Of a DNA stretch of 64,000 nucleotides, positions 1 through 64,000 are shown one piece after another (within the stretch, counting starts at the first letter, position 1; each line of letters begins with the position of its first letter). Under the pieces are notes generated by a model. That model did not search any database. It saw nothing but the letters and a program-made list of their open reading frames with translations, and was not told the origin of the DNA. The stretch comes from Polychytrium aggregatum (taxonomy: Eukaryota; Chytridiomycota; Chytridiomycetes; Polychytriales): assembly GCF_025602895.1 (NCBI RefSeq), contig NW_026516220.1, positions 248,001-312,000 of the forward strand, read 5' to 3'. The position numbers and the translations under genes are program-made.

Positions 1-297
1 TTGGAGATGCAAATCCAGCAGCTGGCACTCTGTCAGGTTACGTTTCATTTGGCTGGTGAGTACGCTGACCCGGTACGAAACCTGCGCAAGCTTTGAGAAC
101 TCGTTGAGCACCGAAGGATTCGAGCAGATTGGAAAGATTTCAAGCTCGCCAGAGTTTGGCTGCTGCCCCATCTTGGAAAAGCGCTCCGAATCCACGAGAT
201 GATAGCAGAGGGAAAGGTATACCACCCAGGCAGGGTTGTCCGGCGAAACAAGAAGGAAGCCGGAAGAAAGGGGAGCCAAAGCGAAGGAGAGGGCTGA
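1..297 (+). CDS. 3' end of an unidentified gene (partial)
   Basis: A reading frame is open from base 1. It has a good donor (GTGAGT) at 56 and resumes in phase after an acceptor ending at 127, so the spliced tail runs to a TGA at 295-297. The joined tail is about 74 residues: an amphipathic stretch, a tryptophan- and leucine-rich segment (WKDFKLARVWLLPHLGKAL), then a basic and acidic low-complexity end. Without the splice the frame stops at 94-96, so the intron (72 nt) is needed for the model. I do not recognise the family and cannot see the upstream part. The alternative is that it is chance open frame; the protein-like composition is the only support. Confidence 0.4.
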
Positions 298-550
298 GGA
301 ACCTTGGCGAGACTGATCCACGCCTTGGGAATGAGATACGGCACCAGCGCCGCGCTGGTAGTGCGCGGATCAATAGCGAGCACTGAGCAGGCAAGTAAGC
401 TGTGCCTCGGAAGCAATGCAAGCAGTGTGAAATCGCTGGATCTGGACCCATCAGGGCGCCGTGGCGATTGTTCCCACCCTCATTGACGTCAGCCCAGCAC
501 AATCAGGGGGCGAGCGGACAACGCGGATTGGCGGGGGCGTTCTTGCCGCG

Positions 551-594
551 GCTCGAGCCGGAAGGAGCCGGAAGGAGCCGGAAGGAGCCGGATT
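551..594. repeat. 10-bp tandem repeat
   Basis: A 10-base unit (GGAAGGAGCC) is repeated about four times without mismatch. Confidence 0.85.
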
Positions 595-710
595 GGTGGT
601 GTGTGGGTGCATGCTGACACAGACTGGCGTTGCGCAGGCGCGGGTGTTGGGACACGCGCACACCGTGACCGCGGGTGGCCGCGACGCGCTTGTGGACAGC
701 CGAACAGCGC

Positions 711-867
711 AACACAACACAACACAGCACAACACAACACAACACAACACAACACAACACAACACAACACAACACAACACAACACAACACAACACAACAC
801 AACACAACACAACACAACACAACACAACACAACACAACACAACACAACACAACACAACACAACACAA
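711..867. repeat. (AACAC)n satellite, about 31 copies
   Basis: A pentanucleotide AACAC runs almost uninterrupted for about 157 bases; one unit near 726 reads AGCAC. It lies about 520 bases upstream of the PKA start codon. Because the unit length is not a multiple of three but contains no stop, all frames across it stay open on both strands and give spurious Asn-Thr-Thr-Gln-His or Cys-Val-Val-Leu-Cys proteins. Confidence 0.95.
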
Positions 868-1384
868 CGCGCTGTCCCCATCTGTCCCCGTTTCGATCTC
901 CGTGCGACATTGGTGATACATTGGTGCGTCCATGGCTCGCGCCGCACTCTTCTGTGCGCCCACCTGCTGTGTCGCCGCCGGCACATGTCCTCGCGGCGAT
1001 CGTCTTTCAGATTTCGCAACAGCGGGTTTTGACCATCCTTCGCATCCACCAAGCTCACAGGGCATATCCAACCGCCCTTATTATCGCCGCGTGCGTCCCC
1101 GGGGTTTCCTTCGCCAGATCCGGTCTACCCTGAAGTCTCCAGCCGCCGAGGCCCCTTCTCGCCGAGGACACATTCCTTTTCCGCTCCGTCTCCTCCGATC
1201 CTCTGTCGGCCGTGAGATCTTGTCCCAATCCCACTTCGTTTTCGACACTTCCCCTCTCCTCCTTCCACTCTGTATTGCTCGTCTGCTGCCAGCCAAGCGC
1301 TGACCCCTCCAGCTGCGCCTGTTTCGCCTCTTTCCGACCACCTCCACCCTGTCCCCCTCCGTTGCTGCTCAATCGCCCATCCCG

Positions 1385-4300
1385 ATGGGAGTGAGTGACC
1401 CTGCCATTCTGGTCGCCGACCGCGATGCCACCAAGCCACTAAAGGGCGCCAACCGGCTCCTGGCTCCCACAGCTTCATCTGCCAGCAAACAGCGACAGCC
1501 GCCCTCGAAAGCCGGCAGCCAGAAAAAAGGACCCAAGAAGGCTGCCAACGAGGTCCCCGTCGTCGTCACCCCCACCCCCGCCTTTGCAATGAGTCCCATC
1601 GCCGACAGCTCCAGGGCCTATGCCAACGTCCTGAAAGTATACAAGTTCCCTCCGGACCCGCCCAAGAAGAAGAAAGGTGAGTCTTGGGGGTGGTCCAGGC
1701 ACATCGGCTTGTCTGCGCGTTTCGCTTTGCACAGGATCGCCAGTGGACCTATCCGGCGAAAAGGGTGCGCATCGGTGGCCATTCAGTCCTCTAAATGCAT
1801 TCGTTTGTCGTTGCCAGGCACCAAGGCGAAAAAGAGCCCGCCCAGCACCCTGTCGGCCCCAACGGCCTCGTCTCTGGCCAAGCAGGTCCAGCATAAGACA
1901 TCGTCGTCGTCGCTGGCCTCGCTGGCCTCGTTGACCTCGCCGCCCCCGTCGAGCTGCGAGAGGCACAATGTGCCCAAGCCTGCTCCCATCAAGACTTCTG
2001 TGCCCAGGAAGCAGCCTCCGTCGCAGTCGTCGTCACGCACGCCGTCGCCCAGAAACAGCCAGACGGGCACTCCTATCCGAGGCCCCAGTCCCGTCAGCCC
2101 TGCGACCCGACGAGCTAGCCCCAGGCTCAAGGCAGCTTCGCCCACCCCGACCGCTCCTAAGCCCTCGGGCTCGGTCTTTGACCGTCTCGCTACGCCGAGC
2201 CAGCCCACTGCCAACCGAAGCCTGCGTCCTCTGTCGTCCGAGTACGGCAAAAAGGAGCCGGTGGTGAAAAAGTCGAGGTCGTTTGAGTTCACCCGGAAGA
2301 AGCCCAGCTCCCAGGTACGGCTTCCACTCGCAGGCTCGGTCGGTCCGTCGGCCGGTCCGTCCTGTTCGTGTATTCTTCAGCAACCTTCGCTCACACTCCC
2401 CCCTCCCGCAAGCTACTGACTCGCTGTCTCTCTTCCTGCGCTCGCCGACGGAAACGAATCGAATCAAATCATCAGGCCGGCCGTCCTCAGACATCGACCA
2501 AGGGCCCTCTTGTGTGCACCCCGGTTGCAGCAAAGTCTATACCGATTACGCCTGTCTCTCCATCGCAGCTGACGCCTCCGGCCTCGCCCCTGCCGCTCCA
2601 CAAGGAATCTGCGCCGCTCTCGACCACCAGCCCCGTTAGCGAATGCAGCGAGCTCTTCCTCGACAGCGGCCTGCGCACACCCGGCATCGAGAGCGGCTCT
2701 GTGGCATCTACAGAGTCGTCCTTCCTTCCCACCACCGAGCTCCTGACTGTTCTGGAGGAGGAGGAGGAGGAAGACGAGGCCAGCCGGGTCCACGCCGCTT
2801 TTGGAAGCGACTCGGCCCCGACTCTGACTGTGGCTATGATCAAGCAGAAACTGCCGAGCATCTCTGAGGAAGCTGCCGAGCCAGGCATCGAACACGAGAA
2901 TCCTACAGCCGAATCAGTTCCCAAGATCCACATCACCACTGTTGCCCTCGAACCTGCTCTACTTGCCCCTGCCACCGAGACTGGCGCTGCCGCCGTCAGA
3001 ACCCCCACCCTTGCCATCAACACCGATTCTCCTATCTCCCAGGTCAAGTCCGCCAGTCTGCCCGAAACCTCCGCCGCACACGCCGAGCATGTCGAGTCTC
3101 AGACCGCCGCCGCCATCGCTGCTATTGCCAAGATCACCGCACGCACCTCGGGTGATGCGAAGCGAAAGTCTGTCTCGTTCTCTGTCCCCGTGGATCCCGA
3201 GAGAACCGGCATGCCCAAGAAGTCGTCCTTCCGTCTCTCTGGCGGAAAGAAGGCCTCGAACGAATACCAGCCCCATACCGGCCAAGTCGAGTCCAAGAAG
3301 AGCTCGGCCCAGCACGAGCAGGCTTCGCCAAAGTCCCCGCGCCCGCTGAACAAATCCATTCCCTTTATCAACCCCAACCGCCCATGGAGACCTCGGCTTG
3401 AATTCTCCCTCAGGGATTTTGAGATTCTCTCGACGCTCGGCACGGGATCGTTTGGCCGCGTGCATCTCGTGCAGTACCGCGCAACTGGAAAGTTCTACGC
3501 CATGAAGGTCATGAAGAAATCGCAGATCGTCAAGCTCCGCCAAGTCGAGCACACCCTGAACGAGAAGAACATTCTGGAGCAGTTGGACTTGCCCTTCATC
3601 GTCAACATGATTGGCAGCTTCCAGGACCCCGTGAACTTGTACTTTGTGATGGAATACGTCCAAGGTGGCGAGTTGTTCTCGTATCTCCGCCGTGCCGGGG
3701 TAAGCAGTCCAACTCCTAGCTTACGCAGCGTTGTCTCACCAGAGGGATGTCGGCAATGTGCGCGGCGGCCGGCATGGATCTGATCTCCCTGCTCAATTCT
3801 ATCTCCTTCCTTCCGTCAGAAATTCCCGCCACACGTCGCCCAGTTCTACGCGGCCGAGGTCATCCTGGCCTTTGAGTACATCCATGACTTTGACATTGTC
3901 TACCGCGATCTGAAGCCCGAGAACCTTCTCCTGGACAACCAGGGCCACCTCAAGATTACCGACTTTGGATTTGCAAAATACGTTCCTGACGTGACGTGGA
4001 CCCTCTGTGGCACCCCGGACTATCTGGCCCCGGAAATCATCCAGAGCAAGGGGTATGGCAAGGCCGTTGACTGGTGGGCTCTTGGCATCCTGATCTACGA
4101 GGTAGGCCCGTCTCCCTTGTCGACTCATACATCTCGATCCGATGCTCCCACCGCCGCTGTCCCGGACACAGCCGTCGATGCTGGCTTCTCTTGACTTGTA
4201 TGCTCAGCGAGTGGCTTACTTATCACGCCGTGGCCTATCGCCCCACTAGATGATTGCCGGACATCCGCCGTTCTTCGATGACGACCATTTCAAGCTCTAC

Positions 4301-4618
4301 GAAAAGATTCTGGCATGCAAGCTGCGTTTCCCTCCCAATTTCGACCCCAACGCCAAGGACCTGATCAAGCGCCTTCTGCAGCCCGATCTGACCAAGCGAC
4401 TGGGCAACCTCCGCGGCGGTAGCCAGGACGTCAAAGATCACAAGTGGTTTTCCAACATCGACTGGAACATGCTCAAGCAGCGCCGCGTCATGGCTCCATT
4501 CATCCCGATCCTGCGGCACGAAGCCGATACGAGCAACTTTGACGAGTATGCCGAAGACTACGAGCCGTATACCGGTGTCGGCCCGGATGTCCACCGGGAC
4601 AAGTTTATCGATTTTTGA
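1385..4618 (+). CDS. cAMP-dependent protein kinase catalytic subunit (PKA-C), paralogue 1
   Basis: Ser/Thr kinase of the AGC family that phosphorylates targets when cAMP releases the regulatory subunit. Proposed exons are 1385-1676, 1818-2314, 2476-3699 (or from 2491), 3820-4101 and 4250-4618; phases close and give about 887 residues. Residues 1 to about 560 are Ser/Pro/Lys-rich low complexity. The kinase domain has a glycine loop ([10 protein letters not shown]), catalytic lysine (YAMKVMKK), HRD-type loop [14 protein letters not shown], activation-loop threonine in [14 protein letters not shown], and the PKA-like C-terminal tail ending FIDF. Introns 1, 2 and 3 have clear GT and AG ends; intron 1 (141 nt) is in frame and could be retained. 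The N-terminal extension is far longer than the roughly 350-400 residues of typical PKA-C. A paralogue lies at 11.5-13.6 kb on the other strand, with the last two introns at equivalent sites. Confidence 0.93.
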
Positions 4619-6044
4619 TTTGCTGGGACGGACAAGCGACAAGCCCTCGTTGTCGTCAAACCTGGGTATGGAATGGCGCACTCGTTCCCTGGCCCTCTGC
4701 TCAACCCTCCTGGCCAGCCGAATCTCTGGCTTGGGCTGTCGCCGACCATGCCGTGATTGTGTGTATCGTGTCCCCGAGCGTTTGGCTGGCTGGGTGGATG
4801 CTGTCCTTTCCTGTGCTTCCACTTTCCCATGCTGTGTTTTTTATTTAATTGCCCGTGCCGGTTGCCCGCATTCTTTACTTTCTCTCCCTCTCCATCTTGA
4901 GTACCCTTTCTCCACCATTATCTGTCGATTACTCCGTCTTTCCTCCGAGTCTCGTTCCTTCGACTTCCCTCTCCCGTTCTTTCTTTCGACGTCTCCCGCG
5001 TTTTGTGACAGCCCCTTCTTCCGTTTCGCCTTGCCGAACACGAAAGGAAACCTGAAACCAAGTGTTTCTCGGGGATCTGCGCCGGGAGGCGTTGCTTTCC
5101 GGAATCACCAGTCACCTGGCCAAGCGCCTTTAATCCCTCCCCCCGCACCTTCCCACACCCTTTGTGACTGTGTATATATTGCTCTTGGTTATGAAATCTT
5201 CCCTCCGCCCTCCCCCTCCCTCTCGCCTTTTGTGTCCCGCATCGCTCCTTTTCCTCCATTGATTCTTCCTTTCTTGTTTTTGATCTACCTCTGTCGAAAC
5301 TTGTTCCTGTGTCTGTCGGGACAAGCCGTAGTACACTCAAACAGAAACACGTTCTGGTCTACAGCTTGACATAGCTTGATATAGCTTGACATAGCTTGAC
5401 ATAGCTTGATACAGCTTGGTATAGCTTGGTACAGCTCCTTTCGCAAGGTGTCTGTCCCATGGAGTCCGTCCAAAACTCCAATATGGGAGAATGGCCATGC
5501 GCACAGAGCAGGCTCGGCGGATCCCGCAAGCGACCCACATTCCCACAGCGACAGGATCGCCGTTTGAGGGCGGAGGGCTTTCCGCGAGACTGGGTCTGGC
5601 CATCACTCGATCACGTTGATCTGGCCACCTTCCATCGAGCGGTCTATTCTTCACGCGCACACAAACTCTGGGCCGCCGGATCGCTCCTCCTTTGAGCAGC
5701 GAAAATCTTCTCCGTCACCCTCATCTCCATCGACATCGTCAGCACTTCGACCCATACTCAGCCGCCGAGGCGCACGCTGCTCCCATCCGATGAATACCAA
5801 GTTTCGAATGTGCGAACAGAGCCGGATTGTGCGGCGATGCTGCCTTGCGCTCTGTGTGCTGGCTCAGCCCTTTGTCTCGCTCATGTTCGGCCTGTGCTTG
5901 GTGAAGCCAAGCCTGTGTCTCTCCGTTTTGCATGGACCGCCTCAATCTGTTGCTGTTGCTGCTGCTGCTGCTGCTGCTGCCTGCAGATCCGTCCATGTCC
6001 TGATCAACGAATCTGTGGCCCTTCGTTTCTGACACAGAAACTCG
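4619..6044. other. Intergenic: PKA 3' UTR and PDE6D upstream region
   Basis: No independent gene is supported. It holds a pyrimidine-rich 3' flank, a 10-bp tandem repeat (5361-5436) and a (GCT)n run near 5951-5981. A short upstream exon of PDE6D may hide here, because a strong acceptor (CCCTTCGTTTCTGACACAG) ends at 6037. Confidence 0.5.
5361..5436. repeat. 10-bp tandem repeat (ATAGCTTGAC)
   Basis: About seven imperfect copies of ATAGCTTGAC and close variants (ATAGCTTGAT, ACAGCTTGGT). Confidence 0.85.
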
Positions 6045-7105
6045 ATGAACCTGAGGGACGCCGACACCGGCAAGCTCGTTTGGGACTCTGGCGACTGGTA
6101 AGCAGCCGTAATCATTCCGGCTGAGTGTGATATTGTGTCATTTCACTCACGTTCGCACGCCTTGTGCTTGTGTCCGCTCGCCTGATATCCATAGGGCTGC
6201 GTTGCAAGCCAATGCTCAGGGCATCGTTGAAGGTACCGGACAGATGGTCTATCGCCCACACATCCATATACATCTGCATCTGCGACAGGGGAGGAGGCCC
6301 TATGCTGGAGGCTGCTGCATCCTCTGCGCCTTCCACTTCTGAACTCACTCTCGTTGACTCAGCACATGTCCCAAAATCGGTGCTGAAATGCAAGGCCGTG
6401 GCAAGGGAGCTGGATTTCACAAGCGAGGATCTTATCGATCAGCTCAGAGTCGAGCAGCGCGTGCTTGTCCACGGCGACAGCGTTGAGGGTAAGAGCAATC
6501 CTCGGCTATCGAGGCACCTGGTATTGAACAGCGCATTCAAGGTATCGGCCAGCAAGATCTATCCATCCAGCTGCTTGCCTGGCCGACGCCTGTGCCGGGC
6601 CTCCGAAGGACGCATCGCCGCTCGCTCGCTCGAGTTGACAGACACGTTCTGGCCCTTCTTGTTTCGCCGCAATGCAGATTGGAACTTTTCCTTTGGATTT
6701 GTTATTCCGGGATCGACCAACACCTGGCAGACGGTCCTGAGTGCCGCCGAGGAGAGTGAGATGATTCCGGCTGAGATCCTCAGGCAAGTCGATGGCCTCG
6801 CTGGTCTCGTTTCGGGGTTCTATCCCCCATCTGAGATCGCTGGGAATGGGAATGGGAATGGGAATGGGAATGGGATTGGGATTTGGGATTGGGGGCCGAT
6901 TCGCCGTCTTGTCTTGGCTCGAGTGGTTGTGGATGCACAAGATACGACAAGGGTTTCGCTTTCTGACTCGTACGGGTCACCTTTTATGTCCGGGATCTCG
7001 TCCATGGTCTGATGGCGCTGCAGCGGAAACACGATCATCGAGACGGCGTTTTTTGATGGCGATAAGGCGATATGCCGGCTGAGTGTCCGGGTTTACTACG
7101 AATGA
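6045..7105 (+). CDS. PDE6D: PDE6D / PrBP-delta prenyl-binding protein
   Basis: GDI-like solubilising factor that binds farnesylated or geranylgeranylated proteins and delivers them, with Arl2/Arl3, to membranes including the cilium. Exons 6045-6097, 6289-6488, 6678-6783 and 7024-7105 close in phase and give 146 residues. Family blocks seen in order are MNLRDADTGKLVW, HVPKSVLKCKAVARELDF, DWNFSFGFVIPGSTNTWQ, EMIPAEILSGNTIIETAFF and the C-terminal RLSVRVYYE. Intron 3 is GC-AG (GCAAGT donor at 6784) and contains a TGGGAA repeat. Animal proteins have about 19 residues before MNLRDA; a good acceptor ends at 6037, so a small upstream coding exon probably exists that I could not place. The family is generally missing from non-flagellate fungi, which supports a zoosporic fungus. 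Confidence 0.92.
6841..6895. repeat. (TGGGAA)n repeat inside PDE6D intron 3
   Basis: Six-base unit TGGGAA repeated five to six times, then degenerating to TGGGATT units. Confidence 0.85.
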
Positions 7106-7529
7106 GAGAGACGACACCCACACTCAGCCCACGGCCGTCATTCAGAGATCCACAAGTCCTGTTGCCCCCCCCCCATATTACCCGCTCACCACCAGTCGCT
7201 CGGTCCATTTCAGCGCGATACCAGGTACAGCAAATACAGAGACCTATTGATTTCATCCAAAGCATAGATACACATCCATCACACAGAGCAGAGCAGCGAA
7301 CGGGGTGATACAGCTGCGGCAACAGTGAGATAGCAGGATGGTGTCGGCGGGGGTAGAGGTGTACTGATATATATCGGGGAGGGAGGGGAGGCAGTTGGTT
7401 GGAGTAGAGAGTAGTGTGGCATTGTGGCTTTGTAGGTGATAGCGACATCATCGGCAGCAGGGGCATCATCGACAAAGGGAGCGTCACCACTACCGATTCA
7501 CCCTCGGGGCTTCGGGGATGGGAGGCCAT
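7106..7529. other. Convergent 3' flanks of PDE6D and the phosphoesterase
   Basis: The two genes converge here. No coding frame looks protein-like. A run of ten C residues lies near 7167-7176. Confidence 0.5.
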
Positions 7530-9394
7530 TTAGGGGGTCTTGCCAGCAAGAAGCGACTCGGCGATGGTGATGATCTCGGTCCACTGGCCCTCGGCATCCT
7601 TGACAAAGTTCTGAGGGCTGACCTTGGGCGGGTTGGGAAGAGTGGCAGGGCAGTCGGTGCGGGGGGCGCTGAGCTCGTTGGTGATAAAGTCGAAAGGAGC
7701 GGCCCAGGCATCACGGGCGGTCAAGAAGCCGTTCAGGTTGAAGTACTTGTTCAGGGTGGCAGGGAGCGACGAGTGCTCAAACTGCGAGTCGGGAGTGGGG
7801 CCGTTCTGCGGGTAGGAGACAACGCGGCCCTTCTTGATCCAGGGGGAGATCATGATCGTGGGAACGCGGACGCCGAGCCGGTCGAAGCGGAAGAAGGTCG
7901 AGCTGTTGGAGACATTGTCGGGGCTGGGGACGTTCTTGGTGGGGGGAGGAACGTGGTCCCAGAAACCACCGTGCTCGTCGTAGGTGATGATGAAGAGGGT
8001 CTGCTTCCACTGAGGAGAGGCACGGAGGGCCTCATAGACGTTCTTGACGAGGAGCTCGCCCAGGGCGACATCGTGCGGGGGATGGTTGTCGTTGGCATTC
8101 ACGCCGGGCAGCGAGAGGAGGATAGGGTCGATGTACGAGAAGGCCGGGAGGTTGCCTTCACGAGCGTCGTCATAGAAGCTGGACATGGGGCGGATCTTGA
8201 AGAGGATGTCGATGATGTTGCGGACGTCCTTGAAGACCAGCGAGGTGGGGAACTGGCCGTAGTAGTTCTTCCAGGAGACGCTGTTGTCCTGGAGATGGCC
8301 AAAGATGGACTTTTGGGGGAAGCCCTCGGCAATCTGCTTGGCGTCGTTGAAGTACATGCCCTGGGAGGTTCCCGAGGTCAGGAAGAGACGGTTGGGGAAG
8401 GTGGGGCTGCAGCACAAAGGGCAGTGTGGGGGCGATGTGTGAGAACGAAGCCGATCGTCAGTTGTGTTGGGATGCAAGACAGTTCCCGCCAAGCCAGCAC
8501 ACCCGCCAATCCACTAAACACACTTACCCAGGGACGGCAGCGAACCACTTGTCAAAGACGGCGTATTCGTTAGCCAGGGTAAAGGTGATCGGCAGGGCCG
8601 AGGTGTTGTAGCCATCCATGGCCATGTGGAGGATCGAGGGATCGGTGCTGTTCCACTCGATCGAGTTGGCTGTGAAGCAAGGATCCGACTGCAATCAGTC
8701 ACTGGCGCCTGCCATTGGCAATTCGAAAGAGCGCCGATGCGAACGACCGACCAAACGAGCGGGCGACTCACCATCCACAAAACCGCTCATGGTCGCGGGG
8801 TTGGGTCCGGGGTTCATGGTGTTGGCACCGAGACCGTACAGCTCGGTGGTGACGCCGGCAACGGAGTGGTCAGGAGACTGCTGGATGTAAGAAGCGTTGG
8901 GCAGAGCATCGATAACCATGCCGTTCTGGGAGAGGACGTTGTGGGCGCCGGCGGGTACACCGTCGACGGCGACATCCTGGCGGGTTTTGGCCCACCAGCC
9001 CAAGAGATGGTCGAACGAGCGGTTCTCCATGCTGTGGGGGTTTATGCAGACAGTGATGGAAGTGCTGTGTCAGCGCTCGGCCAGCATCTGTTGCCAAACG
9101 GTGCAGATCTTGGACATCAACCGGCCGACTGCAATGTCCGACTTGCTTACCACAGGACGACGACATTCTGAGGATGGGTTGTGATAGAGGAGGGGAGCAG
9201 CAGATCGAGTGGTGTGGATTAGATCGTGAGCCCATACATCATGGGAGCCGACAGGTGGGACACACGCCATGACACAGGCCGTCACAATCGACATCGCCGA
9301 TCGTCACCTTGATTCTGCTGTCGGCGTAGACAGTGGCGCTGCCGGACAGGTACACGGCTCCGAGGGCCAGGACGGGAACGAGAGAGAACTTCAT
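7530..9394 (-). CDS. Secreted phosphoesterase-family protein (acid phosphatase / phospholipase C-like)
   Basis: Hydrolase of the phosphoesterase superfamily (PF04185 type) that includes fungal acid phosphatases and bacterial phospholipase C; the exact substrate cannot be told. Exons, in gene order, are 9394-9308, 9167-9151, 9031-8772, 8669-8528 and 8406-7530; phases close to 460 residues. The first exon encodes a signal peptide (MKFSLVPVLALGAVYLSG) ending near Ala-Asp. Next come NVVVLC joined to MENRSFDHLLGWW, the metal-binding entry motif, then AAVPGPTFPNRLF across a splice, and YDEHGGFWDHVPPP, the second catalytic signature. Exon 2 is only 17 nt but is fixed by the conserved VVVL strand and by phase. 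A TATA-like element (CATAAATA on the - strand, 9496-9503) lies about 100 bases before the start codon. Confidence 0.92.
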
Positions 9395-11531
9395 GGCGTC
9401 CGAGATTCAGGCGACTTGCTAGAGATCGCGGGGTCGGGCTCCGAGGCTGGGTCTCTGGGTGTGTCGGCCGAAAGGGGAGGCTCCGACCGTCGAGGTATTT
9501 ATGTTCCAGCCCGGATGGAGGGTCGAGCCCGGTGGGAACGGAAGCATCCTTTGTGGTGGTGGAGGTGGACGAAGGAGGGACATGGCCCGGGCACAGCGAA
9601 CGATGGTGGATTGGAATCGCACGCGACGGGGAGGGGCCGACAAGACGCCGAGGGAATGCATGCGGGCCAGCAAAGATGCAAGCAGCACTGGCGGTGTACG
9701 ATTCCGCAAAGGCGCGGGAAAACAGCAAGGCAAGGGGGGGAAGAACCGATTTTCATGTGAAGCACGAGAGCGCCGCTGACACAGCCCCGTAACGGGTGTC
9801 TCGCAGCAGCACTTTCGAAGAACAGCACAACCAGTGGAGAGACGTGCGCCGGCCCAGAGCAGAGCCTCGGCAAGATGGAAAGCATGCGGCAGGCGGGGCT
9901 GAGAGCCAGCCGGAATGGACCTGGCGACGAGGGAGAAGCATGAAAGCAGGCGCCTGAATGGAGCCAGAGGCGCACGGCCGTAGCACTGCCGAGGGGGACC
10001 GACTTGCCACAGCACGGACCCAGAGCGAACCCATGAAACCGGTCATCTGCCGTGTTGGGCACAGGGGTCCCAGCGCCGTTGCTGGAGCTGTGCAGCTGGT
10101 GCGCTGGGCAATCGACCGCCACCGACCATGGGATGGACAGGCGCTCAAGCATGCTGTCGACAGGACGCAATTCGTGCTCGGCAGCGATACAGGGCGACCA
10201 CAATTCGTGCCTGGGAGGGCCGTGGGAGAGCCAAGCTTCGATTCGATCGTCTGCGAACAATGTCACTCGGAATGGGTGCTTCCGACGATGCAAGGCTCTT
10301 TTAAAGACACACTCTGAAGATCCCCGCTTTGCTGGTCATGTACGACCTCGGCGAACTGCTGCCCAGCACCAAAGATCGCACCCATCCAAGCACGCATGCG
10401 AGCAAACGAAAGCACGCGGCCGGCAACAGCTGGGTGGCTCTCTCAAAGCCACCACCGCGTGCGATCGATGCGCTCGGTGCATATGGACCTTGAGCCAGGT
10501 GGCGCATCGCCGGTGCCCCAGTCGTAAATTGCGCTTGGATTGATTGGGAAGAAGCAGTCTTTGTGGGCTACGGAGGCATGCGATTCGCGGATGTCGATCC
10601 GCAGGTCGCAGTGGCATCATGAACACGCGGCACTGTTCCCGAGCGACAGGATGGGCAGATTTGTAGAATCCAGTACTGGCTGGTGCTGCTCGCATCTGCG
10701 TTGCGGATCAGAGGAACGGTTTGTTGCCCCTGAAAGCGGGGGTTGCTGAGATGACGAACGACGCAACAGCGACCGCCACCGCAGAGCGATCACTGCAGGA
10801 AGAATAGACGCCAGAGCCTGCGATCGAGCTTCGTCGAGGTTGGGGAGCAGTTGCGGTCGCCCATAACCGAATCTCCATCGTCGCCACAAACATGACCTGC
10901 GTAACAGACATGACCTGCGCCGCCGATTACAAGCAACAGGCTGGTCTCTCGGGAATCGCATGGCTGCATCGCAGAGATCGCAGGTGCTATGGGCTCTTGA
11001 CGTCAGTGATGATTTGTCATGTATATTTAGGGTCTAGCAGAAGACAAGCATCGACGCTGGCCATAAACACAGGATGGGTTCCGGTTCAATCTGCACACCC
11101 TAACAGCTGCGACATGGAGATGGAAGCGAGGCAAAGGAGAAACGAGCAAAGTGAAGAAGAGGAAGAAGAAGAAAAAGTACCAACATAAACGGTAAGATGG
11201 AAAGCGGGTGAGAAAATTACAGGCGATCCAAAAAAGGGATACCCTTGATTTTGACCATTGATCAAATAATTATTACCCGATACCATCGCGCGCTGGCCAT
11301 GACCGTTCGCCAGTGTGTCCAAGAGCACCATTCACCGCTGGCACTCCGAGACCAGCGCAGGTCGATTGTGGAGACCGGAGAGCGACCGGTGGTCTTCACT
11401 CGGAGGCTGCCAAAGTGATCTCAGTTATTTCTTATGGCATAGTTGGACGCATGCCATCACAGACTACGCTGGCATATGGGTTGTGGGCAAGTGTCCCATT
11501 CCCCCCCCCCTGAGTAAAGTGTAGGGATCAA
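9395..11531. other. Intergenic, about 2.1 kb, no recognised gene
   Basis: This separates the divergent phosphoesterase promoter from the 3' end of PKA paralogue 2. Open frames exist because of high GC, but none has a protein-like composition or clean splice pattern. An A-rich GAAGAAGAGGAAG stretch sits near 11150-11180 and a C run near 11502-11511. Confidence 0.45.
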
Positions 11532-13644
11532 TCAAAAATCGACAAACTGAGACTCATAGACATCCTCGACGTCGCGGCCGTACTCCTCAAAGTCCTCGTC
11601 GTAAATGTCAAAGTTAGAGGTGTCGTCGCTGCCCTTGACCGGCGGGATGTACGGAGCCGGGAGCTTGCGCTGGGCAAGACGCTTCCAGTCCAGGTTCATG
11701 AACCACTTGTGGTTCTTGATGTCGTTGACGCCACCGTGCAGGTTGCCGTAGCGCTTGCTGAGGTTGATCTGCAGCAGCCGCTTGACCAGGTCCTTGGCGT
11801 TGGGCTCGAAGGTGAGCGGGAAACGGATCTTGCCGATGAGGATCTTTTCGTACAGCTTGAACGGATCGTCATCGAAAAAGGGCGGGTGGCCAGCAAGCAT
11901 CTATCCGATAACGACGGCGATTGTGGAGCGGCAAAAAGAAGAATCCGGGGGTGGTAAGTGGCGATCCTCGCAGGGCTGCGCTGGTTCACACCAGTGCGGG
12001 GTGAGCAAGAGCCTACCTCGTAGATCAAGATGCCCAGCGACCACCAGTCGATAGCCTTGCCGTAGCCTTTGCTCAGAATCAGCTCCGGCGCCAAGTACTC
12101 CGGGGTGCCGCAAAGTGTCCAGGTCACATTGTCCGGGATGTACTTTGCGAATCCAAAGTCGGTGATTTTGACGTGGCCCTCCGAGTCCAGCAGGATGTTC
12201 TCGGGCTTGAGATCGCGATAGACAATGTCATGCTTGTGGATGTATTCAAAGGCCAGGGTGATCTCGGCAGCGTAGAACTTTGCGACGGACGGAGGCAGTT
12301 TCTGCGGGCAGATGGATGTGAAGGTAAGCGAATGTCACTGGCAGTCGGACAGGACAGCCGGACGGAGCAATGCAATGCGGTGGCGGCTTTGGCTGCACCC
12401 GCGATCGTGGCTGCTCGAGAGAGCAGATCCCAGTCAGGAAATGGCGTGTCGGGCAATACGACAGGCTTCGCACCGGAGCGGCGGCGGCCTTCTTTCTATC
12501 AGGGGTGCAGCCGCAGAGCAACCCAGCGGACGGATAGACTTACTCCTGATCGGCGCAGGTAGCTGAAGAGCTCACCGCCCTGGACGTACTCCATGACCAG
12601 GTACAGATTGGTGGCATCCTTGAAGGAACCCATCAGGTTGACGAGGAAAGGGTGCCGCAGCTGCTCCATGATCTCCTTCTCGTTCAGGGTGTGCTCGATC
12701 TGCCGCAGCCGGACAATCTTTTCTTTGCTGAGGACCTTGATGGCATAGTAGGTGCCAGTCTGCTTGTGCTTGGACAGATGCACTCGGCCAAAGGCACCAG
12801 TGCCCAGGGTCCGGTGGAGCTGAAAGTCGGCAAGCGCAAACTTGTTGCGGGTGTCCTCGATGGGGGTGGTGGTGTTGACGAAGGTGTGGGGCCGCTGGAT
12901 CTCGCGCGGGCTGGGTGTGCGAACGTCCGAGTGGACCTTGGTGCCATCAGGATTCTGTTGGCTTGGCACGGCGGGATAGGCCGGCTTCTGGATGGCGACG
13001 GTTGGGGTCTTTGGCAGGGCCGATGTGGGCGGCGGAGTGGGTGCGGCTGGGCGGATAGGGACAGGCCGAGGCAGCGAGCTTGCGCTGCGAACGGAAGCCG
13101 AGTCGGCCAGGTGAGCAGAGGTGTCGAGACAGGGCGTTGGCGAGCGGGTGGAGCCCTTGGGCTCGCTGGTGATGGAGACGGCCGAGTCGGCGAGGGTTGG
13201 GGTCTGCGAGAGCGAAGCGCCTTTGAAGGCCTTGGAGGCGACGGTTCGCTCGAGGGAGGCCATAAGATCGATTGAGGGTTCGAGGGGTGGGAGCAGCAGC
13301 GGATCGTCGCAAGGGGAGGGTGGCCGAGCGAGGGGGGATGTGGGACGGGAGGGCCGAGTGGTGGACTGGGTGGAAGGCTGGGTGGACTGGTTGGTGGACT
13401 GGTTGGTGGACTGGCTGGTAAACTGGGCAGGGGACTGGAAGCGAGCAGGACCGGGCGAAGAGGAGGGCACGAAGGAAAGCCGCCTCACAGTCGAGGTGCG
13501 ACGCAGCCAGCGATTGAGAGTGTTGCCGAACTGGACGCTAAGTCGGTGCGCGGCAGTCTTATTGGGCGAAGGGCTTTCTCGGGGCTTGTGGCTGGGGGTC
13601 GCTGGGTCTTTGGCGACGAAGGCAGAACGGAGCCAAGCCAGCAT
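11532..13644 (-). CDS. cAMP-dependent protein kinase catalytic subunit (PKA-C), paralogue 2
   Basis: Second PKA catalytic subunit. Exons in gene order are 13644-12544, 12301-12017 and 11900-11532; phases close and give 584 residues. The first 275 or so residues are Ser/Thr/Pro-rich with a short STNQ repeat. The kinase domain shows [55 protein letters not shown] and a tail ending QFVDF. Introns after SYLRRSG and after GILIYE sit at the same codons as in paralogue 1, so the genes share a common ancestor. A TATA-like element (CATATATT on the - strand, near 13807-13813) lies about 165 bases upstream of the start codon. Upstream non-coding exons cannot be excluded. Confidence 0.93.
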
Positions 13645-14508
13645 CGGAGCCGAGGCAGACCAAAGGCAGCGCGGAGGGAGGGTTGCCAGACGAAGACCGA
13701 CAGAGGACGGATCGGGGGGCGGCCTGGGCGACAGGTCGAAGGGCGGGTGTGCTGGGCTCTCGAGGACCAGAGGACATGGGCCACAAGGGCGGCCTGCGAC
13801 GGACGCAATATATGGGTGTGGTTGGGCATGTTTGGGTGTTTGCGTTCGCGGAAACGCCGTCGGGCGAGCCTGAGCGAGTGCGACATGTCTGGGCGCGATG
13901 TATCCACAGCGACAGCCGGGCTGGTGCTGGTGCTGGTGCTGTGGATGCTGATGCTGGTACTGTGGATGTTACGGATGCTGTGGGTGCTGATACTGATGCT
14001 GATACTGGTGCTGGTCTTGGTGTTAACGGTGCTCTGCTGGCTATGGACATGGAGTGGGCTTGGTCTGGTTTCTGCTCTCTGCAGCATCCGCAACAAACCG
14101 CACAGCACAACGGCAGACACAGCCACAGGCCACACACACGCACGCGTCTGTGTGTCACCGCTCCTGCCTCTCCTGGACTGTGCGACGGTCCACCGGAGCA
14201 AACGTGCCCCTGGCTTGTCTGCAGATCGCCCAATCCCTTGCACAGGGCCGTGCCTCGGCCGCAGGCTCATGCTCCCTCCAGGATTGTCCCTCTGGCATTG
14301 TCTTCTGCCTCGTCGGCAGGCCCGATCATGGCCCGATCACGGCCCGATAGCCAGCCTGCACCGCAACAATCGACCTCGCGGTTGCTCGCTCGCTCGCTCG
14401 CTCCAAGCGCTGCCCAGCCAGCACACACGCCCCGCACTCCAACTGACCTCCTAGCCTCTCCAGCAGACACCCTGCACGCTGCCTCCACCCAGAGTCTCTG
14501 CACAAGCC
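13645..14508. other. Divergent promoter region between PKA-2 and the PARG-like gene
   Basis: No gene is supported. It contains the PKA-2 TATA element and a GCTGGT/GATGCT simple-repeat tract. Confidence 0.55.
13919..14040. repeat. Degenerate GCTGGT/GCTGAT repeat tract
   Basis: About 120 bases of imperfect 6-base units (GGTGCT, GATGCT, GATACT). Confidence 0.8.
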
Positions 14509-16432
14509 ATGCCGCAAGCCCCGCCATTCAACATCCCTGGCGTGTGCAATCGGCCGCCGCTGGCCACGTTCCCGTCCGATGATCTCTTCGCCGACGTGAC
14601 AAGCGAGAAGAGCCAGACGGCCATCGCAACGACACACACCTTCTCGTCGACCCAGTGGCTGTTGCACTTTCACCAGTCCCTCCACTTGCTGTCTCGCAAA
14701 ACCGCCCTGGCCAGCTCGCCGGACAGACGCTCCAACCCTGCCACGAAGCCTGGGGCAGACGAGGCTTCCCACGCAGCCAAGGCTGTGACGGCGCTGCGCT
14801 GCGTCATTCAGATGGGAACCGTGGGTAGATTTCGATGAGCCTGGTTCTCGGTCGTCATCGCAGAGGATATAGGCGGATACGGTGGGGCGATGAGCAACAG
14901 GCCGGCCGGATGAGCAAACAGGCTGGCCCGATGACACTCGCCATATGAAGATGCCGTACCGATAGCGCTGCTCTGACAGCCGGTCCCCGCCTCTCCCACC
15001 AGATATTTGTCTGCAACTACGGCAAGTACCGCCTGCCAAGCGGAGAGGAAGTCGAGCTGCCCAGGCGGGCCCTCGCCAACGCCATCTGCCTCACTCAGGT
15101 TTTCGACCTAAAAAAGCCCTATTCCACCACGGAGCAGCTCAAGCGGTCCACCAACTTTGGCGATGTCCCGTCGCTGCCCAGTCTCCGATCCCGCGGCTCC
15201 ATTGTCGGCCGTTCCGACATTTCCCTTGCCAGCAACACGCACGGATCGACCCTGGGACTCGCGGCAGCGCCAGGATCGCTGTCGCCGGGCTCATCAAAGT
15301 CGTCCGTGTCCAGCAAGGGCTCAATTCCGAGGACAGCTCGAAGATCATCCTATGACATCCACAACATGAGGTCAACTGAGAACGCCCGGCAGCCACCAGG
15401 ATCGATCCAGGGCACGAGGCGCCTTGGCAACTCGGTGGGATCGTCGCTGAACTTGCAGACGGCGCGACCCAAGAACGAGGAACCAAAGAATCTGCTCATG
15501 ACAAGCTCAGTGACCCTCAAGTTCTCGACGCCCTCGCTGAACCAGATCATGGGCCACTCTCAAACCATGCCCAAGATTTATGTCATGGAGGCGGATTGTC
15601 TCGAGGGTGAGCATCGAGTGCTTCCTGCACATCTATCTCCCGGGTCATTCCTGCTTACGGCATATGTGCGGCCCTCCTTCGCAGTCGCCATCCGGTTGGC
15701 AAGATCCACAGGGCCGAGCCAGCCGTCCTTGTATCGTCGCACCAGTCACTCCCCGGCGGAGGATACCGCAAGGGCAACTATGGTCAGGAAGAGCAGGTTT
15801 GCCGCCGATCCAATCTGTGGGAATGCCTGGACGACCCGTACAGCCGCCGCGGCCCGTTGACGCAGTGGAAGTTTCCCCTGCCCGACACAGCGTGCATTAT
15901 TGCGCCGCACGTCTACGTCTTCCGGGAGAGCGAAAAGAAGGGCTACGGATTCATGGGGGAGCCCTTCAAGTTGACCATTGTCACATCGAGCCCGCCCATC
16001 AACCCCCATCCGGAACAGCCGCTGGACCCTCGGGTCGCTCGGTCGCTGTCCAAGAAGATCGAGTCGGCTCTCACCGTCTGCATCCGAGAAAACATACGCG
16101 TAGTTGTGCTGGGCTCGTATGGCTGCGGGGCGCACCGCAACCCGCCCAAGGATGTGGCCCGGATCTTCCATCAGCTCATCCAAAAGCTCTCGAAGGACTC
16201 GGCAGACACAAACGGCAAGCCGTGCTTTGAGCTTGTGTGCTTTGCGTGTCTGGACGACCCGAGCCGACCAAGCGGCTGCGTGGGCGCCTTTCTGGAAGAG
16301 TTTCGGTGTCCGCTCACCACCTGGAAGGACGTGGAGGCAATGGAGCAGCTCGCGAGCGTCGTCGACGATGCCGAGGCAGTAGTCAGACACTCGGAAGCCA
16401 CGCCGAATTCCGAAAATCGGGGTGGGATGTGA
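14509..16432 (+). CDS. Microbial-type poly(ADP-ribose) glycohydrolase-like protein (TIGR02452 / DUF2263)
   Basis: Macrodomain-fold ADP-ribosyl hydrolase of the mPARG family, expected to cleave ADP-ribose from modified proteins. Exon 1 is 14509-14820 and exon 2 is 15003-15606. They encode a long N-terminal region that is Ser/Arg-rich between about residues 140 and 250, then the family entry block ending KIYVMEADCLE. The catalytic block follows in the last exon: VLVSSHQSLPGGG, then GQEEQVCRRSNLWECL, i.e. a GGG-X7-QEE PARG signature, later VVVLGSYGCGAHRNPPKDV, and a TGA at 16430-16432. The join is problematic. The best-looking acceptor (15684) gives a helix VAIRLARSTG that fits the family but is in the wrong frame for the catalytic block. 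A poorer acceptor ending at 15722 restores the frame (541 residues) but deletes that helix. So either a single-base deletion near the GGG at 15711-15713, or unusual splicing. The family call is firm; the gene's integrity is not. Confidence 0.8.
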
Positions 16433-17722
16433 GCCGGGATGTGTGGGATGTGTGGACGATCTGGGAGAGAGAGCACAGCAGCTGTTTGTGACCGTGATGA
16501 GGGTATCTCGGAATGTAAGACTTGTCCCGGGAAAACACACCGCAGGACATCCCGTTCGGCGGCAGATCGCGACCGATCCTGGCATCGTCCATGGAGCGGA
16601 GCTTGCTGGCTGCGACCTGGCTGCGACCTGGCTGCGCTGATCGGCTGGCGATTGGCTCGCGCCACAGATTGGCGTGCGCGTCGCCACACGAATCCCTGAA
16701 TCGCCACCGCCAGTCGCTTGCGGGCGGAGCGTGACCCAGCAACGCGGTCCGGTGCCGCCTGTGTGTCACCGGCAAGACGCAAGCAGGGCGGCCAAGGCAG
16801 ACACAAGGGCCGCGGCAGTGTGGCTGGGTGTTCTGCCACAACGTGCGGGGGAACGTGCTGAGACAGCACACTCGCTCAGCGGCCACGTTGCTGTGGTGCG
16901 GGCATCGTCGGCCAGTCGCACAGAGGCAGTCGCACCATGCCGAGCAGCACAACCACAGGGCAGCACAACCACAACTACAACCACAGCGAGCACGCTGCTG
17001 GCATCCCCCCTTCGGCAACATGCGTGCCTGGTGTGTCGTCACGTCGCTTGCCTTATCGGGGGTGCCGCGTGCTCCCTCGGCGCGTCCGGGGGCCGGTCAC
17101 AAACCGGCCACTTGCCTTTTTTTGCCGCTGCTGGGTCGGCACAGTCGCTGTGTCCTTTCCGCTCTTCTGTGCGACACAGCGCAGCCGCGCCCGAGCCAGT
17201 GTCGCGGACGCGTCTGTGTGGCTGGCGCTTGCTCGCGCCGGCACCACAAGCTGGGCGGACTGCTGCGGCCCGCAGTCTCTGTCGACAGCGCTGCTGCTGT
17301 TTTGGCTGGGCAGCTCGTGCATCACTGCGACTGTGGCAGCATCCCCGCCGCCGCTGTTTCTGTCAACACAATCGCCTCCATCGCCGCGGCCCCTTGTCTC
17401 CCGCGATCCAGCCCCGGCGCCTGCCCCAGCCCCTCCCTCCAGGCGGAGGCTTCCCTCGGGTCTTGGTCTGCTCCTGTCTCCCACCGTCTGTCTCCATCAT
17501 CTTCGGCTCCTGGCCCCTCGCATCGGCCCCAGCAAACCATCCGGACCCGCAGTGCACTTCATCCGTAAGCACACCTTCCCCCCACCCGTCTCCTGGCCGC
17601 TGTCTTTGGCGCGGAGGGCAAGCACACCTGCCGCTGTCTTTGCCAGAGCCGTCGCTTGCCAATCCACCGTGGCTGGAAATGCGCCGCCCACGACCTAATC
17701 GTTATCGTTCCAGGCCGCACCA
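16433..17722. other. Intergenic, about 1.3 kb, promoter side of SH3 membrane protein 1
   Basis: No gene is supported. The distal half is rich in CT and CAGC motifs, as often seen before start codons in this window. Confidence 0.5.
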
Positions 17723-19352
17723 ATGACCACCGCCGCCAGCTGTATCGACCTCGGCACCACAACCGACTGCAAGGAATTTGCAGGCAAGTTCAGCAATCGC
17801 ATCGACCAGCGAGCGAGCGAGCGGGACGATCACTTCCCTCTGTCTCGTCACGGGCAGCAGGAAGAACCGCCCCGTCCTACTCTCTTGGCATTTGCCCCCA
17901 GCTAACTGGATACTTCGACCTTCCGCCAGGCAACTACATCGTGGCTGCCTCCTCCGCCGATGCCGACAACATGGTTAACCAAGGCATTGGTGCCGCGTGG
18001 CAGAGTGCCATGCAGACCCAATTCGCCTGCCCCAACTTTGACGAGACCTCGGTCCGCTACCGGCTGGCCGCCTACTGCGGTCTCCTTGCCGATATCTACA
18101 CCAACTCGGCCCCCAGCAGTGGTGTGAACTGCCCGCAGAACGCCAACCGTCCCGCTACCGCCCACCAAATCTGTCCCTCGGCCCTCCAAGCATACCTCAG
18201 CACCCTGACTGTCCAGTACAACGGCTGCGACCCAAACAACCAGAGCGATGCGCGTGCCCAGGATGTCGCTACGTACCAGCATCTGTTGAGCGATCTGTCA
18301 TCGACCGATACCCCTGGATGCATCAGCGTCATGAGTCTGGAGCAGAACAACACCGGTGGCCAGGGCGGATGCGGTAAGTCGCTGTGCACGGAGATGGCAG
18401 CTCGGTGCCCTTCCAGCAGCTTTTTGCCGTGACACACATGACCTTTTCTCTGGGCACTCTGGCGTGGGGTTCCTGGCTCGATGCTGATGCAGATGCGATC
18501 GGCCTCCCGTCGTCCAGGCTTCCACACCACCGACAAGTTTGTCGCCTACTGTACCAGCAACCCCACGGATCCCTGCTGCAACACCAGCAGCGCCTCCTCC
18601 AGCATCTCTGCGACTCCCACGGCAACTACTTCCAAGGCCGTTGTGGCTGCCCCGGCTACCACTGCTGCCTCGCGTCCTACCGCTGCTGCTGCTCCCAGCC
18701 CGACCCCAACCCAGGCGGCCAGCGGCACCAATATCCCTCTCATCGCCGGTGCTGCTGGAGGAGCCGCCGTCCTCCTGATTGCCACAGTCGTGGGCTTCCT
18801 CTTCCTGCGCAGAAGAAAGTCCAAGGCGGCTCAACACGAGGATGTTTATGACTACGGAAGCACTGCTGGCCCCTTCGGTGGCAACGGCGGAGCCGCCGAT
18901 AACATCCCTGTCGCCGAGACCATGCAGGCCATCTACAACTACGTTCCCAACCTGTCCGACGAGTTGTATATCTGTAAGCACCGTGGCTGCTGTGATGCGC
19001 GAGGTGTCTCGTTGGCGACTTCTTTTAACCCTCCGACCCGAGCTCACCGCGCCGAATCGGCCATGAGTGTCGATCTGTCTCCATGGTCGTGCACTCGCGA
19101 CCAATCGCCGCAACGCACTGAACCCCGTTCTTCCCGACTTGCTTTCCAGACGTTGGAGACACTGTTATCGTCAAGAGCAGCTTCGATGACGGCTGGGCCT
19201 TTGGTTTCAACATGACCACCAAGCAGGAGGGTACCTTCCCGCTTGCCTGCCTGGCTCCCTTCAACGCCCAGGGCCAGGCCGAGCCTGGAAACCAGCAGCG
19301 CCAGATCAAGCAGCGGGCCTCCTCGCTGTACATTCCCCAGGGCGCCAACTAA
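17723..19352 (+). CDS. Single-pass membrane protein with Cys-rich ectodomain and C-terminal SH3 domain, paralogue 1
   Basis: Exons 17723-17783, 17930-18373, 18518-18973 and 19150-19352 close in phase and give 387 residues. Intron 1 has a GC donor (GCAAGT); the paralogue at 42.5 kb has GT at the same site. Residues 1 to about 195 form a Cys-rich domain with blocks CPNFDETSVRYRLAAYCG and TVQYNGCDPNN. A Ser/Thr/Ala/Pro stalk follows, then a glycine-alanine-rich membrane helix (about 235-258) with the basic stop RRRK. The cytosolic tail ends in an SH3 domain split by intron 3 (AIYNYVPNLSDEL, then DDGWAFGFN and GTFPLACL). There is no obvious N-terminal signal peptide, so the topology (SH3 inside) rests on the basic residues after the helix. 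The role is unknown; an SH3 tail suggests a cell-wall or polarity sensor. A close paralogue lies in the same window. Confidence 0.85.
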
Positions 19353-20087
19353 GTCCCTCGGGATGGCTGGTCCAGACTCGGAAGCATCCTGCCTCCGCTA
19401 TTGCTGTGACAATGCCACCCTCGCCCACACCCTCCCCTCGTGCTCGGACTGACAAGCAGTCGCTCGAGCACGACCGCTAGACCCGTGTCATTTCCCTGGT
19501 GATTTTGTCAGGTAGATCTGGATAGAGCCTACACCTTTCCGCCGTCTGTTGAGCCGAGTACGCATCTGCCTCTCGTGCTGCATTGGACCTCTTTTCCCAT
19601 GGCAGCCTCAACGGAACTGGCCCCTTCCCCTACATCCATCTCCCGAATCCTCCCATCCTGTCTACCAATGTTGTTCTTGTCCACTCTTTTCTCGATTTGA
19701 CTTGCGTGTCTTTTGTTCGTTCTCTCTCTATCGATCTGGCCGTTTGCCCTTCGGTGTTCGCACAGCCGTGTATTTTTTTTTTCAAGTCTTGTTTTGTTCT
19801 TCTCCGTGGCCACACCTCCCTGCTTCGCATCCATGTATCCAATCTCCAGGCCCCTCCCTCCAAATATATATCGCGCTGAGATGAAAGGCAGCATCCGCAG
19901 CGGGATTGGGGTTGGTCGCCAACGCAGGGCGCCAATTGGCCGGTTCCAACACCCATGTCCGACTGGTATGGCAAGGGGCCCAATGTACTTTCGGCCCAGA
20001 GGCGCGGGTTTGGCACACACCTTCCTTCGTCAACATCGCTCGTACATCGCTCGCCCAGCCGGATCCGCTGTTCCTCCGCCAACCAGC
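19353..20087. other. 3' flank of SH3 protein 1 and promoter of NLR-like gene 1
   Basis: A pyrimidine-rich 3' flank is followed by a TATA element, AAATATATA at 19862-19870. Upstream ATGs occur between the TATA box and the chosen start, including one out of frame near 19955, so the NLR start codon is uncertain. Confidence 0.5.
19862..19870 (+). promoter_or_regulatory. TATA-like element before the SAM-TIR-NACHT-WD40 gene
   Basis: AAATATATA, in otherwise GC-rich DNA, about 220 bases upstream of the chosen start codon on the same strand. Confidence 0.45.
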
Positions 20088-23000
20088 ATGCCTCATTCGT
20101 TTACGGAACAGGCTGCTGGCCCCGACAGCTCCGTCCTCTGTGAAAACGGCATCACGACTCTGGCACAGGTCCGCTCTGCTGCGTGTGGCATGGCCCCCAT
20201 TCTTCGCATTCTCCCATCTGACACTGCCGCTGCTGCGTCGCCGTGCTTTCTCCCTCTCGCCATCCAGGTTCGAGAGCTTACCACTGAAGAGCTTGTGCGA
20301 ATCGGGCTCAAGACCGGCAGCGCAATATCGCTGCAGCGACTGGCCCGCTTTGAGCCCTGTAGCCGGCTCCTTGCGTCTCTTGGGCTGGCTCATCTGCGCG
20401 ACGTCTTTCTTGACCACGACCTGTTCTCGATTGAGGAGGTAGGCACCATAGAATCAGCTCAAGAGCGCTCTTGATATCTGCAGCGTGCGGCAGGCCCACA
20501 GCGTTGTCTTTGCTTCCAGCAACTCTGAGACGGAACACAACCAAGCTTGCCTCAAAATCTCACTGCCCTGTTCGCCACAACTTTTCTGCCTCGACAGATC
20601 CTCGCCCTCTCTCGTGGCCGACTCAAGCTCCTGGGGCTCAAGACCGGCGAGATTTTGAGGCTTAGGCTTGCGCAAGAACCCGAGGGGCCCAACGACACCA
20701 ACTGGCAACATGCCCCCGAAAGTGTGCAGCGCTTTCTTGCCGACAGCGGATTCACGGGGCTGTCTTCCCGCTTTGCCCAAGAGTCCGTCGACAACTTGAC
20801 GCTGGTATGCGACGCCGCCGGTGCTATTGTGGGGGTGACTAGCGGTCAGCGAGCCCATCATGGACACTTGCTCATCCGCTTTCGACACTGGACATTTGAC
20901 CTGACCTGTGTCCTCCATTCAAAGGTGGGCCTGCTTGAGCGCCAAGACCTGCTCGATCTTGGCCTTGCCAACGACGACGATGTGGCCAAGTTCATCGCCT
21001 TCCGGGACTTTTCTCCAACATCGCCGCTGCGGCAAAACGTAGGTTCGCAGCCGCCCATCTCCGAATCGATGCCGTTTGTCGGGCCGGCGATGCGCTAAAC
21101 GGGGTGGCTCGCTCTGGATCAGCAGAATGCGACTGCCAAGCCGTCACCCGGCGTTCCATCGGAATGCTGACGATTGGCCACATCCTGCCTTTCAGATTCC
21201 GGCCAGCCTCATCCAGTTCCTTGAACATGCAAAGTTGGTGCCGATCTGGCGAGTCTTTGCCCGCCATGGACTCATGACTCTCTCGGAGGTAGGCTGGCGC
21301 CGCCGTTGGGCTCTCTCTCTCTGTCTCAGCCCACCTGCTCACACCCACACGAGACACCACCGGGCTCTGCCAAAGTTCTCTCGTCTCCCTTGTCAAATTG
21401 GCATGGCCACTCTGCATTCCATGCCCATACTGCTTGTTGTGCATGGCAACGTAACACATGCTTCTGCCCATGCAGATCCAGGAGCTGTCCTCGGGCGAGC
21501 TCGAGAGAATCGGCTTGAGCCTGGGCCAGGTCAAAAGGTGCCTGAGATCCGTCCGAGAGCTCTGTTTGAAGCAGTTTTTGGAAGAGCACTCCCTCTCCGA
21601 GCTTCAGGATCGACTGCTGGCCTACAATCACGACGAAGTCAAGAAGGTGAGATTGCATGAACCACCACCTCGACGACATGGTGCTTTCACACACCGATAT
21701 TGGCATCAACAACGAAAGCTGTCAAAAATCCATTGGTGGCGCCTTATTTGGAAGCAAGACACAGCGCGATGTGGCTCCTTGATACCGGAGCACTGGCCCA
21801 TGTTTCCCTGCTGACCGAAACTCTTTCGACTCCACTTCATGTGTTCTGGTGTCGAGCACAGCTTCGCATCATGACCAAGAACGAGTTCAAGCAGCTGGGG
21901 CTTACAGCCTCGCAGATCCAGACCATCCAGACCCGGCTGGACTCTGACCAAGGTGCGTCGAAAAGTATGGTGCAGGGCAGAAATCTGCCTGCCGCCCGGC
22001 ATATCTCACCCTGACCCAGCCGACTGTCGTGGTATACTGACCCTCCTGTTGTTTCAGCCGCAACGGGCTCTCAGACTTTGCTTTCCAAAAGAGTCGCTCC
22101 GACCTCCATGGTGGTTCAGATCAGCAAAACACCGGACGACTATCTTCTGGCGGCGAAAAGCGCTCTGGACACCGTCGCTAGCCTTGAGAACAAGCTCGGC
22201 AACAACAAGTTCGGCGAAAGCCAGCCCGACGAAAACAAGTCCGAAGAACGCAAGCCAAGCTCGGAGGACATTTTCAAGCTTGCCCTGGATGAAAGCTGGA
22301 GATGCAATGACAGCTACAGCACCCACGACTTTTTCTTGAGGTGAGATGTCTGGGGATATTGGGAAACCAAAGGCTCTACCAACTGGATGATTTGATTGCA
22401 ATGTCCGCCGGTTGATGGTCGTCCGTGTGGCGGCGGGCCATAGCTCGCGCTCCAAAATGTTCGCCGACCTCTGCAACATATTCCGTACCCGTTTGTCTCT
22501 GGATAATGCGATGCCTATCCGTGCCCCGTATCCATGCCACTAAAGACCTCAACCCATGATTAATCACAGCTACCGTGTCCTGAGCGAAGAAGTATCGACC
22601 TCCAGGCTCTTTGCCCAACTCAACAAGAACGGCTACCACGCCTACTGGGACAAGAACTGTTTGAGCGACGGCATCAACTGGGAAAGCGGCTTCATCAACG
22701 GCATTGTCCGCTCCAAGATCGTCGTTTTGATGTGCTCCGAGAAAGCCATGGAGCGGGTCATGACCGCGCACGTCACCCCCGACAACTATTTTCTCGAGGT
22801 GAGATGTCGACGCACCCTCAGCGGCGATCGAGACTGAATTTAAGCAAGATAGCGCGCCACGATTACATCGGAGCCATATCCGATTCATATCTGAGCGGTG
22901 CTCAGGCGCCCAGTATCGACCTAACTACCTCTCCGTTGCTGCGCTTGGCGACGCTCAGTGGGAGCTAGCGCTCGAGCACGTCGACGACCCCTCTGCCAAA

Positions 23001-26000
23001 GCAATGCTCCTCCCCATCCTCATTGCCAGCCAGGTCACAATCGATAGCGACGTATACTTTAAAAGATACTTCCCAAGCTTTGAATCGTTCCCAAACTCGT
23101 ACGCAGCCCACGTCCAGAGCCCGAGACGCCGTACTATCCGCGGAACGATCGAGGAGGTCTTCAAGCTGCAAGCTCTGAGTGCAACCCCCGACTGGGTTGG
23201 GCTGAGGAGGTGAGATAGCCGCTGCTACTGTAGAAGGCGAGCCCACCTCTCCCCACGATCGGGCTGGCTTCTGTTCTCAGCTTCCCGTTGGTGGTTGCTA
23301 TTCGCGGATGTCATGGAGTGTACAGCAAGTCTCACCCCTGCTTGGATTCTTTCCAATGTCGCTCTCCGACAGCTTGGCAAACGATATTATGCAAGTTCAT
23401 TCCAAGTACCAAGAGCGCATGAACTCATCCACCGGCCCTTACAGCCCAACCCCCATCATCAAGTCTGCAAGCGAGGATCGCTTGCTGGCTTCTCTGCTGA
23501 GCCCAATCGACATGGAGCCCGATCTGCGGGAGCTGCGAAGTGCCTATGTCGAGGGAACCCGACTGTGGCTCCTCGACTCGGTCATGCTCTGGGCCGAAGC
23601 CACCGGACATGCAGACAGCCGCATCATGTGGCTCAAGGGCGATGCTGGAACCGGCAAATCGATTTCCGCGTCGCTTGTCGTCGACAGGCTCAAGTCCACC
23701 AACCAGCTGGTGGGCGTGTTTGTATGCAAGTACTACGACGAAGAGCGGAGCAGTCCTCGCCGGCTGATCCACACGCTGGCATATGGTCTTTCGAACTGGA
23801 GCGTCAAGTTTGCTCGACTGCTACTCGCCCAGAACCTCACCAAGGAACAGCTCGCCCAGAGGAGCCTCGTTGATCTATTCGACATCCTCATCGCTCAGCC
23901 GCTTCAGGCCCTCAGCGAAGAGAACCCGACTCAAGCAAACGTAGTGTTGGTCATCGATGCCATCGATGAGCTTGCTCAGCCCCGCGCCGACTTTCTCGAC
24001 ATCCTCGCCAACCATGTTACTGCCCTGCCTCGCTTCGTCAAGCTGTTCCTGACCGGCCGGCCAGACCCAGACATTGTCGGAGCCTTCACAGGAGTGCCCA
24101 CAACGTCCTTGAATCCCTCCGACGATACATCTTGCCAGCAGCAGAATCACCAGGATTCGATCGTGTATGTCAAGTGGCTCCTTCGCGACGACATTTTCTC
24201 CAAATCCGAGCTGACCAAAGCCTCCGAGGTTCTTTTGGAGCGGTCTGGCGGAACCTTTGTGTGGATCAAGATGGCCGTTGCCGCCGTTCGCGAGAAAAAG
24301 GGCGGCGCCAAGCTCGTGCTCCAAGATATTCTCGCGCTCGCTGAGCAAGGGCTTGGCCTGTCAAGCATCTATCGCCAGATGTTTGACCGGTCGCTGGAGG
24401 AAACCTCGCAGGACTCTGATCTCGAGAGTACCCTCCTGTCGACCGTGTGGACAATGGTCTCGCTCGCAGAGCCGCTGAGCGCCGAGGCCATTGCGGAGCT
24501 GCTCGGAATCACTGCATCGGCAGTCAAGCGGGCTCTCGTCAAGCTATCGCTTCTGGTCGATCAGCCCTGCAGCGGATTCATGGGCCAGAGCCGCGTTGCC
24601 AAGTTCTGCCACAAGTCCGTGATGGATTATCTGACCAGCCCGGACTCGGCCATGCGTCCCTACCATACAACTGCCAGCCACCACTATGCTCTTGCCAAGC
24701 GGTGCTTTGCGCTGATTGATGAGCTGCCGAAAGGCGGCAATCTGTGCTCCATCAGCCAGCTCCACGAGAACATCCCGGACTTTCATCAGCTCGTCAATGC
24801 CCGGCTGTCTGCTGCCCAGCAATACAGCTGCGCGCATCTCTTTGATCATCTCTGCAAGATCCCGATGGACTCGGCCGAAATGCTGTCAAAGTGGGATGCC
24901 CGGCTCAGCCCTCTGTTGTCCGTTTTCCTGGAACGGAATTTGCTCGTGTGGATCGAGTCCCTGTCGCTCATCGAGAAGGTTCCGCTGGTGCTCGGACAGC
25001 TGATGAACCTCAAAAAGACCCTGGCCAGCTTCAAGCTCGAGCTTGCTCATCCGCATCTGACCACCATGATCGACGACGCCATCCGGTTCCTCCGAGAGTT
25101 TTCTATCCCGATCTCACAGAGCGCCGTGCACGTGTACCAGTCGGCACTAGCCTTCTGTCCAAAGGAGTCTAGGCTCTATCGGAACTACTACCCGCTCTAC
25201 AGGCATCTGATTCCCATCGAAGTCTTGTACGGCCACGACTCGCTCTGGAGCCAATGTCTCGCTGTCTTGGAGGGCCACAGTGGCGAGGTGCGCTGCGTGC
25301 GCATTTCCGGCGACGGCTCGACAATCGTATCGGCCTCGGCCGACATGACGATCCGCGTCTGGAGCTCAGTCACAGGGTCGCTCGTGCGGACGCTGAAAGG
25401 CCATGACAGCCCTGTTTCGTGCATTGCTCTGTCGACAGACGGCAGCGTCTTGATCTCGGGCGGCGATGATTCCAAGCTAATCATCTGGGACGTGCCCATG
25501 GGATCGCTTCGGAGCAAGATCAGCGCCCACACTCATCCGCTGGTGGCGGTCGATCTCACCAAGGATGGCTCCACTGCTCTCTCGGCTTCGGGTGACCGAA
25601 GCATTGCCCTTTGGGATATATCCACTGGCACCTGCACCCTGAAGATTGTTCACACCATTCCGATCACATCCGCTCGCCTCTCGCCTGACAAATCCACGAT
25701 TTACTCGGGCTGCTTAGATGGCAAGATTCGAATCTGGAGCGTCGAGTCGAGCCAGCTTATCGGCACTCTGCAGGGCCACTGTGCCGAAATCAATGGACTG
25801 ACGGTGTCTTCAAGTGGCTCTCTGCTCATCTCGGCCTCGTGGGATAAGACCGTCCGCATCTGGGATCTCGAAAGCCGCACCATCCGACACACACTCCAGG
25901 GCCACACCGATGGCATCTACGACGTTGCTGTCACTCGCGACGATGCCTTCGTGGTCTCGGCGTCCGAGGACCAGTCACTCTGTGTCTGGGAAGTGGCATC

Positions 26001-26763
26001 TGGCTCGCTGAGGAGGAAGCTGAAGGGACACACCTGGACCGTGTACGCCGCGGACGTATCCGACGAAGCCTGCACCATCGTATCGGGCTCCCGCGACAAG
26101 ACCGTCCGCATCTGGAACCTCTGGGGCGAAGACGACGGCAGCGAGTCCAGCACCACCGGCCACTCTCGCTTCGTCAGCGCTGTATGCTTTTCGCGCGATG
26201 GTCGAAGAATCGCCTCAGCCTCGGCGGACATGACCGTTTGCCTATGGAATGGCGTCACTGGCGAGCTCCTGGGACAACTCTGCGGACACACCGACGCAGT
26301 GCAGTGCGTGGCCATTTCAGGCGATGGCCGTATTGTTGTCTCGGGCGGCCTGGACAAGAGCGTTCGAGTATGGGATGCCCAGACCCTCAGCGTCATCCAC
26401 ATCTTTGAAGACCACGCCAATACCGTGCAGCAGGTGTTCATCTCAGACGATGCTCTGCGTGTCTCCAGCAAAGACACCTACGGACGAATCATTTCCTACG
26501 ATCTGAGCGCCGAGCTACCCGAGCCCATCATGCGCGACGCTTTGGGCACCATACCTGACCCAGAGACCGAGAAGCATGCCGATACTGAATGGACCACTCT
26601 TGCCAACGGCTGGATCCGACACATGGCGGGACAGTTGATCTGGGTCCCCCAGACCTACCGTGTCGACAAGGGTTCCAGCTCCAGCTCGGCCGGGCCCGTG
26701 CGCTGCACTTTTGGTGGGAGTGGCAAGTGTCTAATCTTTCGCATTCACGACTCGGAGGCATAG
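20088..26763 (+). CDS. NLR-like protein: SAM repeats (x5) - TIR - NACHT - WD40 (about 10)
   Basis: Putative intracellular STAND receptor with a TIR effector. Exons are 20088-20168, 20268-20438, 20598-20804, 20925-21038, 21196-21288, 21476-21646, 21862-21952, 22058-22340, 22570-22798, 22914-23209 and 23373-26763; all phases close, giving 1,708 residues. Residues 1-310 hold five SAM-like units, each cut by an intron at the same place; half-motifs include FLEEHSLSELQDRLL and SSGELERIGLSLGQV. A linker leads to a TIR domain (about 395-590). Its first strand, HDFFL joined to SYR, is made only by splicing, followed by YWDKNCLSDGINWESGF and a candidate catalytic Glu in QWELAL. The NACHT has Walker A GDAGTGKS and Walker B VVLVIDAIDEL. 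WD40 repeats run from about residue 1210 to 1640 and are diverged rather than near-identical. The start codon is the least certain part. Confidence 0.88.
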
Positions 26764-27774
26764 CACTGAGGCGAGTGTCCGATACGGGCGCGACGATGGA
26801 CGCCGTGCCGGTGGAACTCAAGCTGTCGCAGCACTGAATACATAAAGTCAATTCTCGCTGCGATAACAAACTCGCAAACCGACTGTGTCTATGGCTGTGC
26901 TGATGGTTCATTGAATCCTTGCATCTGTTGAGCGAGCGATCGTATTCTTGGGCGAACTGGAGTGGCCGTGTGTGTATTGGAGAGCGACAAGTATTGCGTT
27001 CAGATTCAGAGGGCAAGCAGCCCAACAGCCTCTGGGTCTCGTGGTGACCATCAAGCTTGGATACCAGTGGCCGGGCGACGCACCTCTCGGCCTCATGGTG
27101 GCTGTTGGCTTGGCCAGGAGGGAAACATCTGCCTGAAGAACTGCACGATGCTGAAGGAGTACTCGATCAAGCCTCCGATCCTGAGCGCCACCCAGTCGAA
27201 AGAGCAGGTTCAGCACACTCGCTCGCCCGAGAGCGGGAGCACCATCCGCATCACGATAGCCATTTCACTCAGAGACCCTACCGGCTGTGGATACCATAGT
27301 GACCTGCCTCAGCTCGGAGCTTCCAGAAGAGAGCCACAAATACAGCAACGCGGAGCATGCTTGGGATCTGCTTCTGCAGCTTATGCAATCTGCCGCTTCT
27401 GCCACTGCTTCTGCTCTTCAGTCCCAGCGCCGCCAGCTCCACTATATAGGACATGATGGGCTGTTTAATGAAGACCAGACACATTGCAAATATGCTGAAC
27501 GGAGGCAATGGACCCGATGTCAGAGGCAGCGGACCGTCGGGGAACCAGCATGCACTGCGTCGAACAATACGCCGCAATCAAGAGCCCCAAACCAACCATG
27601 CGTCGACAACAAAGTCCCTTGAAAGCTTGCTGCTCGTCAGTTTCTGGTTCGTAGAGCGACCGGCCGTCAATGCATCCGAATGCAGCAGAGCTCGTCAGCC
27701 ATCATACTCGAATGCAGCAGAATTCATCAGCTACAACATACAACCGTGCAAAGGCATGCTCAACAGGCCCTTAC
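26764..27774. other. Between NLR-1 stop and the resolved part of the coiled-coil gene
   Basis: This holds the 3' flank of NLR gene 1 and probably unresolved C-terminal exons of the minus-strand coiled-coil gene. A candidate piece on the minus strand near 27,340-27,455 reads LHKLQKQIPSML after an acceptor, but I could not fix its limits. Confidence 0.35.
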
Positions 27775-29206
27775 CGATACAAGTTGTCTTTGCTGCTCGA
27801 TTATGGCTTGGTGGTGGTCGAGCTGGATTCGAAACTGTGCGGGTCCACATTGGCGGTCAGATCCATATCAGTTGCATGGGTGTCTGCTGGTGGATTCGAG
27901 CCCATACCTCGACGAGGGCCTTCTGCATCAGGCTCTTGTGCTGGACAATGGAATGCCGCATCCGGTTGATGTCCTGCGATTGCTTTTCGGTCTGCTGGGA
28001 CAGCTCCGAGATCGAGGACTCGTGCTCGCGGATGGTAGAATGCAGCTTCATGATATGTCTGCGACCACGCTGAATGACTGCCTGTTGTCGCCAATGATAC
28101 GGAGTATCAAAACATGAGAATGCTAGAGTTCAAAAACTTCTTCGCAACTAGGTCGAGGGGCAGGACAACGGCCATGCACAGCAAAACATCGAGGCGTGGA
28201 CATCAAGTCTCGGGCCTGGGCACCAAATCAAGCGAGGAGCGGCCCCGGTGACCCTCATCAAAGAATGCATGCTGTCAGCCAGACCGGCTATGTGCATGTG
28301 GGCTGCTTTGTGCCGGACGGGATCAGCAAACCTCGAGATACCGCATCTTGCCAACAACGATCAAGTTCAGGACAAAGTTCGACGATCCTATCAACGAGTT
28401 GACCTGCCAAAGCGATTGCACCAGAGTCAGGACTCCTTCGCGAGCCGACCATTGCGGACACTCGCGTGTTCGAGCGAACAGCCGAGCGACTGCATGCGTG
28501 GGAAACAGGATCCGTACACTGTTGATTTGGCTCTGCTGATGGAGGACAGCCTCCAGGGTATCGACCAGAACCTCGTACGGCGGAAGCTCTCCGTCGACCC
28601 TGAGCCCTGTATCAGAGCCAGGAAGCACCAGTCAGAACGCCGTGGGGTTGTGCGCGAGCCTGGCCAAGGCCAAGCGTTATGGACAACAGCACGCGAAATC
28701 GTAGCCCCGACGGCCGCTGGATCGTCCTCGATGGCTTCAAAAGGTGACTGCGTGCCCTACCCACCTGTTACTTGAGTCGATACAAGCAGTCGCAGCCTCT
28801 CGACCAAGTTGCGGGTCCCCCAGAGCGCCGACTGAATCTGCTGCCCGGCACGACTGACTGCAGCACCGTCAGTAATCAGCACAGATTCGTCCGGGCTGGA
28901 AGTGTGCTTGGTATTAGCAGATCCACTGCCAGCAGCTTCGAGCTTGACGGGAGCGGGCAAAAGTCTTGGGTCGTCGACTGACGGGGCTTCTGCGGAATCG
29001 GGGGAGCTGCGGTCGCGCGTGGATGGCGATAGAGTATTAATAGTTCTTGCTTCCTTCCCCGTGGTCGCCGGATGGACATATTGCTTCACCCGCGCGCTGA
29101 GAAGGGCTGCGGGTCCAGCGACATAGTCGAGCTCGTTTTGGAGCGAGAGTGCCGTATCGGCCTCGCCCCTGGAGCGGAGAGCCGTGCCGCTGTGTTTCGT
29201 TGCCAT
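27775..29206 (-). CDS. Unidentified protein with coiled-coil C-terminus (3' end unresolved)
   Basis: Lies between the two convergent NLR-like genes. Exons in gene order are 29206-28765, 28606-28332, 28081-27908 and 27834-27775; their phases are mutually consistent. The first exon encodes a Ser/Thr-rich region ending NLVERLRLLVSTQVTG. The second has a compact, hydrophobic segment (PPYEVLVDTLEAVLHQQ and NSLIGSSNFVLNLIVVG). The third and fourth encode heptad-like sequence (KLHSTIREHESSISELSQQ, then LDHHQAIIEQQRQLVS). The donor after exon 2 (GTTTGC) is weak, so that junction is doubtful, and the gene must continue beyond 27775 because that exon ends in a good GTAAGG donor. I do not recognise the family. 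Coiled coil and position suggest a structural or adaptor role at most. Confidence 0.45.
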
Positions 29207-29645
29207 CGAGCAGAGCCGGTTTGAGCAGCGCAATTGACGACGAGGGCATCATGGACCAGCGACGAAGACTCGGGCGATGGAGGCGAGCCTGTGTCTGTCC
29301 AATCAGGATATGATGGGTAGATTGCACACACCGTCTCGGGGCTGTCTGTCGAGCGGCCAAGCGCTCATAGAAACGAGCAAGTGTGTATTCAAGTCCAGGA
29401 CATCTTCGATCGCGCATTCATCCTCCAAGGGACGCACCGACTTGTCAAAGCAGATCATGACAGCGGCCAAGCTAGTCCGCACAGACCACAAAACCCCCAC
29501 AGAGACAAGCCAAGCGCACCGACACAGAGGCGGCAGAGATGCAATGGGATTGTACAGAGCAGCAAGTGCAGCCTTCATCGAACAAAAGCAGACGACGAAA
29601 GAAGAAGAAGAAAAAAAACAGTAATCCCCCCCCTCTCACTCCACT
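29207..29645. other. 5' flank of coiled-coil gene and 3' flank of NLR-like gene 2
   Basis: No gene is supported. An A-rich GAAAGAAGAAGAAG tract lies near 29595-29622. Confidence 0.45.
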
Positions 29646-32600
29646 CTAGTGAGCCTTCGACGCCAGTCTCCAGTTGCCCTTTTTCTTCTCCAGGACAACC
29701 AGCACGCCCCGGTCCGACACCAGAGCAAGCAGATTGTTGAAGCAGGCGGCGATCCGGTATGGTTTTCGGAATCCCTCGGGCAACCAGAGCAGCCGCTCCC
29801 GGCCTTCCAGGAAGAGCCAGCCTTCATCGTCGAGCCAGACCATGACGCTGGTTTGCTCCTCGGGATAGAACTGGCCGCCGCCAATGAGACCCATCAAACC
29901 GCCCCAGGCCTTGCGCTTCCCCGTGCCCAAATCCCAGACGGTGGTGACGATGTTGAGGTTCTGCGTGGACTTGATCTCGAGCCGCTTCAGATCACGCGAC
30001 ATCTTGATGGACTTGATCTCAAAGTTATTGGGCGTCGAGACGTTCTGCTGAATGTGCGTCTGCGGGCTGATGTAGGCCTTGTTGGTGTACTTGATGTCCC
30101 AGATCCGGACGGTCTGGTCAACCGAGCCCGAGGCCAGGGTCGAGCCGTCGGGCGAAATGTCTAGCGACTTGATGCGACCGGGGTGCCCTTTGAGCGACGT
30201 CAGGAAGCCGGATGTTTCGACATCCCATAGCTTGATGGTACCGCCGTCGGAGCCCGAGGCCAGAATGTCGTTCTTGGTCGGCGAGAAGACCAGGGCGCGG
30301 ATGGCGCTGTCGTGGCCGTGGAAGGAGTACTTGAGCTTTTGTTCGTCCAGGCTCCAGATGCGGATCATATTGTCGGCGGTGCTGGAGGCAAGCATCTTGT
30401 TGGAGGCCGAGAAGGCAATCGCGTGCACAGGACCGCTGGTCTTTGGGAAGCCCGTGATGATGTTGCCGTTGGCGGTGCTCCAGAAAATGACTCCATCCTC
30501 GCTGCTGTTTGTGCCGCAGGCTATCATGGTGCCGTCGCGGGAGTACTCCATGCAGTACACCTGGTCGACGTGGCTCTCGAGCGTCCGGATGCAGGTTCGG
30601 GTGACCATGTCCCAGATGCAGATGACGCCGTTGAGGGATCCTGTCGCCAAGGACCCGCCATCGGGCGCAAATCGGCAAAAGCGCAGATGGTGCTGCTCGC
30701 TAGCGAGAGTGGCGATGAGTTGGCCGGTAAGGACGTCCCAGAGCTTGATTTGCCCGTCGTCGCTGACAGAGCATGCCGTGCCGCCGTCGGGCGAAAGGTC
30801 GACGCACTGGATGCCGTGGCTGTGTCCCTTCAGATCCTTCTCGAGCGTCCAGGCCCTGACGCTCCAGATCTTGGCCGTGGCATCCAAGGCGCCCGACACC
30901 AGGCGCTGGCCGTCCTTGGAAAATCGCACGGAGGCGACGGGCTCGCTGTGGCTGGTCAGTGACGAGATCTCGGCGCTCCAGACCTCGTCATAACCAAGGA
31001 CGATGCGGAAGCCCATCAAATCATTGTCGCGATAGGACTGATAGATCGAGGTCTTCTTGGGCAGGAACGGCAGGACGGTATAGTAGATCTGGAGGGGGTT
31101 CCACGAGATGGCGTTGCGGAACCGGCGGATCATGCGGTTGCAGTCGTCAAAGATGCTGTGAGTGAACTCATCGTCTTTGATGATCTCGGTCATCGCGACA
31201 CAGGTCGATGGAACGGTATCGAGACTCTGCAGAATCACCATGGCCTCGATCCAGTGGAGCATGTGGGTGGATGCAAAGATCTCGATCGCTGGAGCCAGGG
31301 TCTTCTGGAAGCGCGAGTGGTTCTTGGCGGCGTCCACATGCTCGGCCCAGTATTTGCACGCATACACCAGCCCTTCGGGAAGCCCGGCGTCTTCGGGGTC
31401 AAAGGTGTTGAGGGGATCCTCAATACCCAGCAGGTCGGCTTTGAGGTTGTGAATCAGGATGGAAAGGGCGCCCTTGGCCATGTGGTACTCAACATCCTTA
31501 AGAGGGACGTGGAACTGAGGATTGTCGCAGCGCTCGGTGATGTAGTCTTTGAAGCTCTTGTGAATCAGGGACACAGTCTGGTTGCTGTAGTGGAGGATAG
31601 AGCGAATCTGCAAAGGCGTTGCAGAGACAGAGGACAGGCGCGGTGTCAGAGCAGCTGTGAACGGCACGACAGGGTCTTGCATTCGCTCTGAAGAAAGGCG
31701 CACGGTCGGCACAGACGGCGCAGTCACAGTCACAGCACAGACTTACCCGCATCAACACACTGCCAACGACGCTCTCAGACACATGCAGGAGCTCGGCGAT
31801 TGTCTTTTGTGTGATGGGCTCCTTGGCGACCAAAATAATGCCCAGGACGAGCTTGAAGCGGTTAAAGACCGTGTTCCAGTCGGCGCTGTCGTCGTTGGCG
31901 TTTGGATACGCATTCAGCAGAAGCCGTTCGTAGACATCATCCATGTAAGGCTGCAGCGTATTGATGAGCTCCAGCATGGCTGCCGAGTCCTGAGGACGGC
32001 CCTTTTCAAGCTGGTCGCAGGCCAAGCGAGCGTACAGGAAGACACCGTCGGCCTTGGCCGTCAGGCGCGAGACGCAGGTCTCGAGCAATTCTGGGCTCTG
32101 AAACTCAGCAAAGACCTGCAGCCGGCTCTGGATATAGATCCGGATGTCGCCTTCGTTGAGCTGGCGCTGGAGCTCGAAGGTGTTCATCCCCTCGAGCGAC
32201 TCCCAGATGTCTTTCTCTGGGCGGGACGTCACAAAGAGCTTGACCAGGGAGCCCGACTGGCGCTCGATCAAGTACTTGACGGCGCTGATGAGCTCGCGGC
32301 GCTCGGAGCTGCGCTGGGTGCCGCATTCGTCCAGTGCATCGATCATGATGATGGTGGGGAGCCCCTCGTCGCTGAGGCTTTTGACGCTGTCGAAGATGAG
32401 GGTCTCGAGGAGGACGTTGATGGGCTGGTGCAAGATGCTGGCACGGCCCTCGTCCTGGTCATGCTGGTCCAGCATCGCAAGCGACTCGAGATGGGTCTTG
32501 ATCGAAGGGAAGCGCACAGCCAAGCCATAGGCAATCGACTTGATGATGCTCCGCACAGTGTTTTTGTTGGTATCGTTGTGTCGGCAGAAGGCAATGGTGC

Positions 32601-35005
32601 CAAACTGGATATCCTCGGGAACGTTCTGGGACAGGAACCAAGCAATCACCGACTTGCCGAGACCCGAGCCACCCTGCAGCCAAATGAATGGCTTTTGGGG
32701 ATCGTGGAGCCAGTCGTGGAATACCGGGATAAGCCACTCGCGGGTTCCGGCGACGTAGCGCTTCTTGTAGCGGCTGATGTCGTTGGTGAAATCCGCTGGG
32801 CGCAGCCAGCGCTTGAGGAGGTCGGAGCTCGAGGAGGCGTTGGAGTGGTGCATCGAGGTTGGCTGCCGGTGGACCGAGTTGTGCAGTGTTCGCACATACT
32901 CTTCGACATAGGCCTGCGAGTCGCTGGCGGTTGTGCGAGGGGGCAGTGCCTCATCAGCGAGAGTGGAATGGCCGTCGTCCTCCTCGTTAGAGCCCTGGTC
33001 GGTGGCAGTAGCCGTGGTCGTGGTGGCGGCGCCTTCAAAGTGCTCCAGAACTGAGTTCAGCGACGGGCGGGGTGGCACCGAAGCACTTGTCTGCTGGGTC
33101 ATGCTGTTAGCCTCGAGCCAGCTGTTGATAAAGTTTGGGCTGGTGAGCGAGTTGCCGAACTCTCGCTGGTAGCTTGAGTTTGTGCGGGCCGCCGAGCTGT
33201 TTGCAGGCAGACTCTCTCTTCTTGCCGAAAACTCGTCCATGGTGCTGGCCCGGACGACGCTCTTCAGGGTCTTGGACACGGCTTGGATCTGAGCCTCGTC
33301 AGTGGGGGTAAAGATGTTTTCGATCGGAGGACGGGGAGGGATCGAGGCGTCGGTTTGGCAGGTCAGGCTGTTGGCTTCCATCCAGTGGGTCATGGCTGCA
33401 CTGTTGGAGAATGACCCTTGGAATCCTGGTCCCGTCGAGGCTGGAGGTGGGCGGAGGGAGTCGAGTGCATGGGGGTCGTGCAGCTGCGAGTCGTCGGCCA
33501 CCAGGGACTCTGGAGGAGGGAGCGCCGCAAGCATGGGCGATTCGGCGTGGACGCCCATGTGAATATGGATTTCCTTCTCGAGCTGGTTGATCTTGTCGGT
33601 CCAGGCTTCGGTGTCGGGCTCAATGTCCGCCAGGTCGATGTAGAGCAAACCGGCAGTCGCCAGGAAGGTGGCGCCGAAGGCACGCTCGCCGCTCTTCAGG
33701 AGACGGACGGGGACGATGGGCTTTTGGAGATCCAGGGCATAGCGGAGCTCAAGTTGGCAGTTGCGGGACTCCTGGATGTCGCAGCAGGGTGAAATGGAAT
33801 GGACGAAGGATCACACGAACGAATGAATGAGCAGGATGAAAATTCGGCGGATCAGGTCATGCGATGGACAGGCAACATGCATCACAAGCGCGCCGGCTGA
33901 GTCGATTCATGGACAGGTGCGAGAGCAGTCGATGAGGACGATACCACTGCGGCATGCCGAGACATCCCTGCTGGTGCGAATGCAAACAACAGCCCCGCAA
34001 AAGCCAACGCGGCATCGATCCTGACCTGGTACTTGTGCGAGATGCAGGGGGCAAAGACCTTGCTGTTGATGACGGCCTCAGCCATGCGCTCGTAGATGTT
34101 GCCCGTCATCTGGCTCTCGTCCATCCAGACCTTGATGTTGCGTGCACGGAGGTCCTGGCAGAGCTGTTTGACCTTGGGCTTGGTGTCCCATTGGTACGAG
34201 AGCATGACGTCGAATTGCTCGGGCGTATCGCTTATCGACAAGTACGAGACAGAGGGGCTGTTTGCGGATGGGAGCGACGACGAGATATTGAACGAGCTCG
34301 AGAGCAGACTGGTGGAGGGCATGGTGTTGAGTGAGTGGTGAGTCCGGAGGGTGACGACGAGAGATAGGCGGGCCGAGCCCAGGAGCAAGGAGGAGAAGAC
34401 CGAGTCTTCGATCAGGATGTAGCTGCGGCTGTTCTCGGAGTAGCTGAGCTGGACCTCCTTTGGCGTGGCCACGGGCAAGTCGAGCTCCCTTATAATCTGG
34501 GAGACAGGAATTCGGATGAATTGCCGAGACACGGTAGCGTAGCGACGAATGGCGGGATATTGGCAAAGGCGGTGGATATTAGTCGTCCGTCAGAGGCCCC
34601 AAGCGGTGAAACTGCAACGCCGAAGCGCCCGGGTGAAGCCAGAGAGGGGAGGGATGGACGACAGCAACCCAAGGCCATTGCGAGACCCGGCAGAGCGGCC
34701 CTAGCGCTCCGACACACTTCCAGCAGCACCCAGCACCCAGTAACACCCGGCAGCACCCGGCAGCACCCAATAGTGTCCAGCAGCACCCAGAGGCAGCCGG
34801 CAGAGGCGACAAGCAGTAGCGGCAGACAGAGCAGCGCTTGCGGGCCAGGTCTTTCCCTCGGAGCAGCAGGCGGCCGTACCTTGCGCTTAAAGTCCACCAC
34901 GGAGGGCGGCAGCGAGACCGACAGGACATAGACATGGTCGCTATACTCGATGTCGACGAAGCGGCAGCTGGCGTTGAGCTGGGTGGGACTGGCATGCGAC
35001 GGCAT
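29646..35005 (-). CDS. NLR-like protein: PB1/ubiquitin-like - TIR - NACHT - WD40 (about 7)
   Basis: Second TIR-type STAND protein. Exons in gene order are 35005-34880, 34496-34026, 33771-31747 and 31607-29646; all start and end in phase 0, giving 1,527 residues. Residues 10-90 form a beta-grasp-like domain (VYVLSVSLPPSVVDFKRK joined to IIRELDLP, ending YILIEDSVFSSLLLG), resembling PB1 or ubiquitin-like adaptors. The TIR domain follows: FDVMLSYQW, IKVWMDESQMTGNIY, and across a splice SHKYQ to ESRNCQLELRYAL, where the Glu in CQLEL is the candidate NADase residue. After a Ser/Pro linker that twice repeats a WLEANS/WMEANS motif, the NACHT has Walker A GGSGLGKS and Walker B TIIMIDALDEC. A winged-helix-like part precedes seven WD40 repeats (for example DGGTIKLWDV). 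It converges on NLR gene 1, and its 5' end faces METTL25. Confidence 0.9.
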
Positions 35006-35303
35006 GAAAGGCAGCCCGGCAAGATCAGAAGCGAAAGCCGACGACTGGACCGCCACCTGGGGCCCGCAGCCTGAAATAGTCTGCGAGCACGTTGCGGGCT
35101 GGTCGTCGGCTTGCAAGCGCCGGTGGCGAGTCGCCATGCTGGGCCTGTCCCACGGGGCCTGGCTGCTCGCTGTATCGCCGTGCAGAAGGGATTGGCCAGG
35201 CGCATTCCTCTTGGGACGCTGCGATCCGCACCAGCGCCGTGATCGACGCTGCCATCGACGCTGCCGTCCGCTGTCTGCTCCTGCACCCGGCCATTCCGCG
35301 GCG
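35006..35303. promoter_or_regulatory. Short bidirectional promoter, NLR-2 / METTL25
   Basis: Only 298 bases separate the start codons of two divergent genes, so they probably share regulatory DNA. No TATA element is evident. Confidence 0.5.
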
Positions 35304-38242
35304 ATGGCGGCCTTCCTCGCCGGCGACTTTATCCAGCTGCCCGACGGCCAGCGCTCCCCCGCCGAGTATCTCGCCACCCTCGCCGAGTTCATCGCCCAGC
35401 ATTCATACCTGACCAGCTTCTACGGTCTGCATTTCATTACCCAGGACTACTGGCGCCGCTCGGCCTTTCCGCGCGAATGGGCTGTGCTTGCAGACGAGAG
35501 CTGGGAGAGCCTCGAGGCCGTCGCCTCGTCCGGACAGATCCAGGTGAGGCCGCGGCTTGCAAATCCTCCACCCTCGCATACAGAGTCAACAAGCCCGTTC
35601 GCCTTCCTCCCACGCGGACGACGGCTGGACGACGCTGGAATGCACGGGACGGCTCTCCGGGGCCATGTGGTCTGCCAGCGGACGGATCAGCCGGCTGCGA
35701 GTCGAGGTTTGGAGCACGCCGCGGCGAGACGACGGCCGGGCATGGGTATGGGCAAAGGGCAGGGATCGGCAAGCAAAGCTGAGCAGTCTCTGGACGCACT
35801 CATTCGGCAGGATCAATGGCCGGCCTCGCTCAAGACATTCATCCGGCAGGCGCACAGTATCGGACTGCCGCGAGATCCTGCCGCATGCCCGCTCTTTGGC
35901 GATGTGGAATGTCGGTATTTGTTGGAATCTCTCTGGGCCGCTGTTTGGCAGGGCACTGGATTTGTCAACCGCTTCTTTGGCCGCTCGATTCCGCTCGATT
36001 CCGGTTCGCATTCGCTGCTTGGCATTCGCTGCTTGGCATTCGCTGCTTGACATTCGCTGCTTGACATTCCTTTCTGTGTGTTGCCTTTTTTTTCTTGGCA
36101 GCCAAGGACTCGGAAGGAGACTTGGGATGGGTGACAGCGCTGTGGCGGGGGGGAGTGATCCCTCCTCTCCTTCGTGGCGAATCGCTTCACGACAGCATTT
36201 CTAACCCACAGCTCCCGGCACTCCAGTCCATGATCTGATTCCGGCAGTAGGTTCATCCAAGAGCCACCTGGCGCAGCCATCGGGTGCTCGGGTTTCAAAC
36301 GTCTTGGCCGAGTCTCGTCTGGGGCTCGGTGCCGAGTGGAGCGAGCATGGAATGGAGCGATGCACCAATGGATATGGCTCATGAAGTGGGGGCATGGCTT
36401 GCTAGTGGCAATCTCATGCGAAGCAAGCATGGGTGGTGGGCAGGAGCATCGAGGGGGCTCGGCCTCTATCGAACCAAGCCGGGGGAACGTGCTCGCTGCC
36501 GAGAAGCCTCACCGAATGGTGTCGACCCTGGGGCAGATCACCAACGGCATGAACCGCAAGAAGCTCGAGGAGGTCACTTCCCTGGCCGCCATCATCGCTC
36601 ACATCGCCAACACGAGCGGCTGCACCCACGTCCTCGATATCGGAGCCGGTCAGGGCTACTTGTCGTCGGCATTGGCATATCAGTACGGGCTCGACGTTGT
36701 GTGTCTGGACGGCTCAGGACTCCAGTTGCATGGCGGGCAGTCCCGCTCAGCACACATTGAGCGGCTGCTTGAGCATCACAAGATGCGCCAAGGTGGCCGG
36801 CTCAGGTTCGTGGAGATGGTTCTCAAGTTTGACAAAGTCGCGGGACAGCCAAGCGACGACGAGCCCCAGATCGTTCGGCAAATCCGTCAACTGATCCAAG
36901 ACAGCGAAAGTACATCTGGTGCGGCTGGACAGGAATCGCCCAGCGCCGAGAGCCGCTGGCTGATCTGCGGACTGCGTAAGTGCGGAGGTACAGCGGCCCA
37001 TACAGTGCCCTGCGCTGACCATCGCTGCGGTGGGTATTCTCTGCATGCAGCATCAGAGTGTTGGCAATGAATCTAAAGCCACCGACGCCCAGACACCTGC
37101 GGTGATTTGGCCCCCACGATGCTCAAGTCGATTGTCCCAGGCACATCCGATCGCAGCGGCATTCCTCAGGCCCGAGTCGTGGTCAATGTCGGGTGCTGCT
37201 ACCACGTCCTGACCGAAAGGGATGTTGCCAACTCGGCAACCGAGTTCCATGCGCGACACCAGACTGATGACGGCCTGGAGCAAGTGGCCTGTGGGTTCCC
37301 GATGAGTAAGGTTCTCAAGGACCAAGGGCTGAAGCTGGGGCTGGAAGCACGGATGGTTGCCTGGTAGGTCACAAATGCTGGGGTGGTGTGTGTTTGCATA
37401 CCAATGCTTTGTGCCGATTGTTTGACTGTTGCGTTTGAGTGCTCGGATGCTTGAATCACTGACCACTCGACCACTCGACCACTCGACCACTCGACCACTC
37501 GACCACTCGACCACTCGACCACTCGACCACTCGACCACTCGACCACTCGACCACTCGACCACTCGACCACTCGACCACTCGACCACTCGACCACTCGACC
37601 ACTCGACCACTCGACCACTCGACCACTCGACCACCGGGCTCCAGCCAAGCCGCGCGACGATGGGCACCCAACCCCAAGCAAACTCGGCAGAGCTTTCGGC
37701 GGCTGTTTTACCGAGCCGTCCTTCAAGCCATCCTGAACGACCACCGCGAACAACTGCCAGCCGCAAGACAGCCCGAGGAAAGCACTGGAAGCGATGCCCG
37801 ACCCCAAGACATCAGCAGCGACGACGTTCTCCAGCGGATGAGCGACTATGCCGTTCGCCGGTTACCGTCGGCGGCCTTCGAGTCGCCGCTCCAGTACATC
37901 AGCGCCGCCTTGGATCGACTCGGAGTTGCTCCGGACAGTCCGCTGCGTGATCCGGCCGTCACGACAGAGTACTTTGAGCGCCATGCTGCAGCGGAGAAGC
38001 AGATTGCCGTGGTGTGGACGCTGCGTGCGCTGATGGCCGATGCGATCGAGAGCCTGATCTTGGTTGATCGGTGGATGTACTTGGTGGAGCAAGCCAACGA
38101 GCGCCGAGCGGCGTTGGCAGCAAGTGTGGGACATGATTGCTGCAGCGGCAGCAGCGATGGCAGTGATCGCGAGCTTGGTCCCACATGTTGCGCTGGTACC
38201 GATCGCAGATGTTGTCAGCCAGTCCTCGCAACATGGCGCTAA
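35304..38242 (+). CDS. METTL25/RRNAD1-family methyltransferase
   Basis: SAM-dependent methyltransferase-like protein of the METTL25 family. Firm exons are 35304-35543, 37093-37363 and 37645-38242. A further exon near 35,786-35,890 (LIRQDQWPASLKTFIRQAHSIG) and one ending at 36975 are certain in content but not at their 5' edges. Family blocks are the N-terminal helix pair (DYWRRSAFPREWAVL), GMNRKKLEEV, the SAM-binding VLDIGAGQGYLSSALAYQYG, CGL joined to HTCGDLAPTML across a splice, VVVNVGCCYHVLTE, GFPMSK, ARMVAC joined to QAARRWAP, and a helical end with VWTLRALMADAIESLILVDRWMYL. Intron 5 (37364-37644) contains an 8-bp minisatellite, and another intron a 14-bp repeat. The family's RNA substrate is not established from sequence. 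Confidence 0.88.
36008..36070. repeat. 14-bp tandem repeat in a METTL25 intron
   Basis: Four copies of CATTCGCTGCTTGG or its GA-ending variant. Confidence 0.85.
37460..37634. repeat. 8-bp minisatellite (CCACTCGA)n in METTL25 intron
   Basis: About 22 perfect copies of an 8-base unit. It lies between donor 37364 and acceptor 37644, upstream of the exon that begins with the conserved AARRWA block. All frames remain open across it, giving false eight-residue peptide repeats on both strands. Confidence 0.95.
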
Positions 38243-38750
38243 TAGTCGTTGGCTTGTAGTCCGTTGAGCAACAAATGCGACGCCCTCTCATGTTCCACGG
38301 GGGGATATGCACAATATACGATCCCGATGCAAACGAGCCAACTGAGAATGTGTATCCAGGAACCAGAAAGAGGGGACAGATACCGACCGAACGCCTGGAG
38401 TGACTTGTTTCACAAACTCTATTTTCAACAGACAGAGACTGACCGACGGAGAGAAAGGAGATGGAAAGAACACCGAGGACAGAACAGAGACCAAAAAGAA
38501 AGGAGGAAGAAACACAGATGACCACGTTGCTAAGGCTGCGGATAACAACAAGTCGTCTATCGGGCACCGGTGGCAGGGGCGGCAGAGCAGAGTGTATCTA
38601 CAGGACAGAGTGGGCGAAGAGCAAGCCCTCTGTGAGAGCTGCGGGATTTGGATTTGGATTTGGAGCGGATGATCGCGTTCGAAGCAGACGACGCCGGGAC
38701 AAATCGGGCACTATTGGAGCTGTTGGGACACGAGCGAGCTACCGGGCTTG
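38243..38750. other. Convergent 3' flanks of METTL25 and the MATH/BTB-like gene
   Basis: No gene is supported. A GAGAGAAAGGAGATGG-type purine tract and a GGATTT triplet repeat near 38644-38664 are present. Confidence 0.5.
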
Positions 38751-40966
38751 CTAGATCATCAGCGGGCAGGACAGCTCGACGCCGAGGTCTCGGAGATCGC
38801 ACCAGTCCAGGGTGCTGAGATCCAAGTGCTCGAACTCGTCCTCAGGAACTTCGGGCACAGGCACCGGCCGCGACTTGATGTAGGCATCTAACTCGTCCGG
38901 GGGCAGGTCGGGCAGACATCCCTCACCAAAGGAGTGGAAGGCCATATGCATGAGTTCGTCGCTGAACCCCATGTGCAAAAAGTCATACAGCTCGTGGTCG
39001 GCGGCATTGGGCTGGTGCGTCGGCGCAATGCGAGCGGCCCGCGACCAGTCCAGAGGCTGGGCAGGCCAGCAGCCGGGGTGGGAGGGTCGAGATTCATGCA
39101 ATCTGGCAGATCCAGCATCGCGGCCGTGGACGTCGACACTGTCTCGGCTGTCGAGCGAATAGGTACAGCTTGGAGCGGTGGACGGCAGTGTCGCCGAGGC
39201 TATCGGGGACCTTGGCATCCAGGTCAAAGACAGCCTCGATCAGGTTGACAACGGCATCGTCGCAGTCGTTGTTGCAGGGCGTCCAGACGTCCGAGGCCAC
39301 GCGAGCCGACTTTGGCTTGGATGGCCTTGCCCTGGTGGCTGCAAGCGCGGTTGAGATCGGGGGTAGCGATAACTGGGGCACCTCAGTTACGGCTTCATCT
39401 GATTCTCGGGTCGACAGACCGAGCTCAAGCTCGATTCGATGGAGAAGCGCGGGTGTGCAATCTTTGTAGCTCTGTAGGGCCGCGAAGAGCTTGGCTGGGT
39501 CCGGGCCGCACTCGAGCAAGCCCTGGAGACGGCGCAGGCTGAGATGCAACAGATCGCTGCGATCGAGGTCGGCGGCAGTTTGAGCGACTTGGAGAGCAAC
39601 CCGCAGGCCATCTCCGTCGTAGTCGGGGCAATATGCACAAAGACTGGCAGCCATGGCTGTGACCAGGAACTCGCAGCCGAAATAGTCTGCGATGCGGATC
39701 AGGCGAAGTGGAAGCGATGTGTCGGAGTGGCCGAGATAGGCGTGCATGTGTTCGAGCTCGTTGAGGACGTCGGACTCGGCGGCAGACACAAAGTAGAAGA
39801 AAGCCAGCATGTCGTCGTCGCTGAAGCATGCAGGAACGACAACTGAGCCGCCTGCAGAAGGCGCCGAGCCGTAGCGAGGGGTGTGTGTTGAGACGGACGA
39901 GCCTAGAGCGGCAAAACAAGATGATAGGGAGGTGTGCAGATACTCGGGGAGACGATACAGCCGGAACTCTCCGTTGGCAAAAGGATGGTGCTTTTCAGCG
40001 CCGACATTGGCGTTGGAGTTGGCGCTGGCCTGGGCGACTCCGGAAGGCGATTGTGGGGGCGACAGCGTGGGAATATAGCTTGGGCTGGACCAAGCTGGGG
40101 TGACAGGTTGGAGACAGAGTTGGATCAGGATTGTGGCTTTGGGCGAGATTTCTTGCGAAGCTTGAGCAGTCAGATCGCCACACAATTTGATGTGGCTAAG
40201 ATCGCTCCATTCGCTCAGTTCGGAGAGGAAAAACTGGTCGCGGGGTCTGAAGCAGAAACAGGCCGCCGGGATATGGTATGGGAAAGAGCAGATGGGTTAG
40301 TGCCGTGCGCGACGGTCGATGGTTGGAGTGATGGGTATGGTGCGTGCGGTGGCGGAAGCAGTGGCAATGCGGCACGGTGATGGATGAATGGAGGCCGCTT
40401 TGCATTTACCTTGGCTGGATTCGGAATGTGCAAGATTCGTCGGGCCCAAAGACGGCCAGGGCAAAGGCCAGGGCATGGTCGAGTGTGGATGAGCACGAAT
40501 TGATGGGGTATAGACACTCGATCGAGACCTGGGGCTCGAGCCAGGGGTTGGCGGGATTGGGAGACAGATGGGCTCTCCAGGCTTGGTGGAAGGCATGGAA
40601 GATGGGCGAGGAGACTTTGTTGGTGCGATCGAAAGACTTGTAGTCAAACGTCCACCGGAAGGACCGGAAGTTGGCTCGGAGGTGGGCCTTTGGCAGAGGG
40701 TGCAGCTGCGAAAGTCGGGCCCACTCGAGACGCAGAGCGTCGACGGGATCGGCACGGACAAGCACGGAGCGCTGGTCGGGATCGCTGAGTTCGGAGACTG
40801 AGGGAGCGATGGAGCCAATGTCGGAGATGGCCGAGTCGGGGAGGGTGGTGACGGTGGACCGGCGCTGCAGGGATTTTTCGGGGAGAGCAAAGCCGGTGGA
40901 CGTCTCGATGTGCAGAGCAGTGGACGGGCTGGTGCCCGAGACCGAGACGACGGTGTGATCGGCCAT
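38751..40966 (-). CDS. MATH-domain / BTB-like protein
   Basis: Candidate substrate adaptor for a cullin-3 ubiquitin ligase, as for SPOP-like MATH-BTB proteins; this is inference from architecture. Exons in gene order are 40966-40410, 40246-39167 and 39102-38751; phases close to 662 residues. The first exon has a Ser/Thr/Pro N-terminus and a MATH-like region (WTFDYKSFDRTNKVSSPIFH, then HAFHQAWRAHLSP). The second contains a divergent BTB-like region (FYFVSAAESDVLNELEHM, then LRLIRIADYFGCEFLVTAM). The C-terminal exon is acidic and ends DLRDLGVELSCPLMI. The last intron would be only 64 nt with donor GTACCT, so that junction is the weakest point. A TATA-like element on the - strand (41163-41169) lies about 200 bases upstream of the start codon, which favours this start over the in-frame upstream ATG. 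Confidence 0.7.
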
Positions 40967-41162
40967 GACGGCGTGTGCGGGGGGTATAAGTGGCTGGGAC
41001 GAGGGAGCAGCAGAGGGGCTGGAGGTCAGCTTGGACAACTCGTCGATCGGAGCTGGTGGTGGTCTGGACGGCAGCGATGCTGGTGGGTGGTGGTCTGGAG
41101 GACAGCGATGGCGAGCGATGGCGAGCGACGAGCGAACGAGGCCAAGCTGCGTCGTCGAAGGA

Positions 41163-41169
41163 ATATATA
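41163..41169 (-). promoter_or_regulatory. TATA-like element before the MATH/BTB-like gene
   Basis: ATATATA in GC-rich DNA, about 200 bases upstream of the chosen minus-strand start codon. Confidence 0.45.
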
Positions 41170-41298
41170 GCAACGTGGGAGACAGACGGGCTCATGGACG
41201 ATCGGGGCTGGCCAATGTGTGCCGCGACACGGGGACACAGGCGCGCTGCGACGCGGCGGGGACGGCAACGGCGCTGTGTCGGGCTGTGGTGATGGCGA

Positions 41299-41420
41299 TG
41301 ATGTTGATGTTGATGTTGTAATTGGTGTTAGTGATGGTGCTAGTGATGGTGTTAGTGATGGTGCTGATATTGGTGTTGGTGATGGTGCTGATATTGGTGT
41401 TGGTGCTGATGGTATTGAGA
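41299..41420. repeat. Degenerate 6-base repeat (GATGTT / GGTGCT / GATATT)
   Basis: About 120 bases of imperfect 6-base units, similar in style to the tract at 13919-14040. Confidence 0.8.
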
Positions 41421-41870
41421 GACACGAATATCGATTCCAGGATCGACACTTGTGTCAGAGGCTCAAACGCCTGTCTCACTGGCTGGCTGGCTGGCGTCAT
41501 CCGCGCCCGTGTCTGGTGCGAGCGAGAGCCACGGCTGTCCCCGACGAGCGAGGCGTGTCGCCAGAACTGCAATGCGAGCACCACGGGAGCCACATGGGCG
41601 ATCAACTCTCGGGCATCATCAACGACCGTCAACGACACCAACTCCAACGACCATCAACGACACCATCACCAACATCAAACGCCAACATCAATCACCAGCG
41701 ACTACTCCCACGGATCGCCGTCCAAAAACAGCAGCCGCAACTCTTTCCCGTTTGCCCTTTGCAAGGCCGAGCAGGGTCGAACAGGACCAGGCAGGACAAG
41801 GCCAGACAAAGCACAACAAAGCAAGGCTGTCGACCAGAAAGAAAGCCACGAGGAGGTCTCATTGCCCGTT

Positions 41871-41933
41871 GCCTTGCTGTTGCCTTGCTGTTGCCTTGCC
41901 GTTGCCTTGACTGTTGTCCTGCTGTTCCCTTGA
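41871..41933. repeat. 11-bp tandem repeat (TTGCCTTGCTG)
   Basis: About five imperfect copies, including variants TTGCCTTGCCG and TTGCCTTGACTG. Confidence 0.75.
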
Positions 41934-42464
41934 CTGTCTTTCCTCTTCCAGCAGCTACACTTGCCCTTTCCCACAGTGCCATCAGTTGCACTCTCATCAA
42001 TTACACTTTCATCAGGCTTGCCCTTGCATCTTCTTTGCGCTCTCAGCCCGTCTCATCTCCAACCGTGAGCTTGTCCTCCCACTTGTCCTCCCGCTCTCCT
42101 CCCACTCTCCTCCCACGCGCTCCCTGTGCCCTCCTCAGCACCAGCCTCTGCCTTCTGCAGCAAGGCCGCCCCGCTGTTCTATTTGCGACACCGACACTCG
42201 AGCCGCCGGGGTCGCACGGCTCGTTGCATCGGGACACAGCCTTGTCTGTCGATCCAATCGGCTGCCGCCCTCAGGCCCGTCACCACCCGGCGTTGCCCGC
42301 CCCACATTGCTGTCGTCCCTCTCCTGTCTCCTCCCAAAGTGGCTCCAGGCTATATCTGCGCACCCCACCCGGCCCTAACCCTCTCCAAGCCCGGCTCCTC
42401 CTGCTCCCTCTTCGCCGTCCATCTGCAACGCAACGCAGCGCCCTCACCCGCCCCATCCGTGCAA

Positions 42465-44165
42465 ATGTCTGGCTGCGTGGACCTGCAGAACACCTACTAC
42501 TGCCCCGAGTTTGCCGGTAAGGAGGATGGAGTGGAATGGGATGGGATCAGCCGGCTCTGGATCGGCCCAAGGCCGCAGATGGTGGCAGGCAGCGGCAGGC
42601 AGCGGCATGCCCCCATGTCGGCAAACGTCCTGCATCCACCAGCCCCTCAGTCCCCTCCAGCCCCTCCAGTCCCTCCGTCACACACCTCCCCTCAATATGT
42701 CCTCTCGCTGATCGTCCGTCGCTTCCCTCTCATCGACAGGCAACTTTGTCCGTGCCAACTCGACGCAGGATGTTGACAACAACATCGCCCAGCTCATCGG
42801 CGGTTCCTGGCAGGGCTCCGTCCAGTCCCAGCTTTCGTGCCCCAACTTCAACGAGACCACCGTCCGCTACAGACTGGCCGTCGTCTGCGGTATCTACGCC
42901 GATGTGTACACCAACTCTGACCCCAACAGCGGTGTCAACTGCCCCGAGAACGCCCAGAAGTCTGCTGGCACCCGCCAGCTGTGCTCCTCGGCCCTGCAGG
43001 CATACATGAGCACACTCGCGGTCCAGTACAATACATGCGACCCCAACAACGGCGTCGATCTGCGAAACCAGGACTGGGGCACCCTGACCCATCTGCAGTC
43101 TGACCTGCCTGCCACCGACTCGGCCAACTGTGTCTCGACCATGGCGCTGGAGCGTGCTCTCGGTGCCGGATGCGGTAAGCGTTGCGCTCTCGTCTATGTC
43201 CAAGTGGCACCTATGCACCGGCGACATGCAATAGAACCGTTCACGCACATGGCGACATGTGTTGTCTGTCGCTGGTCCTAACAGCCTCCCCATTCTTTCC
43301 ATCTTCCCAGGCTTCCACACCTCCGACGCTTTCCATGCCTATTGTGCCTCCAATAGCACCGACTCGTGCTGCACCACCGACGCCGCCAATGCCACCTCCG
43401 CCACCTCTGCTCTGCCCTCGACGACCTCATCCATCTCCATCGTTCCTCGGATCAGCCCCGACGCTCCCACCACCCGCTCCGCCCCGGTCCCTGTGACCAC
43501 CCAGACCCCTGACTCGAGCAACAATGGGCCCAACATCCCGCTGATTGCCGGTGGAGCCGCTGGTGGACTGGTCCTGCTTGTCGCCCTCGTCTTGGGCTTT
43601 GTGCTCGTCCGTAGGAGAAAGGCCCGCCAGGTCGAGGAGCAGTACCCCCACAACCCCGACAACTCTGACGGCTACGGTGCCACCCAAACCTTCTACGGCG
43701 GCCCGGCTACCACCTACGGCGCTGCCACGACGTACGGCGGCGCCAGCTACTCGGGCCAGACCAACGCCGCCGTCTACAACTACATCCCCAACCTGTCGGA
43801 CGAGATTGCCATTGGTACGGATAGCTAATTGTGCTTGAGTGCATTGGATTGCGTCGCACGTGCGCCGTGGGGACTCGATGCGCCTGTCCAACGAGCCAGC
43901 TCATGGCCGACCCCCCCTCATTCTCTGACACTTTCTGCGTGGCTTTTTCGTTGGCGCTGCAGAATCTGGCGATGTCATTGTGATCAAGGAAACCTATGAC
44001 GATGGCTGGGCCTTTGGCTACAACACCCGAACAAAGAGCGAGGGCTGCTTCCCTCTGGCTTGCGTCGAGCCCAACACCGCTGGCGGTCCATCCGAAGGCG
44101 CTCCTCAAACCAAGCAGATCAAGCAGCGTGGGTCGTCGCTGTACACCCGCTACGTGCCCAAGTAG
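42465..44165 (+). CDS. Single-pass membrane protein with Cys-rich ectodomain and C-terminal SH3 domain, paralogue 2
   Basis: Paralogue of the gene at 17.7 kb, with the same four-exon structure and identical intron phases. Exons are 42465-42516, 42740-43174, 43311-43814 and 43963-44165, giving 397 residues. Shared blocks include PEFAGNF, SCPNFNETTVRYRLAVVCG, LAVQYNTCDPNNG and GFHTSDAFHAYCASNSTD. A Ser/Thr/Pro stalk leads to one hydrophobic helix followed by RRRKAR. The tail is Tyr/Gly-rich (GGPATTYGAATTYGGASY) before an SH3 domain split by the last intron (AVYNYIPNLSDEI, then DDGWAFGYN and GCFPLACV). There is no clear N-terminal signal peptide. A conserved C-terminal IKQRGSSLY, also seen as IKQRASSLY in paralogue 1, follows the SH3 and may be a peptide motif. 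Function is unknown. Confidence 0.87.
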
Positions 44166-45790
44166 ACCAGTCGGCGCGCAGCGATGATGGAACACATGCA
44201 TCCCTCCAATACCCTCACTCCTGCAGCACCCCCGGGCTCAATTCAAAAATCAGACAGGACACACCACTCCCACCCCCCAGCTCCGGCTTCAGCCTCGGCC
44301 TCAGCCTCAATCCCTTTCCCCCTGCCTCCTCCCTGGCATCTTCAACGACGTGAGACTTTGGATTGCTCAACAACACAACACACGCCTGCAACAAGCCCTC
44401 ACGAACTCCCCAGCCAGCTTTTCTCTGCATCTAAATTGTGCGTGGCTTCTCGTCCGGCTGCGCCGCGATGGGAAGCGACCCGACTTTCGTAATGATGGCT
44501 GCTGCGCGATGTTTGTTGTCCTATCTTCCCCTCTACTCTCCTGCTTTCTCCTGCTTTCTCTTTCGTCACCCCGCCACATCTTGCTTTGCTTTCTCTATCT
44601 CGATCTACCTGTCTTGCTCTCTTGCTCTTCTCTCTTGCCTTGCGCAGCTCCCCGGTAATTCGTTGTATGAGCCCGGGGCGCTGTGTTCTATGTTACTCTT
44701 GCCCTCTATGTTTCTATCGTTCCCCGCCTCCCCCCCTCCCTCCATCGTCCTTGACAGATGTGTACAGACCATTCTGCTAACAAACGGAAATCCCTGGAAC
44801 CCATCTCGTGCCGGGCGAGGCGTGGGAAGCACGGCCAGGCTGGGTGCGTGGTGGGATTTCGGTGGTTTCTGATTGCTGCGGCCAGATCACAACAAGCCAC
44901 ACAAGCCACACCAGCCACGTGCGTCGCCAGGATGCAGAGTGGGTTTTCTGGCTGCCGCTCGCTGCTTCCTCCGCTTGGGCTCGCAAGCGCCCTGTCTCCT
45001 GCACGATCCTTGCCTGTCCGAGATGCTTGCCTCGCTTCCTCGGTGTTCGGGGGAGTTGCGGAATCGCCTCGTCTTTGCCGGGCGGGCAGGGCCAGGAGAC
45101 GGCGCAACAGCGAACCAAAGAAATGGACCTTGTCAACGGAGCCGGAGGGAGTCCCCGTATTGGCAGAGACTCCAACCCATGCGGGCTTCTCGTCTAGAGG
45201 GACCAAAACATTCCATTCCATTCCATTCCATCGCTGCTCGAGGAGAGAGGGAGGAAGCAATACCGGGGCGCACAGAGGTTGCGTTCGTCTGCTACGGGCA
45301 AGCGACAGGGACATACAGCAGCAAAGTCCAAGTCCTGATGATCGGGGGTCGATTCTCCAGGGTCGGATCTGCGGTTATCCCATTCCTTCTCCCCTCCAGA
45401 GTGGGGTCTGCGGTTGTCCCATTCCTCCTTCTTCTCCTCTCGGGCAGAGCAGCAGTCACTAGTGTTTGCAACGAACAGAGATGGTCTTTGGAATTCTACA
45501 GACTTGCCTCCGACGAAACAAACCTGTGGCTGATCCCAATCTCTGCTGGACGATAGGGTCGTCTCTACTTCCGCAATACCTGCAATGTGTGCGATGGCGG
45601 CGGGGCTGTTGGGTCAAGCAATTTCCCTGCCACACTTGCAAGCCCAGCTCGATCGGCTGGCAAGTGATGCTTTTCCATCTGGCAAGTCCAAATTCTTGTC
45701 TTGACCGAATCAGCAAGCGCAACTCGCCAGCCAGCGACTATCCCAGCAGCTACAACTCGCCCCTCCTCCTCCGTTAACAACGCAGCAGCT
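44166..45790. other. Intergenic, about 1.6 kb, no recognised gene
   Basis: Nothing protein-like was found. There is a CATTC run near 45211-45231 and an imperfect duplication of a TCGGATCTGCGGTTATCCC-like segment near 45363 and 45402. Confidence 0.45.
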
Positions 45791-47000
45791 ATGCCGTTCT
45801 GCACCCGCTGCGGCGAAATCGTCCAGAATCCAAATGGACTTTGCACCGTATGCCAATCCAGATCTGCAGGTCTCTGTCGGTGCCGTTGCGAGCTTGGCAA
45901 GGCGAGAGGCAGAGATAGCATGGAAGAACGCCCTTGTCAACCGGGAGAGTGCAGCGAGGGGCAAATCGCAGTGGCATGGTACCAACCGATCCTCCCTCGT
46001 CTAAAACGGCTCGCAGTCGATGCCTCGGCCAGCGGCATGACATCCAAGGACAACAGAGGCGACATCTATGCCAACAGGTACCGTCCTCCACCCAGACTCG
46101 ACAGTGTCTCCACTGCAAAATGCGGCCTGACTTGTCTCTGCAAATACGGATCCAGTCAGTCAACTCATCGGGCATTGTTGCTGGGATTCCCACCCACCTG
46201 CTTCATATCGTGCAGCTATCTCTCCGGCGGCTTCAATGCTGGGGTGGAGCACGGCCTCGGTCGCATGCTTGGCATCGAGAATCCAGTCCAGCAGACCTGC
46301 ACCGACTGCAGCAAGACCCTGACCAAAGCCCAGGAGGTCTTCGTTGCTCCGACTGATGCCGGTGGGCAGGTCTACTGCGAAACATGCTATGCCGGCCATT
46401 TCAAGAAGGGCGATTGGTGAGGCCATCCTGCGGTGCCATCCCGTGGTACCATCCTGTGGTGCTGCTCCATTGCTTCATCCGATTGCTCCATCCGATTGTT
46501 TCATCCGATTGTTTCATGCATTATCGCCATGGCTTGGTTCGACTGCAGCCAGCCCTCCTTCCATAGCTGCCTGACACTCGCTCGGCATCTGCTGTTCTCA
46601 CGCCATTCCTCATCCCTTGCTCCTCCGTCTCCGTCTCCGCTGTGTGGATCTGCGGAACCACTTTTACCGCAGCGTCAAATGCAAGCAGCCGGTCCTGGGA
46701 CTTGGCCACCAATACGTCCAGCAAAACAACCAATACTGGCACCGCGAGTGCTTTGACGCCGGCACCGCCTGCCACGTTTGCTCCAAGGTGATCTTTGGGC
46801 AAGCCGTCATGGCCCTGTCGCACAATTATCACCCAGCCTGCTTCAAATGCGTCGGGTGCGGAAGTGCCTTTGCCGACGGCCGATTTGTCGACCGCAATGG
46901 CGAGCCGTGGTGCCGCCCCTGTGCAGAAAAAGCGACGCCGCAGGTTGCCCGAATCGCCCAGAAGGCCCCGGCTTCAAACGCCGCTGCGTCCAGCAGTACC

Positions 47001-47042
<42 letters not shown>

Positions 47043-48289
47043 CCAACAACAGCAGCAGCGGGAGGGGCAGGGTCAAAGCCCAAACCAGACGACGCCGATG
47101 ATCTCATCAACAAGTTCAAAGAGCGTGTCCGTGTCGACAATCTCGGGAGCCGCTGCGACAAGTGCCTCGAGCCCGTCCTCTCCAATGCCATCAAGATACC
47201 AAACTCTGGCGGACTGTACCACAGCGAATGCTTCACTTGCGAAAAGTGCCAGAAGCAGCTGGTTGGCAAGTTTACGGCTTACAACGGGCAGTACTACCAT
47301 CCCGGGGTGAGCCACCTGCCTGAGATCTTGGTCAGAAGCGATATGCTGGGTGGGTGAGTGAGAGGCAGCGAAAGTGACCCTAACCCGGTGCTGCCGACGC
47401 ACTCAGTGTTCTCCCATGAAAATGCCGACGGAGGACTCTGTCTGCGCGAAGTGCCACAAGCCAATCTCTGGTGCATTCGTGAAGCTCGAGGATCAGCTCA
47501 TCCACAGCGACGTGAGTTTTCCACCAGCACATCCACAAACCCCCAGAGCCTCTCCCAGCTCGCATGTGTATGCTGTGGTGTTGTTGCTGTCGCTGCTGTT
47601 TCTGATCGGCTTGTCTTTGATGTCCCAGTGCTTCGTCTGTGTCAAGTGCCGGACCAAGCTCTCGGGCTGCCCGTTCGGAAACACCCCCGAGGGCCCCCAG
47701 TGCCAGGGCTGCATCAAGAACTCTGACCTTGGCAAGCCCAAGTTTACTCCCGGCTTCACGGTGAACCAATGCGGGCTCAAGGAGCTGCGCGGACCAGGCG
47801 GCGTCAAGATCGGGGACAACGAGGCTCTCCGAGCCCTCGGTGGCTCCAACATCTGTCCCAGGTGCCAGCAAAAGACATACATGTCTGACGAGGTACAAAG
47901 TGAATGGCAGTGTTAATGGGGAGACTCACTGGCAGAATCACAGCTGGAGACACACGGCGTGCAAAGACGTTGACATGCTGACTTTTGCGCAGGTTCCCGG
48001 GCCCTTGAGCACCAAGTGGCATCGGTAAGTGACATTGTCGTCGCGAGATGGACGCTGCCCGACCCTAGCCCGACTCTGCGCGATTCTGTCTAACGCTGTG
48101 ATGGTTTGGATATCCCGATGCGGCCTGTGGACGATCAGCGCTTGTCTAAAGTGCGCCTCGTGCCGGACTCTGCTCGACAGCATGGCAAAGATCCGCCTAG
48201 ACTCGACAGAGCCGTTTTGCTGGAAGTGCTTTGACAAGCAGCGCGCGGGCCAGCCCAACACAGCCGCCCCGAGCGGAGTGGCCGTCTAG
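45791..48289 (+). CDS. Multi-LIM-domain protein
   Basis: Zinc-binding scaffold, probably cytoskeletal or signalling, with four to five LIM domains. It starts with a small zinc-ribbon-like MPFCTRCGEIV...CTVC segment. Firm exons are: one ending at 46416, 46673-47306, 47407-47511, 47629-47892, 47993-48024 and 48139-48289. The exons between about 45870 and 46230 are not resolved. LIM blocks, in order: CTDC...YCETC (second finger), DC joined to VKC with YWHREC, then CHVC...YHPACFKCVGC, CDKC...YHSECFTCEKC, CAKC...IHSD joined to CFVCVKC, and CPRC...KWHR joined to ACLKCASC with final CWKC. Most introns fall between the first and second finger of a LIM. A poly-alanine tract encoded by a CAG/GCA run (47002-47041) separates the second and third LIM. 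No GAP or kinase domain is attached. Confidence 0.82.
47002..47041 (+). repeat. Coding (CAG/GCA)n run, poly-Ala
   Basis: About 13 trinucleotide units in an exon of the LIM gene, read as alanine in the LIM frame. Confidence 0.9.
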
Positions 48290-48554
48290 ATGGATGCCGA
48301 TTTTTGGTGAAACAAAGATCATGGCTGCTTTTTGGTCTCATTGCCCACCATGAATGATGCGAGCGTGGGAATCCGCCCGGTGTGTGTGTGTGTGTGTGAC
48401 CGCTATGGCAGCCCTTCCCCTTGACGCGCAGCGCCGTTTTCTTTCCTGTGCGATTTCCGCAGCCCTCCCCACTCAATCCCGTTTTCCAGCGATCCATCTT
48501 GCTCCCGTTCTCGCATCTACACAATCTCACCTCCCTCCTCCCCTGCACGAAACC

Positions 48555-48881
48555 ATGAGCTCCCCCAGCAAGTCCATTGGCTCCAACTCGCATTGGTCCA
48601 GGTGAGGGATCCTCTGTCGATCGCGCACTGTCTTGCCTCTGCGTCCATGTCCCTCCCCCACAGATCAATCGGCATCTGCACGTCCAGCAAACTCACGCCT
48701 CCGTCTAATCGATCCCCTTTCCTTTGGGTTTCTCTCTCTCGATTGGTTCTGCACTGCTTCGATCCACGGCAAACCCAGCGAGCTGGTCAATGCCGGCAAC
48801 CTGAAGATTGCCTTCCACGGCGGCATCTTCCTGGCCGCCTACTATTTCTTCTCCCAGCACGGAGACTGGTTCACCTTCTAG
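48555..48881 (+). CDS. 49-residue single-pass membrane protein
   Basis: Two exons, 48555-48601 and 48779-48881, join in phase to a 49-residue protein. The N-terminus is Ser-rich and polar; one hydrophobic helix (KIAFHGGIFLAAYYFF) lies near the C-terminus, which ends QHGDWFTF. Size and layout resemble small mitochondrial outer-membrane (Tom6-like) or ER subunits, but I cannot assign it and give no symbol. An AATAAA at 49147-49152 follows, consistent with a real transcript. The second exon's acceptor (AAACCCAG, 48778) has a good pyrimidine tract upstream. Confidence 0.55.
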
Positions 48882-49697
48882 ATCGCACCAAAGTCGTCGT
48901 TGGCCAAATCCGCCCCCTTCATTCACCCTCTCCCCCTCACCACCACCATCCTTCTCTTTTCGGGATCGAGTTGAATCGGGATCTCCCTCGGAAATCCAGT
49001 AAATCCAGTATTGGAGATCCTGATCGAGCCAGCGCCTCCGCTTCCACTTCCCCTCGCTTCTTTCACATCTTCGACGCACGCCACGCACCGCACGCACGGA
49101 CCGAGCTCCCTTTTGTATCATAGCAACCCCGCTGGACGCCTCCCTCAATAAAGGATCGTCATGCTCTTCTGCCGTACTGGTCACTGTGGCAACACCCCTG
49201 CAACACTCGCTTGTACGCCGCAAGTCGGTCGTAGCCGATCCAGGAGAGTCGGTGTCGACGTCTGTGTCCAGCAGCCACCTTTCCGCACCAATCCCGCTCA
49301 TCCACCAACACCCACCACAGGCCACAAGCCGAGGTCCATAGGGAAGTGTATAGTATTCTATCGGATCGACATTCAGGCATAGAAAAACAGTAAGCTAAGA
49401 AAACAAGAGAGAGAGAAACAAATGCATTCAGGGAACGGATGGCACTCGCCCCAAGGTTCTATGACCAAATGACTGGCACTCGCCCCAAGGTTCTATGACC
49501 AAACGACAGCAAGCCCATCCTTGCGGATGCCTGCTGGTCCACTCGCGATGTTGCTTGTGCGATGCTCGATCACCGGGCCTGTCGCTCAGAGCCGAATCCT
49601 CGACAGCAAGCTTGTAGAGTTGCGATTCTGACGGCTGGTTGATGTGCTCCGGCGCTTCTGGAGGGGGGAGAGTTCGTCGAGGCCAAACAATCGCTTG
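48882..49697. other. Convergent 3' flanks, with AATAAA and a 34-bp duplication
   Basis: This holds the 3' UTR of the small membrane protein (AATAAA at 49147-49152), a 34-bp tandem duplication at 49441-49505 and the 3' end of Fab1. No gene is supported. Confidence 0.55.
49441..49505. repeat. 34-bp tandem duplication
   Basis: A unit beginning GGCACTCGCCCCAAGGTTCT occurs at 49441 and again at 49475, with a single difference (AAATGAC versus AAACGAC) at its end. Confidence 0.85.
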
Positions 49698-52600
49698 TTA
49701 CAGTGTCTGGAGTCTGGTGATCTTGGTTTCCTGCGACCCAGTTTCCTGCGACCCAGTCTCCCGAGGCAGCTGTCCGTTTTGTGGGAGCGAGGACGGCCCG
49801 CTATGACCAATGTCGGTCCATTTGTCTGCAGCAGCAGTTGGCCAGATAAGATCGGTCAGCAACAGCGATGGTACAGCGAGACTCGAATCTGACTCCTGCA
49901 GACCCTGGTCGGCCAGTAGTCGCATCCAAATGCACCATGGCAGTTGCAGCCATTCTGCCGGTGGCATTCGCAGTCGGAGAGAGCACACTCACCAGGAACC
50001 ATCAGGAAGTAGCTCTCGATGGACTCGCGGAAGCGGCGTGCATACTCGACCGGTGGGAGCACCGTAACGCTCTCCTTGTCGTTCGCCAGGGCCAATTTGC
50101 CACGGCTCTCGAGCTTCTTGTACCAGGTGTATGTGCCGATGATGTCAACGATGCCTCCGACGAGCTCCTTCTTCTCGTTGTCGACACCCAGCAGCAACGA
50201 GTAGTCCATGATATTGTTGTTGGACAGGAAGGCAACGTCGTTTTGGATAGCCTCCGTAATGATCAACTTGGAATAGGCATACAGCATGAATTGGTCCTTA
50301 CAGCGACCTGATACGCCGCACCGAGAGCAACAGCTTTGGGTCAGTGCGCTGCACCACATTCGCTTTGATGTACCGGAACGAGGCACATGGCTGTGCATAT
50401 CACTGTGCGTCTGTAGTCACAAACGGTGCATTTCGCTCTTTCACAGATCTCGGCTGCTCGGTCTTACCATCAACCCAGTCGCCGTCCCAGAGCACCTGGT
50501 CCTTCCGGTTCTCTTTCACCTCCTTGAGGTTGTGGCGAACCTGCACGCCCTTCAGGTCGAATTTCTGTTGGACCATGCAGTAGCAAAACCGTCAGCACGG
50601 CCACAGTAAGAGCAAGGGCACGGCCGTTCGCGACAGCGCCAGGCTCTGCAAGCACGCAGGCAAGCCAACAGGGGTCCTAGCGAAAGAAGCACTCACTCTG
50701 CTGATCTTGAACTGATAGAACACATTCTCCATGATCAGGACGTCGATCTCCATGATCTCCTTGGTCTGCAGGTTCTTTCGCTTGATCGTGTAGAAGCCAA
50801 AGATCTTGGCAATCAGGCTGACGCGCTTGTCGCCTCCTATCATGTAGTCGATGTAGTTGGTTGCGAAGCTGAGCAGGTCGTCCTTCTCGGTTCTGGTCCA
50901 ATTGGAGGTGAGCTGCTTGACCACGAGGCGATCGTCTGTGGTGTCGAGAGCGTTAGAGAGGCTACGCGCTCGGGTCTCCTCGCCGGCCCAGAATTGGCAG
51001 AGCGAGGTGTTTGGGAGCATGGACCAGGATGCCAGTACAAGCGTGCAGCGCATCCCGGAGATCGTACCATGGGTTTTGAAGAAAGTTGCCTTGCTCTTGC
51101 CTCCGTTTGCGTTCCACGACGAGCACCGCATCAAGCTATGGATGTACGACTCGTGGATATTGTACTTTCGTCGCAGAGTGTCAAACCGCTCAGCATAATA
51201 GACCGTGCAGCTGAACTGGACGCTGTTCTCGGACCATTCTGGGCGGAAATGAACGCCGATGGTTAGACTGGATCGATTTGGCCACGAAATGCAATCCAGC
51301 GGCAGGAGTGGGGACGATGGCACACAGAGTCTGCAAAGAGGCACATGCTTACTGAGGGTGATGTGCTCTTCGGTCTGGGGAGCATTGGGCTGGGCAATGC
51401 CGTTGCTCGAGACATGGGCAAATGTTTTGACCTCGGATGTGAATGGCGACACCATGCTGGACTTTGTGCGCTTTGGGATACTCGCTGTGAACGTGGGCGA
51501 CGCAGGAGAGGCCACGCCGTTGGTGGGCAGCGTGGGTGAGCCGATGCGGCGCAGGAACACGGCGGGGTTTTCGAAGAATTTCGGCGACTCGCCGCTCTTG
51601 GAGAAGATGGTCGGATCGCTGTTGGTGGAGGCAGTGCCAAGCAGCTCTTCGGAGCGAGTGCGCAGACGAATTTTATCGACCTCCATTAAATACAGCGTCG
51701 AGCTACTCGTGGATTGGTGCAAGGGAAGGCTCATTAGACAGTGCAAAGGCGGTCCACACTACTGAATCGGCTGCGGAAGCTATCCAGCCCGCATGCCTTC
51801 GCATCCTTCTGGTCGAGCAAGCCGGCAGTCAATACCTCAAGGTATATGCCAAAAGGCTTGTGGGCTCGTTTTCGTAGATCAAGACGAAGCTATCCGGCGG
51901 AAGGGTGATGTTGCTGGCGGGGCTGCGAACAGAAGTGGTCAGGGCAAATCGATGGCTGCAAGGCTGGGCAATTGACGGAGCCGCGGTGACGGCGACGGCG
52001 ACGGCGACGGCGACGACACTAGATGAACCGGAGACCAGACGCGCAGTGGCGATACCTACTTTGCATATTCAGGGGACTTGATCTCCCAGGTTGGGGGCGA
52101 CTTGAGGGCCAGCATCGCAGTGAGTTCGGTACCAAAGTCTGCAAGATCCGTCTGGATCTCGTCGATCTTGCGCCGCAACGCAATGCGGACATTGTTGATT
52201 TGCTCCGTGTTGGTCTTGCTCAGGAGTGCAAACAGCACCGAGTCTAGCATCTGGTATTTTTCGGAAAGCAGCTCGAGCTGGTTCTGGACAGAGTCCAGCG
52301 TATCCTTGGCGACGCCCTTGCGCAGCGCACGCAGACTGCTGCCGACCTTGGAAAGGCTCTTGCCCAGCGACTCGTGGAGATCGGCAATCTCATTGGAGAC
52401 GCCGTCGACCAGTCGGGACTTTGTTTTCTCGTCGATCAATCTGTCCTTGAGGATCTGCGGCTGGGTGTCGACGGACGAGAGCGCATGAAGACACGGTGGT
52501 CGCAGCTCAAAGAGACCGATGTGCTCGAGCTCGAATGTCACGATGACATTGTTGCGTCGATAGTGGAAGTGGCAGTTGCTCGGACTCGGGCCCGTGGCTT

Positions 52601-54590
52601 TGTCGGCCGCACTGGCGATGTTGCACGCACACAGGTCCGCGGGAATGAATCTGGGGTTGTAGCAAAGCAGCTCCAGAAACTTGCCGAGTGAGTAGTTCCA
52701 ACAGGCAGCCGACATGATGCTGGGTTTGGTTGACTTTTGGCAGACCGTACAGGTGCTCCAGATGTATATCGTGTCTTCCAGATACGGGGGCTCCCCTGAA
52801 ACGGGGATCTGCTGCCACGACGTCACCAGCTCGCACTGGATGGTGATGCGGCTTTGGTCGTGTGTAAATGTGGTGATGTGCTTCCACTTGGGCTTGTCGC
52901 ACGATGGCGCATCGCACTTTCCAAAGGCCTGTTGGGTGGCCTGCTCGACAAACTCACCAAGGCGGACGTCGTACGAGCCGCCTGCATTCTGGAAGAACTC
53001 AAAGGTGACAATGCTCGGGGGATAGCACGGAGTCGCCAGGGTCTCGGACCAAGTCCGCCATGTCGAGAACGAGATGGACTGGTGCTGCACGATGCTGGGG
53101 AGATTCGAGCCTCGCGATGCATCGGCTGGCGGGTTTCTGATGGAGCCCGTGAGGTGGTTCTTGGACACATCTTCGGGGATGAGCTTGCTGAGCGCCATTG
53201 TGGACTCTATCGCCAGCTTGGGGAGGTCTACCGTTGCTGATGTCGGCAGTGTCTGGCTTCTTCCGACGGTGTAAATCTGGGAATAGGGCTGTGACTTCTC
53301 GGGCGGCGCGACGGAGGCCGCCTGGTACTCGTTCTGGAGACGACGGAGGATATAGGGCAAGGAGATATTGACATCGGGCGTGGTACTGACGACGAGCCGC
53401 TCTCGGGCTGCTATGGCGTCCTGGAGCTCGGTGGGGAGCAGCGGGTTGGGAGCGACACGCGCGAACGAGGAGATATCCAGAGTCGAGCGGCGTTTGCCGA
53501 GACTGCGTTCTGCACATGCGGGGCGACGGAAGATGAGTCAGACGCAAGGTGCGGCAGCGGGCAAAGCGACGATGTTTGGCAAGTGGGGTGGGTGGGTGCC
53601 ATGCACATCGGGGCGGGGTTGCGAGATGGCCGCGGCAATATCCTGGACAGAGGGTGATATGCCCGGCCAGAGACAAAATTGCGTACATGCTCATCCGGGC
53701 AGCTGTGGAGGCTCTCGATGGACGGCCCTGGGCTGGTCCAGCATCGACGAAGGGACACTCGGCAGCCACACACTCTCGACGGCACGTTCAGGACATCAAT
53801 ACGTTACCGCGGGCTGGTCCAGTTTCGTCGCCGTGGCCTGGTCTCGAGCGGCTCGCCCTTGGGAGGAACGGGCGGGGGCCGATCGCTCAGCTTCTTCTTC
53901 ATCCAACTCCATATTTTGGAGCCAGACTGGAGCGAGTCAAACGGGGACTGGGGTGTAGCCGCGGGCTTTCGTATCTCGTTCTGGGCATGCATCGAGGGTG
54001 CCCGAGACAGACTCCTGCCGTTGCGATACCCCCGCATTGCTCGGCTTTGGTCTCGGTATGTGGTGGTCCGCCCGCAACGCCTCCTCAAGCTTCATGCTGA
54101 AGACAACGTAAATGGTCAGGCTCACCAGCTGCTCAACGAGCTCGAGCTTGGCTCTGTCGGCACCACAGAGGATGATGATACCGTCGCAAGCATCGGGCCG
54201 GAATGGAAGATTGAGTCGGAGGTGGCCGGAGAGCAGCTGCTGCCGCGAGTAGTAGGCCGAGTCCGAGGGATTGGAGAGGACAGGGCCGTACCGGCCAGCC
54301 GCCAGCTGCAACGGCTTTTCGACCGGCGACAGGAGAACGGGGACGGAGGGCGAGACGCCGTGGGAGAGGGCCGAGCCGGACTGGACGGGATCGCGGGAGG
54401 CTGTTTCGGTCGCGATAATCGTCGGGATATCCTTGGCAAACTCCTGGGCAAGCTTGAGCAGCACGGGACGCCATATGCGCACGTTATTGTGGTCGAGCCG
54501 GAGGCTTTGGAGGGACTGGGTGAGGATTTTGGTGAGATGCTCCTTCGCGGCGGGGTCGATGTTGTCGGCCCTGTGGCCGAATGTGCTCAT
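49698..54590 (-). CDS. Fab1/PIKfyve-type phosphatidylinositol 3-phosphate 5-kinase, short form
   Basis: Lipid kinase making PI(3,5)P2 on endosomes and the vacuole. Exons in gene order are 54590-54030, 53980-53808, 53502-52060, 51922-51836, 51705-51353, 51238-50697, 50564-50468, 50307-49993 and 49825-49698; phases close to 1,232 residues. The N-terminus matches only the edges of the CCT/chaperonin-like region (GIIILCGADRAKLELVEQL, IYVVFSMKLEEAL). The Cys-rich CCR domain is clear (CDAPSCDKPKWKHITTF, WSTCTVCQKSTKPSIMSAAC, YSLGKFLELLCYNPRF). Then come LIYENEPTSLLAYTLSS and the kinase domain: SRKFDLKGVQVRHN, FLSNNNIMDYSLLLGVD, TYTWYKKLE, SYFLMVPDKWTD. No FYVE domain is present and family members are usually near 1,800-2,200 residues. 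The first intron would be only 49 nt. More 5' exons are unlikely, as NEDD1 begins 624 bases away. Confidence 0.9.
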
Positions 54591-55214
54591 TGGAGGCGAC
54601 GATGACAGCTATGGGGAGCAGATGCAGTGGGCGTCGTCGAGGCAGCCGTTGCAGCCGTTGCACTCGACGCAGCAGACGCAGCAGACAGCAGCAGACGCAG
54701 CAGATGCGGGTATCAGGAGCGGGGTGGGAAGCCCGGCCCAGGCGACATCGAAGGGCGAATGCAAACGGTGGAGCGCCTGCCGACGGGCTGGTCTCCTGGG
54801 CATGTTTTTGGGGGGGAGAATCGCTCTCATAGCGGCCGCTGCCGATTGGCTGGCGGTGTCGCTTGTTCCTGTGCGGCCTGGCGCGGCGGCGGTCGCAAAT
54901 GGGGCGCGGAGTGCGCGTCGGTGCGCACCCACGCGCCGCGTGCGCGCCTGGCGGATGGCTGCGCAGCGCCAGGCCCAGCCCGCCCATTCCCGCCGCTCCT
55001 ACCCTTGCCCCTGCCCCTGCCCTTGCCCTTGCCCTCGCCCTCGCTTGCCTTTTTCGGCGGAAATGAAGCCGGATCGAGCCGCCAGCCGTCCCGGCTCTGG
55101 CCACACAAGGGCCGCGATGTCCTGGCCAGCCTCACTGTGGCGATCGTCTCCTGTCCATCGCCTCCACCAAGCCGGGCGTCTCCAGAGCAGAACCTCCCCG
55201 CCCCAGTCCCAGCC
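54591..55214. promoter_or_regulatory. Divergent promoter region, Fab1 / NEDD1
   Basis: 624 bases between divergent start codons. It contains a CCCTTG/CCCCTG 6-base repeat tract at about 54999-55052 and no TATA element that I can see. Confidence 0.45.
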
Positions 55215-58200
55215 ATGGATGTCCAGCACGACCCGTCGCCGCACCATGTCCTGGCCTCTGCGGCCGCAAAGTCCGTGTCGCTCTGGAAGCTCAAGACCGA
55301 GTATTCCGATGCCGAGGTCCCGTACTCGCGGATCCACCCGAATCTCTGCGGTAGCACCACCCCGGGGCAAATCAACGCCATGGCCTTCTCGAGCGATCGT
55401 AAGTGTCGACAGCCGCAGCCGTGCATGTACTATCAAAGAAAGCAAAGATGGATATCGCTGCGCATCACTCGCCGTCTCGATATGCGCAAAGGCCCTCGGT
55501 GTCCGCTCACCGTCCCCATCACTGGCTCTCCCACGCCATGGTCCTGCCATCTTGTGTCCGTCTGCCTTTGGCACCAGTCGGTCTTCTCGCAACCGCCTCC
55601 TCCAACAACACCATGTCGATCTACGATGTCACCCGCAGCCAGCTCTTGCGGGTGATCGAGGGCCCCACTCCCAGATCCAGCGTAAGGCCTCTTTCCCATT
55701 GCGAAGCACGAGCTCGACCCTTTGGCACTGGCGCTGGCACCACATACATCATCGTCTCGCCGCCTCCAACGACTCGGTACTGCCTTGGTATCGGCAGCGG
55801 ATATTTACTCCGACTTCTCAGTCAGTCACACTTTCTCATCGTCTCCATCGCGCATCCAGACTCAAGTGCCAGAAATCAAGGCTCTCGCCTTTGCCTCGCA
55901 GCCCGAGCACTCCTCGCGGCTGCTCTTCTTTGGTGGCTCCACCCGGACCGTCCACTGCTACGATCTGAAGGAGAACCATGTGCTGAAACACTCGTTCTCG
56001 GGCACGATGAAGGGCTCTGTCGAGTGCATAGCCGTCAGTGCAGACGATACCAAGATCACCTGTGGTGGCGAACACGGCCAAGTCTGGATACACTCAACAA
56101 GGTCCATGAACGGCGCAGAGCTGGAGACCAAGTTCAAGCAGGTACTCGGGCCTGGCATGCAAGAACACGAGAGCACTCGTCTCCGTCTGCAATGCGACCA
56201 TGGCCTTCAGCCGTGTGTCTTTGGTCGACAGGCGCTCGCTCGATCTCGCATCAAGCATCCGCCACTACTCCGCCATCATGTGCTCGCGGCTGATAGTCCC
56301 TCGTACATCTCGCTCATCTGGCCTAGACTGTCAACGACATTGCCTTCTATCCCTTCCGAAAATCCATCGTCACGGCAGCTGGTGACGACGGCATCGTGTC
56401 TGTCTGGGACATCAACCATTCCAAAGCCCCGCTCGATCGCAAGATTGATCCGCACAACGGTCCCATCCGGGCCATCGCCTTCTCTCCAGTCAACAAGATG
56501 ATGTTTGTTACCGTAGGCATGGACAAGAAAATCAAGATGAGCGATTTCCTGGCAAAGAGGTAATTTGTGTCACTAGACATCCTGGGCATCCTGGGCATCC
56601 TGGGCATCCTGGATATGCTCGATATGCTGGACACGCTGGATATGCTGGGCTATTCGTACCGGCACGGAGATGGTTGAGCCCCCAGCTTCACCATTCCGAC
56701 TTTATGGGGCGGCTCTCCATCGTCCGCGAGAGCCTGTCCTGCTTACTGACGACCACACATCCTGCCTCAGTGGCGCGCCTCCTGTTGTCGAGTATCAGGC
56801 AGAAAGTGGCCTGACCTCCGTAGCGATCTCGGGCGCAAACCAGGTTGCTGTCGGAACGACGCAAGGTTGGTTCACAAGTGTTCCCGGAGGCAGTCGTGCC
56901 ACGCCCAGCTTTGGCGACCTGTTGTCGTCTCGAACCACATCGGCGGCCTGAGCTTTGGATCACGTTGCTTACATGCCACTGTCGTTGTAGGGCGAGTGTT
57001 GATCTACGACATCCGCTACAAGGGATTGCTTTGCAGCTTCACTCCCAACGATGGCGAACCTGTCCATCAGCTTGCCTTTTGCCCCAAGCCCGTGAGTAGC
57101 TGCACACCGAGAGAGAAAGCGCTTGCTTGACCATATCCTCCGCGCTGTCAAAACCAGTCTTTGCTCACCCATCGAGTGACTCCGCCAGAGCTCCAACAAG
57201 GACCTGCCCGCATATCTCCAGCCCATCCGAAGCAACAGCAGCCACGAGCTGTCGGAGCACCAGACCGCACAACCCTCGACGCTCCCACAAGCCGGCTTGA
57301 GTCCAGGCGTTGGCGGCGAAGTCGTCCGTAATGAGCCGTACACCCCCGTTACGAAGCAAAAGAACTTTATGGAAATGTTCAGTCCCGTCAACCCTAAAAG
57401 TAAGCACATACACAGCTGGGTCAGGATAGTGCACTATCCTGCGCCGAGAAGGCACGCTGCTGGGTCTTTCATCAGCACCATCACCATTTTTTGTTTTTGC
57501 GATCCATCGATCATGACGCTGAGCTGTCGCGATTGCCTTGGCCAACAGTCGACAAGTTCGAGCCTGGGAAGCAAACGGACCAAGTAGATGTTAGTCCCAC
57601 ACCAAAGCCCGCAGGAGTCGCTCTGTACGATGGCGACACCGATAGAGAGCAAGCCCCGCCTGCAGTCGCGGATCCCCGTGAGTGCTTGTGACTTTGAGAT
57701 CTGCGTCGCTGAGGAGTGCGTATCCTGAGCATACCACAAGCGGCCTCACACTCTATATTACTCTGCGTTCATAACAACGGGCCATCAAACGAATGCGTAT
57801 CTTGCAGTCAATGCCATGTTTTCGCCCGCCAACCCGCGCCGAGCCTCCAAAGCTGCCGAGCCGCGAAAGTCTCTCGTCCATTCTCATTCGGCACAAACTT
57901 TGGGCGAGCGTGGCCAGGGCTCGAGCTCGAACTCGGTGAGTGCACCTTCCCAGAGGCGACTCAGCACCGGCAATCGCCTCGAGGACGGACGGGACAACGG
58001 ATTTGCACACGCGGACTCCGATATGCACCAACGGCTGCCCACGGACGAGGCCCAAGTCCCCCACGATCCTCGAGAGACAGACATGCAGTCGCTTGGCTCG
58101 AGGTTGTCGGCTTCTCGAGCGGTGAACGCCTCATCTCTCGGCGCCCTCAACGAAAGGGGCCCGCGAAAGGATGCAAATGCAGGGCTTCCTGTGTCGCTCC

Positions 58201-58908
58201 CCGCAGTGGCGTCGTCGCCTGCAGTCTCCACAGTCGATCCGATCTCAGAGTCTGGCACTCGATCGGCCGAACCTAGGACTCTGTCAAATCCTCTGCAATA
58301 TACAGAGGCCAGGCCACGGGGCTCAGATGCCTCGCCAGCGGCAACTCTACGCGATCCAGTGCAACATCTCAAGTCTGACATCATGCAGAGGCTGGAAGAA
58401 CGGGTCGCTGTCAACGACGGTCGGCAAGGGGACGAAAGGACTGCATCCCGCCAGCAAATCTCGGGCCCGCAGACAACCAAGGAAGGCACGGTGCTGTCCT
58501 TCAGCTCGCAGATCCTCGAGAACGTGATCGAGGACTGTCTCCAAAGCTTCCGGGTCCAGATCAAGCAGGACCTCCAGAACATGCATCTTGATATGCTGGA
58601 TCAATTTCGAAGCCAGCAGGTGAGTCTAGGATTGGCGGGATGCAAGAGCGTGCAAGAAATGCTCTGGAGTCCGCGAAGTAGCTCGAAGGGGAGAGGGCAT
58701 GTCATTGCATGGCATGGCATGGCATGGCATGGCATGGTATCATGACATCGCACTGGCCGTATTTACTGAGTTTGCGAATGTCGTCTTGATGGAACCACAG
58801 CGGGAGCTGGAGAAGATGATGATGAAGTACTCGGGTGTGCAGGCGTTGATTGCCGAGAATGAGCGGCTGCGACGGGAGAACGAGCGCCTTAAATGTGATT
58901 ACTTGTAG
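55215..58908 (+). CDS. NEDD1: NEDD1-like WD40 protein (gamma-tubulin complex recruiter)
   Basis: Targets gamma-tubulin ring complexes to centrosomes or basal bodies and spindles. Exons are 55215-55398, 55578-55681, 55860-56141, 56327-56559, 56771-56865, 56991-57091, 57189-57399, 57549-57677, 57808-58619 and 58801-58908; phases close to 752 residues. The first half is a WD40 propeller (for example VTAAGDDGIVSVWDINHSK and GRVLIYDIRYKGLL). A Ser/Pro-rich middle region follows. The C-terminus is the NEDD1 gamma-tubulin-binding helical region (ILENVIEDCLQSFRVQIKQD, LQNMHLDMLDQFRSQQ, then IAENERLRRENERLK). Intronic short repeats lie at 56579-56650 and 58707-58739. Confidence 0.9.
56579..56650. repeat. 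9-bp repeats in a NEDD1 intron
   Basis: CATCCTGGG repeated about four times, then related ATATGCTGG units. Confidence 0.75.
58707..58739. repeat. (CATGG)n in the last NEDD1 intron
   Basis: Six perfect pentanucleotide units followed by a degenerate one. Confidence 0.9.
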
Positions 58909-59244
58909 CTTCTGCCTGGATTGTGTAATCAACCCGCTCCAGCCTGCGCTCGCTCTCATGCCAAGAACACCTGCGTACACAGTTGTGGTCCGTGTTCATA
59001 TGGCATCTCACGACGAATGCCCGATGCAAATGCCCGATGCAAATGCCCGATGCAATTCGCATCCTTGCCAGCGGGGTTTTGGGCAGGGCGCCAGTCGCAC
59101 AGGGCAAGGGTTGCGGGCGCGGGGTTGCAAGCTCCAGGGCCCTCGGCGCTGCTCCTTCGCCTCCATCGCCGAATCTGCTTGTTCACATCTCGCCGCAGCC
59201 AACAGCCAGAGCCAAACACATCAGCACCACGAACATCTGACGCA
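58909..59244. other. Short spacer between NEDD1 and V-ATPase subunit d
   Basis: 336 bases carry the NEDD1 3' flank and the promoter of the next gene in the same direction. A 10-base unit (GATGCAAATG) repeats about three times near 59021-59056. Confidence 0.5.
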
Positions 59245-61616
59245 ATGGGAAGGTGGGTTTGCTGTGCGCAGGGGAATGGCACCCGCAAGCGGCGCCATCC
59301 AGTTGATCTCGAGATGGCTGCTGTAGCTCTGTCAAGACGCAGGGCCCTGGATTATCGCACCAAGGACCGCCATAGCTCCCCACTCTCTCGCACACCCGCA
59401 TACGAACCAGCACGGGTTGCTGACCGTCGGGGCCGGTCGCTCGGCCATGACACCATCCCGCCAATGTGTCCCTCTCATCCTCCAGCCTGGGACCGCTCTA
59501 TTTCAACACCGAGAATGGATATCTCGAGGGCATTCTCCGGGGTTTCAAAGCTGGCGTGCTGACCCAGAGCAACTACCTCAACTTGACTCAGTGCGAGACT
59601 CTGGATGGTACCGTCGTCGCTTCGCTTGTGCCCCTCTCGGCTCGGCCGCTATCTGTCGATGCTGTGCTATGCGTTGCGCGTGCATCTGCTGCTCGCAATC
59701 TTGCCGTCCGCGGCTGGGCTGGACCAGGCTGCGGTTGGTCTGCGGCTTGACGACGCGCAAGATCGGAGGGCGCAAAGCGGTTTGCATCTCGGCTTGCCTA
59801 TCCCACGCATCCGACTGGTCGCTGCCGTATGCCTCGCCGCTCACCTTACCGCTCTCGTTTCTGTTGTGGCCGAACCCGGGCTCCTCGTGTTTGGTTGCGC
59901 ATCGTCTGTGTCGGGCCTCGCTGGGGTGACGGACGGAACAACATTGCCCCCAGATCTCAAGCTCCAGCTGGCATCCACCGACTATGGCAACTTTCTGCAA
60001 AACGAGCCTTCGCCCCTGGCCACTGCCACGATCGCCGAGAAGGCCCGCGACAAGCTGGTCCAGGAGTTTGAGTATCTGAGAAACAATGCCGTCAGCCCGC
60101 TTGCCGACTTCCTGGACTACATCACGTAAGGACGAGCGCCGCGTCCGCCATTTCCTTGCTTATTTCTTTTGCTCCCTCGCCGCCTGGTCGTATTCACCCT
60201 CGAGGGTCGCGTGGTGCGAATATCCTGGTCTCGTCCGCAAGACGGATGATCAGCCCAATGATTTTGTTCGCAGGAGGGTGGGTGCTCACGCGTTTGCGCC
60301 GACCGGATACGATGATGATAATCATATCTGCTCTCTTGCCCGCTCCTTGAACTCGAATTTACTCCTCCTGCGCTGCTTGCCGCCGACACGGGTATTCGGT
60401 CCGACTCCCTTCCGACTTGCATCCGACTCGGGACTCCAAGTTACGGCTACATGATCGACAATGTCATCCTCTTGATCACCGGCACGATCCACGAACGCGA
60501 CACACAGGAGCTGCTTGAGCGATGCCACCCGCTCGGCATGTTTGACTCGATCGCGGCGCTGTGCGTCGCCACCAATGTCGCCGAGCTCTTCAACACCGTG
60601 TTGGTGGAGACGCCCATCGGTAAGGATTGGAGGGCTGCCCTCGGTAGAACACGCTTCCTGGAGGCCATGGACCATCCAGGAGTCATCAGCGCCGCCCTTC
60701 TGCTATCGACTCGCTCATGGTCTCACTCCCGCCTCGACTTCATCCACAAGCCCCTTACTTTGAAAAGTGCCTCTCGGCCGCGGATTTGGATGATATGAAC
60801 ATCGAGATCATCCGAAACACCCTCTACAAGGCGTACCTGGAGGACTTTTACGGATTCTGCCAGAGCCTTGGCGGAGCCACGGCGGATGTTATGAACGAGC
60901 TTTTGGAGGTGAGATGGAAGAGCATCATGGCTGTTGCGTCCGTCGGTGGATACCCAGACTTTAGCAGCCACTTCATGGCTGAGTCTACCCAGATGACATG
61001 CGATCCGCGTTGCCGTCACTGGAGGCGTAGGTGTGATGATTTGGGCATGCCCCATCTCACAAAGGTGCGCGTGGTGGATATGTCATCCATTCAGTTCGAG
61101 GCGGACCGCCGTGTCATCAACATCACCATCAACTCGTTCAATACCGAGCTGTCGAAAGATGACCGATCCAAGCTTTTCCCAAGCCTTGGCAAGCTCTATC
61201 CCGAGGGCCACACCAAGCTCGCTCGTGTCGACGACATCGACCAAGTCCGGATCATCGTCGAAGCACACATGGTAACTACGGCAAACTCTGCACCGCAACT
61301 GTAATCCGTTCTCGGAATCAGCATGACGATCATCGCCGTTTCTGATTCCACCACTGTGTCCCCCCCCCTAACACCTGCGCAGGAGTACCGCCCATTCTTT
61401 GACATCCCTGTGGGATCGGACAAGTCGCTGGAAGACAAATTTTTCGAGCACGAGGTTCATCTGAACAAGAAATCGTTCGTGCAGCAGTTCCACTACGGCG
61501 TGTTCTATTCGTACCTGAAGCTCAAGGAACAAGAGATCCGCAACATTGTCTGGATTGCCGAGTGCATCAGCCAGCACCAGAAGGAACGCATCGCCAACTA
61601 CATCCCGCTATTTTAG
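59245..61616 (+). CDS. VMA6: V-type proton ATPase subunit d (Vma6 / AC39)
   Basis: Part of the central stalk at the V1-Vo interface of the vacuolar proton pump. Exons are 59245-59252, 59486-59607, 59954-60125, 60441-60619, 60751-60908, 61095-61271 and 61383-61616; phases close to 349 residues, the usual family length (about 345-351). Exon 1 is 8 nt (ATGGGAAG). It is required because the frame of exon 2 meets a stop just upstream and has no ATG; the join makes Met-Gly-Ser before [15 protein letters not shown]. Diagnostic blocks are [108 protein letters not shown] and the end ANYIPLF. One of the best-supported genes here. Confidence 0.96.
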
Positions 61617-64000
61617 TCAGCTCGGATCAAGGGAAGATCGAGGAAGGATCGAGAAAAGATCGAATGAGCAGGCTGAGCTGCCGTCGTTATTTTGCTTTCT
61701 GGTGGTATCAAGCCATGGATGTTGTTGTACAGGCTGTTCGGCACCAAACTGGACTGAGCCCCGTTTGCGTTTATTGCGTTTTTTGCAGCAATCATTGCGT
61801 TCAGTACAGTGATCTGCAGGCCCCGGTTGGCAGGCGTGTGATTGTTACTCGTCCTGGTTGGTTTCGGGGGGCACAGTCTTGAATACACCCGGTCGATCTC
61901 CTGTGACGACGATCGGCTGGCATTGATGTCTCGATGCGGGAGTGCGGTGCATTCATTCAACTATCTGTTCTGACTGCAGATCAAAGCCAGCCATTCGAAG
62001 AGCAGCCTCACCATCACTCGGGGCCGGGGCGTTTGGTGTCGGTGCTGGGACAACGAAATGCAACGTCCGCCATCGGACGAGCAGAGGGGCGGATCATGCA
62101 TGACCCTGTGCGTCCTGGGCCGCTCTGCAAGGGCGGCCGTGAGTCACCGAATGAGTCAACGGTCATACGAAGTGGCTCGTGGCTGTCGGTTTTAGCGGTC
62201 GGGCCGTCCAGCAAGCGCGCCGAGGGACACCATGGACCCACGATGTTGCCGTTGTCCGCGCGATGCCTGCCCTGTGTCGAGGTGTGCAAATCCATGGGGG
62301 GTACCGCGCTGGGCCTGAACGTGCATGGCCACGATGTCTGTTTTCAGCGGCGGCCGACTTCACAGCGCCGCCGCTGGAGCCAAACGAGAAACGACACAAA
62401 ACGACAGAGCGCCGGAGCCGAATGAGGCACGGTGCGAGGCGAGCGGATGTCGGACAAGCGGCACCCGGCGCAAAACAACCAAGTCCGATGCGGGTGGGTG
62501 AGACGAGGGATCAGAGGCCGTGCCACCAGGCGGTCACGGCGCCTTGCTGACGAGCACGGCCTTGTGAGGCCAGTCGGTGGTACACAGATCCCGTGAGAGA
62601 GAGGCCATTGCCAACTTCTTGTTTGAGAGCGCGCCGGATGAACCAGAGCCAAGAACACAGGCCGCGGCGATGTCGCCTCGCGTCGATCCATGGGGCCGGT
62701 GGCGGCACTTGGAAGCGGTTTCGGCAGAGGCAGCAAATTGCAGAGGGGCCCTGCTGGCAGGGAGCACTTGGCGGGAATCGCGGCGGAAGAGGCGGCGGCG
62801 GCGGTGGTGGTGGTGGTGGTGGAGCAGGAGCCAGAGGCGATGTGGTGGGATCACCGACCCGGCAGAGACATGGGTTTCAACCAAGTCCGAATGCCGACGG
62901 CGATTGTGCAGAGCCAGGCGAGCGAGCGGCAAGCAAGTCGCGATGTGGTGCATTCCCAGTAGTCAGGGTGATCTGTGCCGGGGCGTCGGCGAAGAGACAG
63001 CGGCCGAGAGATGGCGGGCGCTGGGTTGGACAACAGGGTGAACCGCCAGCGAGGGCCAGAGAAGCAGCGAGCCAAGATTCATCATTTGCGCATACGCGAT
63101 GGCGTGAGAAGCAGGATGTTGCCAGCGGGTGTCGCCGATACATCAGTCGGCGATGGGGCAAGAGCCGGGAACGCAATCCGAATTGACTGAGAGATACATT
63201 TGCAATCCGGGCGATTACACGCCCTGGGCGCAAACGATCCGTCCATCCCGAGGATCGCGCGGCAAAGGGGGACAAGCAAGGGCTTTGCCACGGCACTTTG
63301 GGAGCCATCCGGTGGCAGCGGGTTGCTGGGAACCAGTACAGAGAGGCCTCGCGCGTGGCGCCAGCGGACGAACAGCGACCGTTTGCAACGACAACCAGTG
63401 ACCTGCTGGGGGCAATCCCGATGGCACCGTGGCCTCGCTTTGGATTGCAGATCAAATCAACAGCCATGAAGGATGGAGCAACGAGGTAATGCGCTGACGC
63501 CGCCGCTTTTGCGACGGCTGTGGATGTGCCAATTGGCAACAGAGCCGAGGAAGCCAGAGCGATGGCAAATCGATGTTGGGCTTGCTGGAAGCGAGAATCT
63601 GGGACAGGAGGACGGGACCAAACCATCAAAGAGCTGCCCCCCGCCCTGCATACGCCGGACGGGGCGACGAGTTCGACGACGAGCCGCGAGCTAACGCGAA
63701 GGGTATATAGAGAATACATACTCAAGGTCGTCCAGCAACCCAAGAGGGCAAGATGCTGCGGCTGGGGACGAAACTCGGATCTGCGGCCGATAGATCCGCC
63801 AACGATTCTTCAACTCTTCGTCAGAACCCCTGACGGATCAATCTTGAAAAGGTCAAGACCATTTTGGTGCCTTCGGTGACGCTGCTGGTTGCCGGTGCTG
63901 GGCGTTGGTGTCTGCTCCCGCATGTGCGTTGCGTTGATACTTGGTTGGGGATATTGCAGTTGCCTCGCCGTCCGTCCTCGTCGTCCGTCTTCGCTGTTCG
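61617..64000. other. Terminal 2.4 kb without a supported gene
   Basis: Several long open frames cross this GC-rich stretch on both strands, but their residue composition is random-like (Arg, Ser, Pro, Ala) and no family motif or splice pattern appears. A GGT/GGC triplet tract lies near 62790-62830. A TATA box at 63704 suggests a gene begins to the right of the window. Confidence 0.5.
63704..63709 (+). promoter_or_regulatory. TATA box of a gene likely starting near or beyond the right edge
   Basis: TATATA in the context GGGTATATAGAG, in otherwise GC-rich sequence; the last 60 bases of the window become pyrimidine-rich, as before other start codons here. The strand is a guess. Confidence 0.35.

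Follow-up and report, generated by a model that had tools for sequence, protein, structure and literature searches.

The window analysed here, a stretch of 64,000 nucleotides of Polychytrium aggregatum DNA, carries on its forward strand a gene (the target) predicted to encode, from N to C-terminal, an array of SAM units, a TIR domain, a NACHT-type STAND ATPase and WD40 repeats. Its features, in window positions, are as follows:

20088–26763, + strand: whole coding region, 11 exons, 1,693 residues, first ATG uncertain
20088–20168, 20268–20438, 20598–20804, 20925–21038, 21196–21288 and 21476–21646, + strand: exons 1 to 6, with GT-AG introns
21862–21952, 22058–22340, 22570–22798, 22959–23209 and 23373–26763, + strand: exons 7 to 11, with GT-AG introns
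20133–20336, + strand: SAM unit 1, residues 16–50, N-terminal part missing, spans intron 1 (11.2 bits)
20370–20678, + strand: SAM unit 2, residues 62–111, spans intron 2 (38.5 bits)
20727–20969, + strand: SAM unit 3, residues 128–168, weak, spans intron 3, whose position agrees (5.2 bits)
21214–21538, + strand: SAM unit 4, residues 198–243, spans intron 5 (17.4 bits; best Pfam SAM_1 stretch 191–251)
21569–21930, + strand: SAM unit 5, residues 254–302, spans intron 6 (20.1 bits; best Pfam SAM_EPH stretch 251–303)
22330–23030, + strand: TIR domain (Pfam TIR_2), residues 401–504, exons 8 to 10 (E 7.2e-9)
22796–22798, + strand: final codon of exon 9, for E480, predicted as the catalytic glutamate (from the family and SARM1 alignments)
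22959–23209, + strand: exon 10, beginning WELAL, second half of the TIR domain; its acceptor agrees with the paralogues
23554–24060, + strand: NACHT-type STAND ATPase core (Pfam NPHP3_N), residues 625–793
23638–23661, + strand: Walker A motif GDAGTGKS, by eye
23941–23973, + strand: Walker B motif VVLVIDAIDEL, by eye
25252–26470, + strand: WD40 repeats, nine Pfam stretches, limits approximate

Gene model and C-terminal half

All 11 exons of the predicted model join at GT-AG introns into a single open frame of 1,693 residues. Along this frame the GC content at codon positions 1, 2 and 3 is similar in exons 1–10 (0.58/0.40/0.73) and in exon 11 (0.58/0.45/0.73), with third-position values of 0.730 and 0.727, respectively, in agreement with the in-phase exons of the original prediction. 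The Pfam matches follow one another in the order SAM, TIR, NACHT and WD40, and the fused plan that had been proposed is almost certainly the architecture of the predicted protein.

The start codon is uncertain, as further in-frame ATGs lie upstream of the modelled one at positions 19833, 19881, 19968 and 19983. Their use would add an Arg-rich N-terminus (window 19833–20087), with no acidic residues from 19968 on as judged by eye, which could be a candidate mitochondrial signal. A search of the same upstream side for a better first SAM half than that of exon 1 gave a best score of 0.1 bits. Contig C320 carries another copy of exon 11, with two synonymous changes over 3,391 bases and none that alters an amino acid, and exon 11 thus bears no sign of decay; since this contig begins after the TIR domain, it offers no counterpart of the N-terminal exons for comparison.

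The ATPase core is recognised by both NPHP3_N (E 1.4e-27, 97.3 bits) and NACHT (E 7.3e-7, 29.6 bits against a cut-off of 26.7), and its Walker A and Walker B motifs are intact, as had been predicted. The WD40 family matches the C-terminal part strongly (E 4.1e-81); the predicted array is therefore present, with nine Pfam stretches for the ten or so repeats first counted. The N-terminal effector and the C-terminal repeats that characterise an NLR are both found, in the form of the TIR domain and the WD40 array. Compared by sequence with the PDB, the NACHT stretch matched no NLR, the sole match being a replication protein at E 0.082, and its AlphaFold model, from a two-sequence input, was too poor for use (mean pLDDT 40.1).

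SAM array and TIR domain

SAM units were detected with a model derived from eight SAMs of paralogues, the target sequence being left out, and scores were compared with those of the same residues shuffled 2,000 times, among which the best single domain reached 7.3 bits. Pfam SAM_1 also matches the target (E 3.2e-13, 50.3 bits against a cut-off of 23) in three stretches. The array does not amount to five complete units: of the five SAM-like units originally read from the DNA three are clear, unit 1 is truncated, and unit 3, at 5.2 bits, is on its own within chance, while the intron positions back all five. Indeed, the five introns that split these units all fall after position 27 of the SAM model and in phase 0, which points to tandem exon duplication. 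To judge from these shared positions, the repeated exon would have held parts of two successive SAMs, the second half of the earlier and the first half of the later; exons 2 and 6 share a length of 171 bases. Among solved structures, the best match of the family SAM profile is the Caskin-1/EphA6 SAM (E 1e-8), and the SAMs of SARM1 are absent from the significant PDB matches of both this profile and the target array.

The TIR domain scores 36.6 bits against the curated TIR_2 cut-off of 28, which upholds its identification. With the acceptor that starts exon 10 at 22959, the junction between exons 9 and 10 reads DNYFLE^WELAL, and paralogue TIRs likewise resume after intron 9 with [WIV][EQ]xA. 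The original prediction had seen the catalytic glutamate within QWELAL, a reading that requires an earlier in-frame acceptor at 22914. In nine aligned family TIRs the glutamate directly before intron 9, E480 in the target, is invariant (9/9), whereas the position of the QWELAL glutamate, E482, holds Glu in four and Gln in five. Searched against the PDB, the family TIR profile found SARM1 as its best match (E 3.8e-6); the 17 distinct sequences at E < 0.001 were all SARM1, and no plant TIR appeared among the matches at E up to 1. The alignment given by this profile, of the kind proposed as a check on the QWELAL residue, places E480 and not E482 on the catalytic glutamate of SARM1, named E642 in the accessible text of PMC7282519. 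The assignment to QWELAL thus gives way to E480. The suggested resemblance to SARM1 is borne out at the level of the family profile; the target TIR alone matched SARM1 at only E 0.054, in an alignment that stops short of the glutamate.

At the genome level, the pattern DNx[FL][FL]E with a GT donor after it occurs at 99 sites, against one for the reversed control, and the same pattern with Gln in place of Glu occurs at none. Four residues before E480, all aligned family TIRs (9/9) have Asn and SARM1 has Trp, so that the family active site does not reproduce that of SARM1 exactly. This substitution would suit a TIR that acts as a scaffold or makes another product (e.g. cyclic nucleotides or ADP-ribose variants), with an output other than NAD+ loss. 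The invariant glutamate and the 99 sites with Glu against none with Gln argue for an NAD+-using kind of enzyme, and we regard the scaffold or other-product reading as unlikely, though the strongest of the alternatives. Single peptide patterns, a weak test, retrieved 55 stretches in prokaryote contigs and 69 in viral contigs as possible relatives of this TIR, none of which was confirmed.

Related genes in the genome

The 64.7 Mb assembly (418 contigs) contains 26 matches to Chitin_synth_1 (best E 1.3e-58) and 11 to Fungal_trans, families without any match in 14 control prokaryotes, in line with the fungus-like genome that had been surmised. It yields 106 NPHP3_N matches, or 101 NACHT-like places once five second fragments are merged; as allelic contigs are included, a haploid set has fewer than 101 such genes. 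By scripted search, 96/101 places have a TIR match in the 2.5 kb upstream of them; at one of these, C320:284, only the linker is matched, as the contig begins at this point. Upstream of 88 of the 101 lies the DNx[FL][FL]E^GT motif, which is absent at 13, and 11 further sites have no NACHT nearby. SAM sequence is found upstream at 74/101, allelic copies included, of which 68 were detected by exon query (E ≤ 0.001, SAM part covered) and six by half-models. Thus the target is, by its sequence, no lone fusion but belongs to a large family in this genome that shares its domain order, which makes the original prediction incomplete.

Detection of paralogue SAMs needed short SAM half-models. A scan of the whole genome with Pfam SAM_1 gave seven matches, all away from the target and from every TIR place, since the family SAMs are split by introns; all four paralogue SAMs tested (4/4) pass a Pfam SAM cut-off. 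With the target array as genome query, only its own exons were found (seven matches, from four first-look candidates). The exon that combines the second SAM half, the linker and the first TIR strand has 83 genome matches at E up to 0.1.

Twenty-seven paralogue loci (L012–L038), six of which contributed to the half-models, were considered individually, and SAM halves precede the TIR in 23. Those without SAM form two apparently allelic pairs, L014/L015 and L016/L017; the latter (C168:479355 and C362:316894) carry a UBA domain (E 2.3e-8) before a TIR of the same type, and have no NACHT place near. The three paralogue frames examined for their C-terminus end in WD40. Two SAMs are found in L045, L047 and, with the second half of its first SAM recognised by eye only, L046. 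Ahead of the first SAM, these three loci each begin with a hydrophobic segment resembling, on inspection by eye, a membrane anchor, and hydrophobic stretches before the SAM are present in L035/L049 too.

A NACHT tree of 29 rows puts the target weakly beside L035 (87/74) and outside the expanded, supported clade of 25 (99/96), its exact place being unsure because several branches are long. The TIRs of fifteen loci (L020, L022, L024–L030, L032–L034 and L036–L038, some of them allelic) are identical or nearly so, and these loci are, on that likeness, a very recent burst of copies; a simple repeat coding for Ser-His lies in intron 9 of several of them.

Other TIR genes are also present. Convergent with the target, at approximately 29646–35012 on the - strand of the window, is a gene with TIR_2 (8.2e-22), NPHP3_N (1.3e-27) and WD40 (1.8e-58) matches and without SAM. 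Its first 120 or so residues have no Pfam match; a PB1 domain considered for its N-terminus was dropped, as Pfam gave only TIR and XisI there. Elsewhere, L050 (C113:227400–233000) has a TIR below the cut-off (TIR_2, 24.2 bits), then a P-loop frame and a TPR-like frame, seen by eye. TIR matches without a NACHT-like match nearby number 33 places, some within long frames, and represent other TIR proteins.

Possible mechanism and relation to known systems

Sensing by WD40 repeats, ring formation by NACHT ATPases, crowding of TIRs, NAD+ cleavage and the resulting death or alarm are established biology of NLRs and SARM1. The target is accordingly best pictured as a NOD-like receptor of TIR type whose output end resembles SARM1. 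In the resting state, the protein would be kept monomeric by its WD40 repeats and an ADP-bound NACHT. A ligand on the WD40 part would trigger nucleotide exchange in the NACHT and assembly of a ring; the TIRs would then be crowded at its hub and held further by SAM-SAM contacts, and paired TIRs would cleave NAD+ through E480, leading to cell death or alarm. SAM and NACHT would thus be two oligomer-makers flanking one TIR, one perhaps the trigger and the other the lock. We consider this full mechanism moderately probable; the resting and active states, SAM oligomerisation, the NADase activity and a role in defence are what we infer from the domains.

The same machine might serve self/non-self recognition between strains, as HET-E and HET-D do, rather than defence against parasites. 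HET-E has the NACHT-WD40 plan in common with the target, and in five paralogues neighbouring WD40 repeats are 60–83% alike, as expected under repeat-shuffled recognition; the neighbouring repeats of the target itself are, in contrast, at most 38% alike, and hyphal fusion is not usual in zoosporic fungi, to which this species may belong; we regard this purpose as improbable. It is very improbable that the NACHT-WD40 exon belongs to a gene of its own, wrongly joined to a neighbouring gene made up of the SAM/TIR exons: the intron 10 join is based on GT-AG borders and frame, but in paralogues the second SAM half, the linker and the TIR start share one exon, intron 9 and its flanking residues recur, and L042 holds the second TIR half, NPHP3_N and WD40 in a single frame of 1,683 residues.

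Within the favoured scheme of a WD40-triggered NAD+-cleaving receptor, the fast-changing paralogues with one or two SAMs might be sensors, and the single old five-SAM gene a shared helper or hub that co-polymerises with them via its SAM array and amplifies NAD+ cleavage. SAM contacts would then be the wiring of a natural network of receptors, similar to that of plant helper NLRs but based on SAM filaments, and how strong the response is would depend on array length. We put this extension forward as a long shot.

SARM1, an animal NAD+ hydrolase, has the layout ARM-SAM-SAM-TIR, with the ARM part holding the TIR off. Like SARM1, the target has SAM units directly before the TIR, its family TIR profile is nearest to SARM1 among solved structures with the glutamate in the aligned place, and some paralogues have two SAMs. 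Unlike SARM1, it has five SAM units and a NACHT and WD40 repeats after the TIR, and no ARM family is among the Pfam families listed for it (best 25 of 56 in one scan). With the HET-E and HET-D NLRs it shares an N-terminal effector, a NACHT-type STAND ATPase and C-terminal WD40 repeats; here, however, a TIR and SAMs replace the HET domain, Pfam listing TIR_2 and no HET family there. In the accessible text of PMC4986451 the HET domain is only a remote relative of TIR. As in plant TIR-NLRs, a STAND ATPase ring would bring TIRs together, although the core of the target is of NACHT type with WD40 repeats, whereas that of the plant proteins is NB-ARC with LRR. By its sequence the target is thus an NLR with SARM1-like parts, and neither a SARM1 nor a HET-E.

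TIR NLRs are already known in fungi, and the target resembles them in joining a TIR to an NLR core. The available parts of the literature mention a small group of fungal TIR NLRs (PMC10197012) and report TIRs in NLRs of Chytridiomycota, with a SAM family among fungal NLR N-termini (PMC9815663). In these accounts neither a SAM before the TIR nor a large expansion is described, in which they differ from the present family. Elsewhere, to the extent of the accessible texts, chytrids gave no NLR hits (PMC4986451), an atlas has hardly any TIRs of fungi, and the ones it reports come from Rhizoclosmatium globosum (PMC13142454), and in a fungus-wide count NLR numbers start at one in species of Chytridiomycota and Mucoromycota (PMC12258605). 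The papers searched, as far as accessible, describe no SAM-TIR-NACHT-WD40 order and no expansion on such a scale in an early-branching fungus, consistent with the original remark that no fungal protein of this order had been described.

Two artificial fusions built in the laboratory showed, in the portions of the papers available, that crowding switches TIR enzymes on: the SAMs of SARM1 fused to plant TIRs enabled NADase activity (PMC7282519), and the TIR of SARM1 placed on the NACHT protein NLRC4 was an active NADase upon ring formation and not as a monomer (PMC7414095). Both ideas are seemingly combined here in one natural protein, many times over. Moreover, by our analysis a fungus has many bona fide TIR NLRs, which opens both the descent of the fungal HET domain from TIR and fungal immunity based on NAD+ to direct test.
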